Positions 1 to 62,295 of a stretch of 62,295 bases of DNA are shown here, in pieces (the first letter of the stretch is position 1; every line of letters starts with the position of its first letter). Origin of the DNA: Elusimicrobiota bacterium (lineage in GTDB: Bacteria; Elusimicrobiota; Elusimicrobia; Elusimicrobiales; UBA9959). The stretch covers positions 1-62,295 of the forward strand of contig JAAYVG010000019.1 of the NCBI GenBank assembly GCA_012517285.1, in the 5' to 3' direction. The notes beneath the pieces are model-generated. The model searched no databases. It was given only the letters and a program-made list of their open reading frames with translations, and had not been told where the DNA came from. A program made the position numbers and the translations under genes.

Positions 1-110
1 TTATAGCAGATTATTTTATGTATGTCAAGACCCAAATTCCAATTAGGCACTACATCGGCCTTACGGACTTTTTGGAAACTCTATCATTGGAGAGAAAAAT
101 TACACTTGCC

Positions 111-962
111 TCATTTTGTTGAAAAAATGCGGAAGTCGGGAATTACTTTACTATAAATCCCCCATAACAGATTTGATATCAGTGAAAGATACTCATTATA
201 TGAAAGTTTTTTTGAATATTTGAGTATTCCATAGCTCCTCATAACCTTATCCTCAAAGGATATTTTATCAGCTGATATATAAATCTCTGATGTTTGCTTT
301 TCTCTTTCTTCGAGAGCCATAGTTATAAGCTTTACTCTATCAACAAAATCAGTTATTTTCTCATCATTCTTTGGCCTATAGATTATTTTTATAAATCCAT
401 ATGATGTTGAAAGATCACCGTTGATACCTGTTATATCATTATTCCCAGGTATATCCTGATCAATTTTATCAATGATATTTGAACTGTAAATAGCAGGGAG
501 GTGCATTATTATCTCAAACTCAAGTTGATGAGGTGATCTAAATGGATTTATGCCAATAAAACCAAAATCTTTGCTATATGAAAAGATGATATGTTTTGAA
601 AGTTTTTTTTCAATATCAACCAGATCCTTATAGGCATCATCCAGATTAAATCCACTTTTTATGGAAAGCAGAAGCAAATGCTCTGATATATTTATCATAG
701 TATAAATTTCATCAGATGATTTTTTTATTATCACAGACTCATCAATGATTCTATCATCATCACTCAGTATTTGTTTTAGTTTTAATTCTTTTTCTCTATC
801 CACCAAAGCTTTTAAAATTTCAGTATTCTTTGTAAGTCCACTTTTTTTCAATGCAGAAAGAATTATCTTTCCTATTTTTTTAAGTTCTTTTTTTCCTTCC
901 TTGTTCAAAAATTTATACGGAAATATATTCCTATACAATCTTGCTTTAGATATTATTATCAT
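111..962 (-). CDS. McsB-like protein (phosphagen-kinase fold), probably catalytically dead
   Basis: A 283-residue protein related to protein arginine kinase McsB, which is usually about 360 residues. What can be seen: an N-terminal SKARLYRN resembles the family's SSRIRLARN, MINISEHL sits where MINEEDHL is expected, and HLPAI follows. The loop holding the family's catalytic cysteine (CPTNxGTG) reads INPFRSPHQ, so Cys is Asn and the glycine-rich loop is gone. The later GLYGEGSE-type loop reads GINGDLST and lacks its glutamates. I infer a pseudokinase or regulatory partner, not an active arginine kinase. It overlaps mcsA by 17 nt, the order seen in Firmicutes heat-shock operons, but neither clpC nor ctsR is here. 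The first 110 bases of the window hold no gene I can identify. Confidence 0.7.
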   Translation of the reverse strand: MIIISKARLYRNIFPYKFLNKEGKKELKKIGKIILSALKKSGLTKNTEILKALVDREKELKLKQILSDDDRIIDESVIIKKSSDEIYTMINISEHLLLLSIKSGFNLDDAYKDLVDIEKKLSKHIIFSYSKDFGFIGINPFRSPHQLEFEIIMHLPAIYSSNIIDKIDQDIPGNNDITGINGDLSTSYGFIKIIYRPKNDEKITDFVDRVKLITMALEEREKQTSEIYISADKISFEDKVMRSYGILKYSKKLSYNEYLSLISNLLWGIYSKVIPDFRIFSTK

Positions 963-1449
963 TTTTTCTTATCTTTCTTATCTTTAAAAGTGTTTTTTTG
1001 ATCATATCAACATCTTCAAAATCTGTATATATCTTAAGTCTCCTTTTAAGCTTATTGATCTCCTGATCTGTATCTTTTTCCGACAAAAGTTCCTCAATAC
1101 AGTAGGGATATTTTCCCCCGACGACAACAGGAGCAGAGATTATCTCCATAAGCTTTTTCAGTATGTTTGAAAAGGTTATATAGCATTCTGGGCAGCCTAA
1201 CTCATTGGTCTTTTTAAATGTTATATAATCTGTTTTACAGACTGGACATACCATTCGTTTTTTTGATTCGAGGAGCTCCTCTATTATTACACCCGCATAG
1301 TCATTAAAGGTTGATTTTTTCTTCATATCATCCATATATCCGAGCTTTATCGCACAATCATCACAAAGATTAAGTTTTTTTATTATTCCATTTACAACAG
1401 CTTTAACTATTACTGTTGAAGGATTATTATGACATCTCTCACATTCCAT
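946..1449 (-). CDS. mcsA: McsA-like zinc-binding protein
   Basis: A 167-residue protein with four CxxC pairs: CERC at residues 3-6, CDDC near 28, CPVC near 69 and CPEC near 91. This is the two-zinc-site arrangement of McsA, the activator and partner of McsB in protein-arginine phosphorylation and Clp-dependent quality control. The C-terminal helix (residues 130-160) is charged and coiled like the UvrB/UvrC-interaction motif of the family but does not match it well. It lies 2 nt downstream of lolD and overlaps the McsB-like gene, so the pair is probably co-translated. Since the partner kinase looks inactive, the pair may have kept only a scaffold or Clp-adaptor role. That last point is inference. 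Confidence 0.75.
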   Translation of the reverse strand: MECERCHNNPSTVIVKAVVNGIIKKLNLCDDCAIKLGYMDDMKKKSTFNDYAGVIIEELLESKKRMVCPVCKTDYITFKKTNELGCPECYITFSNILKKLMEIISAPVVVGGKYPYCIEELLSEKDTDQEINKLKRRLKIYTDFEDVDMIKKTLLKIRKIRKNDNNI

Positions 1450-1451
1450 AG

Positions 1452-2129
1452 CTAATCTTTCAGTTCCTTAAGCTTTTTATCGGTAAGAAAATAAATTTTT
1501 TTCGAAAATTGTTTGGCCATCTCAATATTATGAGTTGCTATTACAATAGTTTTGCCTGTATCATTAAGTTTTTTCAGATCAGACATAACGAGCATTGCAT
1601 TCTCCGGATCAAGGTTCCCTGTAGGCTCATCGGCTACAAGCAAAAGTGGATCATTTCTCATCGCTCTAAGCAGTGCCACTCTCTGCTTTTCACCACCAGA
1701 TAGCTCCTGAGGCATCTTTTGAGCAAGATACTCAATATAAAGTTTTTTTAAAAGCTCATAAGCTTTTTCCGTTTCTTCAACATCTTTTAAAATAAGATTT
1801 GGCATCTCGATATTTGAAATAACATTGAAGTCTTCAAGAAGTGAATCAAACTGGAAGACAAAACCGATATCCTTCAATCTTACCTCTGACTTTTTGTTCT
1901 CAGCCAATTTTGATATATCACTGCCATTAAAAAATACATCCCCCTCATACTTAGAATCAAGCAAAGAGATTATATTCAAGAGTGTTGTTTTTCCACTTCC
2001 ACTCGGACCTATTATTGATATAAAATCACCATCCATTACCTCAAATGACAAATCCTTTAATATTATAAGAGCCTGATTCGGTTGCTCATAAATTTTTGTT
2101 AAATTTTTTATCTCTACAACTTTTCCCAT
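1452..2129 (-). CDS. lolD: Lipoprotein-release ABC transporter ATPase LolD
   Basis: A 225-residue ABC ATPase, the normal length for LolD/MacB-type proteins. Visible motifs: Walker A GPSGSGKTT (about residues 41-49), a Q-loop glutamine in VFQF, signature LSGGEKQR, Walker B LLVADEPTG and the switch histidine in ATHN. The neighbouring LolC/E-type permease (2341-3552) makes lipoprotein extraction from the inner membrane the likely job. Family members can instead serve MacB-like exporters, but the LolC-type partner argues against that. A 211-bp repeat-filled gap separates it from its permease, which is unusual for this pair and suggests a repeat insertion between two once-adjacent genes. McsA follows after 2 nt. 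Confidence 0.88.
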   Translation of the reverse strand: MGKVVEIKNLTKIYEQPNQALIILKDLSFEVMDGDFISIIGPSGSGKTTLLNIISLLDSKYEGDVFFNGSDISKLAENKKSEVRLKDIGFVFQFDSLLEDFNVISNIEMPNLILKDVEETEKAYELLKKLYIEYLAQKMPQELSGGEKQRVALLRAMRNDPLLLVADEPTGNLDPENAMLVMSDLKKLNDTGKTIVIATHNIEMAKQFSKKIYFLTDKKLKELKD

Positions 2130-2159
2130 TTTTTCTTTTCCTAAAAGTTAAACTTCTTC

Positions 2160-2332
2160 TAAATAACTAATTTGCTTTTCTGTCTTCCGTCCCTGCCTGC
2201 ACCGAAGCGACTTCGCCATGCTGGCTCTGTCTCCTGCCTTCTGTTTTCTGTCATCTGACTTCTGACATCTGTTTTCATCCTGATGAATCCGTTTACATCC
2301 TGATGATATCTGTCTTCATCTTGATGATTAAA
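2160..2332. repeat. Composite intergenic repeat array between lolC and lolD
   Basis: This stretch is built from short motifs seen in other intergenic gaps of the window. One is a run of CTGACTTCTGACATCTG-like 7-mers, the reverse complement of CAGAAGTCAGAGGTCAG units found at 18840 and 33340. Another is a GATGAATCCGTTTACATCCT-like 12-mer, related to those at 35080-35130 and 44290-44410. A CCTGCCTGC...GAAGC segment related to 18880-18902 is also present. No open reading frame or promoter is evident. Confidence 0.8.
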
Positions 2333-2340
2333 TAACCGTT

Positions 2341-3552
2341 TTATCCATACCTTATAGCATCAACAGGATCTATATCCGATGCCTTTTTAGCAGGATATAT
2401 TGAACTAATAAAAGTCAGTACCAGTGCTACAACAATTATCAAAACTATATCATAGAGTTCTATTCTAACTGGAACCTTTGTTATATAATAAATATCAGAC
2501 GGTAGCTCTATTATCTTATAATTTTTTACAACCCATAAAGCAATATAGCCTATTATCATTCCCAAAGCTATGCCTATAACTGATATATATGTTCCACATA
2601 TAAAAAAAATCTTTTTTATTTTTTTGGAAGAGGTTCCCATAGCCCTTAGTATTCCTATCTCTTTTGATTTTAAAACTGTGATCATAAAAAGATTTGATGA
2701 TATTGTAAATGTTGCTATCAATATTATAAGAGATAGTATGAGAGTCATAACAAACTTTTCAAGCTTTAAAGCAGAAAAAAGATTTTTGTTCAAATCAGCA
2801 TATGTTTTGAGTGAAAAATAAAATGGGATTCTTTCCCTTATCTCCTTATAAACATCAAATGTTTTGTTTATGTCATCCAGCTTTATTGAAATACCATTTG
2901 CTAAAAGGTTGGAATCAAAAAATCCTCTCGCATCAGATATATTAATAAATGCAAACGATGAGTCATACTCATAATAACCAGTGTTTATTATTCCCGTTAT
3001 ATTAAATTTTTTCATCCTAGGTATGATACCAGTTGTTATCTCAGAAAATTTAGGTGATACAAGAACAACGCTATCACCGACATAGACTCCTAAATTTTTT
3101 GCGAGCTCCTCCCCTATAACCATATCCGAGGCTGAAAGCTTCCAATCACCATATTTAAGCGATTTCTCTATGTTTGTTACAGCAAACTCTTTCTCTTTTT
3201 CTATCCCCTTTATCACAGCACCACCTGTTCTCGACTGGCTTAAAAGTATTCCCTGTGATATTATAAATGGGGACATGCCTTTTATATCTTTTATTTCAGA
3301 TAACTTCTGATCTATAGTGACAAAATCCTTCTGATAAATATCACCGTATATAATTATATGAGACTGAGCATCAAGGATCTTCTGCTTTATATCGCTTTGA
3401 AAGCCGTTTAATATGCTCAGTGTTATAAATATTGCAGCTATTGATAGTGTTATACCTGTCACTGCTATTACGGTAGTAACAGATGTAAAAAGTCCTTTTC
3501 TTGCATTTCTAAGATATTTGAATGCTACCCTTCTTTCAAAACGAGAACTCAT
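2341..3552 (-). CDS. lolC: LolC/LolE-type lipoprotein-releasing permease
   Basis: A 403-residue inner-membrane permease with the LolC/E/FtsX layout. There is one TM helix near residues 25-50 (the ITLSIAAIFITLSILNGF region), a periplasmic domain of about 210 residues, then three TM helices between about 265 and 395. The C-terminus carries YPAKKASDIDPVDAIRYG, the usual ABC3 permease tail. The N-terminal FERRVAFKYLR matches LolC/E. It works with LolD (1452-2129) to lift lipoproteins out of the inner membrane. Only one permease is present here, so the complex may be a homodimer (LolF-like) or the second subunit is elsewhere. Its start overlaps the lysS stop by 4 nt. Confidence 0.88.
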   Translation of the reverse strand: MSSRFERRVAFKYLRNARKGLFTSVTTVIAVTGITLSIAAIFITLSILNGFQSDIKQKILDAQSHIIIYGDIYQKDFVTIDQKLSEIKDIKGMSPFIISQGILLSQSRTGGAVIKGIEKEKEFAVTNIEKSLKYGDWKLSASDMVIGEELAKNLGVYVGDSVVLVSPKFSEITTGIIPRMKKFNITGIINTGYYEYDSSFAFINISDARGFFDSNLLANGISIKLDDINKTFDVYKEIRERIPFYFSLKTYADLNKNLFSALKLEKFVMTLILSLIILIATFTISSNLFMITVLKSKEIGILRAMGTSSKKIKKIFFICGTYISVIGIALGMIIGYIALWVVKNYKIIELPSDIYYITKVPVRIELYDIVLIIVVALVLTFISSIYPAKKASDIDPVDAIRYG

Positions 3553-5033
3553 TTAGTTTCTTCTTTTGGTTTTAAAAGCGGAAAGAGTATTACCTCTCTT
3601 ATCGACGGCTTTTCACATAAAAGCATTGTAAGCCTGTCTATTCCTATACCTATACCACCTGTTGGTGGCATACCGTATTCCATCGCCTCTATGAAATCCT
3701 TATCAAGTATATCCGCCTCTCCTAAATTTTCCTCAAACTTCTGCTTTAGCTGTTCTAAAAGCCTTGATTTCTGATCAGCAGGATCATTCAACTCGCTGTA
3801 AGCATTTGCTATCTCATGGCCACCAGCATAAAATTCAAACCTTTCAACTATTGACTCATCACCATTTTTAAGTTTTGCAAGCGGAGTTATTGCAGTCGGA
3901 TAATCCATTATAAAACATGGCTGCTTTATCTCCTCAGATATAACCCAGTCCATTATATTCTCAAACATCTTTGCTGATGGAACATCTTCACTCATATCAA
4001 TCTTAAGTTTTTTGGAAAGATTGATAAGCCCATTTTTATTGAATGCCTTACCATTCAAAACGCTGTGTATATCCTCAGAAGTTCTCTCCTTCCATAGCTC
4101 TGGGAGAGAAATTCTTTTAAATGGTGGTTTTATATTTATTTTTGAACCATCATAATCTATCTCAGACATATTAAACTCTGACGAAAATCTTTCAAAAAGC
4201 CTTTCAACAAGGTCTGCCATACCGTTGTAATCAGAGTATGCCTTGTATGCTTCAAGCGTAGTAAACTCAGGATTGTGTGTTGTATCCACACCCTCATTCC
4301 TGAACACCCTACCTATCTCATACGCACCATCAAAGCCACCTATTATAAGCTTTTTAAGTGAAAGCTCTGTTGCTATTCTCATATAAAGCTCTATCTTAAA
4401 TGCATTGTGAAAAGTTATGAACGGTCTTGCAGAAGCACCACCTGCCTGAGAGCAGAGTATGGGAGTTTCAACCTCAAGATACCCATCGCTGTTAAGGATT
4501 TCCCTTATTATTGATATAATTTTACTTCTTCTCACAAATATCTCTTTAACCCATTCATTTGATATAAGATCCAAATATCTTTCCCTGTATCTTGTCTCAG
4601 GATCGCTAAGCCCGTGCCACTTCTCAGGCATGGGTCTGACAGATTTGGAAAGGATTGTTATCTTTTCCACGTTGATTGTAAGCTCTCCTGTGTGTGTCTT
4701 GAATGTCTTTCCCTCCACTCCCACAAAATCACCAACATTGAAATATTTCTTAAATCTGTCATAGTCATCACCGAGATTATCCTTTTTAAGATAAATCTGA
4801 ATTTTGCCAGTTCCATTCTTGATATGAGCGAAGCTTGCCTTTCCCATAACCCTCAACAACACGATCCTTCCAGCTGTTTTAACAGAGCTATCAATAGGAA
4901 GTTCTTTTATCTCTGATATCTTATTTTTAACCTCAAAGCGCGGTGGAAAAGGATCTATGTTCAATTTTTTCAGTTCGTCTATCTTAGCATAATTTGATTT
5001 TACTATCTCATCAATGGTTGTTTTTTCTTCCAT
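3549..5033 (-). CDS. lysS: Lysyl-tRNA synthetase, class II
   Basis: A 494-residue class II lysyl-tRNA synthetase that charges tRNA-Lys. Residues 1-150 form the OB-fold anticodon-binding domain (AGRIVLLRVMGKASFAHI). The catalytic domain shows motif 2 (FRNEGVDTTHNPEFTTLE) and motif 3 (GGIGIGIDRLTMLL), with GGASARPF between them. Length and motifs are typical and nothing is missing. It overlaps lolC by 4 nt downstream and the receiver gene by 23 nt upstream, so it is probably translated from a shared transcript. Confidence 0.96.
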   Translation of the reverse strand: MEEKTTIDEIVKSNYAKIDELKKLNIDPFPPRFEVKNKISEIKELPIDSSVKTAGRIVLLRVMGKASFAHIKNGTGKIQIYLKKDNLGDDYDRFKKYFNVGDFVGVEGKTFKTHTGELTINVEKITILSKSVRPMPEKWHGLSDPETRYRERYLDLISNEWVKEIFVRRSKIISIIREILNSDGYLEVETPILCSQAGGASARPFITFHNAFKIELYMRIATELSLKKLIIGGFDGAYEIGRVFRNEGVDTTHNPEFTTLEAYKAYSDYNGMADLVERLFERFSSEFNMSEIDYDGSKINIKPPFKRISLPELWKERTSEDIHSVLNGKAFNKNGLINLSKKLKIDMSEDVPSAKMFENIMDWVISEEIKQPCFIMDYPTAITPLAKLKNGDESIVERFEFYAGGHEIANAYSELNDPADQKSRLLEQLKQKFEENLGEADILDKDFIEAMEYGMPPTGGIGIGIDRLTMLLCEKPSIREVILFPLLKPKEETK

Positions 5034-5403
5034 ATTCTAATGCTCCTTTTACAGTCTTTACAAGATTTTTAGGATCAAACGGCTTTTCTAAAAAAGAATA
5101 TACATTGTTTGACATCTCAAAAAGCTCCTTTGTCTGACCCTTGGCTGTAACAATTATTATAGGAATATTTTTCAATTCATCAATCTCCTGAAGTCTTGAC
5201 TGAAATGTATATCCATCCATCTGTGGCATCATTATATCAAGCAGTATGAGATCAGGTCTTACAGGGTTTTCCACATTGGTAAGCATATTATATGCTTCAA
5301 GACCATTTCCTGCCTCAATAACCTCATGGCCTTCTTTTTCAATTAAAATTTTCAGCAGGAAAAGCAGGTCTTTTTCATCATCTATAACCATTATTTTAGC
5401 CAT
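5011..5403 (-). CDS. Single-domain response regulator (CheY-like)
   Basis: A stand-alone receiver domain of about 130 residues: VIDDEKD at the N-terminus (acidic pocket), LILLDIMMP with the phospho-acceptor Asp in the middle, IIIVTAKG and a conserved Lys in FLEKPFDP near the end. There is no output domain, so it probably signals through protein contact. I chose the ATG at 5403 over an upstream GTG because a GAGGG Shine-Dalgarno sequence sits 6 nt before it. No histidine kinase is adjacent. The neighbouring PEP/pyruvate-binding protein (6577-9486) also carries receiver-like domains. Confidence 0.9.
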   Translation of the reverse strand: MAKIMVIDDEKDLLFLLKILIEKEGHEVIEAGNGLEAYNMLTNVENPVRPDLILLDIMMPQMDGYTFQSRLQEIDELKNIPIIIVTAKGQTKELFEMSNNVYSFLEKPFDPKNLVKTVKGALEYGRKNNH

Positions 5404-5541
5404 AAACACCCTCTTTTAAAACAGCATTAATTTTGTAGAATCACAACTTTAAGGCCATCAAATATCTTCTGTTTTAACATCAACCACTTATATCATTACC
5501 TATAAATTTTACAAGATTATTGAGCATCTAATCAATAAAAT

Positions 5542-6576
5542 TTATCTGTTAACATAACTGCTTACAGAAAGTATTATCATCTCACGTCTGAATCTGTATC
5601 CCTGATTGAATCCTGTTGAACTCAATAAGAAAGGAGATTTGATCAATGTTTTATATATCTTTTCTCTGTTTATCTTTATTCTTGATCTAAGCGGGTTTGA
5701 AACAGAAACCAGATAAAGGCTGTCCATAGCCCAGTATATAGGCCATATCAACGCTAGTTTCATAGGAAGATGTGATGATTTTATTGAATTTATGAACAGC
5801 TCCGCCTCATCAAAATAATCTATGCAGGTAATGATGATAGAATTTATAAAAGGCCTTATTTTATCAATGTTTTTTGCGTCGATAAGATCTTGTGGCAACA
5901 GAGCAACTGATTTTAAAAAATCATCAGGTATATAGAGCCTTCCTGTCTTTAAGTCAGAGTGAATGTCTTTTAAAATATTTGTGAGCTGAAGAGCTGTCCC
6001 TATTCTGAATGCCGATCTTAAGACATTATCCTTATAGATGTTAGGTGAATATTTCTGATAAACTCTGTACCAGTATATAGCAGGAACCCCTCCTATAAGA
6101 TTGGAGTATTTTATTAGTTCTTTTGATGTTTTAATTGAACGAATTTTCTCCTTATCTGGAAAATATTTTATGTCCATCATCATACCACGTGTAAGTCCAC
6201 GAATCAGTGCTCTAATCATTTTTTTATCATCATCATCACTTCCTGCCCAAAATTCATCAACAATATTTTCAATACTATCTATAAGCCTCCTCTCCCACAG
6301 ATTGTCAAGCTCAGGCATCACAATTTTTTTTAGCTCTGATATTTCATTGTTAAATTTTGATGAACCAGTATCTAAAAAAATCCTCAGCAACCTTTCCTTT
6401 GTTGCGGCATCCACGCATGGGCAATCAACGACACTGTCAAGAGCTCTTGCAATAAGATATGCAAAGCCTAACATATATTTAATATAATCTGGAAGTATAA
6501 CAAAACTGAGATATAAGGTTCTTGATGTGTTTTTTAGCAAGAGCCTATTATCCTTTGAAATTTTATATTCTTTCAT
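5542..6576 (-). CDS. Squalene/phytoene synthase family protein
   Basis: A 344-residue trans-prenyl head-to-head synthase. Both metal-binding aspartate motifs are visible: ARALDSVVD (about residues 44-52) and QLTNILKDIHSD (about 196-207), with the substrate-site region GVPAIYWYRVY before the second. The family condenses two C15 or C20 diphosphates to presqualene or prephytoene diphosphate on the way to hopanoids or carotenoids. No HpnC/HpnE, squalene cyclase or desaturase lies in this window, so the product cannot be assigned. It starts directly after the stop codon of the PEP/pyruvate-binding gene, with no spacer. The 130 bp downstream, before the receiver gene, hold nothing recognisable. Confidence 0.85.
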   Translation of the reverse strand: MKEYKISKDNRLLLKNTSRTLYLSFVILPDYIKYMLGFAYLIARALDSVVDCPCVDAATKERLLRIFLDTGSSKFNNEISELKKIVMPELDNLWERRLIDSIENIVDEFWAGSDDDDKKMIRALIRGLTRGMMMDIKYFPDKEKIRSIKTSKELIKYSNLIGGVPAIYWYRVYQKYSPNIYKDNVLRSAFRIGTALQLTNILKDIHSDLKTGRLYIPDDFLKSVALLPQDLIDAKNIDKIRPFINSIIITCIDYFDEAELFINSIKSSHLPMKLALIWPIYWAMDSLYLVSVSNPLRSRIKINREKIYKTLIKSPFLLSSTGFNQGYRFRREMIILSVSSYVNR

Positions 6577-9486
6577 TTATCCTCTATTACGCATGGCAAC
6601 TATGAAGCCATCACTGCCATCTACAACAGTTTCAAGACCTTCATCAAATCTAACCCATCTTACATAATCCGTCTCATAAATTGTCTTTGATGAGTTCAAA
6701 AGATTCCAGTTTATTAAATCATCTTTATCTATGACTGATATATATGGTATTGACATAGCAATTATGTTATGAAAAAAGTGCGTTCCATAGGATGGAGTTA
6801 CATTAAAAGAATCGTATAGAGATTCTATGATGACCCTTGCCATAGAGATATCATTCCACTTTATGGGTATTCCCAAATGTATATCGCTTGTCCCCCATCT
6901 GCCGGGACCGATCAAAATATAACCACATCCATGCTTTTTGCACTCACTGTTTACTATACCAACCTCTCTTCGAATATCAAGCGTTTTTAAATTAGAAAAA
7001 CTTTCTTTTTTTACAAAAACTACATCCCTTATTTCCTTATTATACATACTTCCAACAATATTTTTTGAATGTACAATCAGATCCTTATTATCAAAGTTCA
7101 TATTAATTTTTTTTGTATTTATTTTACTGGCAAAATGCTTAACCTGAAGAATGTTCAGGTCAATCGCTGATGTTTTCATATCCATATTCAGAGCAAACTC
7201 TAACTCAATGTTGCCACCCATTGCATCCACGCACTTTTCTGATATTTCAAGCAGAATTTCATTAAGCGGTAAAAAGTTATTTTTTATTACAGGAAAAAAT
7301 GTAAGAAGATTTGTTCCCTGAGGCTCGTAATGATCAACGAGTTTATCATCATTAAAAATATACGATGAGAACATTGCCTTCATCTCATCAGATGGTTGAA
7401 TATCTTCAAAATCTTTTTCCACAACGCTTAGGCTTCTATCATAATTTATATTCATATCATTGTTTAGAGAAACAGCCATAAACTTTTTCTGTGTGGTTTT
7501 TATTATATCATCAACTGTCGCAAACTGGTGTATATTGTTTGGATGTGCTGGGGAATACCTCAAAAAATATCTTCCACTCACCACTGACTCGCCAAGCCCC
7601 ATAGCTATGTGAACCACAGGATCAGTGTTTTTTAATGGATGAACAGGATAAAAATTATAAGACTGAAGAACACCAGATATGAGAGGAAAGTAATATCCTT
7701 TTACATATTCCCTTCCAACTACAGACTGGATTATCACAGCCATCTTTTCCTCATCCGGTATATGAGGGTTTGATTTCCTAAACTCTATAGCGTCTTTTGA
7801 GAATGTTGAAGCATAAATATATTTTATTATCCTTTCAACTGTTTTTAAATTTTCATAAACCTTACCAGTATTGGCAAACATGTATGTCTTGTATATCCCT
7901 GCAAATGGATAATTTTTTGAATCCTCAAGGAGCGATGATGATCTTACAGCAACAGGGCCTTTTATTTTATCTATTACATATGCTATATCGTTTAAGGCAT
8001 AGTCGGGAAGATTTACATTTTCAAAAATCTTTGAGATCTCATCATCGGAATAGTTTCCATTAATAAAGGATGAAAGATTATTCCTTTCTATAAAAAGATC
8101 AAAAACATCAGTTGCCACAACCACAGAGTTAGGAGTTTTTATGTTTATTCCATTTATGTTTTCTCTTATAATTCCTTTGCCTATGAGATAATCAATAAAA
8201 GCAAGTCCTCTTGCCTTGCCTCCTATTGAACCATACCCTATTTTGGCAAATGGAATATCTATACTATACTTGTTTCTATCAAACCGCAGTATGCTTCCTA
8301 ACTGTGTCTTGTACATAAACTGATGCATCGTTTCTATAAGATAATTTCTTAACTCCTCATGACTGGCAAACTCATTTGCCGCTTTTGGCTTTATTTTATA
8401 GGCTATATCAAACTCAGTTCTTGCAAGAAGCCACTTTGAAAAATGGTTTCTCGATGCATGATAAAATATTGATTTATCCGGTATTACCTTTAAAACCTTT
8501 ATCATTGTTGAAAGATCTGATGCTCTTGCTATTTCCTTACCATTACCATCATCAAAGATAAAATCACCAAAGCCAAAGTAACGCTGGATGAAGCCTCTAA
8601 GCTGCTTTGATATATCAGGAGAATTTTTATTTAAAAATGATGCACCCATTTTGAGAGCAACAGGCTCATAATCGGTGTTTGAAGACTGAATCAGAACCGG
8701 CATATCAACTATCTTTTCCTTAACCCTTTTTGTTAAAAGAAGTCCTGCCTTTTCATCAGTATGTTCCAATATTGGATATTCCACATCTGTTATTACTCCC
8801 AAAAGATTATTATTATATTTATCAAATATTTCCCATGCCTCTTCATATGTTTTGGCAAGATATATCTTTGGCCTTGCCTTCATCCTGAGTATTTTCCTTG
8901 AAATATTAAGCTCATCAGACATAACTATATGCATCTGTTTTATAAGCTCATAGTATATTATAGGCAAATACATTGAGTAAAATCTTATATTATCTTCCAC
9001 AAGCAGTACAGACTGAACCCCGTAGCTGAGATCATGCTCAAAATTTATTCTATCCTCAACGAAATTGATTATTGAAGAAAATATCTTAGTATCACCCTGC
9101 CAGAGAAAAACTCCCTCAACCATATCCCTTGTCTTCTGAGTTAATACACCTATATCGTGCATACTGAATGATAGGATAACAACAGGTATATCACGCATTT
9201 TTTTTATGTTTAAAACAAAATCCTCCATATCAAATTCAACAGATTGCATCATTGATATCACAACGTCATAGTTATCATTTTTTAAAAGTTCAATTGCCTC
9301 TGATGAATTTTTAACCCTTGTTATATTGAAGTGTTCCCTATTAGTCATATTATGCTCAAAAAGTACTTCTGAAAGCATCTCATCATCAGCAAAAAGGAAT
9401 GAGTCATAGAGTGACGCAACAAGAAGAACTTTCTTTATTCTTTTTGGCATCAACCTTTCAAAGAATTCAACACCTGTTGTTTCCAT
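6577..9486 (-). CDS. PEP synthase/PPDK-like ATP-grasp protein with N-terminal receiver-like domains
   Basis: A 969-residue multidomain protein. Residues 10-140 look like a degenerate receiver: YDVVISMM stands where the phospho-acceptor Asp should be. Residues 155-310 look like a second receiver (SVLLVEDN, then GVITDVEYP with an Asp). From about residue 415 there is a PPDK N-terminal ATP-grasp fold: YGSIGGKARGLAF, PVAVRSSSLLEDS (about 516) and PFAGIYKTY. GPGRWGTSDIHLGIP lies near 860. The phosphohistidine and PEP-binding TIM-barrel domains of true PEP synthase are absent, so it is unlikely to make PEP. Proteins with this layout are known mainly as uncharacterised PEP/pyruvate-binding domain proteins. 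It may phosphorylate a partner using ATP, which is inference. Confidence 0.8.
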   Translation of the reverse strand: METTGVEFFERLMPKRIKKVLLVASLYDSFLFADDEMLSEVLFEHNMTNREHFNITRVKNSSEAIELLKNDNYDVVISMMQSVEFDMEDFVLNIKKMRDIPVVILSFSMHDIGVLTQKTRDMVEGVFLWQGDTKIFSSIINFVEDRINFEHDLSYGVQSVLLVEDNIRFYSMYLPIIYYELIKQMHIVMSDELNISRKILRMKARPKIYLAKTYEEAWEIFDKYNNNLLGVITDVEYPILEHTDEKAGLLLTKRVKEKIVDMPVLIQSSNTDYEPVALKMGASFLNKNSPDISKQLRGFIQRYFGFGDFIFDDGNGKEIARASDLSTMIKVLKVIPDKSIFYHASRNHFSKWLLARTEFDIAYKIKPKAANEFASHEELRNYLIETMHQFMYKTQLGSILRFDRNKYSIDIPFAKIGYGSIGGKARGLAFIDYLIGKGIIRENINGINIKTPNSVVVATDVFDLFIERNNLSSFINGNYSDDEISKIFENVNLPDYALNDIAYVIDKIKGPVAVRSSSLLEDSKNYPFAGIYKTYMFANTGKVYENLKTVERIIKYIYASTFSKDAIEFRKSNPHIPDEEKMAVIIQSVVGREYVKGYYFPLISGVLQSYNFYPVHPLKNTDPVVHIAMGLGESVVSGRYFLRYSPAHPNNIHQFATVDDIIKTTQKKFMAVSLNNDMNINYDRSLSVVEKDFEDIQPSDEMKAMFSSYIFNDDKLVDHYEPQGTNLLTFFPVIKNNFLPLNEILLEISEKCVDAMGGNIELEFALNMDMKTSAIDLNILQVKHFASKINTKKINMNFDNKDLIVHSKNIVGSMYNKEIRDVVFVKKESFSNLKTLDIRREVGIVNSECKKHGCGYILIGPGRWGTSDIHLGIPIKWNDISMARVIIESLYDSFNVTPSYGTHFFHNIIAMSIPYISVIDKDDLINWNLLNSSKTIYETDYVRWVRFDEGLETVVDGSDGFIVAMRNRG

Positions 9487-9516
9487 AATTATATTTTATA
9501 TGTTTTTAAAACAAAT

Positions 9517-9553
9517 AAAAACCCCCAGATTTTTTAAATCAGGGGGTTTTTTT
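9517..9553 (-). terminator. Rho-independent terminator after gdhA
   Basis: A strong hairpin with an ACCCCC/GGGGGT core stem extended by an AT-rich part, flanked by A-runs on one side and T-runs on the other. It lies 30 nt past the gdhA stop codon and before the PEP/pyruvate-binding gene start. On the minus strand the stem ends in GGGGG followed by TTTTT. It could also work on the other strand, but no plus-strand gene reads into it. Confidence 0.9.
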
Positions 9554-9582
9554 CTGTTTTAATATGCTATTAATACTATTAA

Positions 9583-10950
9583 TTACATCATTCCCTGAGC
9601 CATCATAGCATCAGCAACCTTCAAGAAACCAGCGATGTTAGCTCCAACCATATAGTCTCCCTTAACACCATATTCATCACTTGCTCTGAGGCATGTATTA
9701 TGGATATTAACCATAATATTTCTGAGATGGTTATCAACCTCTTCTCTTGACCAGCTCATTCTTATTGAGTTTTGGCTCATCTCAAGTCCACTTGTTGCAA
9801 CTCCACCTGCATTTGCTGCTTTTCCAGGTGCATAAAGTATCTTTGCTGACTTGAACACCTCTATTGCAGCAGGTGTGCAAGGCATATTTGCTGCTTCACA
9901 GAGACAGATACAACCATTTTTAACAAGCTCTTTTGCATCATTTTCATCAAGCTCATTCTGGGTTGCACAAGGTATTGCGACATCAACCTTTACTCCCCAT
10001 GGTTTTTTGCCAGCAAAAAACTTCGCATTAGTATACTTCTCAGCATACATCTTTACTTCATCCCTTCCGGATGCTCTAACCTTGAGTAAATAATCAACCT
10101 TCTCACCACTTATTCCATCCTCATCAAGTATGAATCCATCAGGACCTGATATGGTAACAACCTTTGCTCCCAATTCACTTGCTTTAAGAGCTGCTCCCCA
10201 TGCAACATTTCCAAAGCCTGATATGGCAACTCTCTTTCCTCTAAGATCAGTTCCCTTTGTCCTCAACATTTCCTGTGTGAAATAAACCACACCAAAACCA
10301 GTAGCCTCAGGTCTCACCAAGGAGCCACCCCATGTAATGCCCTTACCAGTCAAAACTCCTGTGAACTCATTGACAATTTTCTTATACTGTCCAAAGAGAT
10401 ATCCTATCTCTCTTCCACCAACTCCAATATCACCTGCAGGGACATCAGTATTTGGACCTATATGTCTGTAAAGCTCTGACATAAAAGCCTGACAGAATCT
10501 CATAATTTCATTATCGCTCTTTCCCTTAGGATCAAAATCAGAACCACCCTTACCACCTCCCATAGGAAGTGTTGTTAAAGAGTTCTTAAAAATCTGCTCA
10601 AAACCCAAAAATTTAAGAATACTCAGGTTTACTGATGGATGGAATCTGAGTCCACCCTTATATGGTCCAATTGCACTGTTGAACTGAACCCTAAAACCCT
10701 TGTTAACATGGGTTTCATTCTTATCATCCTGCCATGTTACCCTGAACATTATAACTCTTTCAGGCTCAACAAGCCTTTCCAGAATTTTAGCCTTTAAATA
10801 CTCTGGATGCTTTTCAAGTGCTGGAGTAAGAGTAAAAAGAACTTCCTCAACAGCCTGATGAAATTCTTTTTCCCCAGGATTTTTTGTCTTAACAGTGTTT
10901 AAGACATTTTCTATTCGTTCATTTATCTCGCTTTTTGTTCCTACTGCCAT
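9583..10950 (-). CDS. gdhA: Glutamate dehydrogenase
   Basis: A 455-residue hexameric-type glutamate dehydrogenase interconverting 2-oxoglutarate plus ammonia and glutamate. Visible motifs are GPYKGGLRFHPSVN, the catalytic-lysine segment LPMGGGKGGSDFDPKG, the aspartate segment VPAGDIGVGGREIGYL and the dinucleotide fold VAISGFGNVAWGAA. Length and motifs fit the roughly 450-residue NADP-type (GdhA) class; cofactor preference is inferred from family only. An AAAGGAGG ribosome-binding site precedes the ATG, and a terminator follows at 9517-9553, so it is probably a single-gene unit. Confidence 0.95.
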   Translation of the reverse strand: MAVGTKSEINERIENVLNTVKTKNPGEKEFHQAVEEVLFTLTPALEKHPEYLKAKILERLVEPERVIMFRVTWQDDKNETHVNKGFRVQFNSAIGPYKGGLRFHPSVNLSILKFLGFEQIFKNSLTTLPMGGGKGGSDFDPKGKSDNEIMRFCQAFMSELYRHIGPNTDVPAGDIGVGGREIGYLFGQYKKIVNEFTGVLTGKGITWGGSLVRPEATGFGVVYFTQEMLRTKGTDLRGKRVAISGFGNVAWGAALKASELGAKVVTISGPDGFILDEDGISGEKVDYLLKVRASGRDEVKMYAEKYTNAKFFAGKKPWGVKVDVAIPCATQNELDENDAKELVKNGCICLCEAANMPCTPAAIEVFKSAKILYAPGKAANAGGVATSGLEMSQNSIRMSWSREEVDNHLRNIMVNIHNTCLRASDEYGVKGDYMVGANIAGFLKVADAMMAQGMM

Positions 10951-11029
10951 AAGAGCCTCCTTTTAGATTTTACGGAGGATATATCCTCCATAACCTATAT
11001 TACAAATCTATTTTAATTATGTCAAATCA

Positions 11030-11932
11030 TCAATTTATAATTTTACCATTTAAAGTTTTTACGGAAGATTTTTTGATATCACTGTTGCTTAAATCCATAT
11101 CACCACTAACAGTTTTAAAACTTCCATTCTCTGCCTTTGAACTGTTAAAGTTGACATCCCCGCTCACAGCGTTAAAGAGTATTGAATTAAACTCAGATGA
11201 ATCAATTTTCAGATCTCCGTTAACAGTTTTAACTGAGAACTCTGATGAGTTTTTAAAATTAGAAATTCTTACATCACCATTAACAGTATTAATGAAGCTG
11301 TTCTCATCTGTTACAATATCAGATAATATGACATCACCACTTACGGTTGAAAGATTTATAGAAGAAAGACTTTTAGGAACATAAATTGTTACTTCACCTA
11401 TAAAAGCCTTGTTATTTCCTTTTGATTTCACTATTAGTTCACCGTTCTCAAAACACAATTTTCCGTCAAGCTCTTCTTTTTCATAAACTTCAACATCAGC
11501 ACTTATTCCCTCTTTGTCCCATCCATATACCTTTATATCTCCTATGTTTGTTTTTATTGTAAGTGATTTATAAGGATACTTGTCCATCTCAATTTTTACA
11601 TCACGCTGTAAAAAATTCTTTACATCCTTAAAGGATGAAGAACCGCTATCAAATGAACCGTTAACAGCATCCTTAACAAACCCACCGATACCAGATTTGT
11701 AGCCCCCAAACGACACAACATTCTTAAGCCAACTGATACCGAAGACTATTGTAACAACTGATATAACTGTTATGGCTACTATCGCAAGTCCAAGTATTCC
11801 AATCAATCCAAACCAAATATATTTTATTACGACCCTTGCATCAGGGCTAACAGGACCTATATTGCTTACCAGAAACATAAGTCCGATTATAAGTATTAAC
11901 AACACAACGATCTCTATAAGTTTTTTTATCAT
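11030..11932 (-). CDS. Membrane-anchored DUF4097 beta-repeat protein
   Basis: About 300 residues. The N-terminus has two hydrophobic segments (IVVLLILIIGLMFLV and a second near residues 35-65) that anchor it in the membrane. From about residue 115 a domain of short repeats follows, each with a VSGD or VNGD turn (STVSGDV, NTVNGDV, KTVNGDL, NAVSGDV, KTVSGDM, KTLNGK). This is typical of DUF4097 right-handed beta-solenoid domains. I chose the ATG at 11932 because AGGAGG sits 5 nt upstream; a longer in-frame start at 11986 lacks this. Function is unknown: the family is widespread and often tied to envelope-stress regulation, but nothing here shows that role. Confidence 0.8.
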   Translation of the reverse strand: MIKKLIEIVVLLILIIGLMFLVSNIGPVSPDARVVIKYIWFGLIGILGLAIVAITVISVVTIVFGISWLKNVVSFGGYKSGIGGFVKDAVNGSFDSGSSSFKDVKNFLQRDVKIEMDKYPYKSLTIKTNIGDIKVYGWDKEGISADVEVYEKEELDGKLCFENGELIVKSKGNNKAFIGEVTIYVPKSLSSINLSTVSGDVILSDIVTDENSFINTVNGDVRISNFKNSSEFSVKTVNGDLKIDSSEFNSILFNAVSGDVNFNSSKAENGSFKTVSGDMDLSNSDIKKSSVKTLNGKIIN

Positions 11933-12088
11933 AACTCCTCCTAAAACAAAAATCAGATATTGAAAGGCAGAGGACAGAAATAACAAAACACCTTAATTCC
12001 GACTTCTGACATCTTACTTTCAACACTGTTCTCATAATAATAAGACACAGAAGCTTAAAAAATGTTTCACTGATTTCTTAAACCATGA

Positions 12089-12571
12089 TCACAATACAGA
12101 TATCTTTTGAGAAAGGCCTTTGAGATAAACCTCTATTCTAAACAGCGACGACTCAAGTTCAATTAAATTACTTTTAAATTTGTCTTTATTATTTACACTT
12201 TTTATAGTATTATTCACCAATTTTTTTGTGTTTTCCAACTCAATCCTTGTCTGATATATCTGGGACCTTATATCAGTATTTTTGACATTATTCTCTATTG
12301 AATCAAGCTTTGATATTGTATCTGATATCATGTTATTGATATTCTTTATATCTTTAATCTTTATTTTGTTGTACTTCTTTGATTCTATAACAGATGCTAT
12401 CTCTTCACGATATTTTGAATAGTTTACTGACATTTTAAAAAGTATTACATAATCCTTTGATTCAAAAAGGTTATCATACATAGAAGTTGTAGATATAGAA
12501 GAAAACAACCATCTACCTGAGAATATAATGATAAAAAATGATATTAAATATTTATTTTTAAATTTTGCCAT
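12089..12571 (-). CDS. Unknown signal-anchored coiled-coil protein
   Basis: 160 residues that I do not recognise. Residues 8-27 form a hydrophobic signal anchor (YLISFFIIIFSGRWLF). The rest is predicted mainly helical and charged, with heptad-like spacing of I/L/V from about 60 to 150, so a periplasmic or extracytoplasmic coiled coil is likely. It overlaps the rdgB stop by 14 nt and therefore sits downstream of rdgB in one transcript. The gap between it and the DUF4097 gene (11933-12088) contains a short run of CAGAGGACAGAAATAAC-type repeat. Confidence 0.55.
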   Translation of the reverse strand: MAKFKNKYLISFFIIIFSGRWLFSSISTTSMYDNLFESKDYVILFKMSVNYSKYREEIASVIESKKYNKIKIKDIKNINNMISDTISKLDSIENNVKNTDIRSQIYQTRIELENTKKLVNNTIKSVNNKDKFKSNLIELESSLFRIEVYLKGLSQKISVL

Positions 12572-13172
12572 TTTCTATAACCTTTTTTATTACAGCTCCA
12601 ATCCTTGAAAGTGCAATTGCCCTATGACTTATCCTATTTTTTAGATCCATATCCATCTCTGCAAACGTCTTTTTATACTCTGGCAGATAAAAAAGAGGAT
12701 CATAACCAAACCCATTCTCACCTCTTAATTGATCAATTATATATCCTTTTATCTCTCCAACCTCGGTAACAAAGAATCCTGATGGCATTGCCAGAGTTAT
12801 AGCACATCTAAATGTTGCAGTCCTCTCCTCATATTTAAAACCACTCAATTTCTCAATCAATTTTTTGTTGTTATCCATATAAGTGGCATCCTCTCCTGCC
12901 CACCTTGCAGAAAACACTCCGGGTTCACCATTAATGGCATCAACAAATAGCCCTGTGTCATCAGCAATTGAGACAAGACCAGTATATTTTGCAGTTTCTA
13001 TGGCTTTCTTCTTAGAGTTTTCCTCAATCGTAGAACCATCCTCCACCACATCAGGCATTTGAGGGAAATCAATGAATGTCATTATATTAACGTCATATCC
13101 CGTTATAATCTTTTTTATCTCTTTTACCTTGTTAAGATTTTTTGTTGCTATCATCAGATCATATCTCTTCAT
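12558..13172 (-). CDS. rdgB: dITP/XTP pyrophosphatase, RdgB/HAM1 family
   Basis: A 204-residue Ham1-type nucleoside-triphosphate pyrophosphatase that removes non-canonical purine nucleotides (ITP, dITP, XTP). Seen in the sequence: the N-terminal ATKNLNKVKEI, SIADDTGLFVDAINGEPGVFSARWAG with the active-site aspartates, and GENGFGYDPLFYLPEYKKTFAEM with the substrate-recognition FGYDP. RISHRAIAL sits near the C-terminus. It is complete and of standard length. It is divergent from the TPR gene that starts 38 bp away at 13211. Confidence 0.95.
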   Translation of the reverse strand: MKRYDLMIATKNLNKVKEIKKIITGYDVNIMTFIDFPQMPDVVEDGSTIEENSKKKAIETAKYTGLVSIADDTGLFVDAINGEPGVFSARWAGEDATYMDNNKKLIEKLSGFKYEERTATFRCAITLAMPSGFFVTEVGEIKGYIIDQLRGENGFGYDPLFYLPEYKKTFAEMDMDLKNRISHRAIALSRIGAVIKKVIENGKI

Positions 13173-13210
13173 ATTTGTAAATCCATATATAAAAAATATA
13201 AAATTAAATA

Positions 13211-15370
13211 ATGCAAGACTTTGACAACGATGCCACTAATAAAATTTTAAATAATTTTGATTCAATTTCAAAGCTTTACATAGAACTTACACAGTCAACC
13301 ATACTCAATTCAATTTTTTTCACATCAGACATATTTAATACTACTGAGATAAAGACATCTGATAGAAATATAAATTTTCCATATTACTCTAACAAAACGG
13401 AGCTGATACTTTTAAATATTTTTAATATGAGAAGGGACAAGGATATAGTCATAGACATTGATGATACTAAATATGAGATAAATAACGAGCTGATATCATT
13501 CATAATAGGATATATAAGAAGTAAAAAGGAAAAGCATTTTACAGTAAACAAAGCTATATCGTCAGGAGATTTTCACCTTGCCCATTACCTACTCAGCATA
13601 GAGGACTCAGACCCATATACTATATCACTAATATATACAGAACTCGGATTCTTGAACGAAGCTGAAAAAATTCTCAACGGTATGACTGATGATAAATCCA
13701 CCATTTTACTTGCAAGAATAAATCGCGAACTTGGAAACATAAAAAAGGCTGTTTCACTTCTTTCAAAAGTAAAATCAAAAGAAAATGAAATAGACAGAAA
13801 TATAGAGTACGGACTACTGCATTTGGAAACAAAGAACTATGAAAATGCTTATAAAATATTTAAATTTTATAGTAATACAGTAAGAGATGAGAGGCTTGGC
13901 AGGATAATACCAGCTATGGTAGAATCTCTCATAAACATCGATAACAAAGAAATAACTCATGTCATAGATCTCTTAAACCAGACTCTTGAAACGACAACCT
14001 ATTACAGAACAGATATACTTAAACAATTAGCCAGTATTTATATGACCATAAATGATCATTCCAAGGCCTATGAATCATACAAACAGATCTATGATACATC
14101 ACCATCTCCATACATTCTATCAAGAATGGCTCTCTGTGATTTTGCTATGTCAAATGACGATAGAGCATCAAAGGAAACTTTTGAGTGTGGTGTTTTTGAT
14201 ATATCTCTTGCAAGAGATATTATATCAAAAATAGATTACAGTCATTTAAAACAAGAATATCCAGAGAGTTTTTTATTTAAAGCCCCTAAGGGAGATAAAT
14301 CAGTTGAAAAAACTGAAGATGAACAGATAGAGGCAGTATTAAAACCTGAAAATATTTTAAAGGCCAGTGATACCTCTACCAAAGTTATTACAGAGGAAAA
14401 AGTTGATAGCACAGCATCAGATAAATCTGGCACTGAGGAATCAGAAAACGAGGAGAAGAAAAGCATGGAATTCATAAGCTCATATGAATTCAGCAACCAA
14501 GGGAACAATGAGTATATATCAGAAGATACTGATACTCTTTCATCAACAGCTCTTTCATTTTCAAAACAGTTGGAAGAAGAGTTTGGCAAAAAGATATACT
14601 TCAATTACGATGGTATTGATGATATAGAAAGGAAGCTTAGAGTAACGTTTATGACCGAGGTATCAGAAAATGAAAAAAAAGAAGTTATAAAGGGATGCTC
14701 GGCATTTCTTCTTTTTTTTATCAAAGAAAGATATAAGGCAGATATCATAACCTATCATGATATTGATTCTTGGGCATGGAGTGCAATAATAAAGAATAAA
14801 AAAGAAATGGAAATCCTCACATACCCTGCTGCAAGGATATGGGAGATTTTCTGGTCAAAGACACTACCTGAGCAGGGATGGATAAAAAAATACATAGGAT
14901 ATATAAATGATTTCTTTAATAATCTTACAGAAGAAACTCCATATGGAAAGGATGCCATAAATAAAATGATACCGAGCCATACAGAAAAGATATACGATGC
15001 AAAAATTGAACATAAAAAGATTGTACTTATATCAAGGGATATTTCTGAGACCTCACATATACCAATAAACTCATCATCCGTTATTAAAATTGAGCAAGAG
15101 ATAATGAAGAATTATGAACCCCATGTTCCTCCTACCATTGATGGCTGGAAGATATTAAGATGCTATGCTCATCTGTTTCTTGAAATAATACTAAAAGATT
15201 TTAACATCCAATGGTATAATGTAGAAAAAAATGATGGTTTATGGTCATTTTTTATAGCCAATAACACATACACATTTCCTATCGGTAAGGTATATAAGGT
15301 TGCATCGCTCAGAGAAAGTTTAACAGATTATTACAATAGTCTGATAGAAAATATTAAAGAGACTCACTGA
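13211..15370 (+). CDS. Large TPR-type protein with an unknown C-terminal domain
   Basis: 719 residues, no signal peptide. Residues 1-110 are a globular domain I do not recognise. Residues about 115-330 are helical repeats of TPR type (AHYLLSIE, EAEKILNGM, GNIKKAVSLLSKV, KNYENAYKIFKFY, DHSKAYESYKQIY). A low-complexity acidic linker (about 355-430) rich in E, S, D and K follows. The C-terminal domain (about 440-715) has W-rich helices (DSWAWSAII, ARIWEIFWSKTLPEQGW) loosely resembling DUF3806-like domains; I am not sure of this. The protein is probably a cytoplasmic scaffold. A MITE-like element follows 11 bp after its stop. Confidence 0.6.
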   Translation: MQDFDNDATNKILNNFDSISKLYIELTQSTILNSIFFTSDIFNTTEIKTSDRNINFPYYSNKTELILLNIFNMRRDKDIVIDIDDTKYEINNELISFIIGYIRSKKEKHFTVNKAISSGDFHLAHYLLSIEDSDPYTISLIYTELGFLNEAEKILNGMTDDKSTILLARINRELGNIKKAVSLLSKVKSKENEIDRNIEYGLLHLETKNYENAYKIFKFYSNTVRDERLGRIIPAMVESLINIDNKEITHVIDLLNQTLETTTYYRTDILKQLASIYMTINDHSKAYESYKQIYDTSPSPYILSRMALCDFAMSNDDRASKETFECGVFDISLARDIISKIDYSHLKQEYPESFLFKAPKGDKSVEKTEDEQIEAVLKPENILKASDTSTKVITEEKVDSTASDKSGTEESENEEKKSMEFISSYEFSNQGNNEYISEDTDTLSSTALSFSKQLEEEFGKKIYFNYDGIDDIERKLRVTFMTEVSENEKKEVIKGCSAFLLFFIKERYKADIITYHDIDSWAWSAIIKNKKEMEILTYPAARIWEIFWSKTLPEQGWIKKYIGYINDFFNNLTEETPYGKDAINKMIPSHTEKIYDAKIEHKKIVLISRDISETSHIPINSSSVIKIEQEIMKNYEPHVPPTIDGWKILRCYAHLFLEIILKDFNIQWYNVEKNDGLWSFFIANNTYTFPIGKVYKVASLRESLTDYYNSLIENIKETH

Positions 15371-15381
15371 TTAAAATTTAT

Positions 15382-15485
15382 GGTTCACTGAAAAAGTCTA
15401 TTTGAGCAATAAAGCAATAATACGCTATAATAGAGACAACTATTCATTTGGAAAATTATCTTTCGTTAGACTTTTTCAGTGAACC
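15382..15485. mobile_element. MITE-like element with 19-bp terminal inverted repeats
   Basis: A 104-bp non-coding element bounded by perfect 19-bp inverted repeats, GGTTCACTGAAAAAGTCTA at 15382-15400 and its reverse complement at 15467-15485. The core (G)TCACTGAAAAAGTC is shared with the larger element at 18768-19093. It lies between the TPR gene and metH and carries a good sigma-70 promoter pointing to metH. Too small to encode a transposase, so it would be moved in trans. Confidence 0.8.
15402..15431 (+). promoter_or_regulatory. Promoter candidate inside the MITE, reading into metH
   Basis: TTGAGC (15402-15407), an 18-bp spacer and TATAAT (15426-15431) lie on the plus strand inside the MITE-like element, with the metH start about 60 bp downstream. 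No other good promoter is apparent between the TPR gene and metH. Confidence 0.6.
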
Positions 15486-15493
15486 CAATTTAT

Positions 15494-18400
15494 ATGAGAA
15501 CAAAAGAACTTAAAGAATTATTAAAAAATAAAATCATGATATTTGATGGTGCAATGGGAACAGAGATAACCAGAATATCTAAAACCAAGAGGGAGAGATC
15601 TGATGAACTTCCAAATGATTTTCTTAATATAAAAGATCCTGAGATTATAGAACAGATCCATCTATCCTATATAGACGCAGGAGCTGATGTCATAGAGACA
15701 AACACATTTAACTCAAACTCAATAGTTTTAAGCGAATACTCCCAGAGTCATATGGTTAGCGAACTCAATAGGAAAGGGGTTGAGATTGCAAAAAAAGCGG
15801 TGATGAAAAGTGGTAAAGATATTTTTATAGCAGCCTCTGTTGGCCCGCTTAATATATCACTTTCGCTCGGCTCAAAATATAGCTTTGATGATGTAAAAAA
15901 TGCTTACAGGGAGCAGTCTAAATCGCTTTTAGATGCAGGTGTTGATCTGTTGCTTTTTGAAACTGCCCATGATATTATAAACCTCAAGGCTGGTATGATA
16001 GCAATCTCTGAAATAATGGGTAGATATGCTGATCTACCAGTTATAGCATCTATAACGGTGGATAAAAACGGGTTTATGCTGAGTGGTCATAACATAGAAA
16101 GCGCTTATGTTGATATTATGCATTTTGATCTTATTGCCATTGGTATGAACTGTTCAACAGGCCCGATTGAGATGGAGTCATCGCTTATAAGATTATCTGA
16201 GATATCAGACAAACCACTCTTTGTTATGCCAAACGCAGGACTTCCTGATGAAAATGGCAATTATCCCATGTCTGCTGATACATTTGCTGATGCAATTAAA
16301 AGATATGCAAGCTTAGGATATATAAACATAGCAGGTGGTTGCTGCGGGACATCATATGCTCATATAAAAAAAACTACAGAGAGGCTTAAAGGGATAAAGC
16401 CAAGAGAAATTAAAAAAACAAATAGATTTGCAGTTGCCCATAAAATTGCTATTTTTGAAGATGATATAGAAAAACCATTTTTAGCAGCTGAGAGGATGAA
16501 CTCGCTCGGAAGCAAGAAGTTCAGAAAGCTTGTTAACGAAAACAAGATTGATGAGATAAAAGAGCTTGCAAGGATGCAGGTTGAAAAAGGAGCACATATA
16601 CTTGACATTTCCTTTTTAAATCCTGAGCGCGATGAAATAAAGGATCTACAATATTTTTTACCAGAGATACTCAAAAATATTAAAACACCTGTTATGATAG
16701 ATTCAACAAATATTTCTGCCCATGAGACAGCAGCAAAAATAAGTGGAGCAAAACTCATTATAAACTCTGTGAACTTTGAAAATGGATATAATATTCCTCT
16801 AAAAGCTGTAGAGCTAAACAAAAAATATGGCTCACTCATAACTGTTGGACTCATAGATGAAAGCGGGCTTTCATACACACTTGATAAGAAGATGAGTGTA
16901 GCAGAAAAAGCATTTGAATTTTTTGTAATAAAAAATGGAGTTGATAAAAACTCTCTCATATTTGATCCATTAGTTTTTCCTGTGGCTACAAGCGATTATA
17001 GGCTTTCCGCCACTGACACCATTTCAGCTTTAAAAGAAATAAAAGAGAAATACGGTATAAGAACAATATTAGGAATAAGCAATGTATCATTCGGCTTGGA
17101 CACAGAACTTAGAAAATATGTGAACTCAGTATTTCTGCATCTTGCAATAAAAAACAACCTTGATTTTGCAATAGTGAACATAATGGAACTGTTTCCATAT
17201 GCACTTATGGATTTAAGTATAAGAGAAAGTATTGAAAATCTTTTAAATGGCAATATCACAGAACTCACAAATCTATCACTGAACAACAAAAAAAGAGTTG
17301 ATGGAACCAATGATAAGGAAATTAGCTCTGATGATTTCATAAAAAGAGCAATTATATATGCAAGATCTGATGGAATCGATGAGAGGATAAAGGATTTGCT
17401 TGCAAAAAGAACTGCACTTGATATAATTAATTCAATAATTATGCCTGCTCTAAAAGACTTAGGAATTATGTTTTCAAAGGGAGAACTTATTGTAACAGAG
17501 GTTATCTCATCGGCGGGTGTGACATCAAAAATTATGAATATGCTCAAACCATATCTATCAAAAGAGAACTTTAACAGAGGAAAATTTTTAATTGCTACAG
17601 TAAAAGGGGATGTCCATGATATAGGCAAAAATCTGGTTTCTATGATCTTTGAATCAAATGGTTTTGAGGTAATAGACTTAGGAACAAGGGTTGAGACTGA
17701 TGTAATAATAGAAAATGTTTTAAAGTATAACCCTGACGTTATAGGTCTATCAGGGCTGCTGTCCAGATCATGTGGCTATATGGTTGATGTTGCAAAAAAA
17801 CTTAGTGAACAAAACATAAACAAAAAATTAATTCTTGGTGGAGCAGCTTTGAGCAAGGCTTTTGTTGAAAAAAACATAAAAACATTTTACTCTGAAGCAT
17901 ATTACGCAAAGGATGCTATGGATGGGCTTAACATCGCCATTAATAATATCAGTGATCCAGATAAAAGCGAAGATATAATTAATATAACAGAAAAAACTAA
18001 TTATCAAAAAAAAGATTTTACCCCTGATGATATACCCCAGGTAAATAGCTTTGATAAAAAGATCTTTAAAAACTTTTCCACTGATATGCTGTTTGAAAAT
18101 CTTGATTACGACATGTTGTTCCTGCGATTTTTTAATCTTAAAAAATCACAGCCTGATAAGATAAAAGATATGAACAAAAGAATTATGGATATGAAAGATG
18201 AGATCAAAAATGATGGCTATGTGGAAGCAAGAGGGATATACCAGATATTTAAAGCAGGAGCTGATGAATCAGGTATAAATATATATGATGAAAAGGAAAT
18301 TTTTTTAAAGCAAATTCATCTGACATCACGCCATGGTATATCCATAAATGATTTTGTTATGAAGGATAACAATCTTAGAAAAGATATTATAGCTTTTACA

Positions 18401-18754
18401 CTTTGTTCTACATTTATAAATCAGGAAAAAATAAAAAAGATTTTGGATGATAAGGAAAAGGTATATATAATAAAATCAATTTCAATAATGCTTGCTGAGG
18501 CAATGACCGATGTCCTTCATTACTTCATAAGAAGGGATATGAACATAGCTGAAAAAGAACTTGATAGGAAAAAATTTAGAGGGATAAGATACTCTCCCGG
18601 TTATCCTGCAATTGACATATCTGTTAACAAGGATATATTTGAACTATTGGGTGGAAATGATATAGGAACAGACATAACCGAAAGTTTTATGTTTGAGCCT
18701 GAGTCTTCTGTTGCATCACTTGTTCTTCACAATCCAAAGGCATTTCATATATAA
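15494..18754 (+). CDS. metH: Cobalamin-dependent methionine synthase
   Basis: About 1086 residues with all four MetH modules. The homocysteine-binding barrel (about 10-300) has FDGAMGTE, GMNCSTGP and GGCCGT, which supply the zinc cysteines. The pterin-binding barrel (about 315-590) has AERMNSLGSKKF and PVMIDST. The cobalamin module (about 610-850) has GDVHDIGKN with the cobalt-ligand histidine. The reactivation domain (about 860-1086) has RGIRYSPGYPA. It methylates homocysteine from methyl-tetrahydrofolate. The start is uncertain: an in-frame GTG at 15479 lies inside the MITE terminal repeat, so I prefer the ATG at 15494, although neither has a clear Shine-Dalgarno sequence. I saw no SAM or cobalamin riboswitch upstream. 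Confidence 0.93.
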   Translation: MRTKELKELLKNKIMIFDGAMGTEITRISKTKRERSDELPNDFLNIKDPEIIEQIHLSYIDAGADVIETNTFNSNSIVLSEYSQSHMVSELNRKGVEIAKKAVMKSGKDIFIAASVGPLNISLSLGSKYSFDDVKNAYREQSKSLLDAGVDLLLFETAHDIINLKAGMIAISEIMGRYADLPVIASITVDKNGFMLSGHNIESAYVDIMHFDLIAIGMNCSTGPIEMESSLIRLSEISDKPLFVMPNAGLPDENGNYPMSADTFADAIKRYASLGYINIAGGCCGTSYAHIKKTTERLKGIKPREIKKTNRFAVAHKIAIFEDDIEKPFLAAERMNSLGSKKFRKLVNENKIDEIKELARMQVEKGAHILDISFLNPERDEIKDLQYFLPEILKNIKTPVMIDSTNISAHETAAKISGAKLIINSVNFENGYNIPLKAVELNKKYGSLITVGLIDESGLSYTLDKKMSVAEKAFEFFVIKNGVDKNSLIFDPLVFPVATSDYRLSATDTISALKEIKEKYGIRTILGISNVSFGLDTELRKYVNSVFLHLAIKNNLDFAIVNIMELFPYALMDLSIRESIENLLNGNITELTNLSLNNKKRVDGTNDKEISSDDFIKRAIIYARSDGIDERIKDLLAKRTALDIINSIIMPALKDLGIMFSKGELIVTEVISSAGVTSKIMNMLKPYLSKENFNRGKFLIATVKGDVHDIGKNLVSMIFESNGFEVIDLGTRVETDVIIENVLKYNPDVIGLSGLLSRSCGYMVDVAKKLSEQNINKKLILGGAALSKAFVEKNIKTFYSEAYYAKDAMDGLNIAINNISDPDKSEDIINITEKTNYQKKDFTPDDIPQVNSFDKKIFKNFSTDMLFENLDYDMLFLRFFNLKKSQPDKIKDMNKRIMDMKDEIKNDGYVEARGIYQIFKAGADESGINIYDEKEIFLKQIHLTSRHGISINDFVMKDNNLRKDIIAFTLCSTFINQEKIKKILDDKEKVYIIKSISIMLAEAMTDVLHYFIRRDMNIAEKELDRKKFRGIRYSPGYPAIDISVNKDIFELLGGNDIGTDITESFMFEPESSVASLVLHNPKAFHI

Positions 18755-18767
18755 CAGGAGATAACTC

Positions 18768-19093
18768 GGGGTCACTGAAAAAGTCTATTTGTGCTACAGT
18801 TTATTGTTATTTTATCTGGTTGTTTAATGGAAACAGATGTCAGAAGTCAGAGGTCAGAAATCAGAACCTGCCTGCCGAAGCCGCTTCGGCGCAGGCAGGG
18901 ACAGAAAACAGAAGTCAGAAGGCAGAACTTAAAGGAACTCCTTATTTATCTGATATCTGATTTCTGACTTCTGACCCCTGTTTTGTCTTTTCTGATCACT
19001 GCCCACTGTCCACTGATCACTGATTTGATGGGGATTTGTCGTTTTCTTCTTAACCTTAATCTTAACCTTAACCTGCAGTTTTTCAGTGACCCC
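18768..19093. mobile_element. Non-coding element with GGGGTCACTGAAAAA inverted ends
   Basis: A 326-bp gene-free element filling the gap between metH and the DUF4143 gene. Perfect 15-bp terminal inverted repeats lie at 18768-18782 and 19079-19093. Inside are CAGAAGTCAGAGGTCAG-type heptad runs in both orientations, a CCTGCCTGC...GCAGGCAGG hairpin (about 18880-18902) and a TTAACCTTAATCTTAACC run next to the right end. The last part (TTAACCTGCAG plus the end repeat) recurs at 35176-35227 and 44484-44541 without a matching left end. Confidence 0.7.
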
Positions 19094-19096
19094 TGT

Positions 19097-20270
19097 TTAT
19101 AATTCAAATGGATAAACTGTTTTAAGGGGAGTGTTTACATAGTTTTTTGATACAATCTTATATTCTCCTATATTTAACTCATCTGATAGCCTTTTTAATT
19201 TGTTCATATATGATTTATCACCAGTCCATTTTACTTCATATGATACACTTTTATTCAAAATAAAATCTATTCCCATTCCATTTTTCTTCTGATAATAATT
19301 TACTTCTCCTCTTAACCTTAAATTCTGAAATATATTGTTTTCAAACAACAATCCACTATCAATTTTAGAAAAATGATTTAAAACTCCAGAATCACATAGA
19401 TAAACCTTTGGTGCTTTTTTTTATTTCTGTAACCCTATTCGTAGAGTAAGGTCTTATAATTTTTATAAAATAGGTTCCATCTAAAAATGATATATACTCA
19501 TTTACAGATTGTCTTGAAACTCCAAGCGTTTTAGAAATTTTATTAATATCTATTTTTGATCCAACAGACTTCATTAAAAGAAACATGAGATCTCTTACAA
19601 TATTATTTTTTTTGAAATCACCCAATTGAACAACCTCAAGTTGAAAATAAGAATTAAAAATATCCTCTATTGCCCTTTCTTTTTCTTCGATGCTATCCTT
19701 AAGAACAACCTGAGGAAATCCTCCATAAAGCATATACTCATCATAAAGTGGGGATAAAGTATCATATATTGCTCTGCTTACCTCTAAATTCTTGTCTGAT
19801 ATATTAAAATCAGTATTTTTAAACGATAGAAATTCCTTAAAACTCAAAGGAAATATTTCAAAAACATATTTCCTTCCAGCAAGAGATTCATTAAAAAAGT
19901 TTTTAAGATAAAAACTTGATGAACCGGAGAGAAAAAATTTAGTATTATAGTGGTCAATAAAATATTTTATAACTGAAGGAATATTTTTTAAAAACTGTAT
20001 TTTATCAAGAAAGATATATGCCTTTTTTAAAAAATTTAAGCCTAAAAATTCTAAATTCTTTTTTATTTTTTCATAATTTTCCTCTTCAAAATATTTTCTA
20101 TTTACTATATTTTCAAGATCAATAAAAAGCTTATTTCTATCATCAATCAAATCAAAATAATATCGGAGTATTGTAGTTTTTCCAGTCCTTCTCATACCTG
20201 TTATTACAAGTGCTTCAGGGGAGCTTAAAAATTTATCTATATCCTTCATAATTTCTCTGTACTTAATCAT
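19097..20270 (-). pseudogene. DUF4143/AAA_14 ATPase, frameshifted at an A8 tract
   Basis: An ATPase of the AAA_14 plus DUF4143 type split over two frames. Residues 1-285 (20270-19415) hold Walker A GMRRTGKTT, a Walker B-like KAYIFLDKIQ, sensor FLSGSSSF and a helix-turn-helix segment (KTLGVSRQSVNEYISFL). The frame then breaks at a run of eight A on the coding strand (19415-19422). Removing one A continues KAPKVYLCDSG and on through GMGIDFIL and YEVKW, the restriction-endonuclease-like C-terminus (to 19097). So it is a broken gene, an assembly indel, or a gene read by slippage. Its last codon is abutted by the end of the 18768-19093 element. A 30-bp palindrome lies upstream at 20294. Confidence 0.75.
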
Positions 20271-20293
20271 ATATACAGTTCATAAAAAGTAAT

Positions 20294-20323
20294 ACTTTTT
20301 GTCAAGTATACTTGACAAAAAGT
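20294..20323. promoter_or_regulatory. 30-bp perfect palindrome upstream of the DUF4143 gene
   Basis: A perfect inverted repeat with half-site ACTTTTTGTCAAGTA, 24 bp before the start codon at 20270. It contains TTGACA and TTGTCA, which can serve as -35 boxes reading toward the gene. The third DUF4143 gene has a similarly placed palindrome at 60732-60756. An operator is likely; the ATPase's own helix-turn-helix makes autoregulation an attractive guess. Confidence 0.6.
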
Positions 20324-20404
20324 TTAATCATTCCAACTCAATAAATTAGGATGTTTAAATGCGTAGCAAGCTGTAAGGTTGGAAGAATATATCTTCCCAA
20401 ATAA

Positions 20405-21139
20405 CTATTTTCTTTTTATATACATTAAAAACTCACGGTTTCCCTTTGCCCCCTCAACAGGGCAATCAATAGCCCCAACAATATCAAAAAATTGCATATC
20501 ACTTATAAAGGTCTTTATGTCATTCAAAGCTTTCTGCCTCAGCTCCTCGCTCTTGACTATTCCCTTCTTTAAATCCTTTGCTTCTAACTCAAACTGAGGT
20601 TTTACAAGCAGAACACCTGATGATTTTTCAGAGATACAATTTATAATCGGTGGTATTATAAGCTTTAGGGATATAAAGCTCACATCAACTGCAAAAAACT
20701 CAGGTTTTTCATTAAATATTTCAGGCTTTAAAAATCTTGCATTAGTTTCTGGTATAAAAACAAATCTTTTTTCAGATAAAAGTTTTTCATTTAACTGTCC
20801 TTTTCCGACATCCACACCGTAAACCTTCTCTGCCCCCTCCTTTATCATACAATCGGAAAAACCACCTGTCGCAACCCCTATATCAAGGCATATCCTTCCC
20901 TTTAAAGATATCTGGAAATAATCAATCGCAGCCTTAAGCTTAAGCCCTCCACGGGAAACATATGGATTTTTCTTTTCAAGAAGTTTTATCTCATCGCCAT
21001 CCTTAACTCCGTAGCTTGAGTCAAGAACAGGGTTTCCATTTACAAGTATCTCGCCTGCCATTATGGATGCCTTTGCCCGCTCTCTGGTTTCAAATAGACC
21101 TAACTCAACTGTTTTTACATCAAGTCTAATCCTCTTCAT
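20405..21139 (-). CDS. tlyA: TlyA family rRNA 2'-O-methyltransferase
   Basis: A 244-residue TlyA-type protein. Residues 1-60 form an S4 RNA-binding domain (RLDVKTVELGLFETRERAKASIMAGEILVNG). NPYVSRGGLKL links to an FtsJ-like SAM methyltransferase with motif I LDIGVATGGFSDCM and the catalytic-tetrad segment VDVSFISLKLIIP. TlyA proteins methylate 16S and/or 23S rRNA. It overlaps the rarA stop by 14 nt, so it is last in the run alaS, zapB-like, zapA, rarA, tlyA. A weak imperfect hairpin (about 20378-20400) follows the stop. Confidence 0.92.
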   Translation of the reverse strand: MKRIRLDVKTVELGLFETRERAKASIMAGEILVNGNPVLDSSYGVKDGDEIKLLEKKNPYVSRGGLKLKAAIDYFQISLKGRICLDIGVATGGFSDCMIKEGAEKVYGVDVGKGQLNEKLLSEKRFVFIPETNARFLKPEIFNEKPEFFAVDVSFISLKLIIPPIINCISEKSSGVLLVKPQFELEAKDLKKGIVKSEELRQKALNDIKTFISDMQFFDIVGAIDCPVEGAKGNREFLMYIKRK

Positions 21140-22370
21140 CTTCTTTCCTTAGATTTAAAAGCCTTTTTTTTATATCCCTTTCATAACCCTCTTCCGACGG
21201 CTCATAAAATTTTACAGGCTCAGGCATATACTCCTGTTTAACAAAGTGATTCGGATAATCGTGAGGATACTTATATCCCTTTCCATCACCCAAAAAATCA
21301 GAATCTAAATGGGAATCCCTTAAATGAACTGGTACCTCTCTTTTTTTACCATTTTTCACCTCTTCAGTTGCTTTCTCTATTCCTGTGTATGCTGAGTTTG
21401 ACTTCGGCGACAGTGCAACATAAAGCGCAGCGTTTGAAAGAATTATCCTTGCCTCAGGCATACCTATATTTTTTACAGCCTCAAAGGCAGCTTCAGCAAC
21501 AAGGAGTGCACTTGGGTTTGCAAGCCCAACATCCTCTGATGCTGCTATTAAAATTCTTCTTGCAATAAAAAGTGGATCTTCACCAGAGTAGATCATATTG
21601 GCAAGCCAGTAAAGAGTGGCATCAGGATCAGAGCCTCTCATAGATTTTATAAATGCTGATATTGTATCGTAATGTTTATCATCTGATTTATCATACTCTG
21701 CATACCTGTTTGAAAGAAGGTCTTTAACACAGTTTTCGTCTATAACTCCATTTTTTTCTATCAGAAAAAGTGCATCAAGAAAGTTCAAAAGCTTTCTCGC
21801 ATCACCTGAAGCAAAGTTTATAACAGTTTTCCTTGCCTCATCGGTTATCTTTAACCTTTTATCAGACCCCTTCTCAATAGCTCTGTCTATGAGTTTTGAT
21901 AGATCGGCATCCGTATGTTTCTTGAACTCAAATATCAGAAGCCTTGAAAGTAGAGCCTTGTTGACATAAAAAAATGGATTTTCAGTTGTTATGCCTATCA
22001 GTATAATCTCATTCTTTTCAACCGATGGCAAAAGGACATCCTGCTGAGTTTTGTTGAAATGGTGAATCTCATCAAGGATAACAAGAATGCTCTGTTTATC
22101 AAACATAGACCTTGAATAATCCACAATCTTTTTAAAATCACTCACACTTGCAGTAGTTGCATTAAGCCTAAATGACTTTACACCGAGAGTGTTTGCTATT
22201 ATATTTGCAAGAACAGTTTTTCCACTGCCGCTCGGGCCATAAAAAAGACAGGATTTCATTGTTTTACTTTCCAAAGCTTTTTTTAAAAACTTACCATCAC
22301 CAACAAGGTGGCTCTGACCAATAAACTCATCTATTGTTTTTGGAGCTAATTTTATTGAAAGGCTTTCCAT
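21126..22370 (-). CDS. rarA: Replication-associated recombination ATPase RarA/MgsA
   Basis: About 414 residues. AAA+ clamp-loader-like motifs: FIGQSHLVG near the N-terminus, Walker A GPSGSGKTV, Walker B LVILDEIHHF, sensor 1 IGITTENP and arginine-finger segment ALLSRLLIFEF. The RarA-specific C-terminus has SAFIKSMRGSDPDATLYWLANMI, RILIAASEDVGLANP and PVHLRD. RarA acts at stalled replication forks. I start it at the ATG at 22370, 1 nt past the zapA stop; a longer in-frame start inside zapA adds 14 residues that do not look like the family. Confidence 0.93.
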   Translation of the reverse strand: MESLSIKLAPKTIDEFIGQSHLVGDGKFLKKALESKTMKSCLFYGPSGSGKTVLANIIANTLGVKSFRLNATTASVSDFKKIVDYSRSMFDKQSILVILDEIHHFNKTQQDVLLPSVEKNEIILIGITTENPFFYVNKALLSRLLIFEFKKHTDADLSKLIDRAIEKGSDKRLKITDEARKTVINFASGDARKLLNFLDALFLIEKNGVIDENCVKDLLSNRYAEYDKSDDKHYDTISAFIKSMRGSDPDATLYWLANMIYSGEDPLFIARRILIAASEDVGLANPSALLVAEAAFEAVKNIGMPEARIILSNAALYVALSPKSNSAYTGIEKATEEVKNGKKREVPVHLRDSHLDSDFLGDGKGYKYPHDYPNHFVKQEYMPEPVKFYEPSEEGYERDIKKRLLNLRKEDEED

Positions 22371-22371
22371 A

Positions 22372-22662
22372 TTAAAACAGCATATCCTTCTGAACGGCCT
22401 GTTTTGCAACATCTATGATGTGTTCCAGCTCAGAATCTATTGAACTTTCATCAATCAGATTCTGTTTATTCATCAAATAATTTTTTACAGCGTACTTTGC
22501 TATAACACTGGCAAGCTGGGTTATAGTATCAACAACATTTTTTTCATTCAGTTCATTAAAATCTTTTTCTAACTCAGCCTCTATCTTTTTTATTTCCACA
22601 GCTGTAAGCTCAGCATCATTTATTTCAATTTCACGAGTTTTAATCTTTATTTTATAACTCAT
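22372..22662 (-). CDS. zapA: Cell-division protein ZapA
   Basis: 96 residues. The N-terminal strand pattern (YKIKIKTREIEINDAELTAVEIKKIEAELEKDF) and the following long helix (VDTITQLASVIAKYAVKNYL) match small ZapA proteins that bundle FtsZ filaments. The gene lies downstream of and overlaps a ZapB-like coiled-coil gene by 4 nt. This Zap pairing supports the call, since sequence conservation in the family is low. Confidence 0.75.
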   Translation of the reverse strand: MSYKIKIKTREIEINDAELTAVEIKKIEAELEKDFNELNEKNVVDTITQLASVIAKYAVKNYLMNKQNLIDESSIDSELEHIIDVAKQAVQKDMLF

Positions 22663-22907
22663 ATTTTCTCTGTCTCATTATTTATAAGCTCAGAAAGCTT
22701 TGAAAGCTTTTTTATTATTTTATCCTTTTCCTTAAAATTTTGATGAGCTTTTAATAGTTCTCCCTCAAGATATTTAGATTTATCCTTTAATGCTTCAAGA
22801 TCAGACTTGAGTTTTATGTTTTCACTTTGAAGCTTATTCAATTTATCAGAAAGTCTTGTTACAAGTTTTTCAAGGGTATCAAATTTCTTTTTTATTTTAT
22901 CTGTCAT
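22659..22907 (-). CDS. Small coiled-coil protein, ZapB-like
   Basis: 82 residues, almost entirely one coiled coil: residues 8-75 show regular leucine/isoleucine spacing (FDTLEKLVTRLSDKLNKLQ) with charged flanks, no Cys and no membrane segment. Length and position next to zapA fit ZapB, the FtsZ-ring coiled-coil partner. Sequence alone cannot separate it from other short coiled-coil proteins. It lies 15 nt after alaS and is probably translated from the alaS transcript. Confidence 0.6.
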   Translation of the reverse strand: MTDKIKKKFDTLEKLVTRLSDKLNKLQSENIKLKSDLEALKDKSKYLEGELLKAHQNFKEKDKIIKKLSKLSELINNETEKI

Positions 22908-22922
22908 ACACCATATACAATA

Positions 22923-25628
22923 TCAGAGTGTTGCAATAATTTTTGAAAGCACTTTTTTAAGCCTATCCTCTGTCTCTATATTACCACCACCCTGCATAAA
23001 ATCATCCCTTCCACCAGCCTTTAAATCAATTTCTTTCTTTATTCTATCATAAATTTCTTTCACAGATATATGATTGTCATCAGTTTTGGATATCACAAAA
23101 TTTATTTTTTTTAAATCGCCATCAAAGGAATAAACAAATATGAATGAATTTTTGTATTCCTTTCTTTTTTTATCCGATATGCTTCTTATAATCTTTAAAT
23201 CACCCTGAGGAATTTTAACCATCGCAAGTAATGGTTTTCCATCCGACTTAAACACCTCATCAGAAACTGCTGATGAAGAACTCATATTAATCATTTTGAC
23301 CTTTAATTCTTTTATTTCATTCTTCATCCTGTTGATTTTCTCAATTATTTCATCATCACCAGCCTCAAGTTCTTTTGAGATTTTATTTATTAACATGTCT
23401 CTTTTTTCAAAGTATTCTATAAGGGAATATCCACTAACGCCCTCTATCCTTCTCACTCCTCTTGAAACAGATGAATCCTTTAAAATCTTTATTTTAAAAA
23501 CATCCTTTAGATCACTCACATGGGTACCACCACAGAGTTCAAGACTGTATCTATCCTTTGGATTTTTAAACCCATCATTGTTTATCAGAACAAACCTTGC
23601 AGGATCAGAATACTTTTCACCGGGGAGAACTGTTGCACCAAGCACCTTTGCATCAGCAAGCGGTCTTTCCTCCTTATAAACCTTATAACCCTTAATTATT
23701 GCATCATTTGCAATCCTTTCAACCTCAATGATTTCATCTGATGTAGGGGTTTTACTTATAGTATAATCAAACCTGAATTTTCCGTCGTTTACAAGAGAAC
23801 CTGCCTGAACAGTATTTGGTCCAAAAATTTGTTTGAGTGCAGCATTTACAATATGAACTGATGTATGGTTAGACTCAATCTTTCTTCTTCTGTAACTGTT
23901 TACAGATAAATAGTAAGTTTTTTTAACAGAGACAGGAGATTTTAAAATCGCTCTGTGATAGAAAACATCACCCAGTGGTTTTTGAACATCTGTTATCTCT
24001 GCAACAATATTACCATTTTCTAAAATAACTCCAGTATCTCCAACCTGGCCACCGCTTTCAGCATAAAAAGGCGTTTTTTCAAAAACAAGCCACACCTCAC
24101 CATCCCCCGCCATATCTAATTCTTTACCGTCAAGTGAAATTATTGATAAAAGTTTTGATGAATCATTTATTTTCTCATACCCTGTAAAGTTTGTTTTTGG
24201 AAACCTGCCGTTTATTCTGTGAAATATTGAAACATCCTTTTCAAGACCCTTCCAATTTCTTGAAACCTCCTGAGCATTCTTTCTTGCTTTTATAAACTCC
24301 TCATCATCTGTCCTTATATTATTTTTGAGAGCTATTTCTTTTATAAGCTCGTATGGAAATCCATATGTTTCATATATCTTAAATGCCTCAGCACCACTTA
24401 TGACACCACACTTATTAACAGATATAAGCTCATCAATATATTTCTCACCATTTTCCAAAGTTGAAAGAAAGCCTTCCTCTTCATATCTTATAACTTCTTT
24501 TATCTGTGATTTGTTTTCCGTTATCTGAGGATAGACATCACCAAATATGCTCTCAACAGAATCAACCAGTTTAAAGAGTGATGGTTCTTTTACACCAAGA
24601 AGCATTGAGTATCTCATAGCCCTTCTTATAAGCCTTCTGAGTATGTATCCTCTTCCTTCATTTGATGGCAGTATTCCCTCAGATATCAAAAATGATGAAG
24701 CACGAAGATGGTCGGATATAATCCTGAGATTCGGGACTATCTTAAAAGCATCTGAATTAATAATATTCTTATTAAAATCATCAGGATTGTTCACGTATTT
24801 TTCAACAGATTCAAAATATATCTTTGTTCTGTCATCAAATATTTCAAAATTTTTATTTATAAATTCTTTTATTATGGGATAGAAAAGCGACGTTTCAAAA
24901 GGTGAAAATTTATTTTCAACAATAAAACAAAGTCTCTCAAGCCCCATACCAGTGTCTATGTTTTTTTTAGGAAGTGGTTTAAAACTTCCATCACTCTGCC
25001 TGTCAAACTGTGTAAATACATGATTCCATATCTCTATGTATCTGTCACAACCACAGGATGGACCCAAACATCCATCGTGTGAAAACTCTTCACCCCTATC
25101 ATAGTATATTTCAGAGCAAGGACCGCTAGGACCAGTATCTCCCATAGACCAAAAGTTATCCTCACCCATCTCAAATATATGAGAATGAAGCTCAGAGGGA
25201 AGAATTTTTTTCCAAATATTAAAGGCCTCCTCATCCCTCGGGGCAACACCACCCTTATAAATAGAAAAATAAAGTCTATTTGGATCTATCGAAAGCCTTT
25301 TAGTCAAAAATTCATAACCCCAAGTTAACGATTCTTCCTTAAAATAATCACCGAATGAAAAATTTCCTAACATCTCAAAGAATGTCAGATGCCTTATTGT
25401 TTTCCCAACATTGTCTATATCGGTTGTTCTGAAACACTTCTGACAGCTTGTGGCTCTTTTCATATCACTTTTAAGACCTAAATAATATGGCTTGAACTGA
25501 ACCATACCCGCGCTTGTAAATAAAAGGCTTGGATCGCCGTAAGGGATAAGGGGACTTGATGGTATGACAGGATGAGAGTGTTCATTAAAAAAATTTAAAA
25601 ATTCTTTTCTTAGTTCTTTTGAGTTCAT
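22923..25628 (-). CDS. alaS: Alanyl-tRNA synthetase
   Basis: 901 residues, full length. Residues 1-240 are the class II catalytic core (SSPLIPYGDPSLLFTSAGM, ATSCQKCFRTTDIDNVGKT, HLTFFEMLGNFSFGDYFKEE). The editing domain (about 560-720) has HTSVHIVNAAL and the zinc motif ELCGGTHV, the C-terminal part of HxxxH...CxxxH. The C-Ala/DHHA1 domain closes the protein with a GGRDDFMQGGG segment. The DIDNVGKT wording in the first motif occurs in several deep-branching phyla. It heads the run that continues through zapB-like, zapA, rarA and tlyA, and starts 15 bp after hypF. Confidence 0.96.
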   Translation of the reverse strand: MNSKELRKEFLNFFNEHSHPVIPSSPLIPYGDPSLLFTSAGMVQFKPYYLGLKSDMKRATSCQKCFRTTDIDNVGKTIRHLTFFEMLGNFSFGDYFKEESLTWGYEFLTKRLSIDPNRLYFSIYKGGVAPRDEEAFNIWKKILPSELHSHIFEMGEDNFWSMGDTGPSGPCSEIYYDRGEEFSHDGCLGPSCGCDRYIEIWNHVFTQFDRQSDGSFKPLPKKNIDTGMGLERLCFIVENKFSPFETSLFYPIIKEFINKNFEIFDDRTKIYFESVEKYVNNPDDFNKNIINSDAFKIVPNLRIISDHLRASSFLISEGILPSNEGRGYILRRLIRRAMRYSMLLGVKEPSLFKLVDSVESIFGDVYPQITENKSQIKEVIRYEEEGFLSTLENGEKYIDELISVNKCGVISGAEAFKIYETYGFPYELIKEIALKNNIRTDDEEFIKARKNAQEVSRNWKGLEKDVSIFHRINGRFPKTNFTGYEKINDSSKLLSIISLDGKELDMAGDGEVWLVFEKTPFYAESGGQVGDTGVILENGNIVAEITDVQKPLGDVFYHRAILKSPVSVKKTYYLSVNSYRRRKIESNHTSVHIVNAALKQIFGPNTVQAGSLVNDGKFRFDYTISKTPTSDEIIEVERIANDAIIKGYKVYKEERPLADAKVLGATVLPGEKYSDPARFVLINNDGFKNPKDRYSLELCGGTHVSDLKDVFKIKILKDSSVSRGVRRIEGVSGYSLIEYFEKRDMLINKISKELEAGDDEIIEKINRMKNEIKELKVKMINMSSSSAVSDEVFKSDGKPLLAMVKIPQGDLKIIRSISDKKRKEYKNSFIFVYSFDGDLKKINFVISKTDDNHISVKEIYDRIKKEIDLKAGGRDDFMQGGGNIETEDRLKKVLSKIIATL

Positions 25629-25643
25629 AATACCTCTATAATA

Positions 25644-27935
25644 TTATTCTATTAAATTTCCATGGTTTAACTTACTTATGTTTTTAAGGTAGTAGTATAT
25701 CTGACCCAAAGATATGCCACCGTCGTTTGAAGGAACAGCTGAGTTAAGGTATATATTTAGACCACTTTTTCTAAACTCTTCTTGTATAAGGTTTATCAAA
25801 AATTTATTCTGAAAAACTCCGCCAGATATCGCCACTCTTTTTATTTTATTTTCCTCAGATAATTTTATACAGATTTTTTTTATAAGCTTTACAATCCCTC
25901 TGTGAAACCTTGCTGAGATTTCATCAGCTCTTCCATTTTTATAATCATATATCATCTCATCAACAGCTCTATCAATAAGAATTGAGTAAAACCCACCATT
26001 TTCATTTATGTCGAAATCATAAAATCCTTTAACCTTCTTGTATGCTAATGCTTCTATCTTCATCGGTCCCTCTGCTTCAAAATTGGATATAACCGAACCT
26101 GTTACAAGAACTGATACAGCATCAAATATTCTTCCCACACTTGATGAAAGTGGCGAGTTTATGTTTTTATCCATCATATTAAAAACTATATCCACATTTT
26201 TAGGATCAACTCTATCCTTTAAAAAACTTTTTACAAAACCCCTGTTGGATGAAAAAATTGAAAGAAAGCTTCGCCATATCTCACTGCTGCACAGGTCACC
26301 ACCAGGGAGTTTGAAATAATTGAAACCAGCAGCTCTTTTAACATCTCTGTTTTTTATGACAAAAAACTCTCCACCCCATATGTTGCCATCAAGTCCGTAT
26401 CCAACACCATCAAAGGCAACACCTATTATGTCATCATCAATATTGTTTTCCGCCATAACACTGTATATGTGTGATATGTGATGCTGAACATAAAAAATTT
26501 TCTTAAAATTAAAGCCTTCTGTAATCTGCTTTGAATAATAACCAGGATGCATATCAGCAACTGCAACAAAAGGTAAAAAATTAAAAAGTTTTTTAAAATT
26601 TTTATAACTTTTTATATAAAAATTTCTGTTCTCCACCATCTCAAGATCACCTATATGCTGCGATATTATAACCTCACCATGCCTGTAAAATGCAAAACAG
26701 TTCTTCATATCAGCACCGGCAGCAAATATATGATCTTTAAAATCACTGTTAACATTTATTGAATTAGGGACATATCCCCTTGCTCTCCTTGTAATTCTTA
26801 TATTGTTAAACCTGTCAACCATCAAGACACTGTCATCTATTCTGTTGTGTATATCCCTGTTGTGATATAGCACAGGATAATTACTAAAAAGTTTTTTGGC
26901 AGCAGAATTATCCTTTACAAGTGGCTCATCCTTGAAATTGGCTGATGTCATAACAAGCGGATTTTTAAACCCTCTATCCTCTAATTTTTTAAATATTATT
27001 CTATGAAGCGGGGTGTATGCAATCATAACACCAACGCTATCAAGTGATGTGGCTACAAGCTCAAATATTTTTCTGTTCTTTTTTTTAAGCATAACTATCG
27101 GTGCTTTTGGAGATGATATTAGATTCATCTCACTATCACTTATAAAGACATAATTTTTTATACTGTCTATGTTTGAAACCATTATTGCAAACGGCTTAAA
27201 ATCTCTGCTCTTTATTTTTCTAAGCTCTTTAACGGCATTTTCATCAAATGGATTTGCTGCTATATGAAAACCACCTATTCCTTTTATAAGAACAACCCTA
27301 TTTGAGATTATCTCATCAACTATAAAATTTATTGCCTCATCATCATAAATCAATTTTTTATTTTTAAATGACCAAACACGAGGACCACAGCGAGGGCAGG
27401 CATTTGGCTGGGCATGGAATCGTCTGTTCAGAGGATCGCTGTATTCTTCTGCACATTCATCACACATATCAAAAGAAGACATTGTAGTCCATTTCCTATC
27501 ATACGGTATTTTTTTTATTATGCTAAACCTCGGCCCGCAGTTTGTGCAGTTTGTAAACGGATAGAGATACCTCCTGTTTGAGCTATCAAAGATATCATTA
27601 ATGCAATCGCTGCATATCGCTAAATCAGCAGGTATGGATGTGGTTACAAGATCATTAGAAATGCTTTTGATTATTTTAAAATCATCAAAGTTCTTTTCTT
27701 CTGTATCAGAGATTTTTATGGATGATATTTCAGACTGTGGTGGCTTTTTTAATTTTATATCATTTAGAAACTCATTAAAAATATCATCAGATGCATTAGT
27801 TTCTATTATAACACCCTCTGATGTGTTTGAAACAAACCCATTTAAAGAATATTTTTTCGCAAGATTGTATATAAAAGGTCTAAATCCAACCCCCTGAACT
27901 ATACCATTTATAACAATTTTTCTTGTTCTTGACAT
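25644..27935 (-). CDS. hypF: [NiFe]-hydrogenase maturation carbamoyltransferase HypF
   Basis: 763 residues with the full HypF order. The acylphosphatase domain (1-90) has GIVQGVGFRPFIYNLA. Two zinc fingers (about 105-185) have CSDCINDI...CTNCGPRF and CDECAEEY...CPRCGPRVW. A YrdC domain (about 195-380) includes GIGGFHIAANP. A Kae1-like domain follows with VQHHISH, FDGVGYG, EAEGPMKIEA and AISGGVFQNKFL. HypF makes the thiocarbamate that becomes the cyanide ligands of the NiFe site. None of hypABCDE is in this window. Its presence implies a nickel enzyme and therefore a nickel requirement, relevant to the nikR island at 45.9-51.2 kb. Confidence 0.96.
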   Translation of the reverse strand: MSRTRKIVINGIVQGVGFRPFIYNLAKKYSLNGFVSNTSEGVIIETNASDDIFNEFLNDIKLKKPPQSEISSIKISDTEEKNFDDFKIIKSISNDLVTTSIPADLAICSDCINDIFDSSNRRYLYPFTNCTNCGPRFSIIKKIPYDRKWTTMSSFDMCDECAEEYSDPLNRRFHAQPNACPRCGPRVWSFKNKKLIYDDEAINFIVDEIISNRVVLIKGIGGFHIAANPFDENAVKELRKIKSRDFKPFAIMVSNIDSIKNYVFISDSEMNLISSPKAPIVMLKKKNRKIFELVATSLDSVGVMIAYTPLHRIIFKKLEDRGFKNPLVMTSANFKDEPLVKDNSAAKKLFSNYPVLYHNRDIHNRIDDSVLMVDRFNNIRITRRARGYVPNSINVNSDFKDHIFAAGADMKNCFAFYRHGEVIISQHIGDLEMVENRNFYIKSYKNFKKLFNFLPFVAVADMHPGYYSKQITEGFNFKKIFYVQHHISHIYSVMAENNIDDDIIGVAFDGVGYGLDGNIWGGEFFVIKNRDVKRAAGFNYFKLPGGDLCSSEIWRSFLSIFSSNRGFVKSFLKDRVDPKNVDIVFNMMDKNINSPLSSSVGRIFDAVSVLVTGSVISNFEAEGPMKIEALAYKKVKGFYDFDINENGGFYSILIDRAVDEMIYDYKNGRADEISARFHRGIVKLIKKICIKLSEENKIKRVAISGGVFQNKFLINLIQEEFRKSGLNIYLNSAVPSNDGGISLGQIYYYLKNISKLNHGNLIE

Positions 27936-28015
27936 ATTTTTTTATTAGTGTGACTGAAAATAAACGCTTTAAAATTATATAAATTTTAAATTTAAGGTTA
28001 TGCAAGAATATATGA

Positions 28016-28939
28016 TTATTCTACCTTACAATTATCTTCGCAATCATTAATACATATATCTTCACAAGGCTCCATATGAACGATTACATCAGCATCATAT
28101 TTAGCCTTTATCATATTGGTTATATCATCTGTTATAGTATGAGCATCCTTTAACAGTATTTCGTTATTAAAGACTAAGTCAAACTCTATAAATATTTTAT
28201 TGCCAGCTTTCCTTGTCTTCAAATTTTTAAAACTCTTTATATATTTATTGCTTGATATAATCTCAGATATATCATCCAGAGATTTCTTAGTAATTGAGGA
28301 ATCCATCAAATCCCCGAGTGCTTCCATAGTAAGATTATAGGCAGCCTTTATTATCATCAAAGCAACAATTATAGCTGTTACTGGATCAATCCAGTGAAAA
28401 TGATGTCCCTTAAAAATAGTCTCTAAAATCCATATCAAAAACAGGCCAAGCATTACACCTAACGATGTATATATATCCGTTGTAAGATGCATTGCATCAG
28501 CCTTTAATGCTATTGAATCAGTTTCTTTTGCAGTTTTTGCAAGCATACGGGAAACATAAAAATTTAAAACACAGGCAAAAAACATAATCAGTATCCCGAA
28601 ACCTATTGTTTCAATAGGAACAGGATGTATAAGTTTTTTAATTGACTCATATATAATAAAAATTGCAGCTAAAAAGATAAGTAATGCTTCAACAAATCCT
28701 GATATATTTTCTATCTTTCCATGGCCAAATCTGTGTTCATCATCAGCAGGTATGGATGAGTTTTTAACAGCAAAGAGAGCTATTCCAGCAGCCAACAGGT
28801 CAACAGATGAGTGTATTGCCTCAGATATAACACTTATAGAACCTATCATAAGACCTATGATAAGCTTTGAAACAACAAGAAATGTATTTGATGCAACAGA
28901 AAGCCTTGCAACCTTCTTTTTTTTATCAGTATTATTCAT
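28016..28939 (-). CDS. Cation diffusion facilitator (CDF) metal transporter
   Basis: About 307 residues, CDF family. There are six TM segments between about residues 10 and 215. Metal-site residues are visible in SISVISEAIHSSVDLLAAG (HSxxD) and LKADAMHLTTDIYTS (HxxxD). The signature HRFGHGKIENISGFVEA lies between them. A C-terminal cytoplasmic ferredoxin-like domain follows (about 220-290). The C-terminus ends in a small Cys cluster (CEDICINDCEDNC), which may sense or bind metal. The family exports Zn, Fe, Mn or Co/Ni by proton antiport; substrate cannot be read here. I start at the ATG at 28939 because the earlier in-frame ATG at 28978 lies within a terminator hairpin. Confidence 0.88.
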   Translation of the reverse strand: MNNTDKKKKVARLSVASNTFLVVSKLIIGLMIGSISVISEAIHSSVDLLAAGIALFAVKNSSIPADDEHRFGHGKIENISGFVEALLIFLAAIFIIYESIKKLIHPVPIETIGFGILIMFFACVLNFYVSRMLAKTAKETDSIALKADAMHLTTDIYTSLGVMLGLFLIWILETIFKGHHFHWIDPVTAIIVALMIIKAAYNLTMEALGDLMDSSITKKSLDDISEIISSNKYIKSFKNLKTRKAGNKIFIEFDLVFNNEILLKDAHTITDDITNMIKAKYDADVIVHMEPCEDICINDCEDNCKVE

Positions 28940-28949
28940 ATAAAATATA

Positions 28950-28978
28950 ATGGAGACAGATTTAAAATCCATCTCCAT
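28950..28978 (-). terminator. Terminator between ferredoxin and the CDF gene
   Basis: ATGGAGA and TCTCCAT arms with an AT-rich middle form a hairpin 31 nt past the ferredoxin stop codon, followed on the minus strand by an AT/T-rich stretch. It separates the ferredoxin transcript from the CDF gene and argues for the shorter CDF start. Confidence 0.6.
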
Positions 28979-29008
28979 TTTTTAAAGTAAATACCTTTTT
29001 ATCTAAAA

Positions 29009-29191
29009 TTATTCACACTTAATAGCCTGAACAGGACAGTTCTGTTCAGCATTCTTGCATGAATCTGCTGCTGTTTCAGGAACAGATGCCTTAGCAACGG
29101 CCTTATCTCCCTGCATCTCAAAAACATCAGGACAATCATTAACACACAAACCACATCCTATACACAAACTCTGATCCACAGTCGCTTTCAT
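29009..29191 (-). CDS. Small [4Fe-4S] ferredoxin
   Basis: 60 residues, cytoplasmic. CIGCGLCVNDCP (about residues 10-21) supplies three cluster ligands by CxxCxxC, and CPVQAI near the C-terminus supplies the fourth. The extra cysteines at about 20 and 45 are placed as in the single-cluster thermophile/Desulfovibrio-type ferredoxins, where they can form a disulfide. It is a low-potential electron carrier. A GGAGGTG ribosome-binding site precedes the ATG. It stands alone, with a terminator downstream. Confidence 0.92.
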   Translation of the reverse strand: MKATVDQSLCIGCGLCVNDCPDVFEMQGDKAVAKASVPETAADSCKNAEQNCPVQAIKCE

Positions 29192-29462
29192 TTCACACCT
29201 CCGAATATACTATTATTTGCCACGTCATAGATCTCACCTCGCAGAAAACAAAGATACATCTTTACAATCCGCATCAGAGATATTAAACAATGACATGTCA
29301 TTACTTCATAAAAGTATTATATAAAAAATAGCTGTTAATGTAAATTATAAAAATTGTCTACAGTGAGATATAAAAAAACGCTATTATATAAAAAATTGCT
29401 ATAATTAAATATATTAGCCTAGGGCTGATAAATGTTCTTTTTGTGATAATGAAAGAGGTTAT
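29192..29462. other. Gene-free divergent gap between ferredoxin and nusB
   Basis: A 271-bp AT-rich gap between divergent genes. No tRNA, no repeat from the other families and no open frame. A TATAAT at 29400-29405 could be the -10 box for nusB, but I see no matching -35 box. Confidence 0.4.
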
Positions 29463-33324
<3,862 letters not shown>

Positions 33325-33326
33325 AT

Positions 33327-33420
33327 AGTGGGCAGCGGTCAGAAATCAGAAGTCAGAGGACAGATGTCAGAAAGCAGAGGACAGAAAAGACAAAAAGCAA
33401 TAGTGGACGGTGGATATTGA
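33327..33420. repeat. CAGAAGTCAGAGGACAG-type heptad array
   Basis: A run of imperfect 7-bp units (GTCAGAA, ATCAGAA, GTCAGAG, GACAGAT, GTCAGAA and so on) starting 3 bp after the PurH-like stop codon, followed by a short AGTGGACGGTGGAT tail. It is the same family as the arrays at 2220, 11960 and 18840. No coding potential. Confidence 0.75.
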
Positions 33421-33456
33421 AATTTTGTCAGAAGAGAAAATTTAGTTGGAGGAAGT

Positions 33457-33714
33457 ATGATAATAAAAATAATTGAATTTTTAATAATACTTATAATAAT
33501 GGCTGTTATAGTTGTAGCATTCTTTATGACTATAATAAGAAGAGGATTTAATATAATAAATGAGATAACACCTGATATAGATGAGGTCAAAGAAATTCTA
33601 AGAGGCAATGTGGCTGTGGCTGAGTATTTTTCAAGGATTGTCTCTTCAACAATAATAGGGATAAGTATTATACTCTCAGTTGTTCTTATTATCTGCTTTT
33701 TAATAATAAGATGA
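33457..33714 (+). CDS. Small two-TM membrane protein
   Basis: 85 residues, not recognised. Two hydrophobic segments (about residues 5-27, IIEFLIILIIMAVIVVAFFM, and about 62-84, IIGISIILSVVLIICFLII) flank a short acidic loop. A GGAGGA ribosome-binding site 4 nt before the ATG supports a real gene. Its stop overlaps the start of the Tim44-like gene by 4 nt, so the two are translationally coupled and probably act together in the membrane. Confidence 0.75.
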   Translation: MIIKIIEFLIILIIMAVIVVAFFMTIIRRGFNIINEITPDIDEVKEILRGNVAVAEYFSRIVSSTIIGISIILSVVLIICFLIIR

Positions 33715-35060
33715 GATCAAAATTTTTTTTTATTTTAACTCTCCTTCTTCTTCCTGTGTTTTCATATGGAAGCTTCAATATCGTTGATAGACTTGCAAGT
33801 CCATTTGTAGATGACACAGGATACTCATCTTCTTACAGCAGTGATTCAGATGATAAAGATAGCAACAGCGATAGTTCTAAATGGATCATTATATTATTTA
33901 TGGTTATTGCTATTTTGTTTTTGCCAGCAGAAACAAAATACTCTGCAAGAAGAAAACGCATGATGGGCGAACCACTCAATCCCTCGCTTGCCTCAACCTT
34001 GGGTGATGCAATACTGGGACTTGCATCCAAAAAAATTGAAAAAAAATACTATGAATTTGATGATAATGAGATAATCAAGAAAGAAAATGAAATAAAGGAA
34101 CTTCTACCACAGACTGATTTAACCTATGAAAAGATAATTGAACACTGCAAATACGCGTTTGAACAGTTTATCCTTTTTCAGCAGGGAGAAAAAAATGATA
34201 TATCAAGAATTTCAACAGAGTCATTTTATACTAAATACCTTAAACCTATAAGCGAGCTTTATGATAAGGCCATCAAAAATATCATATCAGATTTTAGAAT
34301 AGAGGATATAAAAATTGTAAACCTCAGATATACTGAGTATGAGAAAGCGTTTTCTGTCATGGTGAAATATTTTTCAAGACAGTACTATGCTGATGCAATA
34401 AATAAAAACTTTATATCAGGTGATAGAACTCCGATTTCAAGATATGTTTTTTTAACATTTATATTCGATGATGGATGGAAACTTTCACTTATAGAACGAA
34501 AGGGAGAATCATATGTAATGAGAATCGAAAATGCTGTAAAGAATTATCCGCAGTCCAGCAAAAAAGAAGATATCCCTGTCAGTGGAATAAATTTACGACA
34601 GGATAATATTAAAAAAATTTCACTCCAGCAGGCCCAGCTCAAAATTGCAGAATATTTTTTTAATCTCTATACATGGTGGCAAAAACCTGACTCTGCTATA
34701 AAACTGGATATCTCTGATGAATTAAAGCAGAAACTGATCTCAGCAAGAGAAAAGATAACAACAGATCCTACAGTCTCCTTTCAAATAAACAAAATCATCA
34801 TATCAGGTATAGATTTTTTAAATATAGACAGAGATCTTTCCCAGAACATAAAAAGAATAATTGCAAGAATAAAATTTTCAATAAAAGGTAAGTTTTTGAA
34901 AAATGGTATAATGCTTTTGGATGAAACCGAAAGACTGGCTGATGAAATATGGGAATTTAAACTTGATGGTGAAAAAATTATGCTTTATGACATACCAAAA
35001 AGAATTAACTCATCAAATCAGATTGAATCAAATCCTCTTCAGATAGAGTGGCACATTTAA
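33711..35060 (+). CDS. Tim44-like domain protein, membrane-anchored
   Basis: 449 residues. A signal peptide (FFFILTLLLLPVFSYG) is followed by a Ser/Asp-rich linker and a TM segment near 60-77 (WIIILFMVIAILFLP). A Tim44-like domain lies at about 135-275 (FEQFILFQQGEKN, VNLRYTEYEKAFSVMVKYFSR, VFLTFIFDDGWKLSLIERKG). The C-terminal region (about 295-445) looks like a second, weaker copy (AQLKIAEYFFNLYTWWQKP, DEIWEFKLDGEKIMLYD). Bacterial Tim44-like proteins are membrane-associated and mostly of unknown role. It is coupled to the small membrane protein upstream. Confidence 0.7.
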   Translation: MRSKFFFILTLLLLPVFSYGSFNIVDRLASPFVDDTGYSSSYSSDSDDKDSNSDSSKWIIILFMVIAILFLPAETKYSARRKRMMGEPLNPSLASTLGDAILGLASKKIEKKYYEFDDNEIIKKENEIKELLPQTDLTYEKIIEHCKYAFEQFILFQQGEKNDISRISTESFYTKYLKPISELYDKAIKNIISDFRIEDIKIVNLRYTEYEKAFSVMVKYFSRQYYADAINKNFISGDRTPISRYVFLTFIFDDGWKLSLIERKGESYVMRIENAVKNYPQSSKKEDIPVSGINLRQDNIKKISLQQAQLKIAEYFFNLYTWWQKPDSAIKLDISDELKQKLISAREKITTDPTVSFQINKIIISGIDFLNIDRDLSQNIKRIIARIKFSIKGKFLKNGIMLLDETERLADEIWEFKLDGEKIMLYDIPKRINSSNQIESNPLQIEWHI

Positions 35061-35063
35061 TTA

Positions 35064-35227
35064 CTTATTTGGTCATCAAGATGTAGACGGATTAAATACG
35101 CTAATGTAAACGGATTCATCAGGACGTAAACAGATAGATTAGTTGTTTGGTTGTTTAGTTATCTGGTTGTCTGGTTATTTCTTAACCTCAATCTTAACCT
35201 TAACCTGCAGTTTTTCAGTGTCCCCTG
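35064..35227. repeat. Composite repeat: 12-mer array, TTGGTTGTTTAG run and element right end
   Basis: Three modules in order. First, GATGTAAACGGATTCATCA-type 12-mers (about 35075-35135). Second, TTGTTTGGTTGTTTAGTTAT and similar low-complexity units (about 35140-35175). Third, TTAACCTCAATCTTAACC leading into CCTGCAGTTTTTCAGTGTCC (35176-35227). The third module is the right end of the element at 18768-19093, with one base changed in the end repeat. The same order recurs at 44284-44541. Confidence 0.75.
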
Positions 35228-35228
35228 T

Positions 35229-35753
35229 TTATTTTATACTTTCCTCTATAATTTTTTTGGCTCTAAACAGATGAACCTTTACGGTGTTTATAGGAATTTT
35301 TAATATCTCTGATATCTCATCATATGATTTTTCCTCAAAATAATAAAGCTTTATTATAATCTTATACTTATCAGGCATCCCTTCTATCACATTGCCAAGA
35401 CTCTTTGATATGATTGCTTTCTCAAAAATTTTCTCATATGAATCCTCTTTAACAGAATTTTCAATCTCTGGTGTTATATCAACATTTCTATCCTTTTTTC
35501 TTTCAAGCCAGTTCATACTCAAATTGTATGCTATTCTGTAAAGCCAAGATGAGATCTTTGAATCCCCTCTGAAATCCTCTATCTTTTCATAGGCCTTTAA
35601 AAACACATCTGACAATATATCCTCAGCATCCTCCTGAACCTTAACATAGCCGAAAATGATCTTGAATATAAAATCCTGATGCTTTAAAAAAAGCTCTCCA
35701 AAGGCCTCTTTATCTCCTAAAAGTATCCTTTTTAATATTTCCTTTTCATCCAT
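35229..35753 (-). CDS. ECF-type RNA polymerase sigma factor
   Basis: 174 residues with regions 2 and 4 only. Region 2 (about 20-95) shows AEDILSDVFLKAYEKIEDFRGDSKISSWLYRIAYNL; region 4 (about 115-172) shows MPDKYKIIIKLYYFEEKSYDEISEILKIPINTVKVHLFRAKK. No anti-sigma factor or zinc-finger ZAS protein is adjacent. It is the last gene of the overlapping cysE-to-sigma run, overlapping anmK by 8 nt. The repeat at 35176-35227 abuts its stop codon. Confidence 0.92.
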   Translation of the reverse strand: MDEKEILKRILLGDKEAFGELFLKHQDFIFKIIFGYVKVQEDAEDILSDVFLKAYEKIEDFRGDSKISSWLYRIAYNLSMNWLERKKDRNVDITPEIENSVKEDSYEKIFEKAIISKSLGNVIEGMPDKYKIIIKLYYFEEKSYDEISEILKIPINTVKVHLFRAKKIIEESIK

Positions 35754-36852
35754 TTACTAACTTCCCAAGAACAACCCTTTTTTTAGCTCCTGTTACGCAA
35801 GGACAGTTTGATGGTATATTTAAAATCTTTGCAGCCCCGAGAAGTGCAAATCCCGCCGCTTCCTTTGCCAAAGGCTCAATACCATAATCTGATATTGAGC
35901 TAACTCTTACTGGCGATATAAGCTCTGAAATATTTTTAACAAGTGTTATGTTATAAACCCCACCACCACTTATCACAAGCTCATCCATATTCTCTTTTAC
36001 AAATCTTTTTATGGCGTCAGAGATTACAACAGCCGTAAAATAATTAAGCGTGGCGAGAATATCCTCTGTCCTTTCCTTTTTGAAATCAAAATTTTTTATA
36101 ACAAAATCCTTACCAAACTCCTCTCTGTCAAGCGACTTCGGTGGTCTTTTTTTAAAAAACTTATTTTTCATAAACTTATTAATTCTTTTAAAATCAATCC
36201 TTCCCCTGCTTGCAAGCTCTCCATTTTTATCATAATCTCTTCTGCCATTTGTTTTTATAACAACGCTCCAGTCCATAAGCGTATTGCCAGGTCCGATATC
36301 AAAGCCATATGTCTTGACCCCTTTTCCAACAACAGATATGTTGCTTATTCCACCAATATTTAAAAGTCCGACAGGCTTTTTTCTTTCACCAAATAGAAAC
36401 TCATCCATAAATGGAATAAGCGGTGCCCCCTCACCACCAGCAATGATATCACCACACCGAAAGTCATAGGCAACAGGTAAATTAAATCTTCTTGATATAA
36501 ACTCAGGCTCACCAATCTGGAGTGTTACCCTTTCCTTTGAGCTATGATAGACTGTCTGACCATGGCTTGATATCACATCAATTCCATTCAACTTAATTTT
36601 ATTTTCAGTAATAAACTTTTCAATCATATCTGACCATAACATCCCAAGCTTATAGTTCAAACCAGCTATATCAGACAATGGAAGCTCCCTTGCCATCATT
36701 ATCTCCTTCCTCAGCCTTTTATCATACGGATATGTCTTAAAGAAAGGAATAAATATCTTTTTTTTATCGAAATCAATTTCTGTATATGCTATTGAAAGCC
36801 CATCAGAACTTGTTCCAGACATTAGGCCTATTGATTTAATCTTATTTTTCAT
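35746..36852 (-). CDS. anmK: 1,6-anhydro-N-acetylmuramic acid kinase
   Basis: 368 residues. MSGTSSDGLSIAYTEI at the N-terminus binds the ATP phosphates, followed by SSHGQTVYH, GLLNIGGISNISV, FDIGPGNTLMDW and a C-terminal VISGGGVYN. AnmK phosphorylates and opens anhydroMurNAc released by lytic transglycosylases, so it marks peptidoglycan recycling and a Gram-negative-type wall. Length is standard. It overlaps the ECF T-component gene by 11 nt and the sigma gene by 8 nt. Nothing in its neighbours shares its pathway, so its place in the operon probably reflects gene packing. Confidence 0.94.
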   Translation of the reverse strand: MKNKIKSIGLMSGTSSDGLSIAYTEIDFDKKKIFIPFFKTYPYDKRLRKEIMMARELPLSDIAGLNYKLGMLWSDMIEKFITENKIKLNGIDVISSHGQTVYHSSKERVTLQIGEPEFISRRFNLPVAYDFRCGDIIAGGEGAPLIPFMDEFLFGERKKPVGLLNIGGISNISVVGKGVKTYGFDIGPGNTLMDWSVVIKTNGRRDYDKNGELASRGRIDFKRINKFMKNKFFKKRPPKSLDREEFGKDFVIKNFDFKKERTEDILATLNYFTAVVISDAIKRFVKENMDELVISGGGVYNITLVKNISELISPVRVSSISDYGIEPLAKEAAGFALLGAAKILNIPSNCPCVTGAKKRVVLGKLVNG

Positions 36853-37396
36853 ATAAACCCCTTGTGTATAAAAGTTCTACCAGATCATATGATATCTTAA
36901 CCGAATTTCTTACGCAAACATAAACAAGCATATGTATGTTTTTAAAAAACTTAAAACCGCTGTTCTCCCTCCTGTAAAAATAGAAGACATCTGATACATC
37001 ACTGCTCATCCGCCTCATAACAGAAAGAGTAAAAAGTGATATAAACTTAAGCTTATAAAACCTGTATCTATCAAAAAATATAGTTAAATCCTTCATTTTA
37101 ATTGTATCGTTTATAAGATTTATCAAAACTCCAAATATATAGAGGTGAACAAATATATTTGTGTTTGAAATAAGTTTTTCGCTTGAAAGCCCAAATGTGT
37201 TAAAATCAAATGACATAATAAAAAGAAAGATTGCAGGAAAAATCCAGAATTTAAACCCACCCATAAACCTAAGCGATTTTTTTGATATAAAAAGAACTAT
37301 TAAAAATATAATTAAAAGCATGAGATATCCTATCCAGTTAGAAATAAACGATGATATGATAAAAAGCAAAAATGCTGATATCTCAAGGAATTTCAT
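36842..37396 (-). CDS. ECF transporter T component (CbiQ/EcfT-like)
   Basis: 184 residues with four to five hydrophobic segments (about 5-45, 50-70, 80-100 and 130-175). It is much shorter than CbiQ (about 225-260), and the two Ala-Arg-Gly coupling motifs of EcfT are reduced to LYTRGLYEK at the very C-terminus and RRENSGFKFFK. Assignment rests mainly on context: it lies directly after an S-like protein and a tandem ECF-type ATPase, with overlaps at both ends. It would be the membrane coupling subunit. Confidence 0.6.
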   Translation of the reverse strand: MKFLEISAFLLFIISSFISNWIGYLMLLIIFLIVLFISKKSLRFMGGFKFWIFPAIFLFIMSFDFNTFGLSSEKLISNTNIFVHLYIFGVLINLINDTIKMKDLTIFFDRYRFYKLKFISLFTLSVMRRMSSDVSDVFYFYRRENSGFKFFKNIHMLVYVCVRNSVKISYDLVELLYTRGLYEK

Positions 37397-37976
37397 TTTT
37401 GAGCCACCTTATAAGCTTTAAAGAAATCAACGCTGAAAAAATCCATATAACAATATGACATAATATCCAGAGTGCAAGTATCCATATATAAAAACTACTT
37501 TTAAACCCAAAGAGCTTTGATATGTTATTTAGAGCATTTATATAAACATCAAATATGCTCCCTCCATACATAATCCATGTCGTTATAAAGAAATGAGGGA
37601 CCCCTTCAAGAACACATAGAAATGATGCAATAAATACCGAAAGCATATTAAACTTTAATGCTGAAAATGTAAGCTCCATAAGAAACCCTTCTATGAAAAT
37701 ACCTATTACAGGCCCCAACTTAAATCCGCCATAAGAAAAAAGCTTGACAGCAATAGCAACCGCAGATGAAAGGAGAGTTACTCCAATCCTGTTGGCATAG
37801 CTTCTAGATATACACATAAAAATTGCACCAAAGCCTGCCATAACAGCTCCCCTTAACGGGAAGTTTATCATATGGAGATACGAGCCAAAAACCATTTCAA
37901 AAAGCCCCCACATAACACCAAATACCACAGGAAAGACTGTTGCTTTCAATGCTGATATCTCATTTTTTTCTTTCAT
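37383..37976 (-). CDS. Probable ECF transporter S component
   Basis: 197 residues, about six TM segments: VFPVVFGVMWGLFEMVFGSY (15-35), a second near 40-60, LLSSAVAIAVKLFSYGG, VIGIFIEGFLMELTF, MLSVFIASFLCVLEGVP, and FYIWILALWILCHIVIWIF at the C-terminus. It lies between the ATPase and T-component genes, where substrate-binding S subunits are found. It matches no S subunit I can name (not BioY, ThiT, RibU, CbiM or NikM by motif). The substrate is therefore unknown. Confidence 0.55.
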   Translation of the reverse strand: MKEKNEISALKATVFPVVFGVMWGLFEMVFGSYLHMINFPLRGAVMAGFGAIFMCISRSYANRIGVTLLSSAVAIAVKLFSYGGFKLGPVIGIFIEGFLMELTFSALKFNMLSVFIASFLCVLEGVPHFFITTWIMYGGSIFDVYINALNNISKLFGFKSSFYIWILALWILCHIVIWIFSALISLKLIRWLKNEIP

Positions 37977-39229
37977 ATCTCAATCACATCACAGCTTATG
38001 CTCTTAATTATATCCCTTCTGTGAGTTATAACAATAACCGAACCTCCATTTTTAAGATATTCTCTCATTAATAAAAATATAGCTTTTTCTGATGCAATAT
38101 CAAAGCTTAGAAACGGTTCATCAACTATGATAAGTTTTTTGTCTGAAAGAATTGCATTGACCATCAAAAATTTCTGCTTCTCCCCATAGCTGAGGTGTGA
38201 TGCATAGCTGCCTAACTTTTCATATATCTTTAATCCCTCCATATATTTTTTTAATACATCACTCTTATAACCATTAAACATATCAGATATTCTTCTTGCC
38301 ATAATCTCAACATCAGGGTTTGACATAACAGGGAAAACATTTTTATAAAGCAAACTCCTGTCAGCTTTCCTGTCACAAAAATATATATCTCCATCATAAT
38401 CATCAATCATACCAGCAAGTATCCTTGTAACAGTTGTTTTTCCACTTCCATTTGGGCCATATAAAACCTTTATCTCCCCGCTCTTTAATTCAAAATCAAT
38501 ACTTTTTTTTAAAAATCTGTGAGAAAGATTTTTCACAGCAACAATATTTTTTTCTTGTTTGAAATCATTCCCCTTGATGAACACCTCACTCTGATATTTT
38601 TTATGAACAAAAGGCTCTATCCTTTTATCCCTTATCTCAAAATATCCGTCAATTACCTCATTCATCTCATCAAATCTATGACCGACAATAAGAACTGTAA
38701 AATTTTTTTTAAGTTCACCAACCCTTTCTATTAAAAGATTTAAATTGTTATCATCAAGAAATGCAAGTGGCTCATCCATAATAACAAGAGCTGCTCTGTT
38801 TGAAAAGCTAAGATTGACTGATATTATATACCTCTGCTTTTCACCTGATGAAAGTCTGTCAGTTTTTTTATTCTTTATCTCATCAAGTCCCCAGATTTTA
38901 AAAAACTCATCAGGATTTTTAAACATAAAGTTTTTGTTGAGTGAAAAGAATGAGACCTCATCATACGCTGTTTCAGCTAAAAGCGATGAGTCAAGTTCCT
39001 GCGGTATAACAACAGGTTTTTTTAGAGGTTCATCATCAATAGATATCTCTCCCGAAAGTTTTCCCTTATAAAGATCAACTGCAACCCCTGATATAATCCT
39101 TACGAGAGTAGTCTTTCCGCTTCCATTGCTACCGGTAACAGCATAGCATCCCTTTTTGAGGCTTAATGATGCATCATAAAATATATTATTTATCCCGTCA
39201 TAAGAAAAACTAAGATTTTTTATTTCCAT
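37973..39229 (-). CDS. ECF transporter fused ATPase (two ABC domains)
   Basis: 418 residues with two ABC ATPase domains. Domain 1 (1-210) has Walker A GSNGSGKTT, signature LSSGEKQR and Walker B LVIMDEPL. Domain 2 (about 225-418) has Walker A GPNGSGKTT, signature LSYGEKQK and Walker B LIIVDEPF. Each has an H-loop (VGHR, ITHR). The fused A-A' layout is typical of ECF vitamin/metal transporters of the YkoD type. With the S-like and T-like genes downstream it makes a complete three-gene ECF set. It overlaps the NTPase gene by 10 nt. Confidence 0.85.
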   Translation of the reverse strand: MEIKNLSFSYDGINNIFYDASLSLKKGCYAVTGSNGSGKTTLVRIISGVAVDLYKGKLSGEISIDDEPLKKPVVIPQELDSSLLAETAYDEVSFFSLNKNFMFKNPDEFFKIWGLDEIKNKKTDRLSSGEKQRYIISVNLSFSNRAALVIMDEPLAFLDDNNLNLLIERVGELKKNFTVLIVGHRFDEMNEVIDGYFEIRDKRIEPFVHKKYQSEVFIKGNDFKQEKNIVAVKNLSHRFLKKSIDFELKSGEIKVLYGPNGSGKTTVTRILAGMIDDYDGDIYFCDRKADRSLLYKNVFPVMSNPDVEIMARRISDMFNGYKSDVLKKYMEGLKIYEKLGSYASHLSYGEKQKFLMVNAILSDKKLIIVDEPFLSFDIASEKAIFLLMREYLKNGGSVIVITHRRDIIKSISCDVIEI

Positions 39230-39699
39230 AGCCTTTCAAAAAACTTCATATCAAATCTCTCAGCAATCAGATAATACTTCAGATTAAAAAAATCTATGAA
39301 ATCAGAGAGAAGATTTTTTCTTACAGCCACAACGAAATCAGCATCATTTTTTAAAAGCAATTTTATTGTTTTAAAATGTCCCTTGCCAGCAAGCTCAACA
39401 GGCCCTGCTTCATCTATTATAAAAAAGTCTTCCTCCCTCAAAACTTTTTTAACAACATAGTACACAAGGCTAAATATATCATCATTGAGAAAAATCCTTC
39501 CTTCATTTTTTACGACCTCAACAGCCTTACCAAGCCTCAGATCATTCATAAAAGCATAATAATAGACACTGTCTCTTACACTTTCTTTTTCTGATATAAG
39601 TGCAAAAACATTTTTTTTGTTCTTTTTAGCTTTTGTGTAAAGTTTTTTAAGAAATGTTGTTTTACCAGAATTGACTGGGCTTGAAAGGATATATATCAT
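39220..39699 (-). CDS. THEP1-like nucleoside triphosphatase
   Basis: 159 residues. Walker A is SSPVNSGKTT at the N-terminus and Walker B FFIIDEAGPVEL near 92-103, the pattern of THEP1/DUF2478-type NTPases. The C-terminal VAVRKNLLSDFIDFF segment also fits. THEP1 family members hydrolyse NTPs but their cell role is unsettled. It overlaps the ECF ATPase by 10 nt and the Nudix gene by 4 nt, so it is probably co-expressed with the ECF transporter and may process the imported compound or be a regulator. Confidence 0.65.
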   Translation of the reverse strand: MIYILSSPVNSGKTTFLKKLYTKAKKNKKNVFALISEKESVRDSVYYYAFMNDLRLGKAVEVVKNEGRIFLNDDIFSLVYYVVKKVLREEDFFIIDEAGPVELAGKGHFKTIKLLLKNDADFVVAVRKNLLSDFIDFFNLKYYLIAERFDMKFFERLWK

Positions 39700-40187
39700 A
39701 TACTCTTGACGAGCCTGAAACTGTGTTTAAGAAGTTTGTTGTTTTTGTAATAGAATGTTCCATAGAAAAAATTTTTATCAAATATCCTTTTCAAAAATAT
39801 TTTATCCCCCTCCCATAGATTTAGCTTCAAGAGATCCTTCTTTTTAACCCACTCAAGAACTCCTTCCCTTGAATCACTCTCAAATTTTCTTGATGAAACC
39901 TCAGCAACATAAACGAAAACAATCCAATTATTTTTACCATCAAAGCACGGAAAGTTAAGTATTCCCTTAAAAACTGGATTTTTTATTTTTATTCCACTCT
40001 CTTCTTTTATTTCCCTTATAACGCAATCGTAAGGGCTTTCTCCCTCTTCTAACTTACCACCAAGCCCGTTGTATTTGTTATGATGTATATCATTTTTTTT
40101 GCCAACCCTGTGAATCATCAGAACACTGTCTCCAGAAACTATGTAGCAGAGGGTAGCTAATATATTGTTTGAATAATTTTTTTTCAT
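39696..40187 (-). CDS. Nudix hydrolase
   Basis: 163 residues. The Nudix box is complete: GLGGKLEEGESPYDCVIREI continuing KEESGI, matching GX5EX7REUXEEXGU. The upstream LATLCYIVSGDSVLMIHRVGK strand and the downstream GILNFPCFDG and NWIVFVYVAE fit MutT/8-oxo-dGTP-type enzymes. Substrate preference cannot be read from the sequence. It overlaps its neighbours on both sides by 4 nt. Confidence 0.88.
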   Translation of the reverse strand: MKKNYSNNILATLCYIVSGDSVLMIHRVGKKNDIHHNKYNGLGGKLEEGESPYDCVIREIKEESGIKIKNPVFKGILNFPCFDGKNNWIVFVYVAEVSSRKFESDSREGVLEWVKKKDLLKLNLWEGDKIFLKRIFDKNFFYGTFYYKNNKLLKHSFRLVKSI

Positions 40188-41101
40188 ATTCCCTCAAAAA
40201 GATACGAGCTTATATAACGCTCTGCTGTATCTGGAAGTATAACAACAATATTCTTGCCCTCAAATTTTTTTGATACCTCAATTGCAGCCTTCATAGCAGC
40301 ACCAGAGCTTATCCCAGCAAATATCCCCTCTTTTCTTGCAAGCTCAACTGAAAACTTCCTTGCATCCTCATCGCTTACACAAATTATCTCATCTATAATA
40401 GATCTATCAAGAACAGGTGGAACAAATCCTGCTCCTATCCCCTCTATCTCATGACTTCCTCTTTCCTTTCCAGAAAGCACAGCAGATGATGATGGTTCAA
40501 CAGCAATTATTTTTAAATCTTTATTTTTTTCTTTAAGATACTTTCCTGTTCCGCTGAGTGTTCCACCAGTTCCAACCCCAGATACAAGGAGATCAACCCT
40601 TCCATCAAGGTCGCTCCATATCTCAGGACCTGTAGTCTTATAATGTGCTTCTAAATTTTGATTATTTTCAAACTGAGAGGCCATAAAATAATTTTTATTA
40701 TTTCTGACCATATCCTTTGCCATTTTAACAGCACCTTCCATGCCCAACCTTTTATCACTCAATATAACCTCAGCCCCAAAAAACTTTAATATTTTAACAC
40801 GCTCAATGCTCATATTCTCAGGCATAATTATTATAAGTTTAAAGCCATATATCCTTGAAAGCCATGCAAGTGCTATACCTGTGTTACCACTTGTTGCCTC
40901 AACCACAACACTTTTATCATTTATCTTTCCATCCTCCATAGCCTTTTTAATTATAAAAAACCCCGCTCTATCCTTAACACTGTGAAGCGGATTAAAGTAT
41001 TCAAGTTTTGCAAATATATTATTGCTACTCTTGTTTAATCTGTTTATCTTTACAAGGGGGGTCTTTCCCACAAGCTCTGACATATTTCCTGCATATCTCA
41101 T
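40184..41101 (-). CDS. cysK: Cysteine synthase (O-acetylserine sulfhydrylase)
   Basis: 305 residues, PLP-dependent beta-family. The Schiff-base lysine is in [14 protein letters not shown] (about residue 43), the substrate loop is [11 protein letters not shown], and the phosphate-binding [16 protein letters not shown] and [11 protein letters not shown] follow. It makes cysteine from O-acetylserine and sulfide. It follows cysE with a 4-nt overlap, giving both steps of cysteine synthesis. The C-terminus is standard and nothing is missing. Confidence 0.95.
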
Positions 41102-41721
41102 TTTTTTACCTCTTTTTTTAACTCAACTATCTCCTTCCACAAAAGTTTTATCTCATTATCATAAAAACTTGAAACCTTATTGTGATCAAGAACAGATTCA
41201 TTATCCTCTATACCATTGCCCTTTGCCTTTGCCTCAACACCAAAAACTGTACAATCAGGACAGACATCTTTAAGCACAACCGAACCTGCTCCAATCCTTG
41301 CCCTTGAACCTATTCTTATATTACCGAGAACTATTGCCCCAGCTCCTATAACGACATGGTCTTCAACAGTTGGATGTCTTTTGCCTTTATTAAGACTTGT
41401 TCCACCGAGCACAACCCCTTGATACATAAGCACATCATCACCAATCTCAGCAGTTTCGCCTATAACCACCCCCATACCATGGTCTATAAAAACCCGCCTA
41501 CCTATTTTTGCTCCAGGGTGAATCTCAACACCTGTAAGGAATCTTGAAATATGGGAAAGAAATCGAGATAAAAAATAAAACTTCTTATTCCAAAGAAAAT
41601 GATTTATCCTGTGTGCCCATATAGCATGAACACCCGGATAGCAAAAGATAATCTCAATAACGCTTCTTGCTGCAGGATCTTTTTCAAATACATTTTTTAT
41701 ATCCTCTTTAAAGTTAAACAT
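41098..41721 (-). CDS. cysE: Serine O-acetyltransferase (short, EpsC/CysE type)
   Basis: 207 residues. The N-terminal helical part ([28 protein letters not shown]) is followed by the left-handed beta-helix of hexapeptide repeats ([40 protein letters not shown]). The active-site HP...[11 protein letters not shown] and [10 protein letters not shown] tail follow. It makes O-acetylserine for CysK. It is the first gene of the nine-gene overlapping run, so the promoter of that run should lie in 41722-41786. Confidence 0.94.
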
Positions 41722-41729
41722 ATAGATAT

Positions 41730-41757
41730 TTTACAAAAATAAGTTATTTTATATAAT
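41730..41757 (+). promoter_or_regulatory. Promoter candidate for the WD40 gene
   Basis: TTTACA (41730-41735), a 16-bp spacer and TATAAT (41752-41757), followed by AAAGGAG and the ATG at 41787. It lies in the 65-bp divergent gap shared with cysE. Confidence 0.55.
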
Positions 41758-41786
41758 CTTAATTATATTCATTTAAAGGAGACTTT

Positions 41787-42617
41787 ATGTTTAATAAAAT
41801 ATACGAGTTTAAAGCAGGAAATGATGGGATTTTAACAACAGAGATTAACAACACCAATTTATACACCGCTGGCGAGGATGATTATATAAGAATATGGGAT
41901 TTAAACAGCTACCAGAAATTAAAAGAGGTAGAGGCACATAGCAAGGATATATCATCAATAAAGCTTTCACCCGATAAAAATTCGCTTTTTTCTGCCTCAA
42001 ACGATGGTTTTATAAAGCAGTGGGATAATAATCTAAACCTTATATATGAGTATGAACCACATAGCTCAAATGTTAACACAATTGATTTCTTGAATGAAAA
42101 GGAATTTGTTTCAGCATCAGATGACTCAACAATGAGGATTTACAAAATAAGATCAAATGGATATAAAGAAATAAAGAGTAATGCAGGGGACATAAATGCA
42201 ATTAAAATAACAGATGATTATATATTTGCTGGTGGATCAAAATTAATAATATACAACAAAAAATTCAGAGAGATAAAAACAAATGATAACTACATCTATG
42301 GAATAAATCTTATAAAGGAGTTTGAAGATAAAATATACATATCAACATCAATGGAAAAGTATTTAGAGGTATGGGACAAAAAATCACTTAATCTTGAAAA
42401 AAGATTAAAGTTAAAGAGCTGGATAAATGATATGACATTTAAAAATGACAAAATATTTATAGCAAATGCAAACATAATATCAGTATTTGACAAAGACCTA
42501 AACCTCATAGAAGAAAATGAAAATCACAATGATGAGGTTTACTCTCTTCGGTTTTATGACAACAAACTAATAACCGCATCAAACGACTCATTCATGAGAA
42601 TTTGGAAAGTAAATTAG
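41787..42617 (+). CDS. WD40-repeat protein
   Basis: 276 residues, six to seven WD-type blades, each about 40 residues. YIRIWDLN, FIKQWDNN, TMRIYKIR, YLEVWDKK and FMRIWKVN close the blades; TAGEDD, SASNDG, SASDDS and TASNDS open them. No signal peptide and no other domain, so it is probably a cytoplasmic protein-interaction propeller. It stands alone, with its own promoter and an AAAGGAG ribosome-binding site. Partner unknown. Confidence 0.85.
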   Translation: MFNKIYEFKAGNDGILTTEINNTNLYTAGEDDYIRIWDLNSYQKLKEVEAHSKDISSIKLSPDKNSLFSASNDGFIKQWDNNLNLIYEYEPHSSNVNTIDFLNEKEFVSASDDSTMRIYKIRSNGYKEIKSNAGDINAIKITDDYIFAGGSKLIIYNKKFREIKTNDNYIYGINLIKEFEDKIYISTSMEKYLEVWDKKSLNLEKRLKLKSWINDMTFKNDKIFIANANIISVFDKDLNLIEENENHNDEVYSLRFYDNKLITASNDSFMRIWKVN

Positions 42618-42673
42618 TTAACAGTCTGTCTTAGATTGTTTGATTTAATATCAGTTTCTCTTTAGATATTAAG

Positions 42674-42696
42674 AATTCCTGTGCAAATTGCAACTT
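42674..42696. repeat. Left copy of a 23-bp direct repeat flanking the second DUF4143 gene
   Basis: AATTCCTGTGCAAATTGCAA plus CTT, repeated without change at 44192-44214. The copy at 44192 contains the promoter of the DUF4143 gene (TTGCAA, 17 bp, TATGAT on the minus strand). The pair brackets the gene and the tandem repeats next to it. Confidence 0.8.
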
Positions 42697-42709
42697 GAAG
42701 TTTCAAATT

Positions 42710-42870
42710 GCCCGCCTACGATAAACATATCAGCAAAACGACTGTGGCTATTCGCCACTTTACTGATATATCTTCGGCGGGCAGGCCCGACTACGATAAA
42801 CATATCAACAAAACGACTGTGGCTATTCGCCACTTTACTGATATATCTTCGGCGGGCAGGCCCGACATAC
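42710..42870. repeat. 75-bp tandem repeat with hairpin-forming units
   Basis: Two nearly identical 75-bp units (42710-42784 and 42785-42859) and the first bases of a third. Each starts with CCCGCCTACG or CCCGACTACG and ends CTTCGGCGGGCAG, so the CCCGCC and GGCGGG ends can pair; TATCAG/CTGATA and TGGC/GCCA pairs lie inside. Open frames of 60-99 codons here on both strands are a by-product of the repeat. Confidence 0.85.
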
Positions 42871-42938
42871 GAAGCAATTGCCACGCGTAGTCTGGACCGC
42901 CAGACGAAGCAATTGTCATGCGTAGTCTGGACCGCCAT
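42870..42938. repeat. 35-bp tandem repeat (CGAAGCAATTG...GTAGTCTGGACCGCC)
   Basis: Two copies with a 35-bp period, at 42870 and 42905. The CGAAGCAATTG and GCGTAGTCTGGACCGCC wording resembles intergenic repeats I recall from several environmental genomes. Together with the 75-bp repeat it fills most of the 392-bp gap after the WD40 gene. Confidence 0.75.
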
Positions 42939-43009
42939 ATCTATCCACTTTGGCGTAAGTAGGCTCAAAACAAAAGTATGAATAATTTTTTTTAAAGTTT
43001 AAGATAATT

Positions 43010-44176
43010 TTATAATCTATCTATCAAACTGTTAAGGCTGTTGAAAGAAAAAATGTCTGTATCAGTTCTGAACTGATTTTTTTCACCGGCATAAACAAGA
43101 GCTAACGATCTGACTTTTTTACTAAATATTTTTTTAAATTCTTTTAAGTTATAGAAATAATCGCTTGAAATTGTTTCCCCTGATTTTATTTCTACAGGGG
43201 TTAGCTCTGAACCATTTTCATATATAAGATCAACCTCAATATTATGCGAATCACGATAAAAATAAAGATTTGATGACTTTAGATTATTATATCTGTATTT
43301 TATAAATTCAGAAATAACAAGATTTTCAAAAAGAAAACCCCTCATAGGATCTCTAATAACCTGCTTTTTATTTTCAATTCCTAAAAGATATGAGGCAAGG
43401 CCAACATCATAAAAATAAAGCTTTGGTGATTTTATAATTCTTTTATTAATATTAGCAGAATACGGTGGTAAAAGAAAAATTATATAGCTTGCTTCAAGTA
43501 TGCTTATCCATTTTTTTACTGTAGTATGAGAAACACCGATATCATTTGAAATACTTATAAGATTTAATACATTACCTGTTCTACCAGCACAAATCTTTAA
43601 AAACTTTTGAAAAACAGACAGATCCTTTATATTTATCAGCATCCTCAAGTCTCTTTCTATATATGTGGATACATAACTACTATAAAAGCTCGATGGATCA
43701 AGGTTCTTATCATAAACTCTTGGATAAAAACCTTTTATTATTATTTCAAAAGGGTCAATCCTTTTCTTATATTTTCTTTTCACCTCTTTTAAACTGAATG
43801 GAAGCAATTTTACAACCAGACTTCTTCCGGCAAGTGACTGTGATATTTCATTCATCAGTTCAAACTGGGCACTTCCTGTAAGAACAAATCCTGAATTTTT
43901 TTTCTCATCCACAATAGACTGTATATAAGATAGCAGATGCGGAACTCTCTGGATTTCATCTATAATAACATTATTCCCAAACTGTTTTAAAAACCCACGT
44001 GGGTCATTCATAGCAAAATCTCTGTTATCAAGTTCTTCAAGGCTTACATATTTTTTATTCTTGAATATCTTTTTGCAAAGTGTTGTTTTTCCACTCTGCC
44101 TCGGGCCAGTGATTGTCAGCACTGGATACTTCTTTGAAAGCCTCATCAATTTTTCTTCAATATCTCTTTTTATCAT
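43010..44176 (-). CDS. DUF4143/AAA_14 ATPase (second copy)
   Basis: About 388 residues, intact. Walker A GPRQSGKTT, Walker B NVIIDEIQRVP, sensor LTGSAQFELM, then the helix-turn-helix ISISNDIGVSHTTVKKWISIL. The DUF4143 C-terminus has SPKLYFYDVGLASYL and the nuclease-like VDLIYENG...PVEIKSG (D...ExK). It resembles the third copy (59479-60711) more than the first. Such ATPases are common, strain-variable genes of unknown role. I start at the ATG at 44176, matching the family N-terminus; an upstream in-frame start adds 19 residues that run into the direct repeat. Flanked by 23-bp direct repeats. Confidence 0.85.
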   Translation of the reverse strand: MIKRDIEEKLMRLSKKYPVLTITGPRQSGKTTLCKKIFKNKKYVSLEELDNRDFAMNDPRGFLKQFGNNVIIDEIQRVPHLLSYIQSIVDEKKNSGFVLTGSAQFELMNEISQSLAGRSLVVKLLPFSLKEVKRKYKKRIDPFEIIIKGFYPRVYDKNLDPSSFYSSYVSTYIERDLRMLINIKDLSVFQKFLKICAGRTGNVLNLISISNDIGVSHTTVKKWISILEASYIIFLLPPYSANINKRIIKSPKLYFYDVGLASYLLGIENKKQVIRDPMRGFLFENLVISEFIKYRYNNLKSSNLYFYRDSHNIEVDLIYENGSELTPVEIKSGETISSDYFYNLKEFKKIFSKKVRSLALVYAGEKNQFRTDTDIFSFNSLNSLIDRL

Positions 44177-44191
44177 AAATAAATCATACAA

Positions 44192-44220
44192 AATTCCTGT
44201 GCAAATTGCAACTTCAACTT
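44192..44220 (-). promoter_or_regulatory. Promoter candidate inside the right 23-bp direct repeat
   Basis: On the minus strand, TTGCAA, a 17-bp spacer and TATGAT lead into the DUF4143 gene at 44176; the -10 box falls just outside the repeat toward the gene. The left copy at 42674-42696 has the -35 part only. Confidence 0.45.
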
Positions 44221-44283
44221 TCAATTTACACAATATCCCTCACTATAACTACTGGCAAGAAATTACAAAGCATGCATAAAAAG

Positions 44284-44541
44284 ACCAGATGAAAACAGAT
44301 TCATCAAGATGTAGACGGATTAAATACACTGATGAAGATAGATTAATTAGTTATTTAATTATCTAGATGAAGACGGATGCAATCAAGATGTAAACGGATT
44401 CATCGAGATGAAGACGGACTAATTGGTTGTTTAGTTATCTGGTGGTTTAGTTGTTTAGGAAGAAAAAGAAGATACTTATCTAGTTATTTCTTAACCTCAA
44501 TCTTAATCTTAACCTTAACCTGCAGTTTTTCAGTGACCCCT
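44284..44541. repeat. Composite repeat: 12-mer array, TTGGTTGTTTAG run and element right end
   Basis: The same modules and order as 35064-35227: GATGAAGACGGATTCATCAA-type 12-mers, TTGGTTGTTTAGTTATCTGG units, then TTAACCTCAATCTTAATC and CCTGCAGTTTTTCAGTGACC (44484-44541). No left end carrying GGGGTCACTGAAAAA is present. It occupies most of the gap between the DUF4143 gene and the glycosyltransferase. The remaining 44542-44652 shows nothing recognisable. Confidence 0.75.
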
Positions 44542-44652
44542 AAAACTTTATATATAAAAAGTTTATATAAAATTTAAAATAGTTTTCCTTCATTCTGACA
44601 CGATCGTATGGAATTTGAGAAGACTGAAGTAAAAATAACATGAACAAAAAAT

Positions 44653-45744
44653 TTAGTAGTGATTGTTAACTCCCATTATGATACTGAGAAATTCCTTTGA
44701 TATCTCATCCCAGTAATAATGTGATATGCCGTTTTTTATCTGAGGCAAATGAGCAATCTGATTATTATAAAGATATTTAAGTTTTTTTACACAATCATCA
44801 ATATCTGGCATTGCTATATATTGTTTATAATCTGTTTTTTCATATAAATCAGAATCTGTTTCAATGATACTGTGATTTATAAAAATTGAATTATTCTCAT
44901 CAAGGAAATCCGTTTGTCCACTATAATCAAGACATATATCCCATCTTCCTAAGGCAATAGCCTCTAAAAAACACAATCCGAATGACTCCGCTTTCGTCAA
45001 TGAAAAATATATATCGGAGTTCCTGTAAAGATCCCCCATACCCTTCTCAGATAATTTTTTATCAATTACAACAAGTCTTTTACCAAAAAGATTAGAATAG
45101 TATGAAATCATTTTTTTAAATTCAGGAATCTCAAAAGGTTTTGAATTATCTGTATTGTATGAAAGTTTGAGTGTAAGTTTTACATCATCCCTGTTTTTAA
45201 ATGCAGCATAAAAAGCCTTTAACAGAATATCAACCCCCTCCCTTTTCTGAGGACTTGCAACACATAAGAAGCTTCTCACCCTGTTTATCATCCTACCATC
45301 AAAGTAGTAATAATCAGGGTTTATACCGTATCTTAAAATCCTTAATTTTTTTTCATCAACCCCAGACCTAAGGAAAACATCATATGTAAAATGAGAAGGA
45401 ACAAAGACGAGATTCAGATACTTATTTATGTTTTCAACCCAGAGTTCAGGAAGTTGTGTAAACTCATAAACAAGAAATCCTATCTTTGTAATATTATCAG
45501 GAAGGTATTTGTAATTTATCGGATGTTCAAATGTAAAGACGATATCCCCAACAAACTTATTGCTAAATTTAAGCCTTTCCTCGTTATAAAGTTTAAAATT
45601 ATTATCATACAGAAAACCCTTTCTTTCATATATATTTATATCCACGCCATTTTTTAAAAGTGAATTTATTAATTCTCTTGAAATCTTTGACCAACTTGAT
45701 ATGCTTCTCACAATCCCAAAATATGTTATCTTAATATTATGCAT
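44653..45744 (-). CDS. GT4-family glycosyltransferase
   Basis: 363 residues, GT-B fold. The N-terminal domain has IGFLVYEFTQLPELWVE and VFVPSHFTYDVFL. The C-terminal donor domain has FLCVASPQKREGVDILLKAF and the EX7E motif in KAESFGLCFLEAIALGR. Sugar and acceptor are unknown; envelope or lipopolysaccharide glycans are likely. Its start codon at 45742-45744 lies in a 22-bp palindrome centred on ATGCAT, abutting the start of the radical SAM fragment at 45739. The first nine codons are duplicated at 51418-51444, beyond the nickel island. Confidence 0.85.
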   Translation of the reverse strand: MHNIKITYFGIVRSISSWSKISRELINSLLKNGVDINIYERKGFLYDNNFKLYNEERLKFSNKFVGDIVFTFEHPINYKYLPDNITKIGFLVYEFTQLPELWVENINKYLNLVFVPSHFTYDVFLRSGVDEKKLRILRYGINPDYYYFDGRMINRVRSFLCVASPQKREGVDILLKAFYAAFKNRDDVKLTLKLSYNTDNSKPFEIPEFKKMISYYSNLFGKRLVVIDKKLSEKGMGDLYRNSDIYFSLTKAESFGLCFLEAIALGRWDICLDYSGQTDFLDENNSIFINHSIIETDSDLYEKTDYKQYIAMPDIDDCVKKLKYLYNNQIAHLPQIKNGISHYYWDEISKEFLSIIMGVNNHY

Positions 45745-45809
45745 AATATTAATATACCAAAAAGAGCAATAATTGAAACAAAATACACACGCAATCTAAG
45801 ATGTAAAAG
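45718..45809. repeat. Left copy of the 92-bp direct repeat flanking the nickel island
   Basis: This copy matches 51418-51509 at 87 of 92 positions, offset exactly 5700 bp. It holds the first nine codons of the glycosyltransferase (minus) and the first 23 or so codons of the radical SAM gene (plus). Differences are at 45759, 45771, 45781, 45789 and 45790. Confidence 0.95.
45739..45809 (+). pseudogene. Decayed 5' fragment of the radical SAM gene
   Basis: Matches codons 1-23 of the radical SAM gene at 51439. Of the five base changes, three are silent, one changes Glu to Lys and one changes the first cluster cysteine (TGC) to Arg (CGC). Homology stops at 45809, where island sequence begins. It is a leftover of the insertion. 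Confidence 0.9.
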
Positions 45810-45843
45810 ATCCCGCTTCTGAAAGTTCTTTTTAATAACCTGT

Positions 45844-45860
45844 CCAACCTACGAAGTTGG
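45844..45860. repeat. REP-like hairpin, CCAAC stem
   Basis: CCAACCTACGAAGTTGG, with CCAAC/GTTGG arms and the CTACG core shared with the hairpins at 58-62 kb. It lies 35 bp inside the left end of the island. The preceding TAATAACCTGT also precedes the copy at 51292. Confidence 0.8.
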
Positions 45861-45888
45861 AAATATTTGGGTTGATAAAACATATAAC

Positions 45889-45915
45889 CAGAAGTAACCT
45901 CGTAGGTTACTTCTG
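45889..45915. repeat. REP-like hairpin after the DUF2117 gene
   Basis: CAGAAGTAACC and GGTTACTTCTG arms (11 bp) with loop TCGTA. It lies 5 bp past the DUF2117 stop codon, so it may also serve as an mRNA 3' end. Orientation is opposite to 45844. Confidence 0.85.
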
Positions 45916-45920
45916 ATTTT

Positions 45921-46970
45921 TTAGAACTCTTTAAAGGAAAGTATTCTTGTAGATAAAAAATTTAGAATTTTTTTCTTTACTTCGTTAAAAGGGGCGGTAG
46001 TCCTTTTCCTGCCAAAGAATATTTTTTTCAATACACGAAGCCCTTCCTTATCATCGGCTTTTACCCTAAGAACAACTGACCCGATAGCAAAACCACCTTT
46101 ATGCAAACCATCCCCATCTCCATCTGTTATACCTATAACAGGAATATTGAATCGTCTAAGTATATCTCCAGCTATGGCTGTAGTATCATCGCCTACAGTA
46201 ACAGCACCGGCAGAATTAGCGGCAAGTTCATAGATATACATCCCAGCATGATCTATAAACACAACACCATTTCCAAAAGAATGTTCTTGACGAACTGAGA
46301 TCCTCTGCTTACGCAACATGGATGTGGATGCTATTTTGGCTGTTTTTATGTCAACTCCACCCAACCTCTCCAACTTTTCAAGCCCATGCTTTTTTATTTT
46401 AACTCCATGCACTTGTTTAATTGAACGCCCATCGGTATAAAAGACTATTTCTCTGCCCAATGAGCGTCCGATCACTATGCCATTAACGAGTACAAATTCA
46501 TCCTTCTTTGCTGTGGTCATACGACGACAGAGTAAATTACCCTCTTTAAATATGTTCATTTCAACTTCTGGGACAGAGACCTCATTAAAACCGAGATTTT
46601 GCAGCGATGTGGAGATGGTTGATGGGCAAAAACCAGAAAGAATTCCATAGACTGGTCCTGAACACTCAGCAAAAATAACAGGTATATCGACAGCAGCTCT
46701 GTTTGCTACCATTCTGCCAAAAACTAGACCAGATATCTGATCTTTTCCCTTCGTTGCTATCAGCACTGATGAACAGGATGATGCAAGAATCTTAAGACAT
46801 TTAGATGGTTGTTCTCCCGGGCTTTCCACATTTTTTATTTTAGAGTCAAAAAGAGATGTGCGAGACATTGTTCCAGCCAGCATAAAACGTCCATCAGGAA
46901 AGGCATTAATCAAACGTAATGCCCATCCACTATCAAAAACTTCTGGTCCGTGAAAAAGAATTCCTATCAT
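45921..46970 (-). CDS. DUF2117 family protein
   Basis: 349 residues. GILFHGPEVFDSGWALRLI at the N-terminus, GTMSRTSLFDS, and GDDTTAIAGDILRRFNIPVI plus GITDGDGDG in the C-terminal half are hallmarks of DUF2117. This family is known to me mainly from methanogens and other nickel-using anaerobes; its function is unknown. The acidic glycine-rich GITDGDGDG and SGPVYGILSGF segments suggest nucleotide or metal binding, which is inference. I start at ATG 46970 because it overlaps the upstream stop as ATGA; an in-frame start at 47015 lacks family similarity. It ends the nikR operon. Base composition is less AT-rich than in flanking genes. Confidence 0.75.
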   Translation of the reverse strand: MIGILFHGPEVFDSGWALRLINAFPDGRFMLAGTMSRTSLFDSKIKNVESPGEQPSKCLKILASSCSSVLIATKGKDQISGLVFGRMVANRAAVDIPVIFAECSGPVYGILSGFCPSTISTSLQNLGFNEVSVPEVEMNIFKEGNLLCRRMTTAKKDEFVLVNGIVIGRSLGREIVFYTDGRSIKQVHGVKIKKHGLEKLERLGGVDIKTAKIASTSMLRKQRISVRQEHSFGNGVVFIDHAGMYIYELAANSAGAVTVGDDTTAIAGDILRRFNIPVIGITDGDGDGLHKGGFAIGSVVLRVKADDKEGLRVLKKIFFGRKRTTAPFNEVKKKILNFLSTRILSFKEF

Positions 46971-47524
46971 TTGGATATATACTCCATATAAAGCGCAGCT
47001 CTTCGACGGCTCCATGCCTCGTCTGCTTTATTTTTTTGCCCTGCCCAATAATCGGCATTCTTTAGCCACAGTTCAGCAGGTCTTTGATAATTTGATATAT
47101 CTTTACCAGCCGCTCTCATAAGTTCAGCAGCATGTTCTGCTGAGTCCGCAGCAAGAAAGAACATTGAACGGCTTTCACAGAAATCAGCCATCTTTATATA
47201 AACTTTTGATGCAGAAAGAAATTTTTTTCTACGTTCCAACAGAGAGGCCATGCGAGAAACCAGAAAAATAGCTGATTCAACCAGTCCACCCTTTATACAC
47301 GCTTCAAATCCTTTTCTATAAGTTTTTAAGGCAATAGATGGATTTGTTTTTTCTATCGCTATCCCTGCATTAAGAAAACCAGAGGCAGATAAAGCATAAC
47401 TCCCTTTTAATAATTTGAATTCTGCATATTTTAACCAAGTAGAAAAAGAATTTTTCCTTCTAGCATGTGACTCAGATATTCTACCTTCTATATAGCTATC
47501 TTTTTCTTCTAAACATTTTTTCAT
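46967..47524 (-). CDS. Helical-repeat (TPR/SNAP-like) protein
   Basis: 185 residues, no Cys cluster, no signal peptide or TM. Repeated helix pairs with the TPR alternation: LKYAEFKLLKGSYALSASGF, ALKTYRKGFEACIKGGLVES, AIFLVSRMASLLERRKKFLS, ASKVYIKMADFCESRSMFFL and DSAEHAAELMRAAGKDI. The layout resembles SNAP-like tetratricopeptide proteins. A very strong AAGGAGG ribosome-binding site precedes the ATG. It is coupled to the DUF2117 gene by an ATGA overlap, so the two probably work as a pair. Role unknown. Confidence 0.65.
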   Translation of the reverse strand: MKKCLEEKDSYIEGRISESHARRKNSFSTWLKYAEFKLLKGSYALSASGFLNAGIAIEKTNPSIALKTYRKGFEACIKGGLVESAIFLVSRMASLLERRKKFLSASKVYIKMADFCESRSMFFLAADSAEHAAELMRAAGKDISNYQRPAELWLKNADYWAGQKNKADEAWSRRRAALYMEYISK

Positions 47525-47547
47525 ATTTCCTCCTTATTGAATATTAG

Positions 47548-48501
47548 TTAACAAATAAAAAATGATGTCACAAACAATACAATGCCATAGGCCAGTGTTC
47601 GAGAAAGCAATGATACACCGATTATCACTGCTCCATCAGATGCCCCAAAAATTCCACAATAGTAAGGTATGGTATAACGTAAACTGGTAAGCGTAGAAAT
47701 AAAAGCCCCAGCAAATAAAGCAAAAGATAGTTCAGATCCAGAAACTGTTCCAGAAGCCAGCAAACCACCAGCCACAGTGTAAGCTCCGGCTGGACTTAAA
47801 AGACGGGAAGCAACGACAGGCATGACCAAAGGATTTAAGGGTAGGTAAGCAGTTATAAAAGAAAGATAATTAGCTGCTTTGTCAAAGAAACCCGCTGCTA
47901 TAAGATAATAAACGAGATATGCCACAGGTATCATAGTACGCAAGGTTTTAAGTATCACCTTAACAGAAGGATTAATAACAAGACGGGAAGCAGCCCAAAA
48001 AGACTCACTTTGCCTATTGTTAACACTTGCAGTAAATGTCTTTGGTTTATCAAAGATTATTCGTCCTACCAAAAGCATGATAGTAGCTTTAAGTCCGCAA
48101 GCAACAAGAAGAAGACCATAGTAAACCACTCCATAGATACCAAGCACAGGCACAGCTAAGGGCAAAATACTCTTGCCAGTAGCTATCTCACCCGGCAGAT
48201 TATTGACTATAGCAGCAATAGTAAGCTCACACCGATTTAAATTTCCACGGGCTCGCAGATCCGCTAACATTGAATGTCCTGCAGTAGGTGAAACTATGCT
48301 GGTTATAAAAGACGCTCCACAGTTTGGATTGAGATTGCCTAAACGCATAAGTGGAACGGCTATTCGATCTAAATACCAAAGCCATCCCATTTTTTCCAGC
48401 AAATGTGCGAGATAAACTGAGACTGCAAAAATAGGGACTATTCTAACAAGAAAGAGTGATCCGTCAACAAAGGCCCTGTATAATTGAGTATTAAATTCCA
48501 T
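47548..48501 (-). CDS. Gate-domain (nucleoside-recognition) membrane protein, candidate nickel permease
   Basis: 317 residues, about eight to nine TM segments. Two similar halves are visible: CGASFITSIVSPTAGHSMLA in the first and SRLLSPAGAYTVAGGLLASG in the second, each with an S-P-x-A-G-type break inside a membrane segment. This is the Gate (nucleoside-recognition) domain arrangement, the same domain that forms the membrane half of the iron transporter FeoB. Conserved-looking cysteines sit in NPNCGAS and YYCGIFG. No GTPase domain is attached. Its position between a NikR-adjacent TonB receptor and the DUF2117 pair makes nickel uptake across the inner membrane a reasonable hypothesis. AGGA precedes the ATG, 6 nt past the receptor stop. 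Confidence 0.7.
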   Translation of the reverse strand: MEFNTQLYRAFVDGSLFLVRIVPIFAVSVYLAHLLEKMGWLWYLDRIAVPLMRLGNLNPNCGASFITSIVSPTAGHSMLADLRARGNLNRCELTIAAIVNNLPGEIATGKSILPLAVPVLGIYGVVYYGLLLVACGLKATIMLLVGRIIFDKPKTFTASVNNRQSESFWAASRLVINPSVKVILKTLRTMIPVAYLVYYLIAAGFFDKAANYLSFITAYLPLNPLVMPVVASRLLSPAGAYTVAGGLLASGTVSGSELSFALFAGAFISTLTSLRYTIPYYCGIFGASDGAVIIGVSLLSRTLAYGIVLFVTSFFIC

Positions 48502-48507
48502 ATATTC

Positions 48508-50694
48508 CTATATCTTCCATGACACTTCTGTAAACCAGCTCCTGCCTGGAGCTCTATAATAGTCAAAGTAAACTTTGTCAAAAACATTTTGAACAGCCAT
48601 AGAAATAAAGAGATTCTCAGACTGTTTCCATGTCACCTTTAAATCCATTGTAAAATAAGGATCGCGGGATCCATATACTCCATTTACTGTATCGGTATTT
48701 GCATCTGAATTATATCTCTTACCAACATAACGACCTAAACCAGCAAAATAAAAACTGCCCACATTGAAATCGCTTCCAAAGGAATACATAGTGGATGGCA
48801 TGTCTGCAAGTTTTTTACCAACGCTTGCGGGATTAGCAGAATTTTTGGTAATTTTAGCATCGTTAAGAGTAAGGTTACAGAAAAACCGACCACCATTAGT
48901 GAAAACATGCTCTGCCTCAAATTCCCATCCACTACCAAAAGCTTCACCAGCGTTTTCATTTATCAAAAGATTTGGATTAACGCTATGCCTGTATATAAGG
49001 TCTTTCATTATGTTTTCAAAATAAACCGCTCCTAACTTAAATCCAAGCCATGGTCTGAGTTCTATTCCTGCATCCCATGAAGTTATAGTTTCCGGCTTCA
49101 GATTTGGATTTCCCTGATAAACCTTGTTATAAGAAGTCCATGTGCGATACATCTCATACACGGTCGGTGATCGAAAAGAACGCCCCAGCGATGCTCTCAA
49201 AGTCGTTTTTGTGTATGGATTATATACAAGAGAAACCTTAGGACTTAACGCAGAATCAGATCGCCTCGGATAATAAATAGGATACCCACTTACACCAGAT
49301 TGATATGCAAACCCATCATATGTCCACCACCAATCCATTCTGGCTGAAAGATAGGCTAACAGATCTTTACTCAAGATTATCTCATCCTGAAGATAGACAC
49401 CCATATCCTCTCCCTTTCCACCGGCTGAGTAAGAAAGCAAACCTTTTTCTTCTTCATTCCTCCAGTCTGAAATATTATTCTCACTGGTCATGGCTTTCGA
49501 GAAGCGATAAGACATACCAATGCTAAAAGATTGCCCTGTAAAAAACTCAGGTAGAGTCAGTTGTAGTTCTGAATTGAGCGAAGTGGACGGGGTATCAGAA
49601 ATCTTGCCTGCTCCTCCAAATCTCGTGGCCAGACCAGAAGCAGGGGTAACATACCAATTTTTTAAGGTATCTACATATCCTAAAGACGCCTTAAGTTCCA
49701 AGTCTTCTGTTTCTTTTGAATACGAAGCGGAGAAAAAATCATGCAATCGTCCGCCATCTCCAGCAAGAAAACTGCTTTCTGTTACTCCATTATAACTCCA
49801 GACCTCTGCTCCTGAAAGATCTCTTATATAGGTATGAGGATCGTCATAAAAATAATCATATTCGGTCCTAAAGAAGGAAAAACTTAGTTTATCAAAATCT
49901 GAAATATCATACCAGCCACGGAAAGAAATATTTTTTTCTTTCCACCCATTATCCCCTTTATCGCCTATGAGATAAGACGCTAAACCGGTATTATCAGTGG
50001 TATTCTTCCAGCCTGTAAGTCCTGATGTCGGAGCATTTTTTTGCACATTAAGGTCAGAAGCATAGCCAGAAGTATATTTATAACCATAAGCAAACAAAAG
50101 ACTGAGTTTTTTACCAAAACGGTCTCCATAAGAAAAATAACCATTGATCATGTTATTCAAGGATGGCGAATTACCGAGAGCGTTTCCATAACCAGTTTTA
50201 ATAGAAAACTCCCTTTTCTTTGGCTTGTGCACTATAAAGTTTACGACACCTCCCATAGCATTACCACCATAGAGTCCTGAGAAAGGTCCTCTGGCCACTT
50301 CTACCCTTTCCAAATCATCCACAGGTATCCCACCGAATGAAACTGACCCGGTATAGGCATCATTGAGCTGAATTCCATCAAAAAGAATCAACGTACGCTG
50401 CTGACCGGGAACACCTCTCAATGTCACAGCCGATGAAGTATCCATCAAACCCTTACCACGACGATTAAAAACTCCCGGCAGAGAGTTAAGCGCCTGATCC
50501 ACACTAAAAATAGTCTTAGCATTAATATCTTCCTTAACCACTACGCTGACGGCACCGGGGGTTTTTTCAGCCACACTCTTCTTCTTAGCAGATACACTCA
50601 CAACTTGCCCAGCCCAAACCTCTGTTTCAGCCAAAATTCTATAAGGAAACACTGAGAGCAATGTCATCAAAAACGGCAAAAAAAACTTCTTCAT
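48508..50694 (-). CDS. TonB-dependent outer-membrane receptor, candidate nickel receptor
   Basis: 728 residues. Signal peptide KKFFLPFLMTLLSVFPYRILA, then a plug domain (about 45-160: DQALNSLPGVFNRRG, LRGVPGQQRTLILFDGIQL, VEVARGPFSGLYGGNAMGGV) and a beta-barrel to the C-terminal VSWKI. SFRSPTVYEMYRT and NPNLKPETITSWDAGIELRP are typical of BtuB/CirA-like barrels. I use ATG at 50694, which has GGAG 7 nt upstream; an in-frame GTG at 50712 falls inside the operator-like inverted repeat. No TonB, ExbB or ExbD is in this window. The ligand is not readable; nickel is inferred from nikR directly upstream. Confidence 0.85.
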   Translation of the reverse strand: MKKFFLPFLMTLLSVFPYRILAETEVWAGQVVSVSAKKKSVAEKTPGAVSVVVKEDINAKTIFSVDQALNSLPGVFNRRGKGLMDTSSAVTLRGVPGQQRTLILFDGIQLNDAYTGSVSFGGIPVDDLERVEVARGPFSGLYGGNAMGGVVNFIVHKPKKREFSIKTGYGNALGNSPSLNNMINGYFSYGDRFGKKLSLLFAYGYKYTSGYASDLNVQKNAPTSGLTGWKNTTDNTGLASYLIGDKGDNGWKEKNISFRGWYDISDFDKLSFSFFRTEYDYFYDDPHTYIRDLSGAEVWSYNGVTESSFLAGDGGRLHDFFSASYSKETEDLELKASLGYVDTLKNWYVTPASGLATRFGGAGKISDTPSTSLNSELQLTLPEFFTGQSFSIGMSYRFSKAMTSENNISDWRNEEEKGLLSYSAGGKGEDMGVYLQDEIILSKDLLAYLSARMDWWWTYDGFAYQSGVSGYPIYYPRRSDSALSPKVSLVYNPYTKTTLRASLGRSFRSPTVYEMYRTWTSYNKVYQGNPNLKPETITSWDAGIELRPWLGFKLGAVYFENIMKDLIYRHSVNPNLLINENAGEAFGSGWEFEAEHVFTNGGRFFCNLTLNDAKITKNSANPASVGKKLADMPSTMYSFGSDFNVGSFYFAGLGRYVGKRYNSDANTDTVNGVYGSRDPYFTMDLKVTWKQSENLFISMAVQNVFDKVYFDYYRAPGRSWFTEVSWKI

Positions 50695-50705
50695 CACCTT
50701 CTCCA

Positions 50706-50732
50706 GTAACACTTATTTTAATTTCGTGTTAT
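50706..50732. promoter_or_regulatory. NikR-type inverted repeat upstream of the receptor gene
   Basis: GTAACAC, 13 bp, GTGTTAT, in the gap between nikR and the TonB receptor gene. The half-sites and the 13-bp spacing are the same as at 51159-51185 but in opposite order. On the minus strand it brackets a weak TTGTCC, 16 bp, TAAAAT promoter. An operator role for NikR is likely but the reversed polarity is unexplained. Confidence 0.55.
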
Positions 50733-50748
50733 CTTAGGACAAAAAAAA

Positions 50749-51168
50749 TTATTTACCAACTGTGGTCACGCTTAGTGTAGTGTGTTTAACACCCTTTATA
50801 GACTTCAAAGAATCAGATAATTCCTTTATCTTAGGACACAGTCCCTTAACAGCTATTATCTCTAAACAATTATCGTGGTCCATATGAATGTGCTGGGCAG
50901 AAATTATTATCCCGCTGTGATCATGCTGTATATCCATTATCCTGTTCACAAGTTCTCTCTTATGATGATCATAAAATATAGTAATTACTCCAGCGATGAC
51001 TCCACCCCTGTTAAATGTATCTGACACAAACTCCTTGCGAATCATGTCAGCTATTGCTTTGGAACGGTTAGTATAACCTTCTGCTGCAATATGAGAATCA
51101 AATCTCCTCAACAAATCTGCTTCAAGCGAAACTCCGAATCGGGAAATAGAGGTTTTGCGTGTTACCAT
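50749..51168 (-). CDS. nikR: Nickel-responsive regulator NikR
   Basis: 139 residues. The N-terminal ribbon-helix-helix (SISRFGVSLEADLLRRFDSH, then YTNRSKAIADMIRKEF) is followed by an ACT-like nickel domain. The high-affinity nickel ligands appear conserved: His in IQHDHSG, then HIHMDHDNC, giving His, His and Cys at the spacing of H87, H89 and C95 in E. coli NikR. It is the first gene of the operon and a NikR-type inverted repeat covers its start codon. The predicted promoter places +1 at or next to the ATG, so the mRNA may be leaderless. Confidence 0.93.
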   Translation of the reverse strand: MVTRKTSISRFGVSLEADLLRRFDSHIAAEGYTNRSKAIADMIRKEFVSDTFNRGGVIAGVITIFYDHHKRELVNRIMDIQHDHSGIIISAQHIHMDHDNCLEIIAVKGLCPKIKELSDSLKSIKGVKHTTLSVTTVGK

Positions 51169-51185
51169 ATTAAATATTGTAGCAC
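51159..51185. promoter_or_regulatory. NikR-type operator overlapping the nikR start
   Basis: GTGTTAC, 13 bp, GTAGCAC: a spaced inverted repeat with one mismatch, 27 bp long, close to the 28-bp span of E. coli NikR sites. From memory, GTGTTAC-type half-sites with about 13-bp spacing are reported for NikR of sulfate reducers. It overlaps the -10 box and the start codon of nikR, so autorepression is predicted. Confidence 0.7.
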
Positions 51186-51204
51186 ATTAAAAGTATTGGT
51201 TCAA
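51176..51204 (-). promoter_or_regulatory. nikR operon promoter
   Basis: On the minus strand, TTGAAC (51204-51199), a 17-bp spacer and TACAAT (51181-51176). Seven bases separate the -10 box from the ATG, leaving no room for a Shine-Dalgarno sequence. Confidence 0.6.
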
Positions 51205-51291
51205 AAACTTATAATTATCCAATACAACCCGCCTGCCTATATGCTGAAGTGGCTCCGGCAGGTAGGAAAAAAAGTGAGAGGTAATAACCTG

Positions 51292-51310
51292 TCCAACCTA
51301 CGAAGTTGGA
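51292..51310. repeat. REP-like hairpin, TCCAAC stem
   Basis: TCCAACCTACGAAGTTGGA; same core as 45844-45860 and preceded by the same TAATAACCTG. It sits near the right end of the island, so the island has one of these hairpins at each end. Confidence 0.8.
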
Positions 51311-51333
51311 CGAAAATTTGTAAATGGAGTTTA

Positions 51334-51356
51334 TTTCCAACCTACGAAGTTGGAAA
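51334..51356. repeat. REP-like hairpin, TTTCCAAC stem
   Basis: TTTCCAAC and GTTGGAAA arms around CTACGAA. A more decayed relative (CCAAAAGCAACATGCGGGG and following) lies at 51369-51397. Confidence 0.8.
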
Positions 51357-51417
51357 TAGTTAGGGTGGCCAAAAGCAACATGCGGGGTTACGTGGGTGTA
51401 CAAATACAAAAGGCGGG

Positions 51418-51509
51418 AAAATATGTTATCTTAATATTATGCATAATATTAATATACCCAAAAGAGCAATCATTGAAACAGAATACACCTGCAATCTAAG
51501 ATGTAAAAG
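51418..51509. repeat. Right copy of the 92-bp direct repeat flanking the nickel island
   Basis: See 45718-45809. This copy contains the intact start of the radical SAM gene and a truncated nine-codon start of the glycosyltransferase gene on the minus strand (51444-51418), after which island sequence begins. Confidence 0.95.
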
Positions 51510-52452
51510 TTGCACACTCTGGCATGAGGATTACAGAATAAAAAGAGATGAGAAAGAAAAATTGAGCCGAGAAAAACTTGAGATAGCATATAAAAACTTA
51601 AGCCATTCAGGAGTAAAAAACATAACATACATCGGAGGAGAGCCATTCTTAAAGGATTATATTTTTGACACTGCATCTGATGCAAAAAAATACGGGCTTA
51701 TCACATCAGTTGTTACAAATGGAACACTGCTTGATGATAAAAAAATAAATAGAATAATGAATGAAGATCTCTTTGAAAATATTATATTCTCCATTGATGG
51801 CGATAAAAAAATTCACAACGAGATAAGAGGTGTAGATAATGCTTATCAACTGGCTTATGAAAATGCTAAAAGAATATCTTATATTAAAGCAAGACTTAAA
51901 ATAAGAAGACCAAAGATTTTAATATATATAACTGTTTCAAAGTTAAATTATAAATTTGTTAAAAAAGCAATTAAGGAAATAACAAAAATAAACCCGAATA
52001 GGATAAGGATACAGCTGGCAAGCTCTATTACAGATGATATTATAAAACAAACCAATGATGAACTATCATTGAATGCTATAAGAACTCACTCTTACATAAA
52101 CAATATATCACTGTCAGAAAGTGAGATTAGATATTTAAAGGATGAGATAAGAGAAATAAAAAATGAATTTTCTGTAAAAATAGAAACGGAAAAAATAATA
52201 ATGGAGAAAAATGATTTGTGCCATTTTATAAACAGGGATATGGTTATAACCCCATCAGGCAAGATATTAATATGTCCTATGTTAAATGAAATAAATATAG
52301 GGAATATATATAATGATGAATTAGAGAAAATGTATGCTGATAATAACGATAAAATAAACCGAATACTTCAAATGGCAAATTCCCACAAACTTGACATATG
52401 TAGTGAATGTTGTGTTGAAAAGATACTTCTAACGCATAATAATTATCATTAA
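51439..52452 (+). CDS. Radical SAM protein with SPASM-like C-terminus
   Basis: 337 residues. The SAM-cluster motif CNLRCKSC is at residues 18-25, GGEPFLKDY follows near 68, and IIFSIDGDKKIHNEIRG near 120. The C-terminus has CHFINRDMVITPSGKILICP and LDICSECC, a cysteine set of the SPASM/Twitch type that binds an extra cluster. Substrate unknown. In the ancestral arrangement it was divergent from the GT4 gene with the two start codons abutting (ATGCAT), so a link to glycan synthesis is possible. The start has no Shine-Dalgarno sequence. Confidence 0.85.
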   Translation: MHNINIPKRAIIETEYTCNLRCKSCTLWHEDYRIKRDEKEKLSREKLEIAYKNLSHSGVKNITYIGGEPFLKDYIFDTASDAKKYGLITSVVTNGTLLDDKKINRIMNEDLFENIIFSIDGDKKIHNEIRGVDNAYQLAYENAKRISYIKARLKIRRPKILIYITVSKLNYKFVKKAIKEITKINPNRIRIQLASSITDDIIKQTNDELSLNAIRTHSYINNISLSESEIRYLKDEIREIKNEFSVKIETEKIIMEKNDLCHFINRDMVITPSGKILICPMLNEINIGNIYNDELEKMYADNNDKINRILQMANSHKLDICSECCVEKILLTHNNYH

Positions 52453-52495
52453 TTTTTGAAAAATTTATTTTACATTTATACACATTAAAACATTA

Positions 52496-53197
52496 TCAAG
52501 CATTTATCCATCTTCTTTTATTTTTTTCGGTTGTTTTAGATTCAAATGAAAGAAATATCCCCACCAAGTCACATATTAACTTCATTAGTATAAATAATAT
52601 TGGGAATAAAATATTTTTTTTATTACCCCATATGTCTATACCAAACACCCCAAATATTCCTATCGCTGGAAGCAAACCCCATCTGGCAATAAACGTGCCT
52701 ACTAATATTTCAAATTCTTTTTTTCCATCATCTACACTATTATAAAGGTTTTTGCTAAAAAATTGCAAGACATATCCAATCAATGAAATTATCAAAACCC
52801 ATCTTACCTTATATAAATATTTATAATAATCAAACTCAACTGGATCTAATAAATAATTAAAAATAAAATTTGAAGAAACCATGCTGATTATTATAAATAT
52901 AATAATGCCCAAAAAAAACAATAAAAAGAAAATTATATTGGACATAAACCTACCCAAATATATATCATGCCAGAAGAGATTTATTGATTCATCTAAAATA
53001 TCTATTATCCCATTTCGGTAATTCTTATTAAATATAACATATATGATTATAAAAGAATTAACTATTATAGTTTCAGCAATATAGAAGGTGACAATTTCAT
53101 TTATGTCCCATATGTTATAAAAGATAAAAAAAATCAATATCACATTTGATATTAGTATAAATGATAATGATACGATAAAATTTATTATCATTTTCAT
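52496..53197 (-). CDS. Multi-pass membrane protein of unknown function
   Basis: 233 residues, not confidently recognised. About six TM segments (7-28, 37-57, 90-115, 130-150, 165-185 and 190-215). An early FYIAETIIVNSFIIIYVIF resembles the YWxENxIIGxFN segment of DUF6498-type proteins; this is tentative. Very AT-rich. It is convergent with the radical SAM gene and divergent from the methyltransferase. Confidence 0.6.
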   Translation of the reverse strand: MKMIINFIVSLSFILISNVILIFFIFYNIWDINEIVTFYIAETIIVNSFIIIYVIFNKNYRNGIIDILDESINLFWHDIYLGRFMSNIIFFLLFFLGIIIFIIISMVSSNFIFNYLLDPVEFDYYKYLYKVRWVLIISLIGYVLQFFSKNLYNSVDDGKKEFEILVGTFIARWGLLPAIGIFGVFGIDIWGNKKNILFPILFILMKLICDLVGIFLSFESKTTEKNKRRWINA

Positions 53198-53264
53198 ATA
53201 AATTATTCTACTAAAAATATAGGTGAGATATAACTTTAACAGAATCTTTTATAAAATAACTAAT

Positions 53265-54056
53265 ATGATATACAACAGAGAATATTTTTTTACTGAGTGT
53301 GAGGGATACAAACAATTCCTTTCATCAAAAGGACTGAAGCTTTCAAGAAGACTCTTAAAAATTTATAACAGAGTGATTGAGATAAAACCTGAAAGGGTTC
53401 TTGACTTTGGATGCGGAAGGGGCGAATTAGCACTTAACATAGCACTGAGTGATATAGAAAGCTATGCAATTGATATCTCTGACGATGCCATATATTTAGC
53501 TAAGGATATAAAAAATTACTGGATAAAAAGCAACCCTCAGATGAAACTTAATATATCAAAGTTTAATGGTAAAAATTTTGAATTTGAAGATAATTTTTTT
53601 GATCTGGTCATACTCTCAGACATAATAGAACATCTTGATAATGATGAAATTAATAAATATCTGACAGAGATAAAACGAATTTTAAAACAAGGTGGCCATA
53701 TAATCATACACACTTCTCCAAACAAAAATTTTATAAACTATGGCCTTAAATTATACTGGTTTATTGGAAGGATAAATGGCTTAAAGCTTGATTTTGATAT
53801 GAGAAAAGGACTTCCAATAGGTATGTCAGCAATGTATCATAAAAATGAACAGACAGGTTATTCTCTAAAAAGACATCTCAAAAGGGCAGGATTTAAAAAT
53901 ATTAATATTGAGTTTTGGAAAAATCCACATTATGTATATCATTTTTTAAAGGATGATAAATATATAAGGATACTGAACCGAATCCATAAAATTTTGAGGT
54001 TCAAACAGCTTTTTTGTGCAGATCTTTTTGCAACCGCATCAAAAACACAGATTTAA
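53265..54056 (+). CDS. Class I SAM-dependent methyltransferase
   Basis: 263 residues. Motif I is VLDFGCGRGELAL (about 45-57), then YAIDISDDAI, FDLVILSDIIEHLDNDEI and LKQGGHIIIHTSPNKNF. The layout YNREYFFTECEGYKQF before the fold is typical of Methyltransf_11/31 proteins in glycan or lipid pathways. I start at the ATG at 53265 because this YxREYF segment normally opens the family; an in-frame GTG at 53223 would add 14 residues. Substrate unknown. Confidence 0.85.
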   Translation: MIYNREYFFTECEGYKQFLSSKGLKLSRRLLKIYNRVIEIKPERVLDFGCGRGELALNIALSDIESYAIDISDDAIYLAKDIKNYWIKSNPQMKLNISKFNGKNFEFEDNFFDLVILSDIIEHLDNDEINKYLTEIKRILKQGGHIIIHTSPNKNFINYGLKLYWFIGRINGLKLDFDMRKGLPIGMSAMYHKNEQTGYSLKRHLKRAGFKNINIEFWKNPHYVYHFLKDDKYIRILNRIHKILRFKQLFCADLFATASKTQI

Positions 54057-54084
54057 TCACATAAGTATTTTATATAATAAAATT

Positions 54085-55095
54085 ATGAAATGTTCATCAT
54101 GTGGATATGATAACAAAGATGATGCAAGCTTCTGCTCTGGATGTGGAAAAAGGCTGAAACAAAAGCATCCACTACCAAAAAAATATATTATTACAATAAT
54201 ACTATTTTTATCTATTGCTCTTTTTTATATGATATACCTTTCTTTTAAAAGCAATATCAGATCTAAAAAAATATATAGATATATAAAAGCTACCGAGCAA
54301 TCTATCTCAACAACTGAGCTTACTGATGATGAGATATCAGAGATAAAGAAGATGATAGAACAGGCAAAGGAAGAAAGCATTAAAAAAGATTATGATGCTG
54401 CTTTTGCTGAGATCAAAAAAGCAGATGATTTAATAAAAGAAAAAAGAAAAAATTTTGAAGACAATAAAAAGAAAATAATGGATACGATGACTAAAAAAGA
54501 TATACTTGATATATCAAAAAAATATTATGAGGAAGGATTAAAATATTTTTCAAACCAAAAATACAACGAGGCTATTGCATCATTTAACAGGGCAATGAAT
54601 CTTAATCCTGATATGGTTGCTGCATACTGCAAAAGGGGACTTTCATATTTTTTTAACAGGGATTATGAAAAGGCAATCAGCGATTTTACGAAAGCTATTG
54701 AAAGGGACTTAAAGGGAAGCTGTGGAACTGAAGATAAAGGAGCAGGATACAACTATCGTGGCAATGCCTATTTTTCTAAAGGAGACTATGCTATGGCCAT
54801 AGAGGATTTCACAAAAGCTATTGAGCTCAACCCTAACTATGCCTACAATTACAACAGCCGTGGCAGCGCATACTACAACAGCGGCAATTACGATAAGGCT
54901 ATCAAAGATTATAATATGGCAATAAAATTAGATCCTGAACTTGCTGCCGCATATAACAACAGAGGAACTGCATACAATGCCATAGGAGAATATAAGAAAG
55001 CAATCAATGATTTTAATAAAGCAATTGAACTAAATCCTGATATGAAATCAGCATATGAAAACAAAAAACTATCTTATTCACAATCCAAAAAATAA
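54085..55095 (+). CDS. Zinc-ribbon, membrane-anchored TPR protein
   Basis: 336 residues. Residues 1-20 form a zinc ribbon (MKCSSCGYDN, FCSGCGKR). A TM helix follows (about 33-53, IITIILFLSIALFYMIYLSF), then a coiled coil, and from about 150 five to six TPRs (GLKYFSNQKYNEAIASFNRA, GLSYFFNRDYEKAISDFTKA, GNAYFSKGDYAMAIEDFTKA and others). I start at ATG 54085 because it opens directly on the zinc ribbon. It is a probable periplasmic or cytoplasmic scaffold; the zinc-ribbon-TM-TPR order favours TPRs outside the membrane if the ribbon is inside. Confidence 0.85.
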   Translation: MKCSSCGYDNKDDASFCSGCGKRLKQKHPLPKKYIITIILFLSIALFYMIYLSFKSNIRSKKIYRYIKATEQSISTTELTDDEISEIKKMIEQAKEESIKKDYDAAFAEIKKADDLIKEKRKNFEDNKKKIMDTMTKKDILDISKKYYEEGLKYFSNQKYNEAIASFNRAMNLNPDMVAAYCKRGLSYFFNRDYEKAISDFTKAIERDLKGSCGTEDKGAGYNYRGNAYFSKGDYAMAIEDFTKAIELNPNYAYNYNSRGSAYYNSGNYDKAIKDYNMAIKLDPELAAAYNNRGTAYNAIGEYKKAINDFNKAIELNPDMKSAYENKKLSYSQSKK

Positions 55096-55101
55096 TTTCT
55101 T

Positions 55102-55887
55102 TCAATTCGCATCAAGCTTCAATCCTGATAAAATAGCTATGATGCTGTTTATATAATCACGATAATCTTTAACTGGAATTAATTTGTTTTTATGAAATAT
55201 TATATATCTGTTTGATGCTTCAACATAATAACCGGGATTTTCTTCAAAAATCGCAGCCCTCTCAGGTGAAAAAAATGAAAGGACAGCGTTCTCATCACTT
55301 CCCTTAAGATAATATATCTTTGAAAACTTTTCAAAGCCTGATATATCTATATCATTAAAACCAACAAACTCTGAGATCGAATCCAAAAAATTTTCAGGCC
55401 TCATTGTAAACTCTGGCAAAGTGATATCTGATTTAAAAAGTGCGACGGTCTGTGAATATTTATGAGAATTCTTACCTCTTCCGATTGTATAATAATAATC
55501 AAAGAAAAAAATCTTTTTATTATGAAAAGGGACAGATATCATATTTTTTATCTTCTTGGAATGTCCAATAATAAAATGTTTTATCTGTGTTGATGAAAGG
55601 GCATCTGATTGAGGAGAATCTTTCGGTACCCAACCCTCAAATAATAATAAGGTAAAAATATTTTTTTTCTGAGTCTCTGGTGATGGGAGATAATTCATAT
55701 AGGATATAATGATACTGCCATCTGGATCATACTCAAAGGCATTTTGTTGAGCGATGTTTATAATCTCCTTCTTTCTCTTTTTATTTCTCCTTGCTGAATC
55801 TATAAAATATACTATGAACAGCAGGAACAACAGTGCAACTGCTGAAAACATTATAAAAAAAATATTTTCTTCTATCATCTCTATCAT
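55102..55887 (-). CDS. Membrane-anchored conserved protein of unknown function
   Basis: 261 residues. One N-terminal TM helix (about 8-30, FFIMFSAVALLFLLFIVYFI), then a soluble domain. FFDYYYTIGRGKNSHKYSQT, LPEFTMRPENFLD, NDIDISGFEKFSKIYYLKGS and DENAVLSFFSPE form a pattern I know from uncharacterised proteins in several phyla (TVxxF...LPxFxLRPE...DIxF...F). No catalytic motif is apparent. Convergent with the TPR gene, 6 bp apart. Confidence 0.6.
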   Translation of the reverse strand: MIEMIEENIFFIMFSAVALLFLLFIVYFIDSARRNKKRKKEIINIAQQNAFEYDPDGSIIISYMNYLPSPETQKKNIFTLLLFEGWVPKDSPQSDALSSTQIKHFIIGHSKKIKNMISVPFHNKKIFFFDYYYTIGRGKNSHKYSQTVALFKSDITLPEFTMRPENFLDSISEFVGFNDIDISGFEKFSKIYYLKGSDENAVLSFFSPERAAIFEENPGYYVEASNRYIIFHKNKLIPVKDYRDYINSIIAILSGLKLDAN

Positions 55888-55911
55888 TTTCCCTCCATAA
55901 ACACATCATAA

Positions 55912-57108
55912 CTAATCATTGAATTTTATCAATCCAAACACACCAATAACAAACGAAGCAATGGAGTTAATAATTATAACAGTAGCAGTCGATATGCTGT
56001 CAAGCAAAAAACCATTTACAACAAAGGATAATGGCATAATAGCATAGACCACCGTGTTTACAAGCGAAAAAAATCTTCCCTTGTATTCATTCTCTATGTT
56101 ATGCTGAAAATAGCTTATTATTGAAACATTACCAACCGATATTGAAAAACCTATCAAGAAAAACATAATGGAAGTAATCAATGGCTTGTTTATATATGCT
56201 GTTGAAAAGAAAGCCAATGATAATAAAAATATTGTATATATCAATATACGAACATTCCCACTCACAGTTTTTTTAAAGCTCATAACAACAGAACCCACTA
56301 AGACCCCTGATGCAAAGAATGTCTCAATAATTGCAAGCCACTTCACATCCTCATCTAGTATAAACTTTACGGTAACAGGAATAAGCATCATAATTGGAGA
56401 GACAAAAAAGTTCAAAACAGCAAAGAATACAAGAAGTTTCAATATATTTTTTTTGCTTTTATAAAGATATAGGAAACCAGCCTTTAGGTCATCAATATAA
56501 TGTGATTTTATTTCTTGGTCTGATGTCTTTAATTTTTTTCTTATCATGAGAACAAAAGCAAATGAGCAGAGATAGGTTAATATGTTGAATTGAACAGCTC
56601 CCTTAAAACCAATAGATGCTATAAGTATGCTGCCGAGCATCGCCCCTATCACATTTGATATTCCTATGGATGATGAATCTATGGCTGTTGCTGATGCAAG
56701 AGCGGATTCCGATGTAAGAGGTAAAAGCGATGATGAAACAGATGTTTCAAAAAGCGGAGAAAATGTATATATCAAAAAAACAAAGATTAGGATGAGTGGT
56801 AAACTCAATCTTTGATAAATAAGAAGCAGCAAGATCACAGCAAGGAACAATGCCCTCAAAAAATCTGCTAAAAGCATAAGATATTTCTTGTTGTGTCGGT
56901 CGGCCATTGTTCCCATAATAGGAGAGAATATCACAACTGGAAGAAATGTTGCAGCCATAGCAAGTGAAAGCCCAAACTTTCCGTCTGGAAGTGATATCAC
57001 CCACCACATAAGCGAAAGCGTGAAGAACTTATCACCTATGGCAGATATAACCCTTGATATAAAAAGTCTTCTAAAATCCGGGAAAACAATTAATGGATTT
57101 CCTTTCAT
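55912..57108 (-). CDS. MFS transporter
   Basis: 398 residues, about 12 TM segments. GDKFFTLSLMWWV (TM1), then GTMADRHNKKYLMLLADFLR, the A-motif loop between TM2 and TM3 of the major facilitator superfamily. NVIGAMLGSILIASIGFKGA and FSISVGNVSIISYFQ are later helices. It resembles MFS_3/enterobactin-exporter-type proteins. Substrate unknown; probably an exporter. A 145-residue membrane-protein gene lies 9 bp upstream on the same strand. Confidence 0.85.
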   Translation of the reverse strand: MKGNPLIVFPDFRRLFISRVISAIGDKFFTLSLMWWVISLPDGKFGLSLAMAATFLPVVIFSPIMGTMADRHNKKYLMLLADFLRALFLAVILLLLIYQRLSLPLILIFVFLIYTFSPLFETSVSSSLLPLTSESALASATAIDSSSIGISNVIGAMLGSILIASIGFKGAVQFNILTYLCSFAFVLMIRKKLKTSDQEIKSHYIDDLKAGFLYLYKSKKNILKLLVFFAVLNFFVSPIMMLIPVTVKFILDEDVKWLAIIETFFASGVLVGSVVMSFKKTVSGNVRILIYTIFLLSLAFFSTAYINKPLITSIMFFLIGFSISVGNVSIISYFQHNIENEYKGRFFSLVNTVVYAIMPLSFVVNGFLLDSISTATVIIINSIASFVIGVFGLIKFND

Positions 57109-57117
57109 ACAATAGTT

Positions 57118-57546
57118 TTATTCCACTTCCTGATGGGAAGAAGGAAATGAAAAAAATCCAATAAAGGAGGATATAACAACAAGAATCAAATAATTTATCA
57201 AAACTCCATACGAGAGATTCTCGCATATGACAGCAATTATTCCAACAATCCCCCCCAATACTGCCAATTTAAACTTGCTAACCTTTTTAAAATCATCCGA
57301 CGGACTGAAAAGTCCCTCGTGAAACGATGAAAGTGGTTCATTGGATCTTATTGAGTTATACCAGTTAACAGAATAAAAAATCAGATGTATTATGAACATT
57401 ATTACAAGGGTTATAATAATTGAAACAATCATCTGGATAATAAAATTTTTAAAATAAAACTCTGTATAATCCCTTAAAAAATCTACCAGATAAAATCCAC
57501 TTGACACTATAACAAGTGACTCCGTCCCTTCTCTTCTGATATCACT
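57118..57546 (-). CDS. Small membrane protein of unknown function
   Basis: 142 residues counted from the second ATG. Three hydrophobic segments (about 37-60, FIIQMIVSIIITLVIMFIIH; about 92-110; about 115-132). Not recognised. It is 9 bp upstream of the MFS gene and probably co-transcribed. Confidence 0.55.
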   Translation of the reverse strand, partial: SDIRREGTESLVIVSSGFYLVDFLRDYTEFYFKNFIIQMIVSIIITLVIMFIIHLIFYSVNWYNSIRSNEPLSSFHEGLFSPSDDFKKVSKFKLAVLGGIVGIIAVICENLSYGVLINYLILVVISSFIGFFSFPSSHQEVE

Positions 57547-57683
57547 CATAAACACTCCTTTACATCAATATAAAATTATATCATTTATCAACTAACAACT
57601 TAAATTTTACTGATTTTTTTATTAAAATAATAATATTAACAATATATATGTATAACTTTAAAAATTATAAATTTTTAATATTG

Positions 57684-57689
57684 TATAAT
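57684..57689 (+). promoter_or_regulatory. -10 box upstream of the Mrp gene
   Basis: TATAAT, 16 bp before the ATG, with TGGAGG between. No clear -35 box; the leader would be very short. Confidence 0.4.
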
Positions 57690-57705
57690 GGATTTTGGAG
57701 GCATT

Positions 57706-58503
57706 ATGCACAATGTAGAAATAGATCACAGAAATTCAATAATAAAAGAAAGGATGTCAAAGATAAAAAACAAGATAATAGTTATGAGCAACAAAGGTGG
57801 GGTAGGAAAGAGCACTGTTTCGGTTCTGATTGCACAAGCACTTAACAAAAAGGGATTTAAGGTTGGGCTTCTTGATTCAGACATACACGGGCCATCCATT
57901 GCAAAGATGACAGGCAGTGAGAGTATGGATTATGAACCTAATGACGAATCCACTCTAAAACCAATTTTAAAAAACAATATAAAAATAGTTTCAATGGGAA
58001 GCATAATGAAAGAAAATGATAAGGCACTTATATGGCGAGGACCTATAAAGATATCCGTCATAAAGCAGTTTTTGGCCGATTTTGAATGGGGTGAACTAGA
58101 CTATCTTATAATAGATCTCCCACCAGGAACAGGTGACGAACCACTTTCCATATGTCAAGAGATAAACGACATAAACGGAGCTGTAATAGTGACCACAGCC
58201 CAGAAGATATCTATGCTTGACGTATCAAAAGCAATTGATTTTTTAACAAAACTAAATATAAAGGTTTTATCAATAATAGAAAATATGTCAGAATTCATAT
58301 GCCCTCACTGCGGTAAATCATCAAAACTGTTCTACTCAAAGGATGATATATACGAAAAACTGAAGGATAGAAAAATCATAAAACTACCATTCTACAGCGA
58401 AATTATGGAAAAGCTGGACAATGGCGAGTTTGAAAACATTTTTGACACCCGAAGCGAATTAATTGAAAAAATTATTAGCAGCATAGGCTGTGACCAAAAG
58501 TAA
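57706..58503 (+). CDS. Mrp/NBP35-family iron-sulfur carrier ATPase
   Basis: 265 residues. The deviant Walker A is MSNKGGVGKSTVSVLIAQAL, followed by LLDSDIHGPSIAKM, IWRGPIKISVIKQFL, YLIIDLPPGTGDEPLS and the cluster-binding CPHCG (about 200). Mrp/ApbC proteins carry and deliver [4Fe-4S] clusters. ATG at 57706 is preceded by TGGAGG. The last codons and the TAA stop lie inside a REP-like hairpin (58494-58522), so the repeat has supplied the C-terminus DQK. Confidence 0.93.
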   Translation: MHNVEIDHRNSIIKERMSKIKNKIIVMSNKGGVGKSTVSVLIAQALNKKGFKVGLLDSDIHGPSIAKMTGSESMDYEPNDESTLKPILKNNIKIVSMGSIMKENDKALIWRGPIKISVIKQFLADFEWGELDYLIIDLPPGTGDEPLSICQEINDINGAVIVTTAQKISMLDVSKAIDFLTKLNIKVLSIIENMSEFICPHCGKSSKLFYSKDDIYEKLKDRKIIKLPFYSEIMEKLDNGEFENIFDTRSELIEKIISSIGCDQK

Positions 58504-58522
58504 CCTACGCGGTTACTTTTGG
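58494..58522. repeat. REP-like hairpin at the Mrp gene end
   Basis: CCAAAAGTAACC and GGTTACTTTTGG arms (12 bp, perfect) with loop TACGC. Single rather than paired. The TAA in the left arm is the Mrp stop codon. Confidence 0.9.
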
Positions 58523-58666
58523 TTAGGGTTTCTTTCCATATCTTCAAACCTCCTTTAGGCTTTATTTTATCTCTTTTTTTCACTTTAATTTAACCTAAAA
58601 AGTGATCGAGTTTTTTAGACAAATATTTGCTAAAATATTAATAGTTCAATCGGAGTTGAAATTATT

Positions 58667-58981
58667 ATGGCTAAGATAAAAGATAAAAGGGTTGAATTAA
58701 AATTAAAGAAGATAAAAGATGTAATAAAATTGAGATTAAAGCCTAAAAAAATAATCCTCTTTGGTTCAAGGTCAAAAGGAAATTTTAGTAAAGGCTCGGA
58801 TATAGATTTATGTCTTATTGGGGCTATGTATGTTAATGATAGAGATATAAGAAAATTAAAAGATGAAATTGATAATATAAGTGGGCTTTATTCTGTTGAT
58901 TTATTGTTCTGGGAAAATGTAGAAGATGATTTTAAAAAAATAATTATAGAGACAGGGGAGGTTATATATAAAAAAAAGTGA
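58667..58981 (+). CDS. MNT-type nucleotidyltransferase
   Basis: 104 residues. LFGSRSKGNFSKGSDIDLCL is the minimal nucleotidyltransferase GSxxxG...DxD motif (about 31-50); VDLLFWENV supplies the third acidic residue. Paired genes of this type with HI0074-like partners are common, and some MNT/HEPN pairs act as toxin-antitoxin modules in which MNT adenylylates the HEPN toxin. Here the partner is of the HI0074 class, whose toxicity is not established. The coding end contains GGGGAGG, which can serve as the ribosome-binding site of the next gene. Confidence 0.88.
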   Translation: MAKIKDKRVELKLKKIKDVIKLRLKPKKIILFGSRSKGNFSKGSDIDLCLIGAMYVNDRDIRKLKDEIDNISGLYSVDLLFWENVEDDFKKIIIETGEVIYKKK

Positions 58982-59378
58982 AGTTTTATTATCTATTGAA
59001 AAACTAAAAAGAGCATATAAAAAATTAGATGAAGCTGTAAAGATTGCAAAGGATGAACTTGATAAGGATGGTGTAATACAAAGGTTTGAATTTACATCTG
59101 AATTGTTGTGGAAAACTATTAAAATAATTCTTGAATATAATAAGATAGATGCTTCTGGAGGCCCTAAGTTTTGTATAAAAGAAGCCTTTAAATACGGTTA
59201 TATACCTGATGATGATATAATACTTGATATGCTTGATGATATAAATAAGAGTTCTCATATATATGATGAAACCACCTCAGATAAAATTTTTAATAAAATT
59301 AAGGATGTTTATATATTTCAGATTAAAAAGATCATAAAACAAATAGAGGATAAATTAGGTGGTGACAAAGAAGTCTGA
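58968..59378 (+). CDS. HI0074-like HEPN/nucleotidyltransferase substrate-binding protein, atypical start
   Basis: About 136 residues in an open frame beginning inside the MNT gene. The family pattern is complete: LKRAYKKLDEA, DELDKDGVIQRFEFTSELLW, GPKFCIKEAFKYG, MLDDINKSSHIYDETTSD. No ATG, GTG or TTG stands at the expected start; the first in-frame TTG (59103) would cut off the conserved N-terminal half. An ATA at 58968 is 6 nt past GGGGAGG. Either AUA is the start, or the ribosome or polymerase slips at the A8 tract (58970-58977) and fuses it to MNT. It ends directly at a REP hairpin. Confidence 0.75.
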   Translation: MKKSEVLLSIEKLKRAYKKLDEAVKIAKDELDKDGVIQRFEFTSELLWKTIKIILEYNKIDASGGPKFCIKEAFKYGYIPDDDIILDMLDDINKSSHIYDETTSDKIFNKIKDVYIFQIKKIIKQIEDKLGGDKEV

Positions 59379-59480
59379 AAAGTAACCTCGTAGGTTACTT
59401 TGGTATGGCATAAAATTAAGCATATTTTTCAAGGATTTTATTGGTGTAACCAAAAGTAACCTACGAGGTTACTTTTGGTT
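59379..59480. repeat. REPIN: two inverted REP hairpins
   Basis: Hairpin 1 (59379-59401, loop TCGTA) and hairpin 2 (59448-59480, 14-bp arms, loop TACGA) are inverted relative to each other. The spacer GTATGGCATAAAATTAAGCA and following is shared with 60790-60837. GTAG and CTAC stand at the outer ends of the inner inverted pair. It begins at the HEPN-like stop codon and ends in the stop codon of the DUF4143 gene. Confidence 0.88.
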
Positions 59481-60711
59481 ATTTACTAAGGATGTTCTTC
59501 CAGCTAAAATTATATATATCACTCTTCAACGGAAAGCTTTCATCCGAAAGTGAAATAATTGATGAAGACCTCACATAACTGCCAAGGTCATTAGCAGCCC
59601 GTGAAATTGAATATGAATGTTTTGTGGTTAAAGTCATTGCGCTCTTAATCTCAAAAAGGTGGAGCCCTTTGCCTTCCTCAATCACCATATCAACCTCAAG
59701 CCCATCACGGGTTTTAAAATAATAAATGGGTGGTTTCTTGCCGTAATGATAAAATCTTTTCATAAAATCTGAAACCACCATAGTTTCAAAAAGGCTGCCA
59801 AAGGAAGGGCTTGATAAAAGCGAATCCTTTGAGTTTAAACCGATTAGATAGGACGCAATAGCAGGATCATTAAAATAAAGCTTTGGACTTTTAACAAATC
59901 GCTTACCCATGTTTCTATAATATGGATAAATTAAAAAAATCTGATAACTGCTCTCAAGGGCGGATAACCACCTTTTAACAGTAGGAACACTAACCCCTAT
60001 ATCCCTTGCCATATCTGACATATTTAATATCTGACCAGTTCTTGTTGCACAGATCTTAAGAAATATATCAAAGCGATGAAAATCATCTATTCCGCTTATG
60101 CTCCTTACATCGCGTTCTAAATATGTAGATATATAAGAATCACACCATAACTGTCTATCCACCAATTTATTTATTGCTATTTCAGGATAAAAACCTTTTA
60201 ACATAATATCGGATATATCAAAATTTTTATTGTCTGCATTATTATTTATTTCATCTTTAGATCTTTTAATAAGAGAATCCACATCTTCAGTGCAATTAAA
60301 ATTATCTTTCAACTCCGCAAAAGAAAATGGCAACAATGAAAGCACAGCAGCACGCCCTGCAAGCGATTGTGTTATTCCAGACATCAGATGAAAACTCTGT
60401 GAACCTGTTAAAAGCCACTGCCCCGCTTTTCTATCCTCATCTATTTTTGTTTTTATGTATGATAGCAACTCAGGAACATACTGTATCTCATCTATTATAA
60501 CAGGCGGTTTATACTGCTCAAGGAAAAGCAGAGGATCATCCTTTGCCCTCAATCGCAGATCAAGATTTTCAAGACTGACAAATCTGTGAGTTTTCCCAAA
60601 AGCATATTTTAAAAGAGTGGTCTTACCTGATTGTCTTGGCCCTGTTACCACCACAGCAGGAAATGTCTGAATAGCTTTTTTCAACGTCAAATACAATGTC
60701 CTTTCCTTCAT
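59479..60711 (-). CDS. DUF4143/AAA_14 ATPase (third copy)
   Basis: 410 residues, intact. Walker A GPRQSGKTT, Walker B PPVIIDEIQYVP, sensor LTGSQSFHLM, helix-turn-helix SDMARDIGVSVPTVKRWLSAL, then SPKLYFNDPAIASYLIG and the nuclease-like EVDMVIEEG...FEIKSA. An insert of about 25 residues (KRSKDEINNNADNKNFDISD) is missing from the second copy. Its promoter is a perfect consensus with a palindrome over the -35 box (60719-60756). The stop codon coincides with the edge of a REP hairpin. Confidence 0.88.
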   Translation of the reverse strand: MKERTLYLTLKKAIQTFPAVVVTGPRQSGKTTLLKYAFGKTHRFVSLENLDLRLRAKDDPLLFLEQYKPPVIIDEIQYVPELLSYIKTKIDEDRKAGQWLLTGSQSFHLMSGITQSLAGRAAVLSLLPFSFAELKDNFNCTEDVDSLIKRSKDEINNNADNKNFDISDIMLKGFYPEIAINKLVDRQLWCDSYISTYLERDVRSISGIDDFHRFDIFLKICATRTGQILNMSDMARDIGVSVPTVKRWLSALESSYQIFLIYPYYRNMGKRFVKSPKLYFNDPAIASYLIGLNSKDSLLSSPSFGSLFETMVVSDFMKRFYHYGKKPPIYYFKTRDGLEVDMVIEEGKGLHLFEIKSAMTLTTKHSYSISRAANDLGSYVRSSSIISLSDESFPLKSDIYNFSWKNILSK

Positions 60712-60718
60712 ATAATTA

Positions 60719-60756
60719 ATTATAATACTTAATATTTAACTTGTCAAGTTAAATAT
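60719..60756 (-). promoter_or_regulatory. Consensus promoter with overlapping 25-bp palindrome
   Basis: On the minus strand, TTGACA (60747-60742), a 17-bp spacer and TATAAT (60724-60719), both perfect. The -35 box is inside an inverted repeat with arms ATATTTAACTTG and CAAGTTAAATAT (60732-60756). A tightly controlled strong promoter is implied, with the palindrome as operator. Confidence 0.8.
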
Positions 60757-60762
60757 GCAGGC

Positions 60763-60868
60763 ATTCCGAAGTAACCTACGCGGTTACTTCGGAATAGCAT
60801 AAAATTAAGCTTATTTTTTAAGGATTTTATTGGTGTGACCAAAAGTAACCGCGTAGGTTACTTTTGGT
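60763..60868. repeat. REPIN upstream of the DUF4143 promoter
   Basis: Hairpin 1 (60763-60795, 14-bp arms ATTCCGAAGTAACC/GGTTACTTCGGAAT, loop TACGC) and inverted hairpin 2 (60838-60868, loop GCGTA), with a spacer shared with the other REPINs. The right edge overlaps the RAYT stop codon. Confidence 0.88.
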
Positions 60869-61491
60869 TATTCAATAATACTGTTTTTAATCAAGGCTAA
60901 CTGACGCTGATAATCAATTCTGTCATCAACGAACTCTTTATAAAACTTATTAAAATTATAATTTTCAGGGAAATATTTTTTATATACACAGTTTATCTCC
61001 TCACCAGCAATATACTCCTGATATGATGAATACTTCCAATCCTCAGGTTTTGAAACGAGAAAAGCCGTTACAGGATTCAAATGAATATATCTTGTAAGAT
61101 GAATAAGATACTCATCCTTTTGAACAGCTATCCTGTGAAACCTTGATTGCCAGAGCGGGCCTTTTCTTTTATGCTTCAGATTAAAATATCTCGTATAACT
61201 GTTTTGAATATTATTCATATACTTAGAAACATAATCATCATCAAAATCATCCACAATAAGGTGAAAATGAGTTGGCATTATTGTATAACATATTATATTT
61301 ATCAATTTATCATCACCGCTATTAGGAACAAAGACCTCTCCATGCTTGTCTGCATAAAATATCTCTGATGAAATACTTTTCTTTTGATCATAAAGATAAA
61401 ACTTCATTGTTGATATGAAGCGATTAAAATCAGAATCAGTATTAAATATAACAAAATCCGCTATGCTTTTATTGAATATATGATATACCAT
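60868..61491 (-). CDS. REP-associated tyrosine transposase (RAYT, Y1/HUH family)
   Basis: 207 residues. The HUH motif is in MPTHFHLIV, the catalytic Tyr is in NSYTRYFNLKHKRKGPLW and the family's FHRIAVQKDEYLIHLTRYIH follows. ATG at 61491 has AGGAGG 5 nt upstream; an in-frame TTG at 61506 lies in the adjoining hairpin. RAYTs bind and nick REP hairpins bearing a GTAG tetranucleotide and are usually domesticated single-copy genes. This one sits exactly between REP hairpins at 60838-60868 and 61502-61530, and CTAC/GTAG is the fixed core of all hairpins here, so it is the likely source of this REP family. Confidence 0.92.
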   Translation of the reverse strand: MVYHIFNKSIADFVIFNTDSDFNRFISTMKFYLYDQKKSISSEIFYADKHGEVFVPNSGDDKLINIICYTIMPTHFHLIVDDFDDDYVSKYMNNIQNSYTRYFNLKHKRKGPLWQSRFHRIAVQKDEYLIHLTRYIHLNPVTAFLVSKPEDWKYSSYQEYIAGEEINCVYKKYFPENYNFNKFYKEFVDDRIDYQRQLALIKNSIIE

Positions 61492-61501
61492 AACGCCTCC
61501 T

Positions 61502-61606
61502 ACCAAAGTAACCGCGTAGGTTACTTCGGTATAGCATAAATTTTAGCATATTTTTTAATACTTTTATTACCTCAACCAAAAGTAACCTACGCGGTTACTT
61601 TTGGTT
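61502..61606. repeat. REPIN in the first 402-bp tandem unit
   Basis: Hairpin 1 (61502-61530, loop GCGTA, one mismatch in the stem) and hairpin 2 (61574-61606, 14-bp arms, loop TACGC). Spacer TATAGCATAAATTTTAGCAT and following. Confidence 0.9.
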
Positions 61607-61644
61607 GGGGTTAGGAATGGGTGAGGAGAATCAAGAAAGGAAAG

Positions 61645-61881
61645 CTATTTTGAGAAGAAAGAATGGGCGGAATAGTAATCGGAGGGGAGGCCGATATCAA
61701 TGAAGGAGGCATCTAATGGAAAGCCATAAAAGGCATATGTCCTGTAATATCTTTCTAAAAAATCTTTCTCAAATGAAAATTTATCTGGAGGGTTAAGAGT
61801 CAATAAAAAATCTTTTTTTAATATATAACTCCCAGCGTTTATTAGTGCTTTACCACCTAATTTTGCCCGCAGTTTATACAC
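61645..61881 (-). pseudogene. C-terminal fragment of a sugar-phosphate nucleotidyltransferase, copy 1
   Basis: 78 codons matching the C-terminal third of HddC-type heptose-1-phosphate guanylyltransferases and related NTP-transferases: INAGSYILKKDF, KFSFEKDFLERYY, SFIDIGLPSDYYSA. The nucleotide-binding N-terminus is missing, and an in-frame TGA lies 9 nt upstream of the first possible start (GTG). Expression would give a non-functional fragment. Confidence 0.85.
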
Positions 61882-61903
61882 TACTGTTCAAAAATACCCT
61901 TCT

Positions 61904-62008
61904 ACCGAAGTAACCGCGTAGGTTACTTTGGTATAGCATAAATTTTAGCATATTTTTTAATACTTTTATTACCACAACTAAAAGTAACCTACGCGGTTAC
62001 TTTTGGTT
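61904..62008. repeat. REPIN in the second 402-bp tandem unit
   Basis: Hairpin 1 (61904-61932, loop GCGTA) and hairpin 2 (61976-62008, loop TACGC). Some stem changes are compensated or mismatched relative to unit 1 (ACCGAAG here against ACCAAAG). Confidence 0.9.
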
Positions 62009-62046
62009 AGGGTTAAGAAGGGGTGAGGAAAATAGAAAAAGGAAGG

Positions 62047-62283
62047 CTATTTTGAGAAGAAAGAATTGGCGGAATAGTAATCGGAGGGGATGCCGATATC
62101 AATGAAGGAGGCGTCTGATGGAAAGCCATAAAAGGCATATGTCCTGTAATATTTTTCTAAAAAATCTTTCTCAAACGAAAATTTATCTGGAGGGTTAAGA
62201 GTCAATAAAAAATCTTTTTTTAATATATAACTCCCAGCGTTTATTAGTGCTTTACCACCTAATTTTGCCCGCAGTTTATACAC
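62047..62283 (-). pseudogene. C-terminal fragment of a sugar-phosphate nucleotidyltransferase, copy 2
   Basis: As copy 1, with four residue changes in 78 (for example FLEKYY for FLERYY, IDIGIPSDYYSAN for IDIGLPSDYYSAH). The frame stays open in both copies, which suggests recent duplication or selection. Truncated at the same point as copy 1. Confidence 0.85.
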
Positions 62284-62295
62284 TACTGTTCAAAA

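Follow-up and report, generated by a model that had tools for sequence, protein, structure and literature searches.

Gene organization of the locus

The window, by which we mean the whole analyzed stretch of 62,295 nucleotides, carries five closely spaced minus-strand genes in the order nikR, TonB receptor, Gate permease, helical-repeat gene and DUF2117 gene. This order had already been read in the initial annotation; it is confirmed here, with the genes named by Pfam and NCBIfam profiles. The features of the block are:

50749..51168, minus strand: nikR, predicted nickel-responsive repressor (Pfam/NCBIfam; ligand columns invariant)
48508..50694, minus strand: TonB-dependent outer-membrane receptor (PF00593, PF07715)
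47548..48501, minus strand: predicted Gate-domain inner-membrane carrier, nickel-type subfamily (PF07670, structure model, tree, conservation)
46967..47524, minus strand: helical-repeat (SNAP/TPR-like) cytoplasmic protein (SNAP match below cut-off; invariant residues)
45921..46970, minus strand: DUF2117 protein (PF09890, alignment, structure model)
51159..51185, no strand: predicted NikR operator 1, GTGTTAC-N13-GTAgCAC, convergent
50706..50732, no strand: predicted NikR operator 2, GTAACAC-N13-GTGTTAt, reversed
45886..45918, minus strand: terminator-like hairpin closing the block at its 3' end (the count of such hairpins is not above that in shuffled sequences)
45718..45809, no strand: left copy of a direct repeat of 92 bp that flanks the block on both sides (94.6% identity to the right copy)
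51418..51509, no strand: right copy of the repeat, at the 5' end of a radical-SAM gene (51439)

The intergenic gaps amount to 54 nt between nikR and the receptor gene (counted to ATG 50694), 6 nt between the receptor and Gate genes and 23 nt between the Gate and helical-repeat genes, and the ATGA overlap of 4 nt that had been noted between the last two genes is indeed present at 46967–46970. The start of the DUF2117 gene was corrected to 46970 from 47015, the start of the longest ORF. For the receptor, the ORF begins with GTG 50712, and the most likely translation start is ATG 50694, which comes with a Shine-Dalgarno sequence and a signal peptide. The five genes were probably acquired as one unit. 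The block, whole or reduced to its core, is also found in further Elusimicrobiota and in Acidobacteria, Desulfobacterota and Brachymonas. A hypF gene lies in the window at a distance of 20 kb from the block.

NikR and its predicted operators

The nikR product matches the ribbon-helix-helix DNA-binding domain (23.7 bits; cut-off 20.5), the NikR_C domain (108.2 bits; cut-off 22) and the NCBIfam model PRK04460 (153 bits; cut-off 105). It carries the full ligand pattern His-x10-His-x-His-x5-Cys with H82, H93, H95 and C101, which are invariant in three orthologues and have the same spacing as the ligands H76, H87, H89 and C95 of NikR from Escherichia coli.

For the NikR of delta-proteobacteria a binding motif has been published with both half-site orders (PMC545781). 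The inverted repeats seen initially at nikR and before the receptor gene each differ from it by only one mismatch, and allowing up to two mismatches, 0.07 sites of the type of operator 1 and 0.02 of the type of operator 2 would be expected by chance in 62 kb. Operator 1 shares positions with the start codon of nikR and with the −10 element of a promoter-like site (51204–51176), and operator 2 overlaps a second promoter-like site (50742–50715), an arrangement as for a repressor of import genes; NikR would thus be predicted to bind and repress at both. Most of the family's nikR loci have the same site at the nikR start, and the second site is present only in those nikR loci that bear the module. 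NikR-type sites recur in relatives from the Elusimicrobiota (L007, L008, L011) and the Acidobacteria (L014, L016). In the DUF2117 loci of Desulfobacterota, Brachymonas and archaea neither a NikR gene nor a NikR site was found, and therefore nickel is indicated for only part of the family. Another shared operator-like repeat was sought in the leaders of the Desulfobacterota and Brachymonas loci and not found, and the hydrogenase operons inspected in the own genome contain no good NikR site.

Nickel requirement and nickel importers

The genome encodes two NiFe hydrogenase large subunits, both with their CxxC motifs present. A profile search of the whole genome found no CbiM/NikM (PF01891), and NicO is likewise absent, so that the lack of a common nickel importer, which had been claimed for the window, extends for these two families to the genome. 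Genomes with NiFe hydrogenases can thus be without common nickel importers, and for such cases the module offers a candidate carrier.

The proposed link to nickel also draws on the neighborhoods of relatives. In one (L011/L005) the order is DUF2117-helical-Gate-NikR-HypF-x-HypE-LysR-HypD, and in another (L007/L006) the same block is followed one gene further on by HypF-x-HypE. Among 24 Elusimicrobiota genomes nikR adjoins NikM in three DUF2117-negative sister genomes (G012, G025, G028) and a UreH-like (DsbD_2) gene in a fourth. The block thus resembles the ECF-type systems NikMNQO and NikKMLQO in its slot beside nikR and in its type of operator, but it contains no CbiM/NikM, NikQ or NikO. The mutual exclusion of NikM and DUF2117 is not significant (0/5 versus 3/19 genomes, p = 1). 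One DUF2117-positive genome (G016) has NicO too, and a NiFe hydrogenase was not found in it. Taken together, the sequence evidence makes it very probable that the block is a nickel uptake module.

The Gate-domain protein

In the 317-residue permease Gate is the sole domain matched (PF07670, 40.2 bits in two stretches; cut-off 29.6), and a search of PDB sequences found no relative. In FeoB, whose membrane half had initially been noted to consist of Gate domains, an N-terminal G domain is fused to them. The window protein has no G domain and its structure model (pLDDT 79) aligns with elevator transporters (VIA Z 13.2 to CNTnw); FeoB is therefore not the closest analogue, and the FeoB-type reading was dropped. 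The model resembles elevator transporters in a way (Z 13) that tells nothing of the substrate. With respect to the cysteines suggested as a metal site, the one in NPNCG (C61) is conserved in 13/13 sequences and was retained, whereas that in YYCG is a cysteine in just 3/13 and was given up. As candidate metal ligands, C61 and H76 provide, together with the NikR sites, handles for experiments.

The nearest paralogues of this protein adjoin cbiC, cbiL, cbiD or cbiE in 22 of 25 loci, which gives the family the appearance of a cobalt/nickel carrier. Homology to the window protein is full-length (hhalign 99.8%, E 3.9e-29, 287 columns) and includes Cys61 in the paralogues from cbi operons of Desulfobacterota. 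In our reading these paralogues may be CbtX itself, the COG3366 protein of delta-proteobacterial cobalamin clusters that was predicted from context to be a candidate cobalt transporter (PMC545781). The window protein differs from them in lying with NikR and DUF2117 rather than among cbi genes and in the tree, where the nickel-type and the cobalamin-linked proteins form two separate clades (support 100/99) that differ at positions 76, 236 and 237. It should be noted, however, that the Desulfobacterota Gate proteins carry N76 as the cobalamin-linked ones do, so that some of them could carry cobalt.

This kinship raises the question of whether the module serves cobalt or a corrinoid, with NikR merely a neighbor. 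The TonB receptor (barrel PF00593, 152 bits; plug PF07715, 84.7 bits; 57–67% identity to the orthologues in L007 and L008) weakly matches BtuB-type models, the Desulfobacterota loci contain FecBCD-type ABC genes, which together with the receptor resemble BtuBCDF, and in one genome (G471) a CobN-like chelatase adjoins two Gate genes. Against this stand the NikR operators in the window and in five relatives, the hyp genes next to the block and the separation of the Gate clades; moreover, no riboswitch, of the cobalamin type or any other, was found in the window or in the loci. We therefore consider a cobalt or corrinoid system unlikely, and nickel is the preferred substrate; the Desulfobacterota form may nevertheless be such a system.

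Co-occurrence points in the same direction for this subfamily, but Gate proteins as a whole do not qualify as a nickel marker. Among the 24 Elusimicrobiota genomes the subfamily is present in exactly the five DUF2117-positive ones, apart from one weak match of 28 bits. Among 192 Desulfobacterota genomes the four strongest matches (≥399 bits) are all in DUF2117-positive genomes, followed by one of 255 bits and the rest at ≤181 bits. In Brachymonas (L009/L010) the "Gate" protein is only distantly related and sits on a long branch; it was left out of the nickel type.

That the Gate protein is the inner-membrane carrier, as initially proposed, agrees with its elevator-like model and with its paralogue in cobalamin operons. 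Elevator carriers can run in both directions, and the protein could instead export nickel or an apo-chelator, the system then being one for detoxification or metallophore recycling; in Desulfobacterota it co-occurs with a FecBCD importer, beside which a second importer would be redundant. However, the block of Elusimicrobiota and Acidobacteria contains no inner-membrane transporter other than Gate, the NikR operators sit like repressor sites of import genes, the block holds the slot taken by NikM in some sister genomes, and genes for making a metallophore were not seen in it. Export is accordingly quite improbable, and Gate as a nickel carrier working in the direction of uptake is a well-supported, likely prediction.

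The helical-repeat/DUF2117 pair

The last protein matches DUF2117 (PF09890) over model positions 1–324 of 325 with 277 bits (cut-off 25), and its structure model has a pLDDT of 86. The helical-repeat protein reaches 23.8 bits with SNAP, just below the cut-off of 25 bits (27.8 bits in L012), and its residues D127, E130, H131 and E134 are invariant. For DUF2117 a literature search found no functional study, a search of PDB sequences no relative and a search of viral contigs no relative either. DUF2117-like matches in G023 and G268 are weak and were not counted, that in G023 being a phosphofructokinase.

Across the recurring block the pair is constant and the ATGA-type overlap is kept. The two proteins had been thought to energize or gate the carrier, and they could form a regulatory subunit of Gate much as RCK/TrkA domains gate potassium transporters: the order Gate-helical-DUF2117 is conserved, and a Foldseek search with the DUF2117 model ranks RCK chains of GsuK/TrkA first (E 1.4e-4 and 4.5e-4). 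These matches, however, have TM-scores of 0.22 with an rmsd of about 21 Å over the two-domain alignment, and VIA-align sees just a shared Rossmann-like N-terminal domain (Z 7.5); because of the low TM-scores the likeness was not accepted. In addition, at least three loci of Desulfobacterota have the pair behind an ABC importer of the FecBCD type and lack a Gate gene (pairs without Gate: L017, L019, L143), which makes it unlikely that DUF2117 energizes or gates Gate. A gating subunit thus has little probability, and a role of the pair downstream of import is preferred.

DUF2117 is presumably the family also known as COG4022. The latter is listed among methanogen-specific proteins (PMC1852104). 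In two archaeal loci (L018, L084) a helical-repeat gene precedes DUF2117 with no importer adjoining, and in another archaeal group DUF2117 lies downstream of GlmM, with GlmM/GlmU as neighbors and without a helical-repeat gene. NikR and hyp genes adjoin the family in some relatives, but its neighbors in the latter archaeal group are non-nickel genes. To judge from the sequences, a conserved pair of cytoplasmic proteins is common to bacteria and archaea.

Proposed function

As a whole, the data are probably best explained by a NikR-repressed nickel uptake module with Gate as carrier and the DUF2117 pair acting downstream. When nickel is scarce, NikR would leave both operators and the operon would be transcribed. 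The TonB receptor would take a nickel chelate, or nickel, across the outer membrane, and the Gate protein, as an elevator-type carrier akin to the presumed cobalt carrier of cobalamin operons, would move nickel across the inner membrane. The translationally coupled pair would act next, in the cytoplasm, where it would most likely bind nickel, free it or hand it to hydrogenase maturation (HypF/E/D, HycI). The weakest step concerns what DUF2117 and the helical-repeat protein do biochemically, and that they handle nickel in the cytoplasm at all is a tentative proposal. A still bolder and somewhat more doubtful reading is that the pair is a previously unrecognized nickel-handling complex (for chelate opening, chaperoning or delivery) behind either of two bacterial importers and also in methanogens and that, jointly, the Gate family in its entirety forms a novel class of nickel/cobalt carriers whose choice of metal is determined in the region of positions 61, 76 and 237. 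If the module works as proposed, the cobalt carrier of cobalamin operons, so far only predicted, would become part of a nickel/cobalt family, and DUF2117 as an archaeal family would have its first functional lead.

A TonB-dependent nickel uptake regulated by NikR is described for Helicobacter, with FrpB4 and FecA3 (cited in PMC11247825). The likeness lies in a TonB receptor under NikR, a control that is predicted in the window, whereas the inner-membrane partner is another one and the DUF2117/helical-repeat pair is additional in the block described here.

Layout and origin of the block

The initial annotation had described five minus-strand genes in tight order, with an ATGA overlap between the last two, and read them as a nickel-acquisition system; genes, strand and overlap were confirmed. 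The block is probably a new variant of nickel uptake, in which the roles of the carrier family and of the DUF2117 pair are predicted. The window corresponds to contig C40 in a genome of 1.96 Mb (97% complete), which very probably belongs to the Elusimicrobiota, the phylum of its named relatives. Its features are as follows:

45921-51168, minus strand, five-gene block in the order nikR, TonB-dependent receptor, Gate-domain membrane protein, SNAP/TPR-like helical-repeat protein, DUF2117
51159-51185, predicted NikR operator over the nikR start, single mismatch to the published motif
50706-50732, predicted NikR operator before the receptor gene, reversed half-site order, single mismatch
45886-45918, terminator-like hairpin at the block end (count of such hairpins not above chance)
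45718-45809 and 51418-51509, 92-bp direct repeat on both sides of the block, copies 94.6% identical
45833-45861 and 51282-51310, 29-bp direct repeat on both sides of the block

The intergenic gaps from nikR to DUF2117 are 54, 6, 23, and −4 nt, the last being the ATGA overlap of the helical-repeat and DUF2117 genes (46967-46970), and NikR retains the nickel ligand pattern H82, H93, H95, C101. A gain of the block as a unit fits its G+C content (39% inside versus 30–32% outside), the bracketing repeats and its absence from the congeneric genome G001. The 92-bp repeat makes up the 5′ end of a radical-SAM gene at 51439. An approximately 30-bp stretch of the terminal hairpin has several further copies within 58495-62009 and represents a repeat family.

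Regulation and link to nickel

The NikR motif of delta-proteobacteria is GTGTTAC-N13/14-GTAACAC, with reversed half-site order in Desulfotalea and Desulfovibrio (PMC545781). The window contains at ≤2 mismatches one site per half-site order, where 0.07 (51159-51185 type) and 0.02 (50706-50732 type) are expected by chance. Both candidate operators overlap sigma-70-like promoter matches, which are frequent by chance; such overlap is as would be expected of a repressor. NikR-type sites were found again in three related loci (L007, L008, L011) and in two from Acidobacteria (L014, L016). The site at the nikR start is general among nikR genes of the family, the second being found only in loci with the Gate module.

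In one relative (L011/L005) the block is contiguous with nikR, hypF, an unnamed gene, hypE, a LysR gene and hypD, and in another (L007/L006) hypF and hypE lie just past it. The conserved ORF of about 270 amino acids between hypF and hypE (L005, 5906-6736; L007, 1016-1825) is without Pfam match. For NiFe hydrogenases, the genome containing the window has two large-subunit genes whose products carry the motifs RxCGxC and DPCxSC; a genome-wide search found neither CbiM/NikM nor NicO. Across 24 genomes of Elusimicrobiota, the Gate subfamily and DUF2117 coincide exactly, both being present in the same five (Fisher p = 2e-5); in others, nikR adjoins NikM (three genomes) or a UreH-like DsbD_2 gene (one). 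Mutual exclusion of NikM and DUF2117 is suggestive only (0/5 versus 3/19 genomes, p = 1). Of the genomes with DUF2117, G016 also encodes a NicO protein and G228 gives a borderline NicO match; therefore, the module is not in every case the only candidate. No NiFe hydrogenase was found in G016, which is incomplete.

An outer-membrane-type Phenol_MetA_deg protein, possibly a nickel-related porin, adjoins nikR in several Elusimicrobiota (e.g., L037, 1801-2541; L054, 1757-2494), and a similar-looking ORF adjoins DUF2117 in L006 (5140-5607).

The Gate protein

The predicted structure of the Gate protein (pLDDT 79) has its best structural matches among concentrative nucleoside transporters (Z 13.2 across 284 residues, a value that in helical proteins may reflect common arrangement alone), followed by other elevator transporters. 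Since these top-ranking matches are all of one mechanistic class, we read the protein as a secondary carrier complete in itself rather than as one half of a FeoB.

In 192 Desulfobacterota genomes the subfamily model scores 399–495 bits in four, all with DUF2117; G471 follows with 255 bits, and about 80 further genomes reach no more than 181 bits. At 22 of 25 loci examined, genes of the last class are located between cbiL and cbiD or in the neighbourhood of cbiC/cbiE, and their products are likely cobalt carriers; no curated NCBIfam name exists for this protein. It may be CbtX (COG3366), a cobalt transporter predicted in 2004 in delta-proteobacterial cobalamin clusters (PMC545781). Loci such as L110 and L113 have cbiL and cbiD on either side of the Gate gene. 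This class and the DUF2117-linked one are homologous over their full length (E 3.9e-29) and form separate clades (support 100/99). Cys61 is common to both (13/13 DUF2117-linked, 22/25 cobalamin-linked); His76 is limited to the seven proteins of form A (see below), all others having Asn. At position 237, form A has Pro, form B has Asn and 25/25 cobalamin-linked proteins have Glu. The second (YYCG) cysteine, previously proposed as a metal site, was dropped. In G471 a CobN/Mg-chelatase gene (1172.9 bits) lies between two Gate genes, with a TonB receptor downstream (L144, 5825-11643), perhaps another Co/Ni module.

Distribution and the DUF2117 pair

With a three-row alignment as query, 84,980 species genomes yielded 13 DUF2117 loci, to which phylum- and class-wide searches added further ones. 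The family is scarce: 5/295 genomes of the same phylum and 9/192 of the Desulfobacterota class, two of the nine being short or weak matches. The helical-repeat gene lies immediately 5′ of DUF2117 at all bacterial loci examined whose contig includes the region; the two genes share the 4-nt overlap in almost every case. The archaeal loci L018 and L084 have the same gene order. Form A (Elusimicrobiota, Acidobacteria) comprises receptor, Gate, helical-repeat and DUF2117 genes, usually with nikR; form B (Desulfobacterota) comprises receptor, FecB-FecC-FecE ABC importer, Gate, helical-repeat and DUF2117 genes and exists in a Gate-less version (L017, L019, L143). In Brachymonas, receptor, FecBCE and a distantly related Gate gene are transcribed divergently from the pair. 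An inner-membrane importer, either Gate or ABC, is therefore present at every bacterial locus, and L011 alone lacks a TonB receptor inside the cluster.

The pair most likely acts after import, because its coupling persists across importer changes and it occurs in archaea without an importer. The earlier proposal that it energizes or gates the carrier was abandoned; the remainder of the nickel uptake reading is mostly upheld and now better grounded. A role in nickel alone is argued against by one archaeal group in which DUF2117 follows GlmM/GlmU without a helical gene, although genes for a HycI hydrogenase protease and for ECF ATPases lie in the vicinity. (Near-)invariant polar residues of DUF2117 include H7, E10, D13, C103, K193, H195, H241, D261, D262, D283, D285, and D287, and a D127-E130-H131-E134 cluster is invariant in the helical-repeat protein. 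The N-terminal domain of the DUF2117 model is Rossmann-like with weak matches (Z 7.5), which hardly cover the C-terminal GDDT...DGD region.

In the Desulfobacterota form a terminator-like leader hairpin, GCCANGAAGGC...TTCNTGGCTTTTTT, is conserved in L012, L013, L015, L019, and L140-L143 at most about 300 nt before the receptor gene; it matched no Rfam family in the two loci searched and could be an attenuator.
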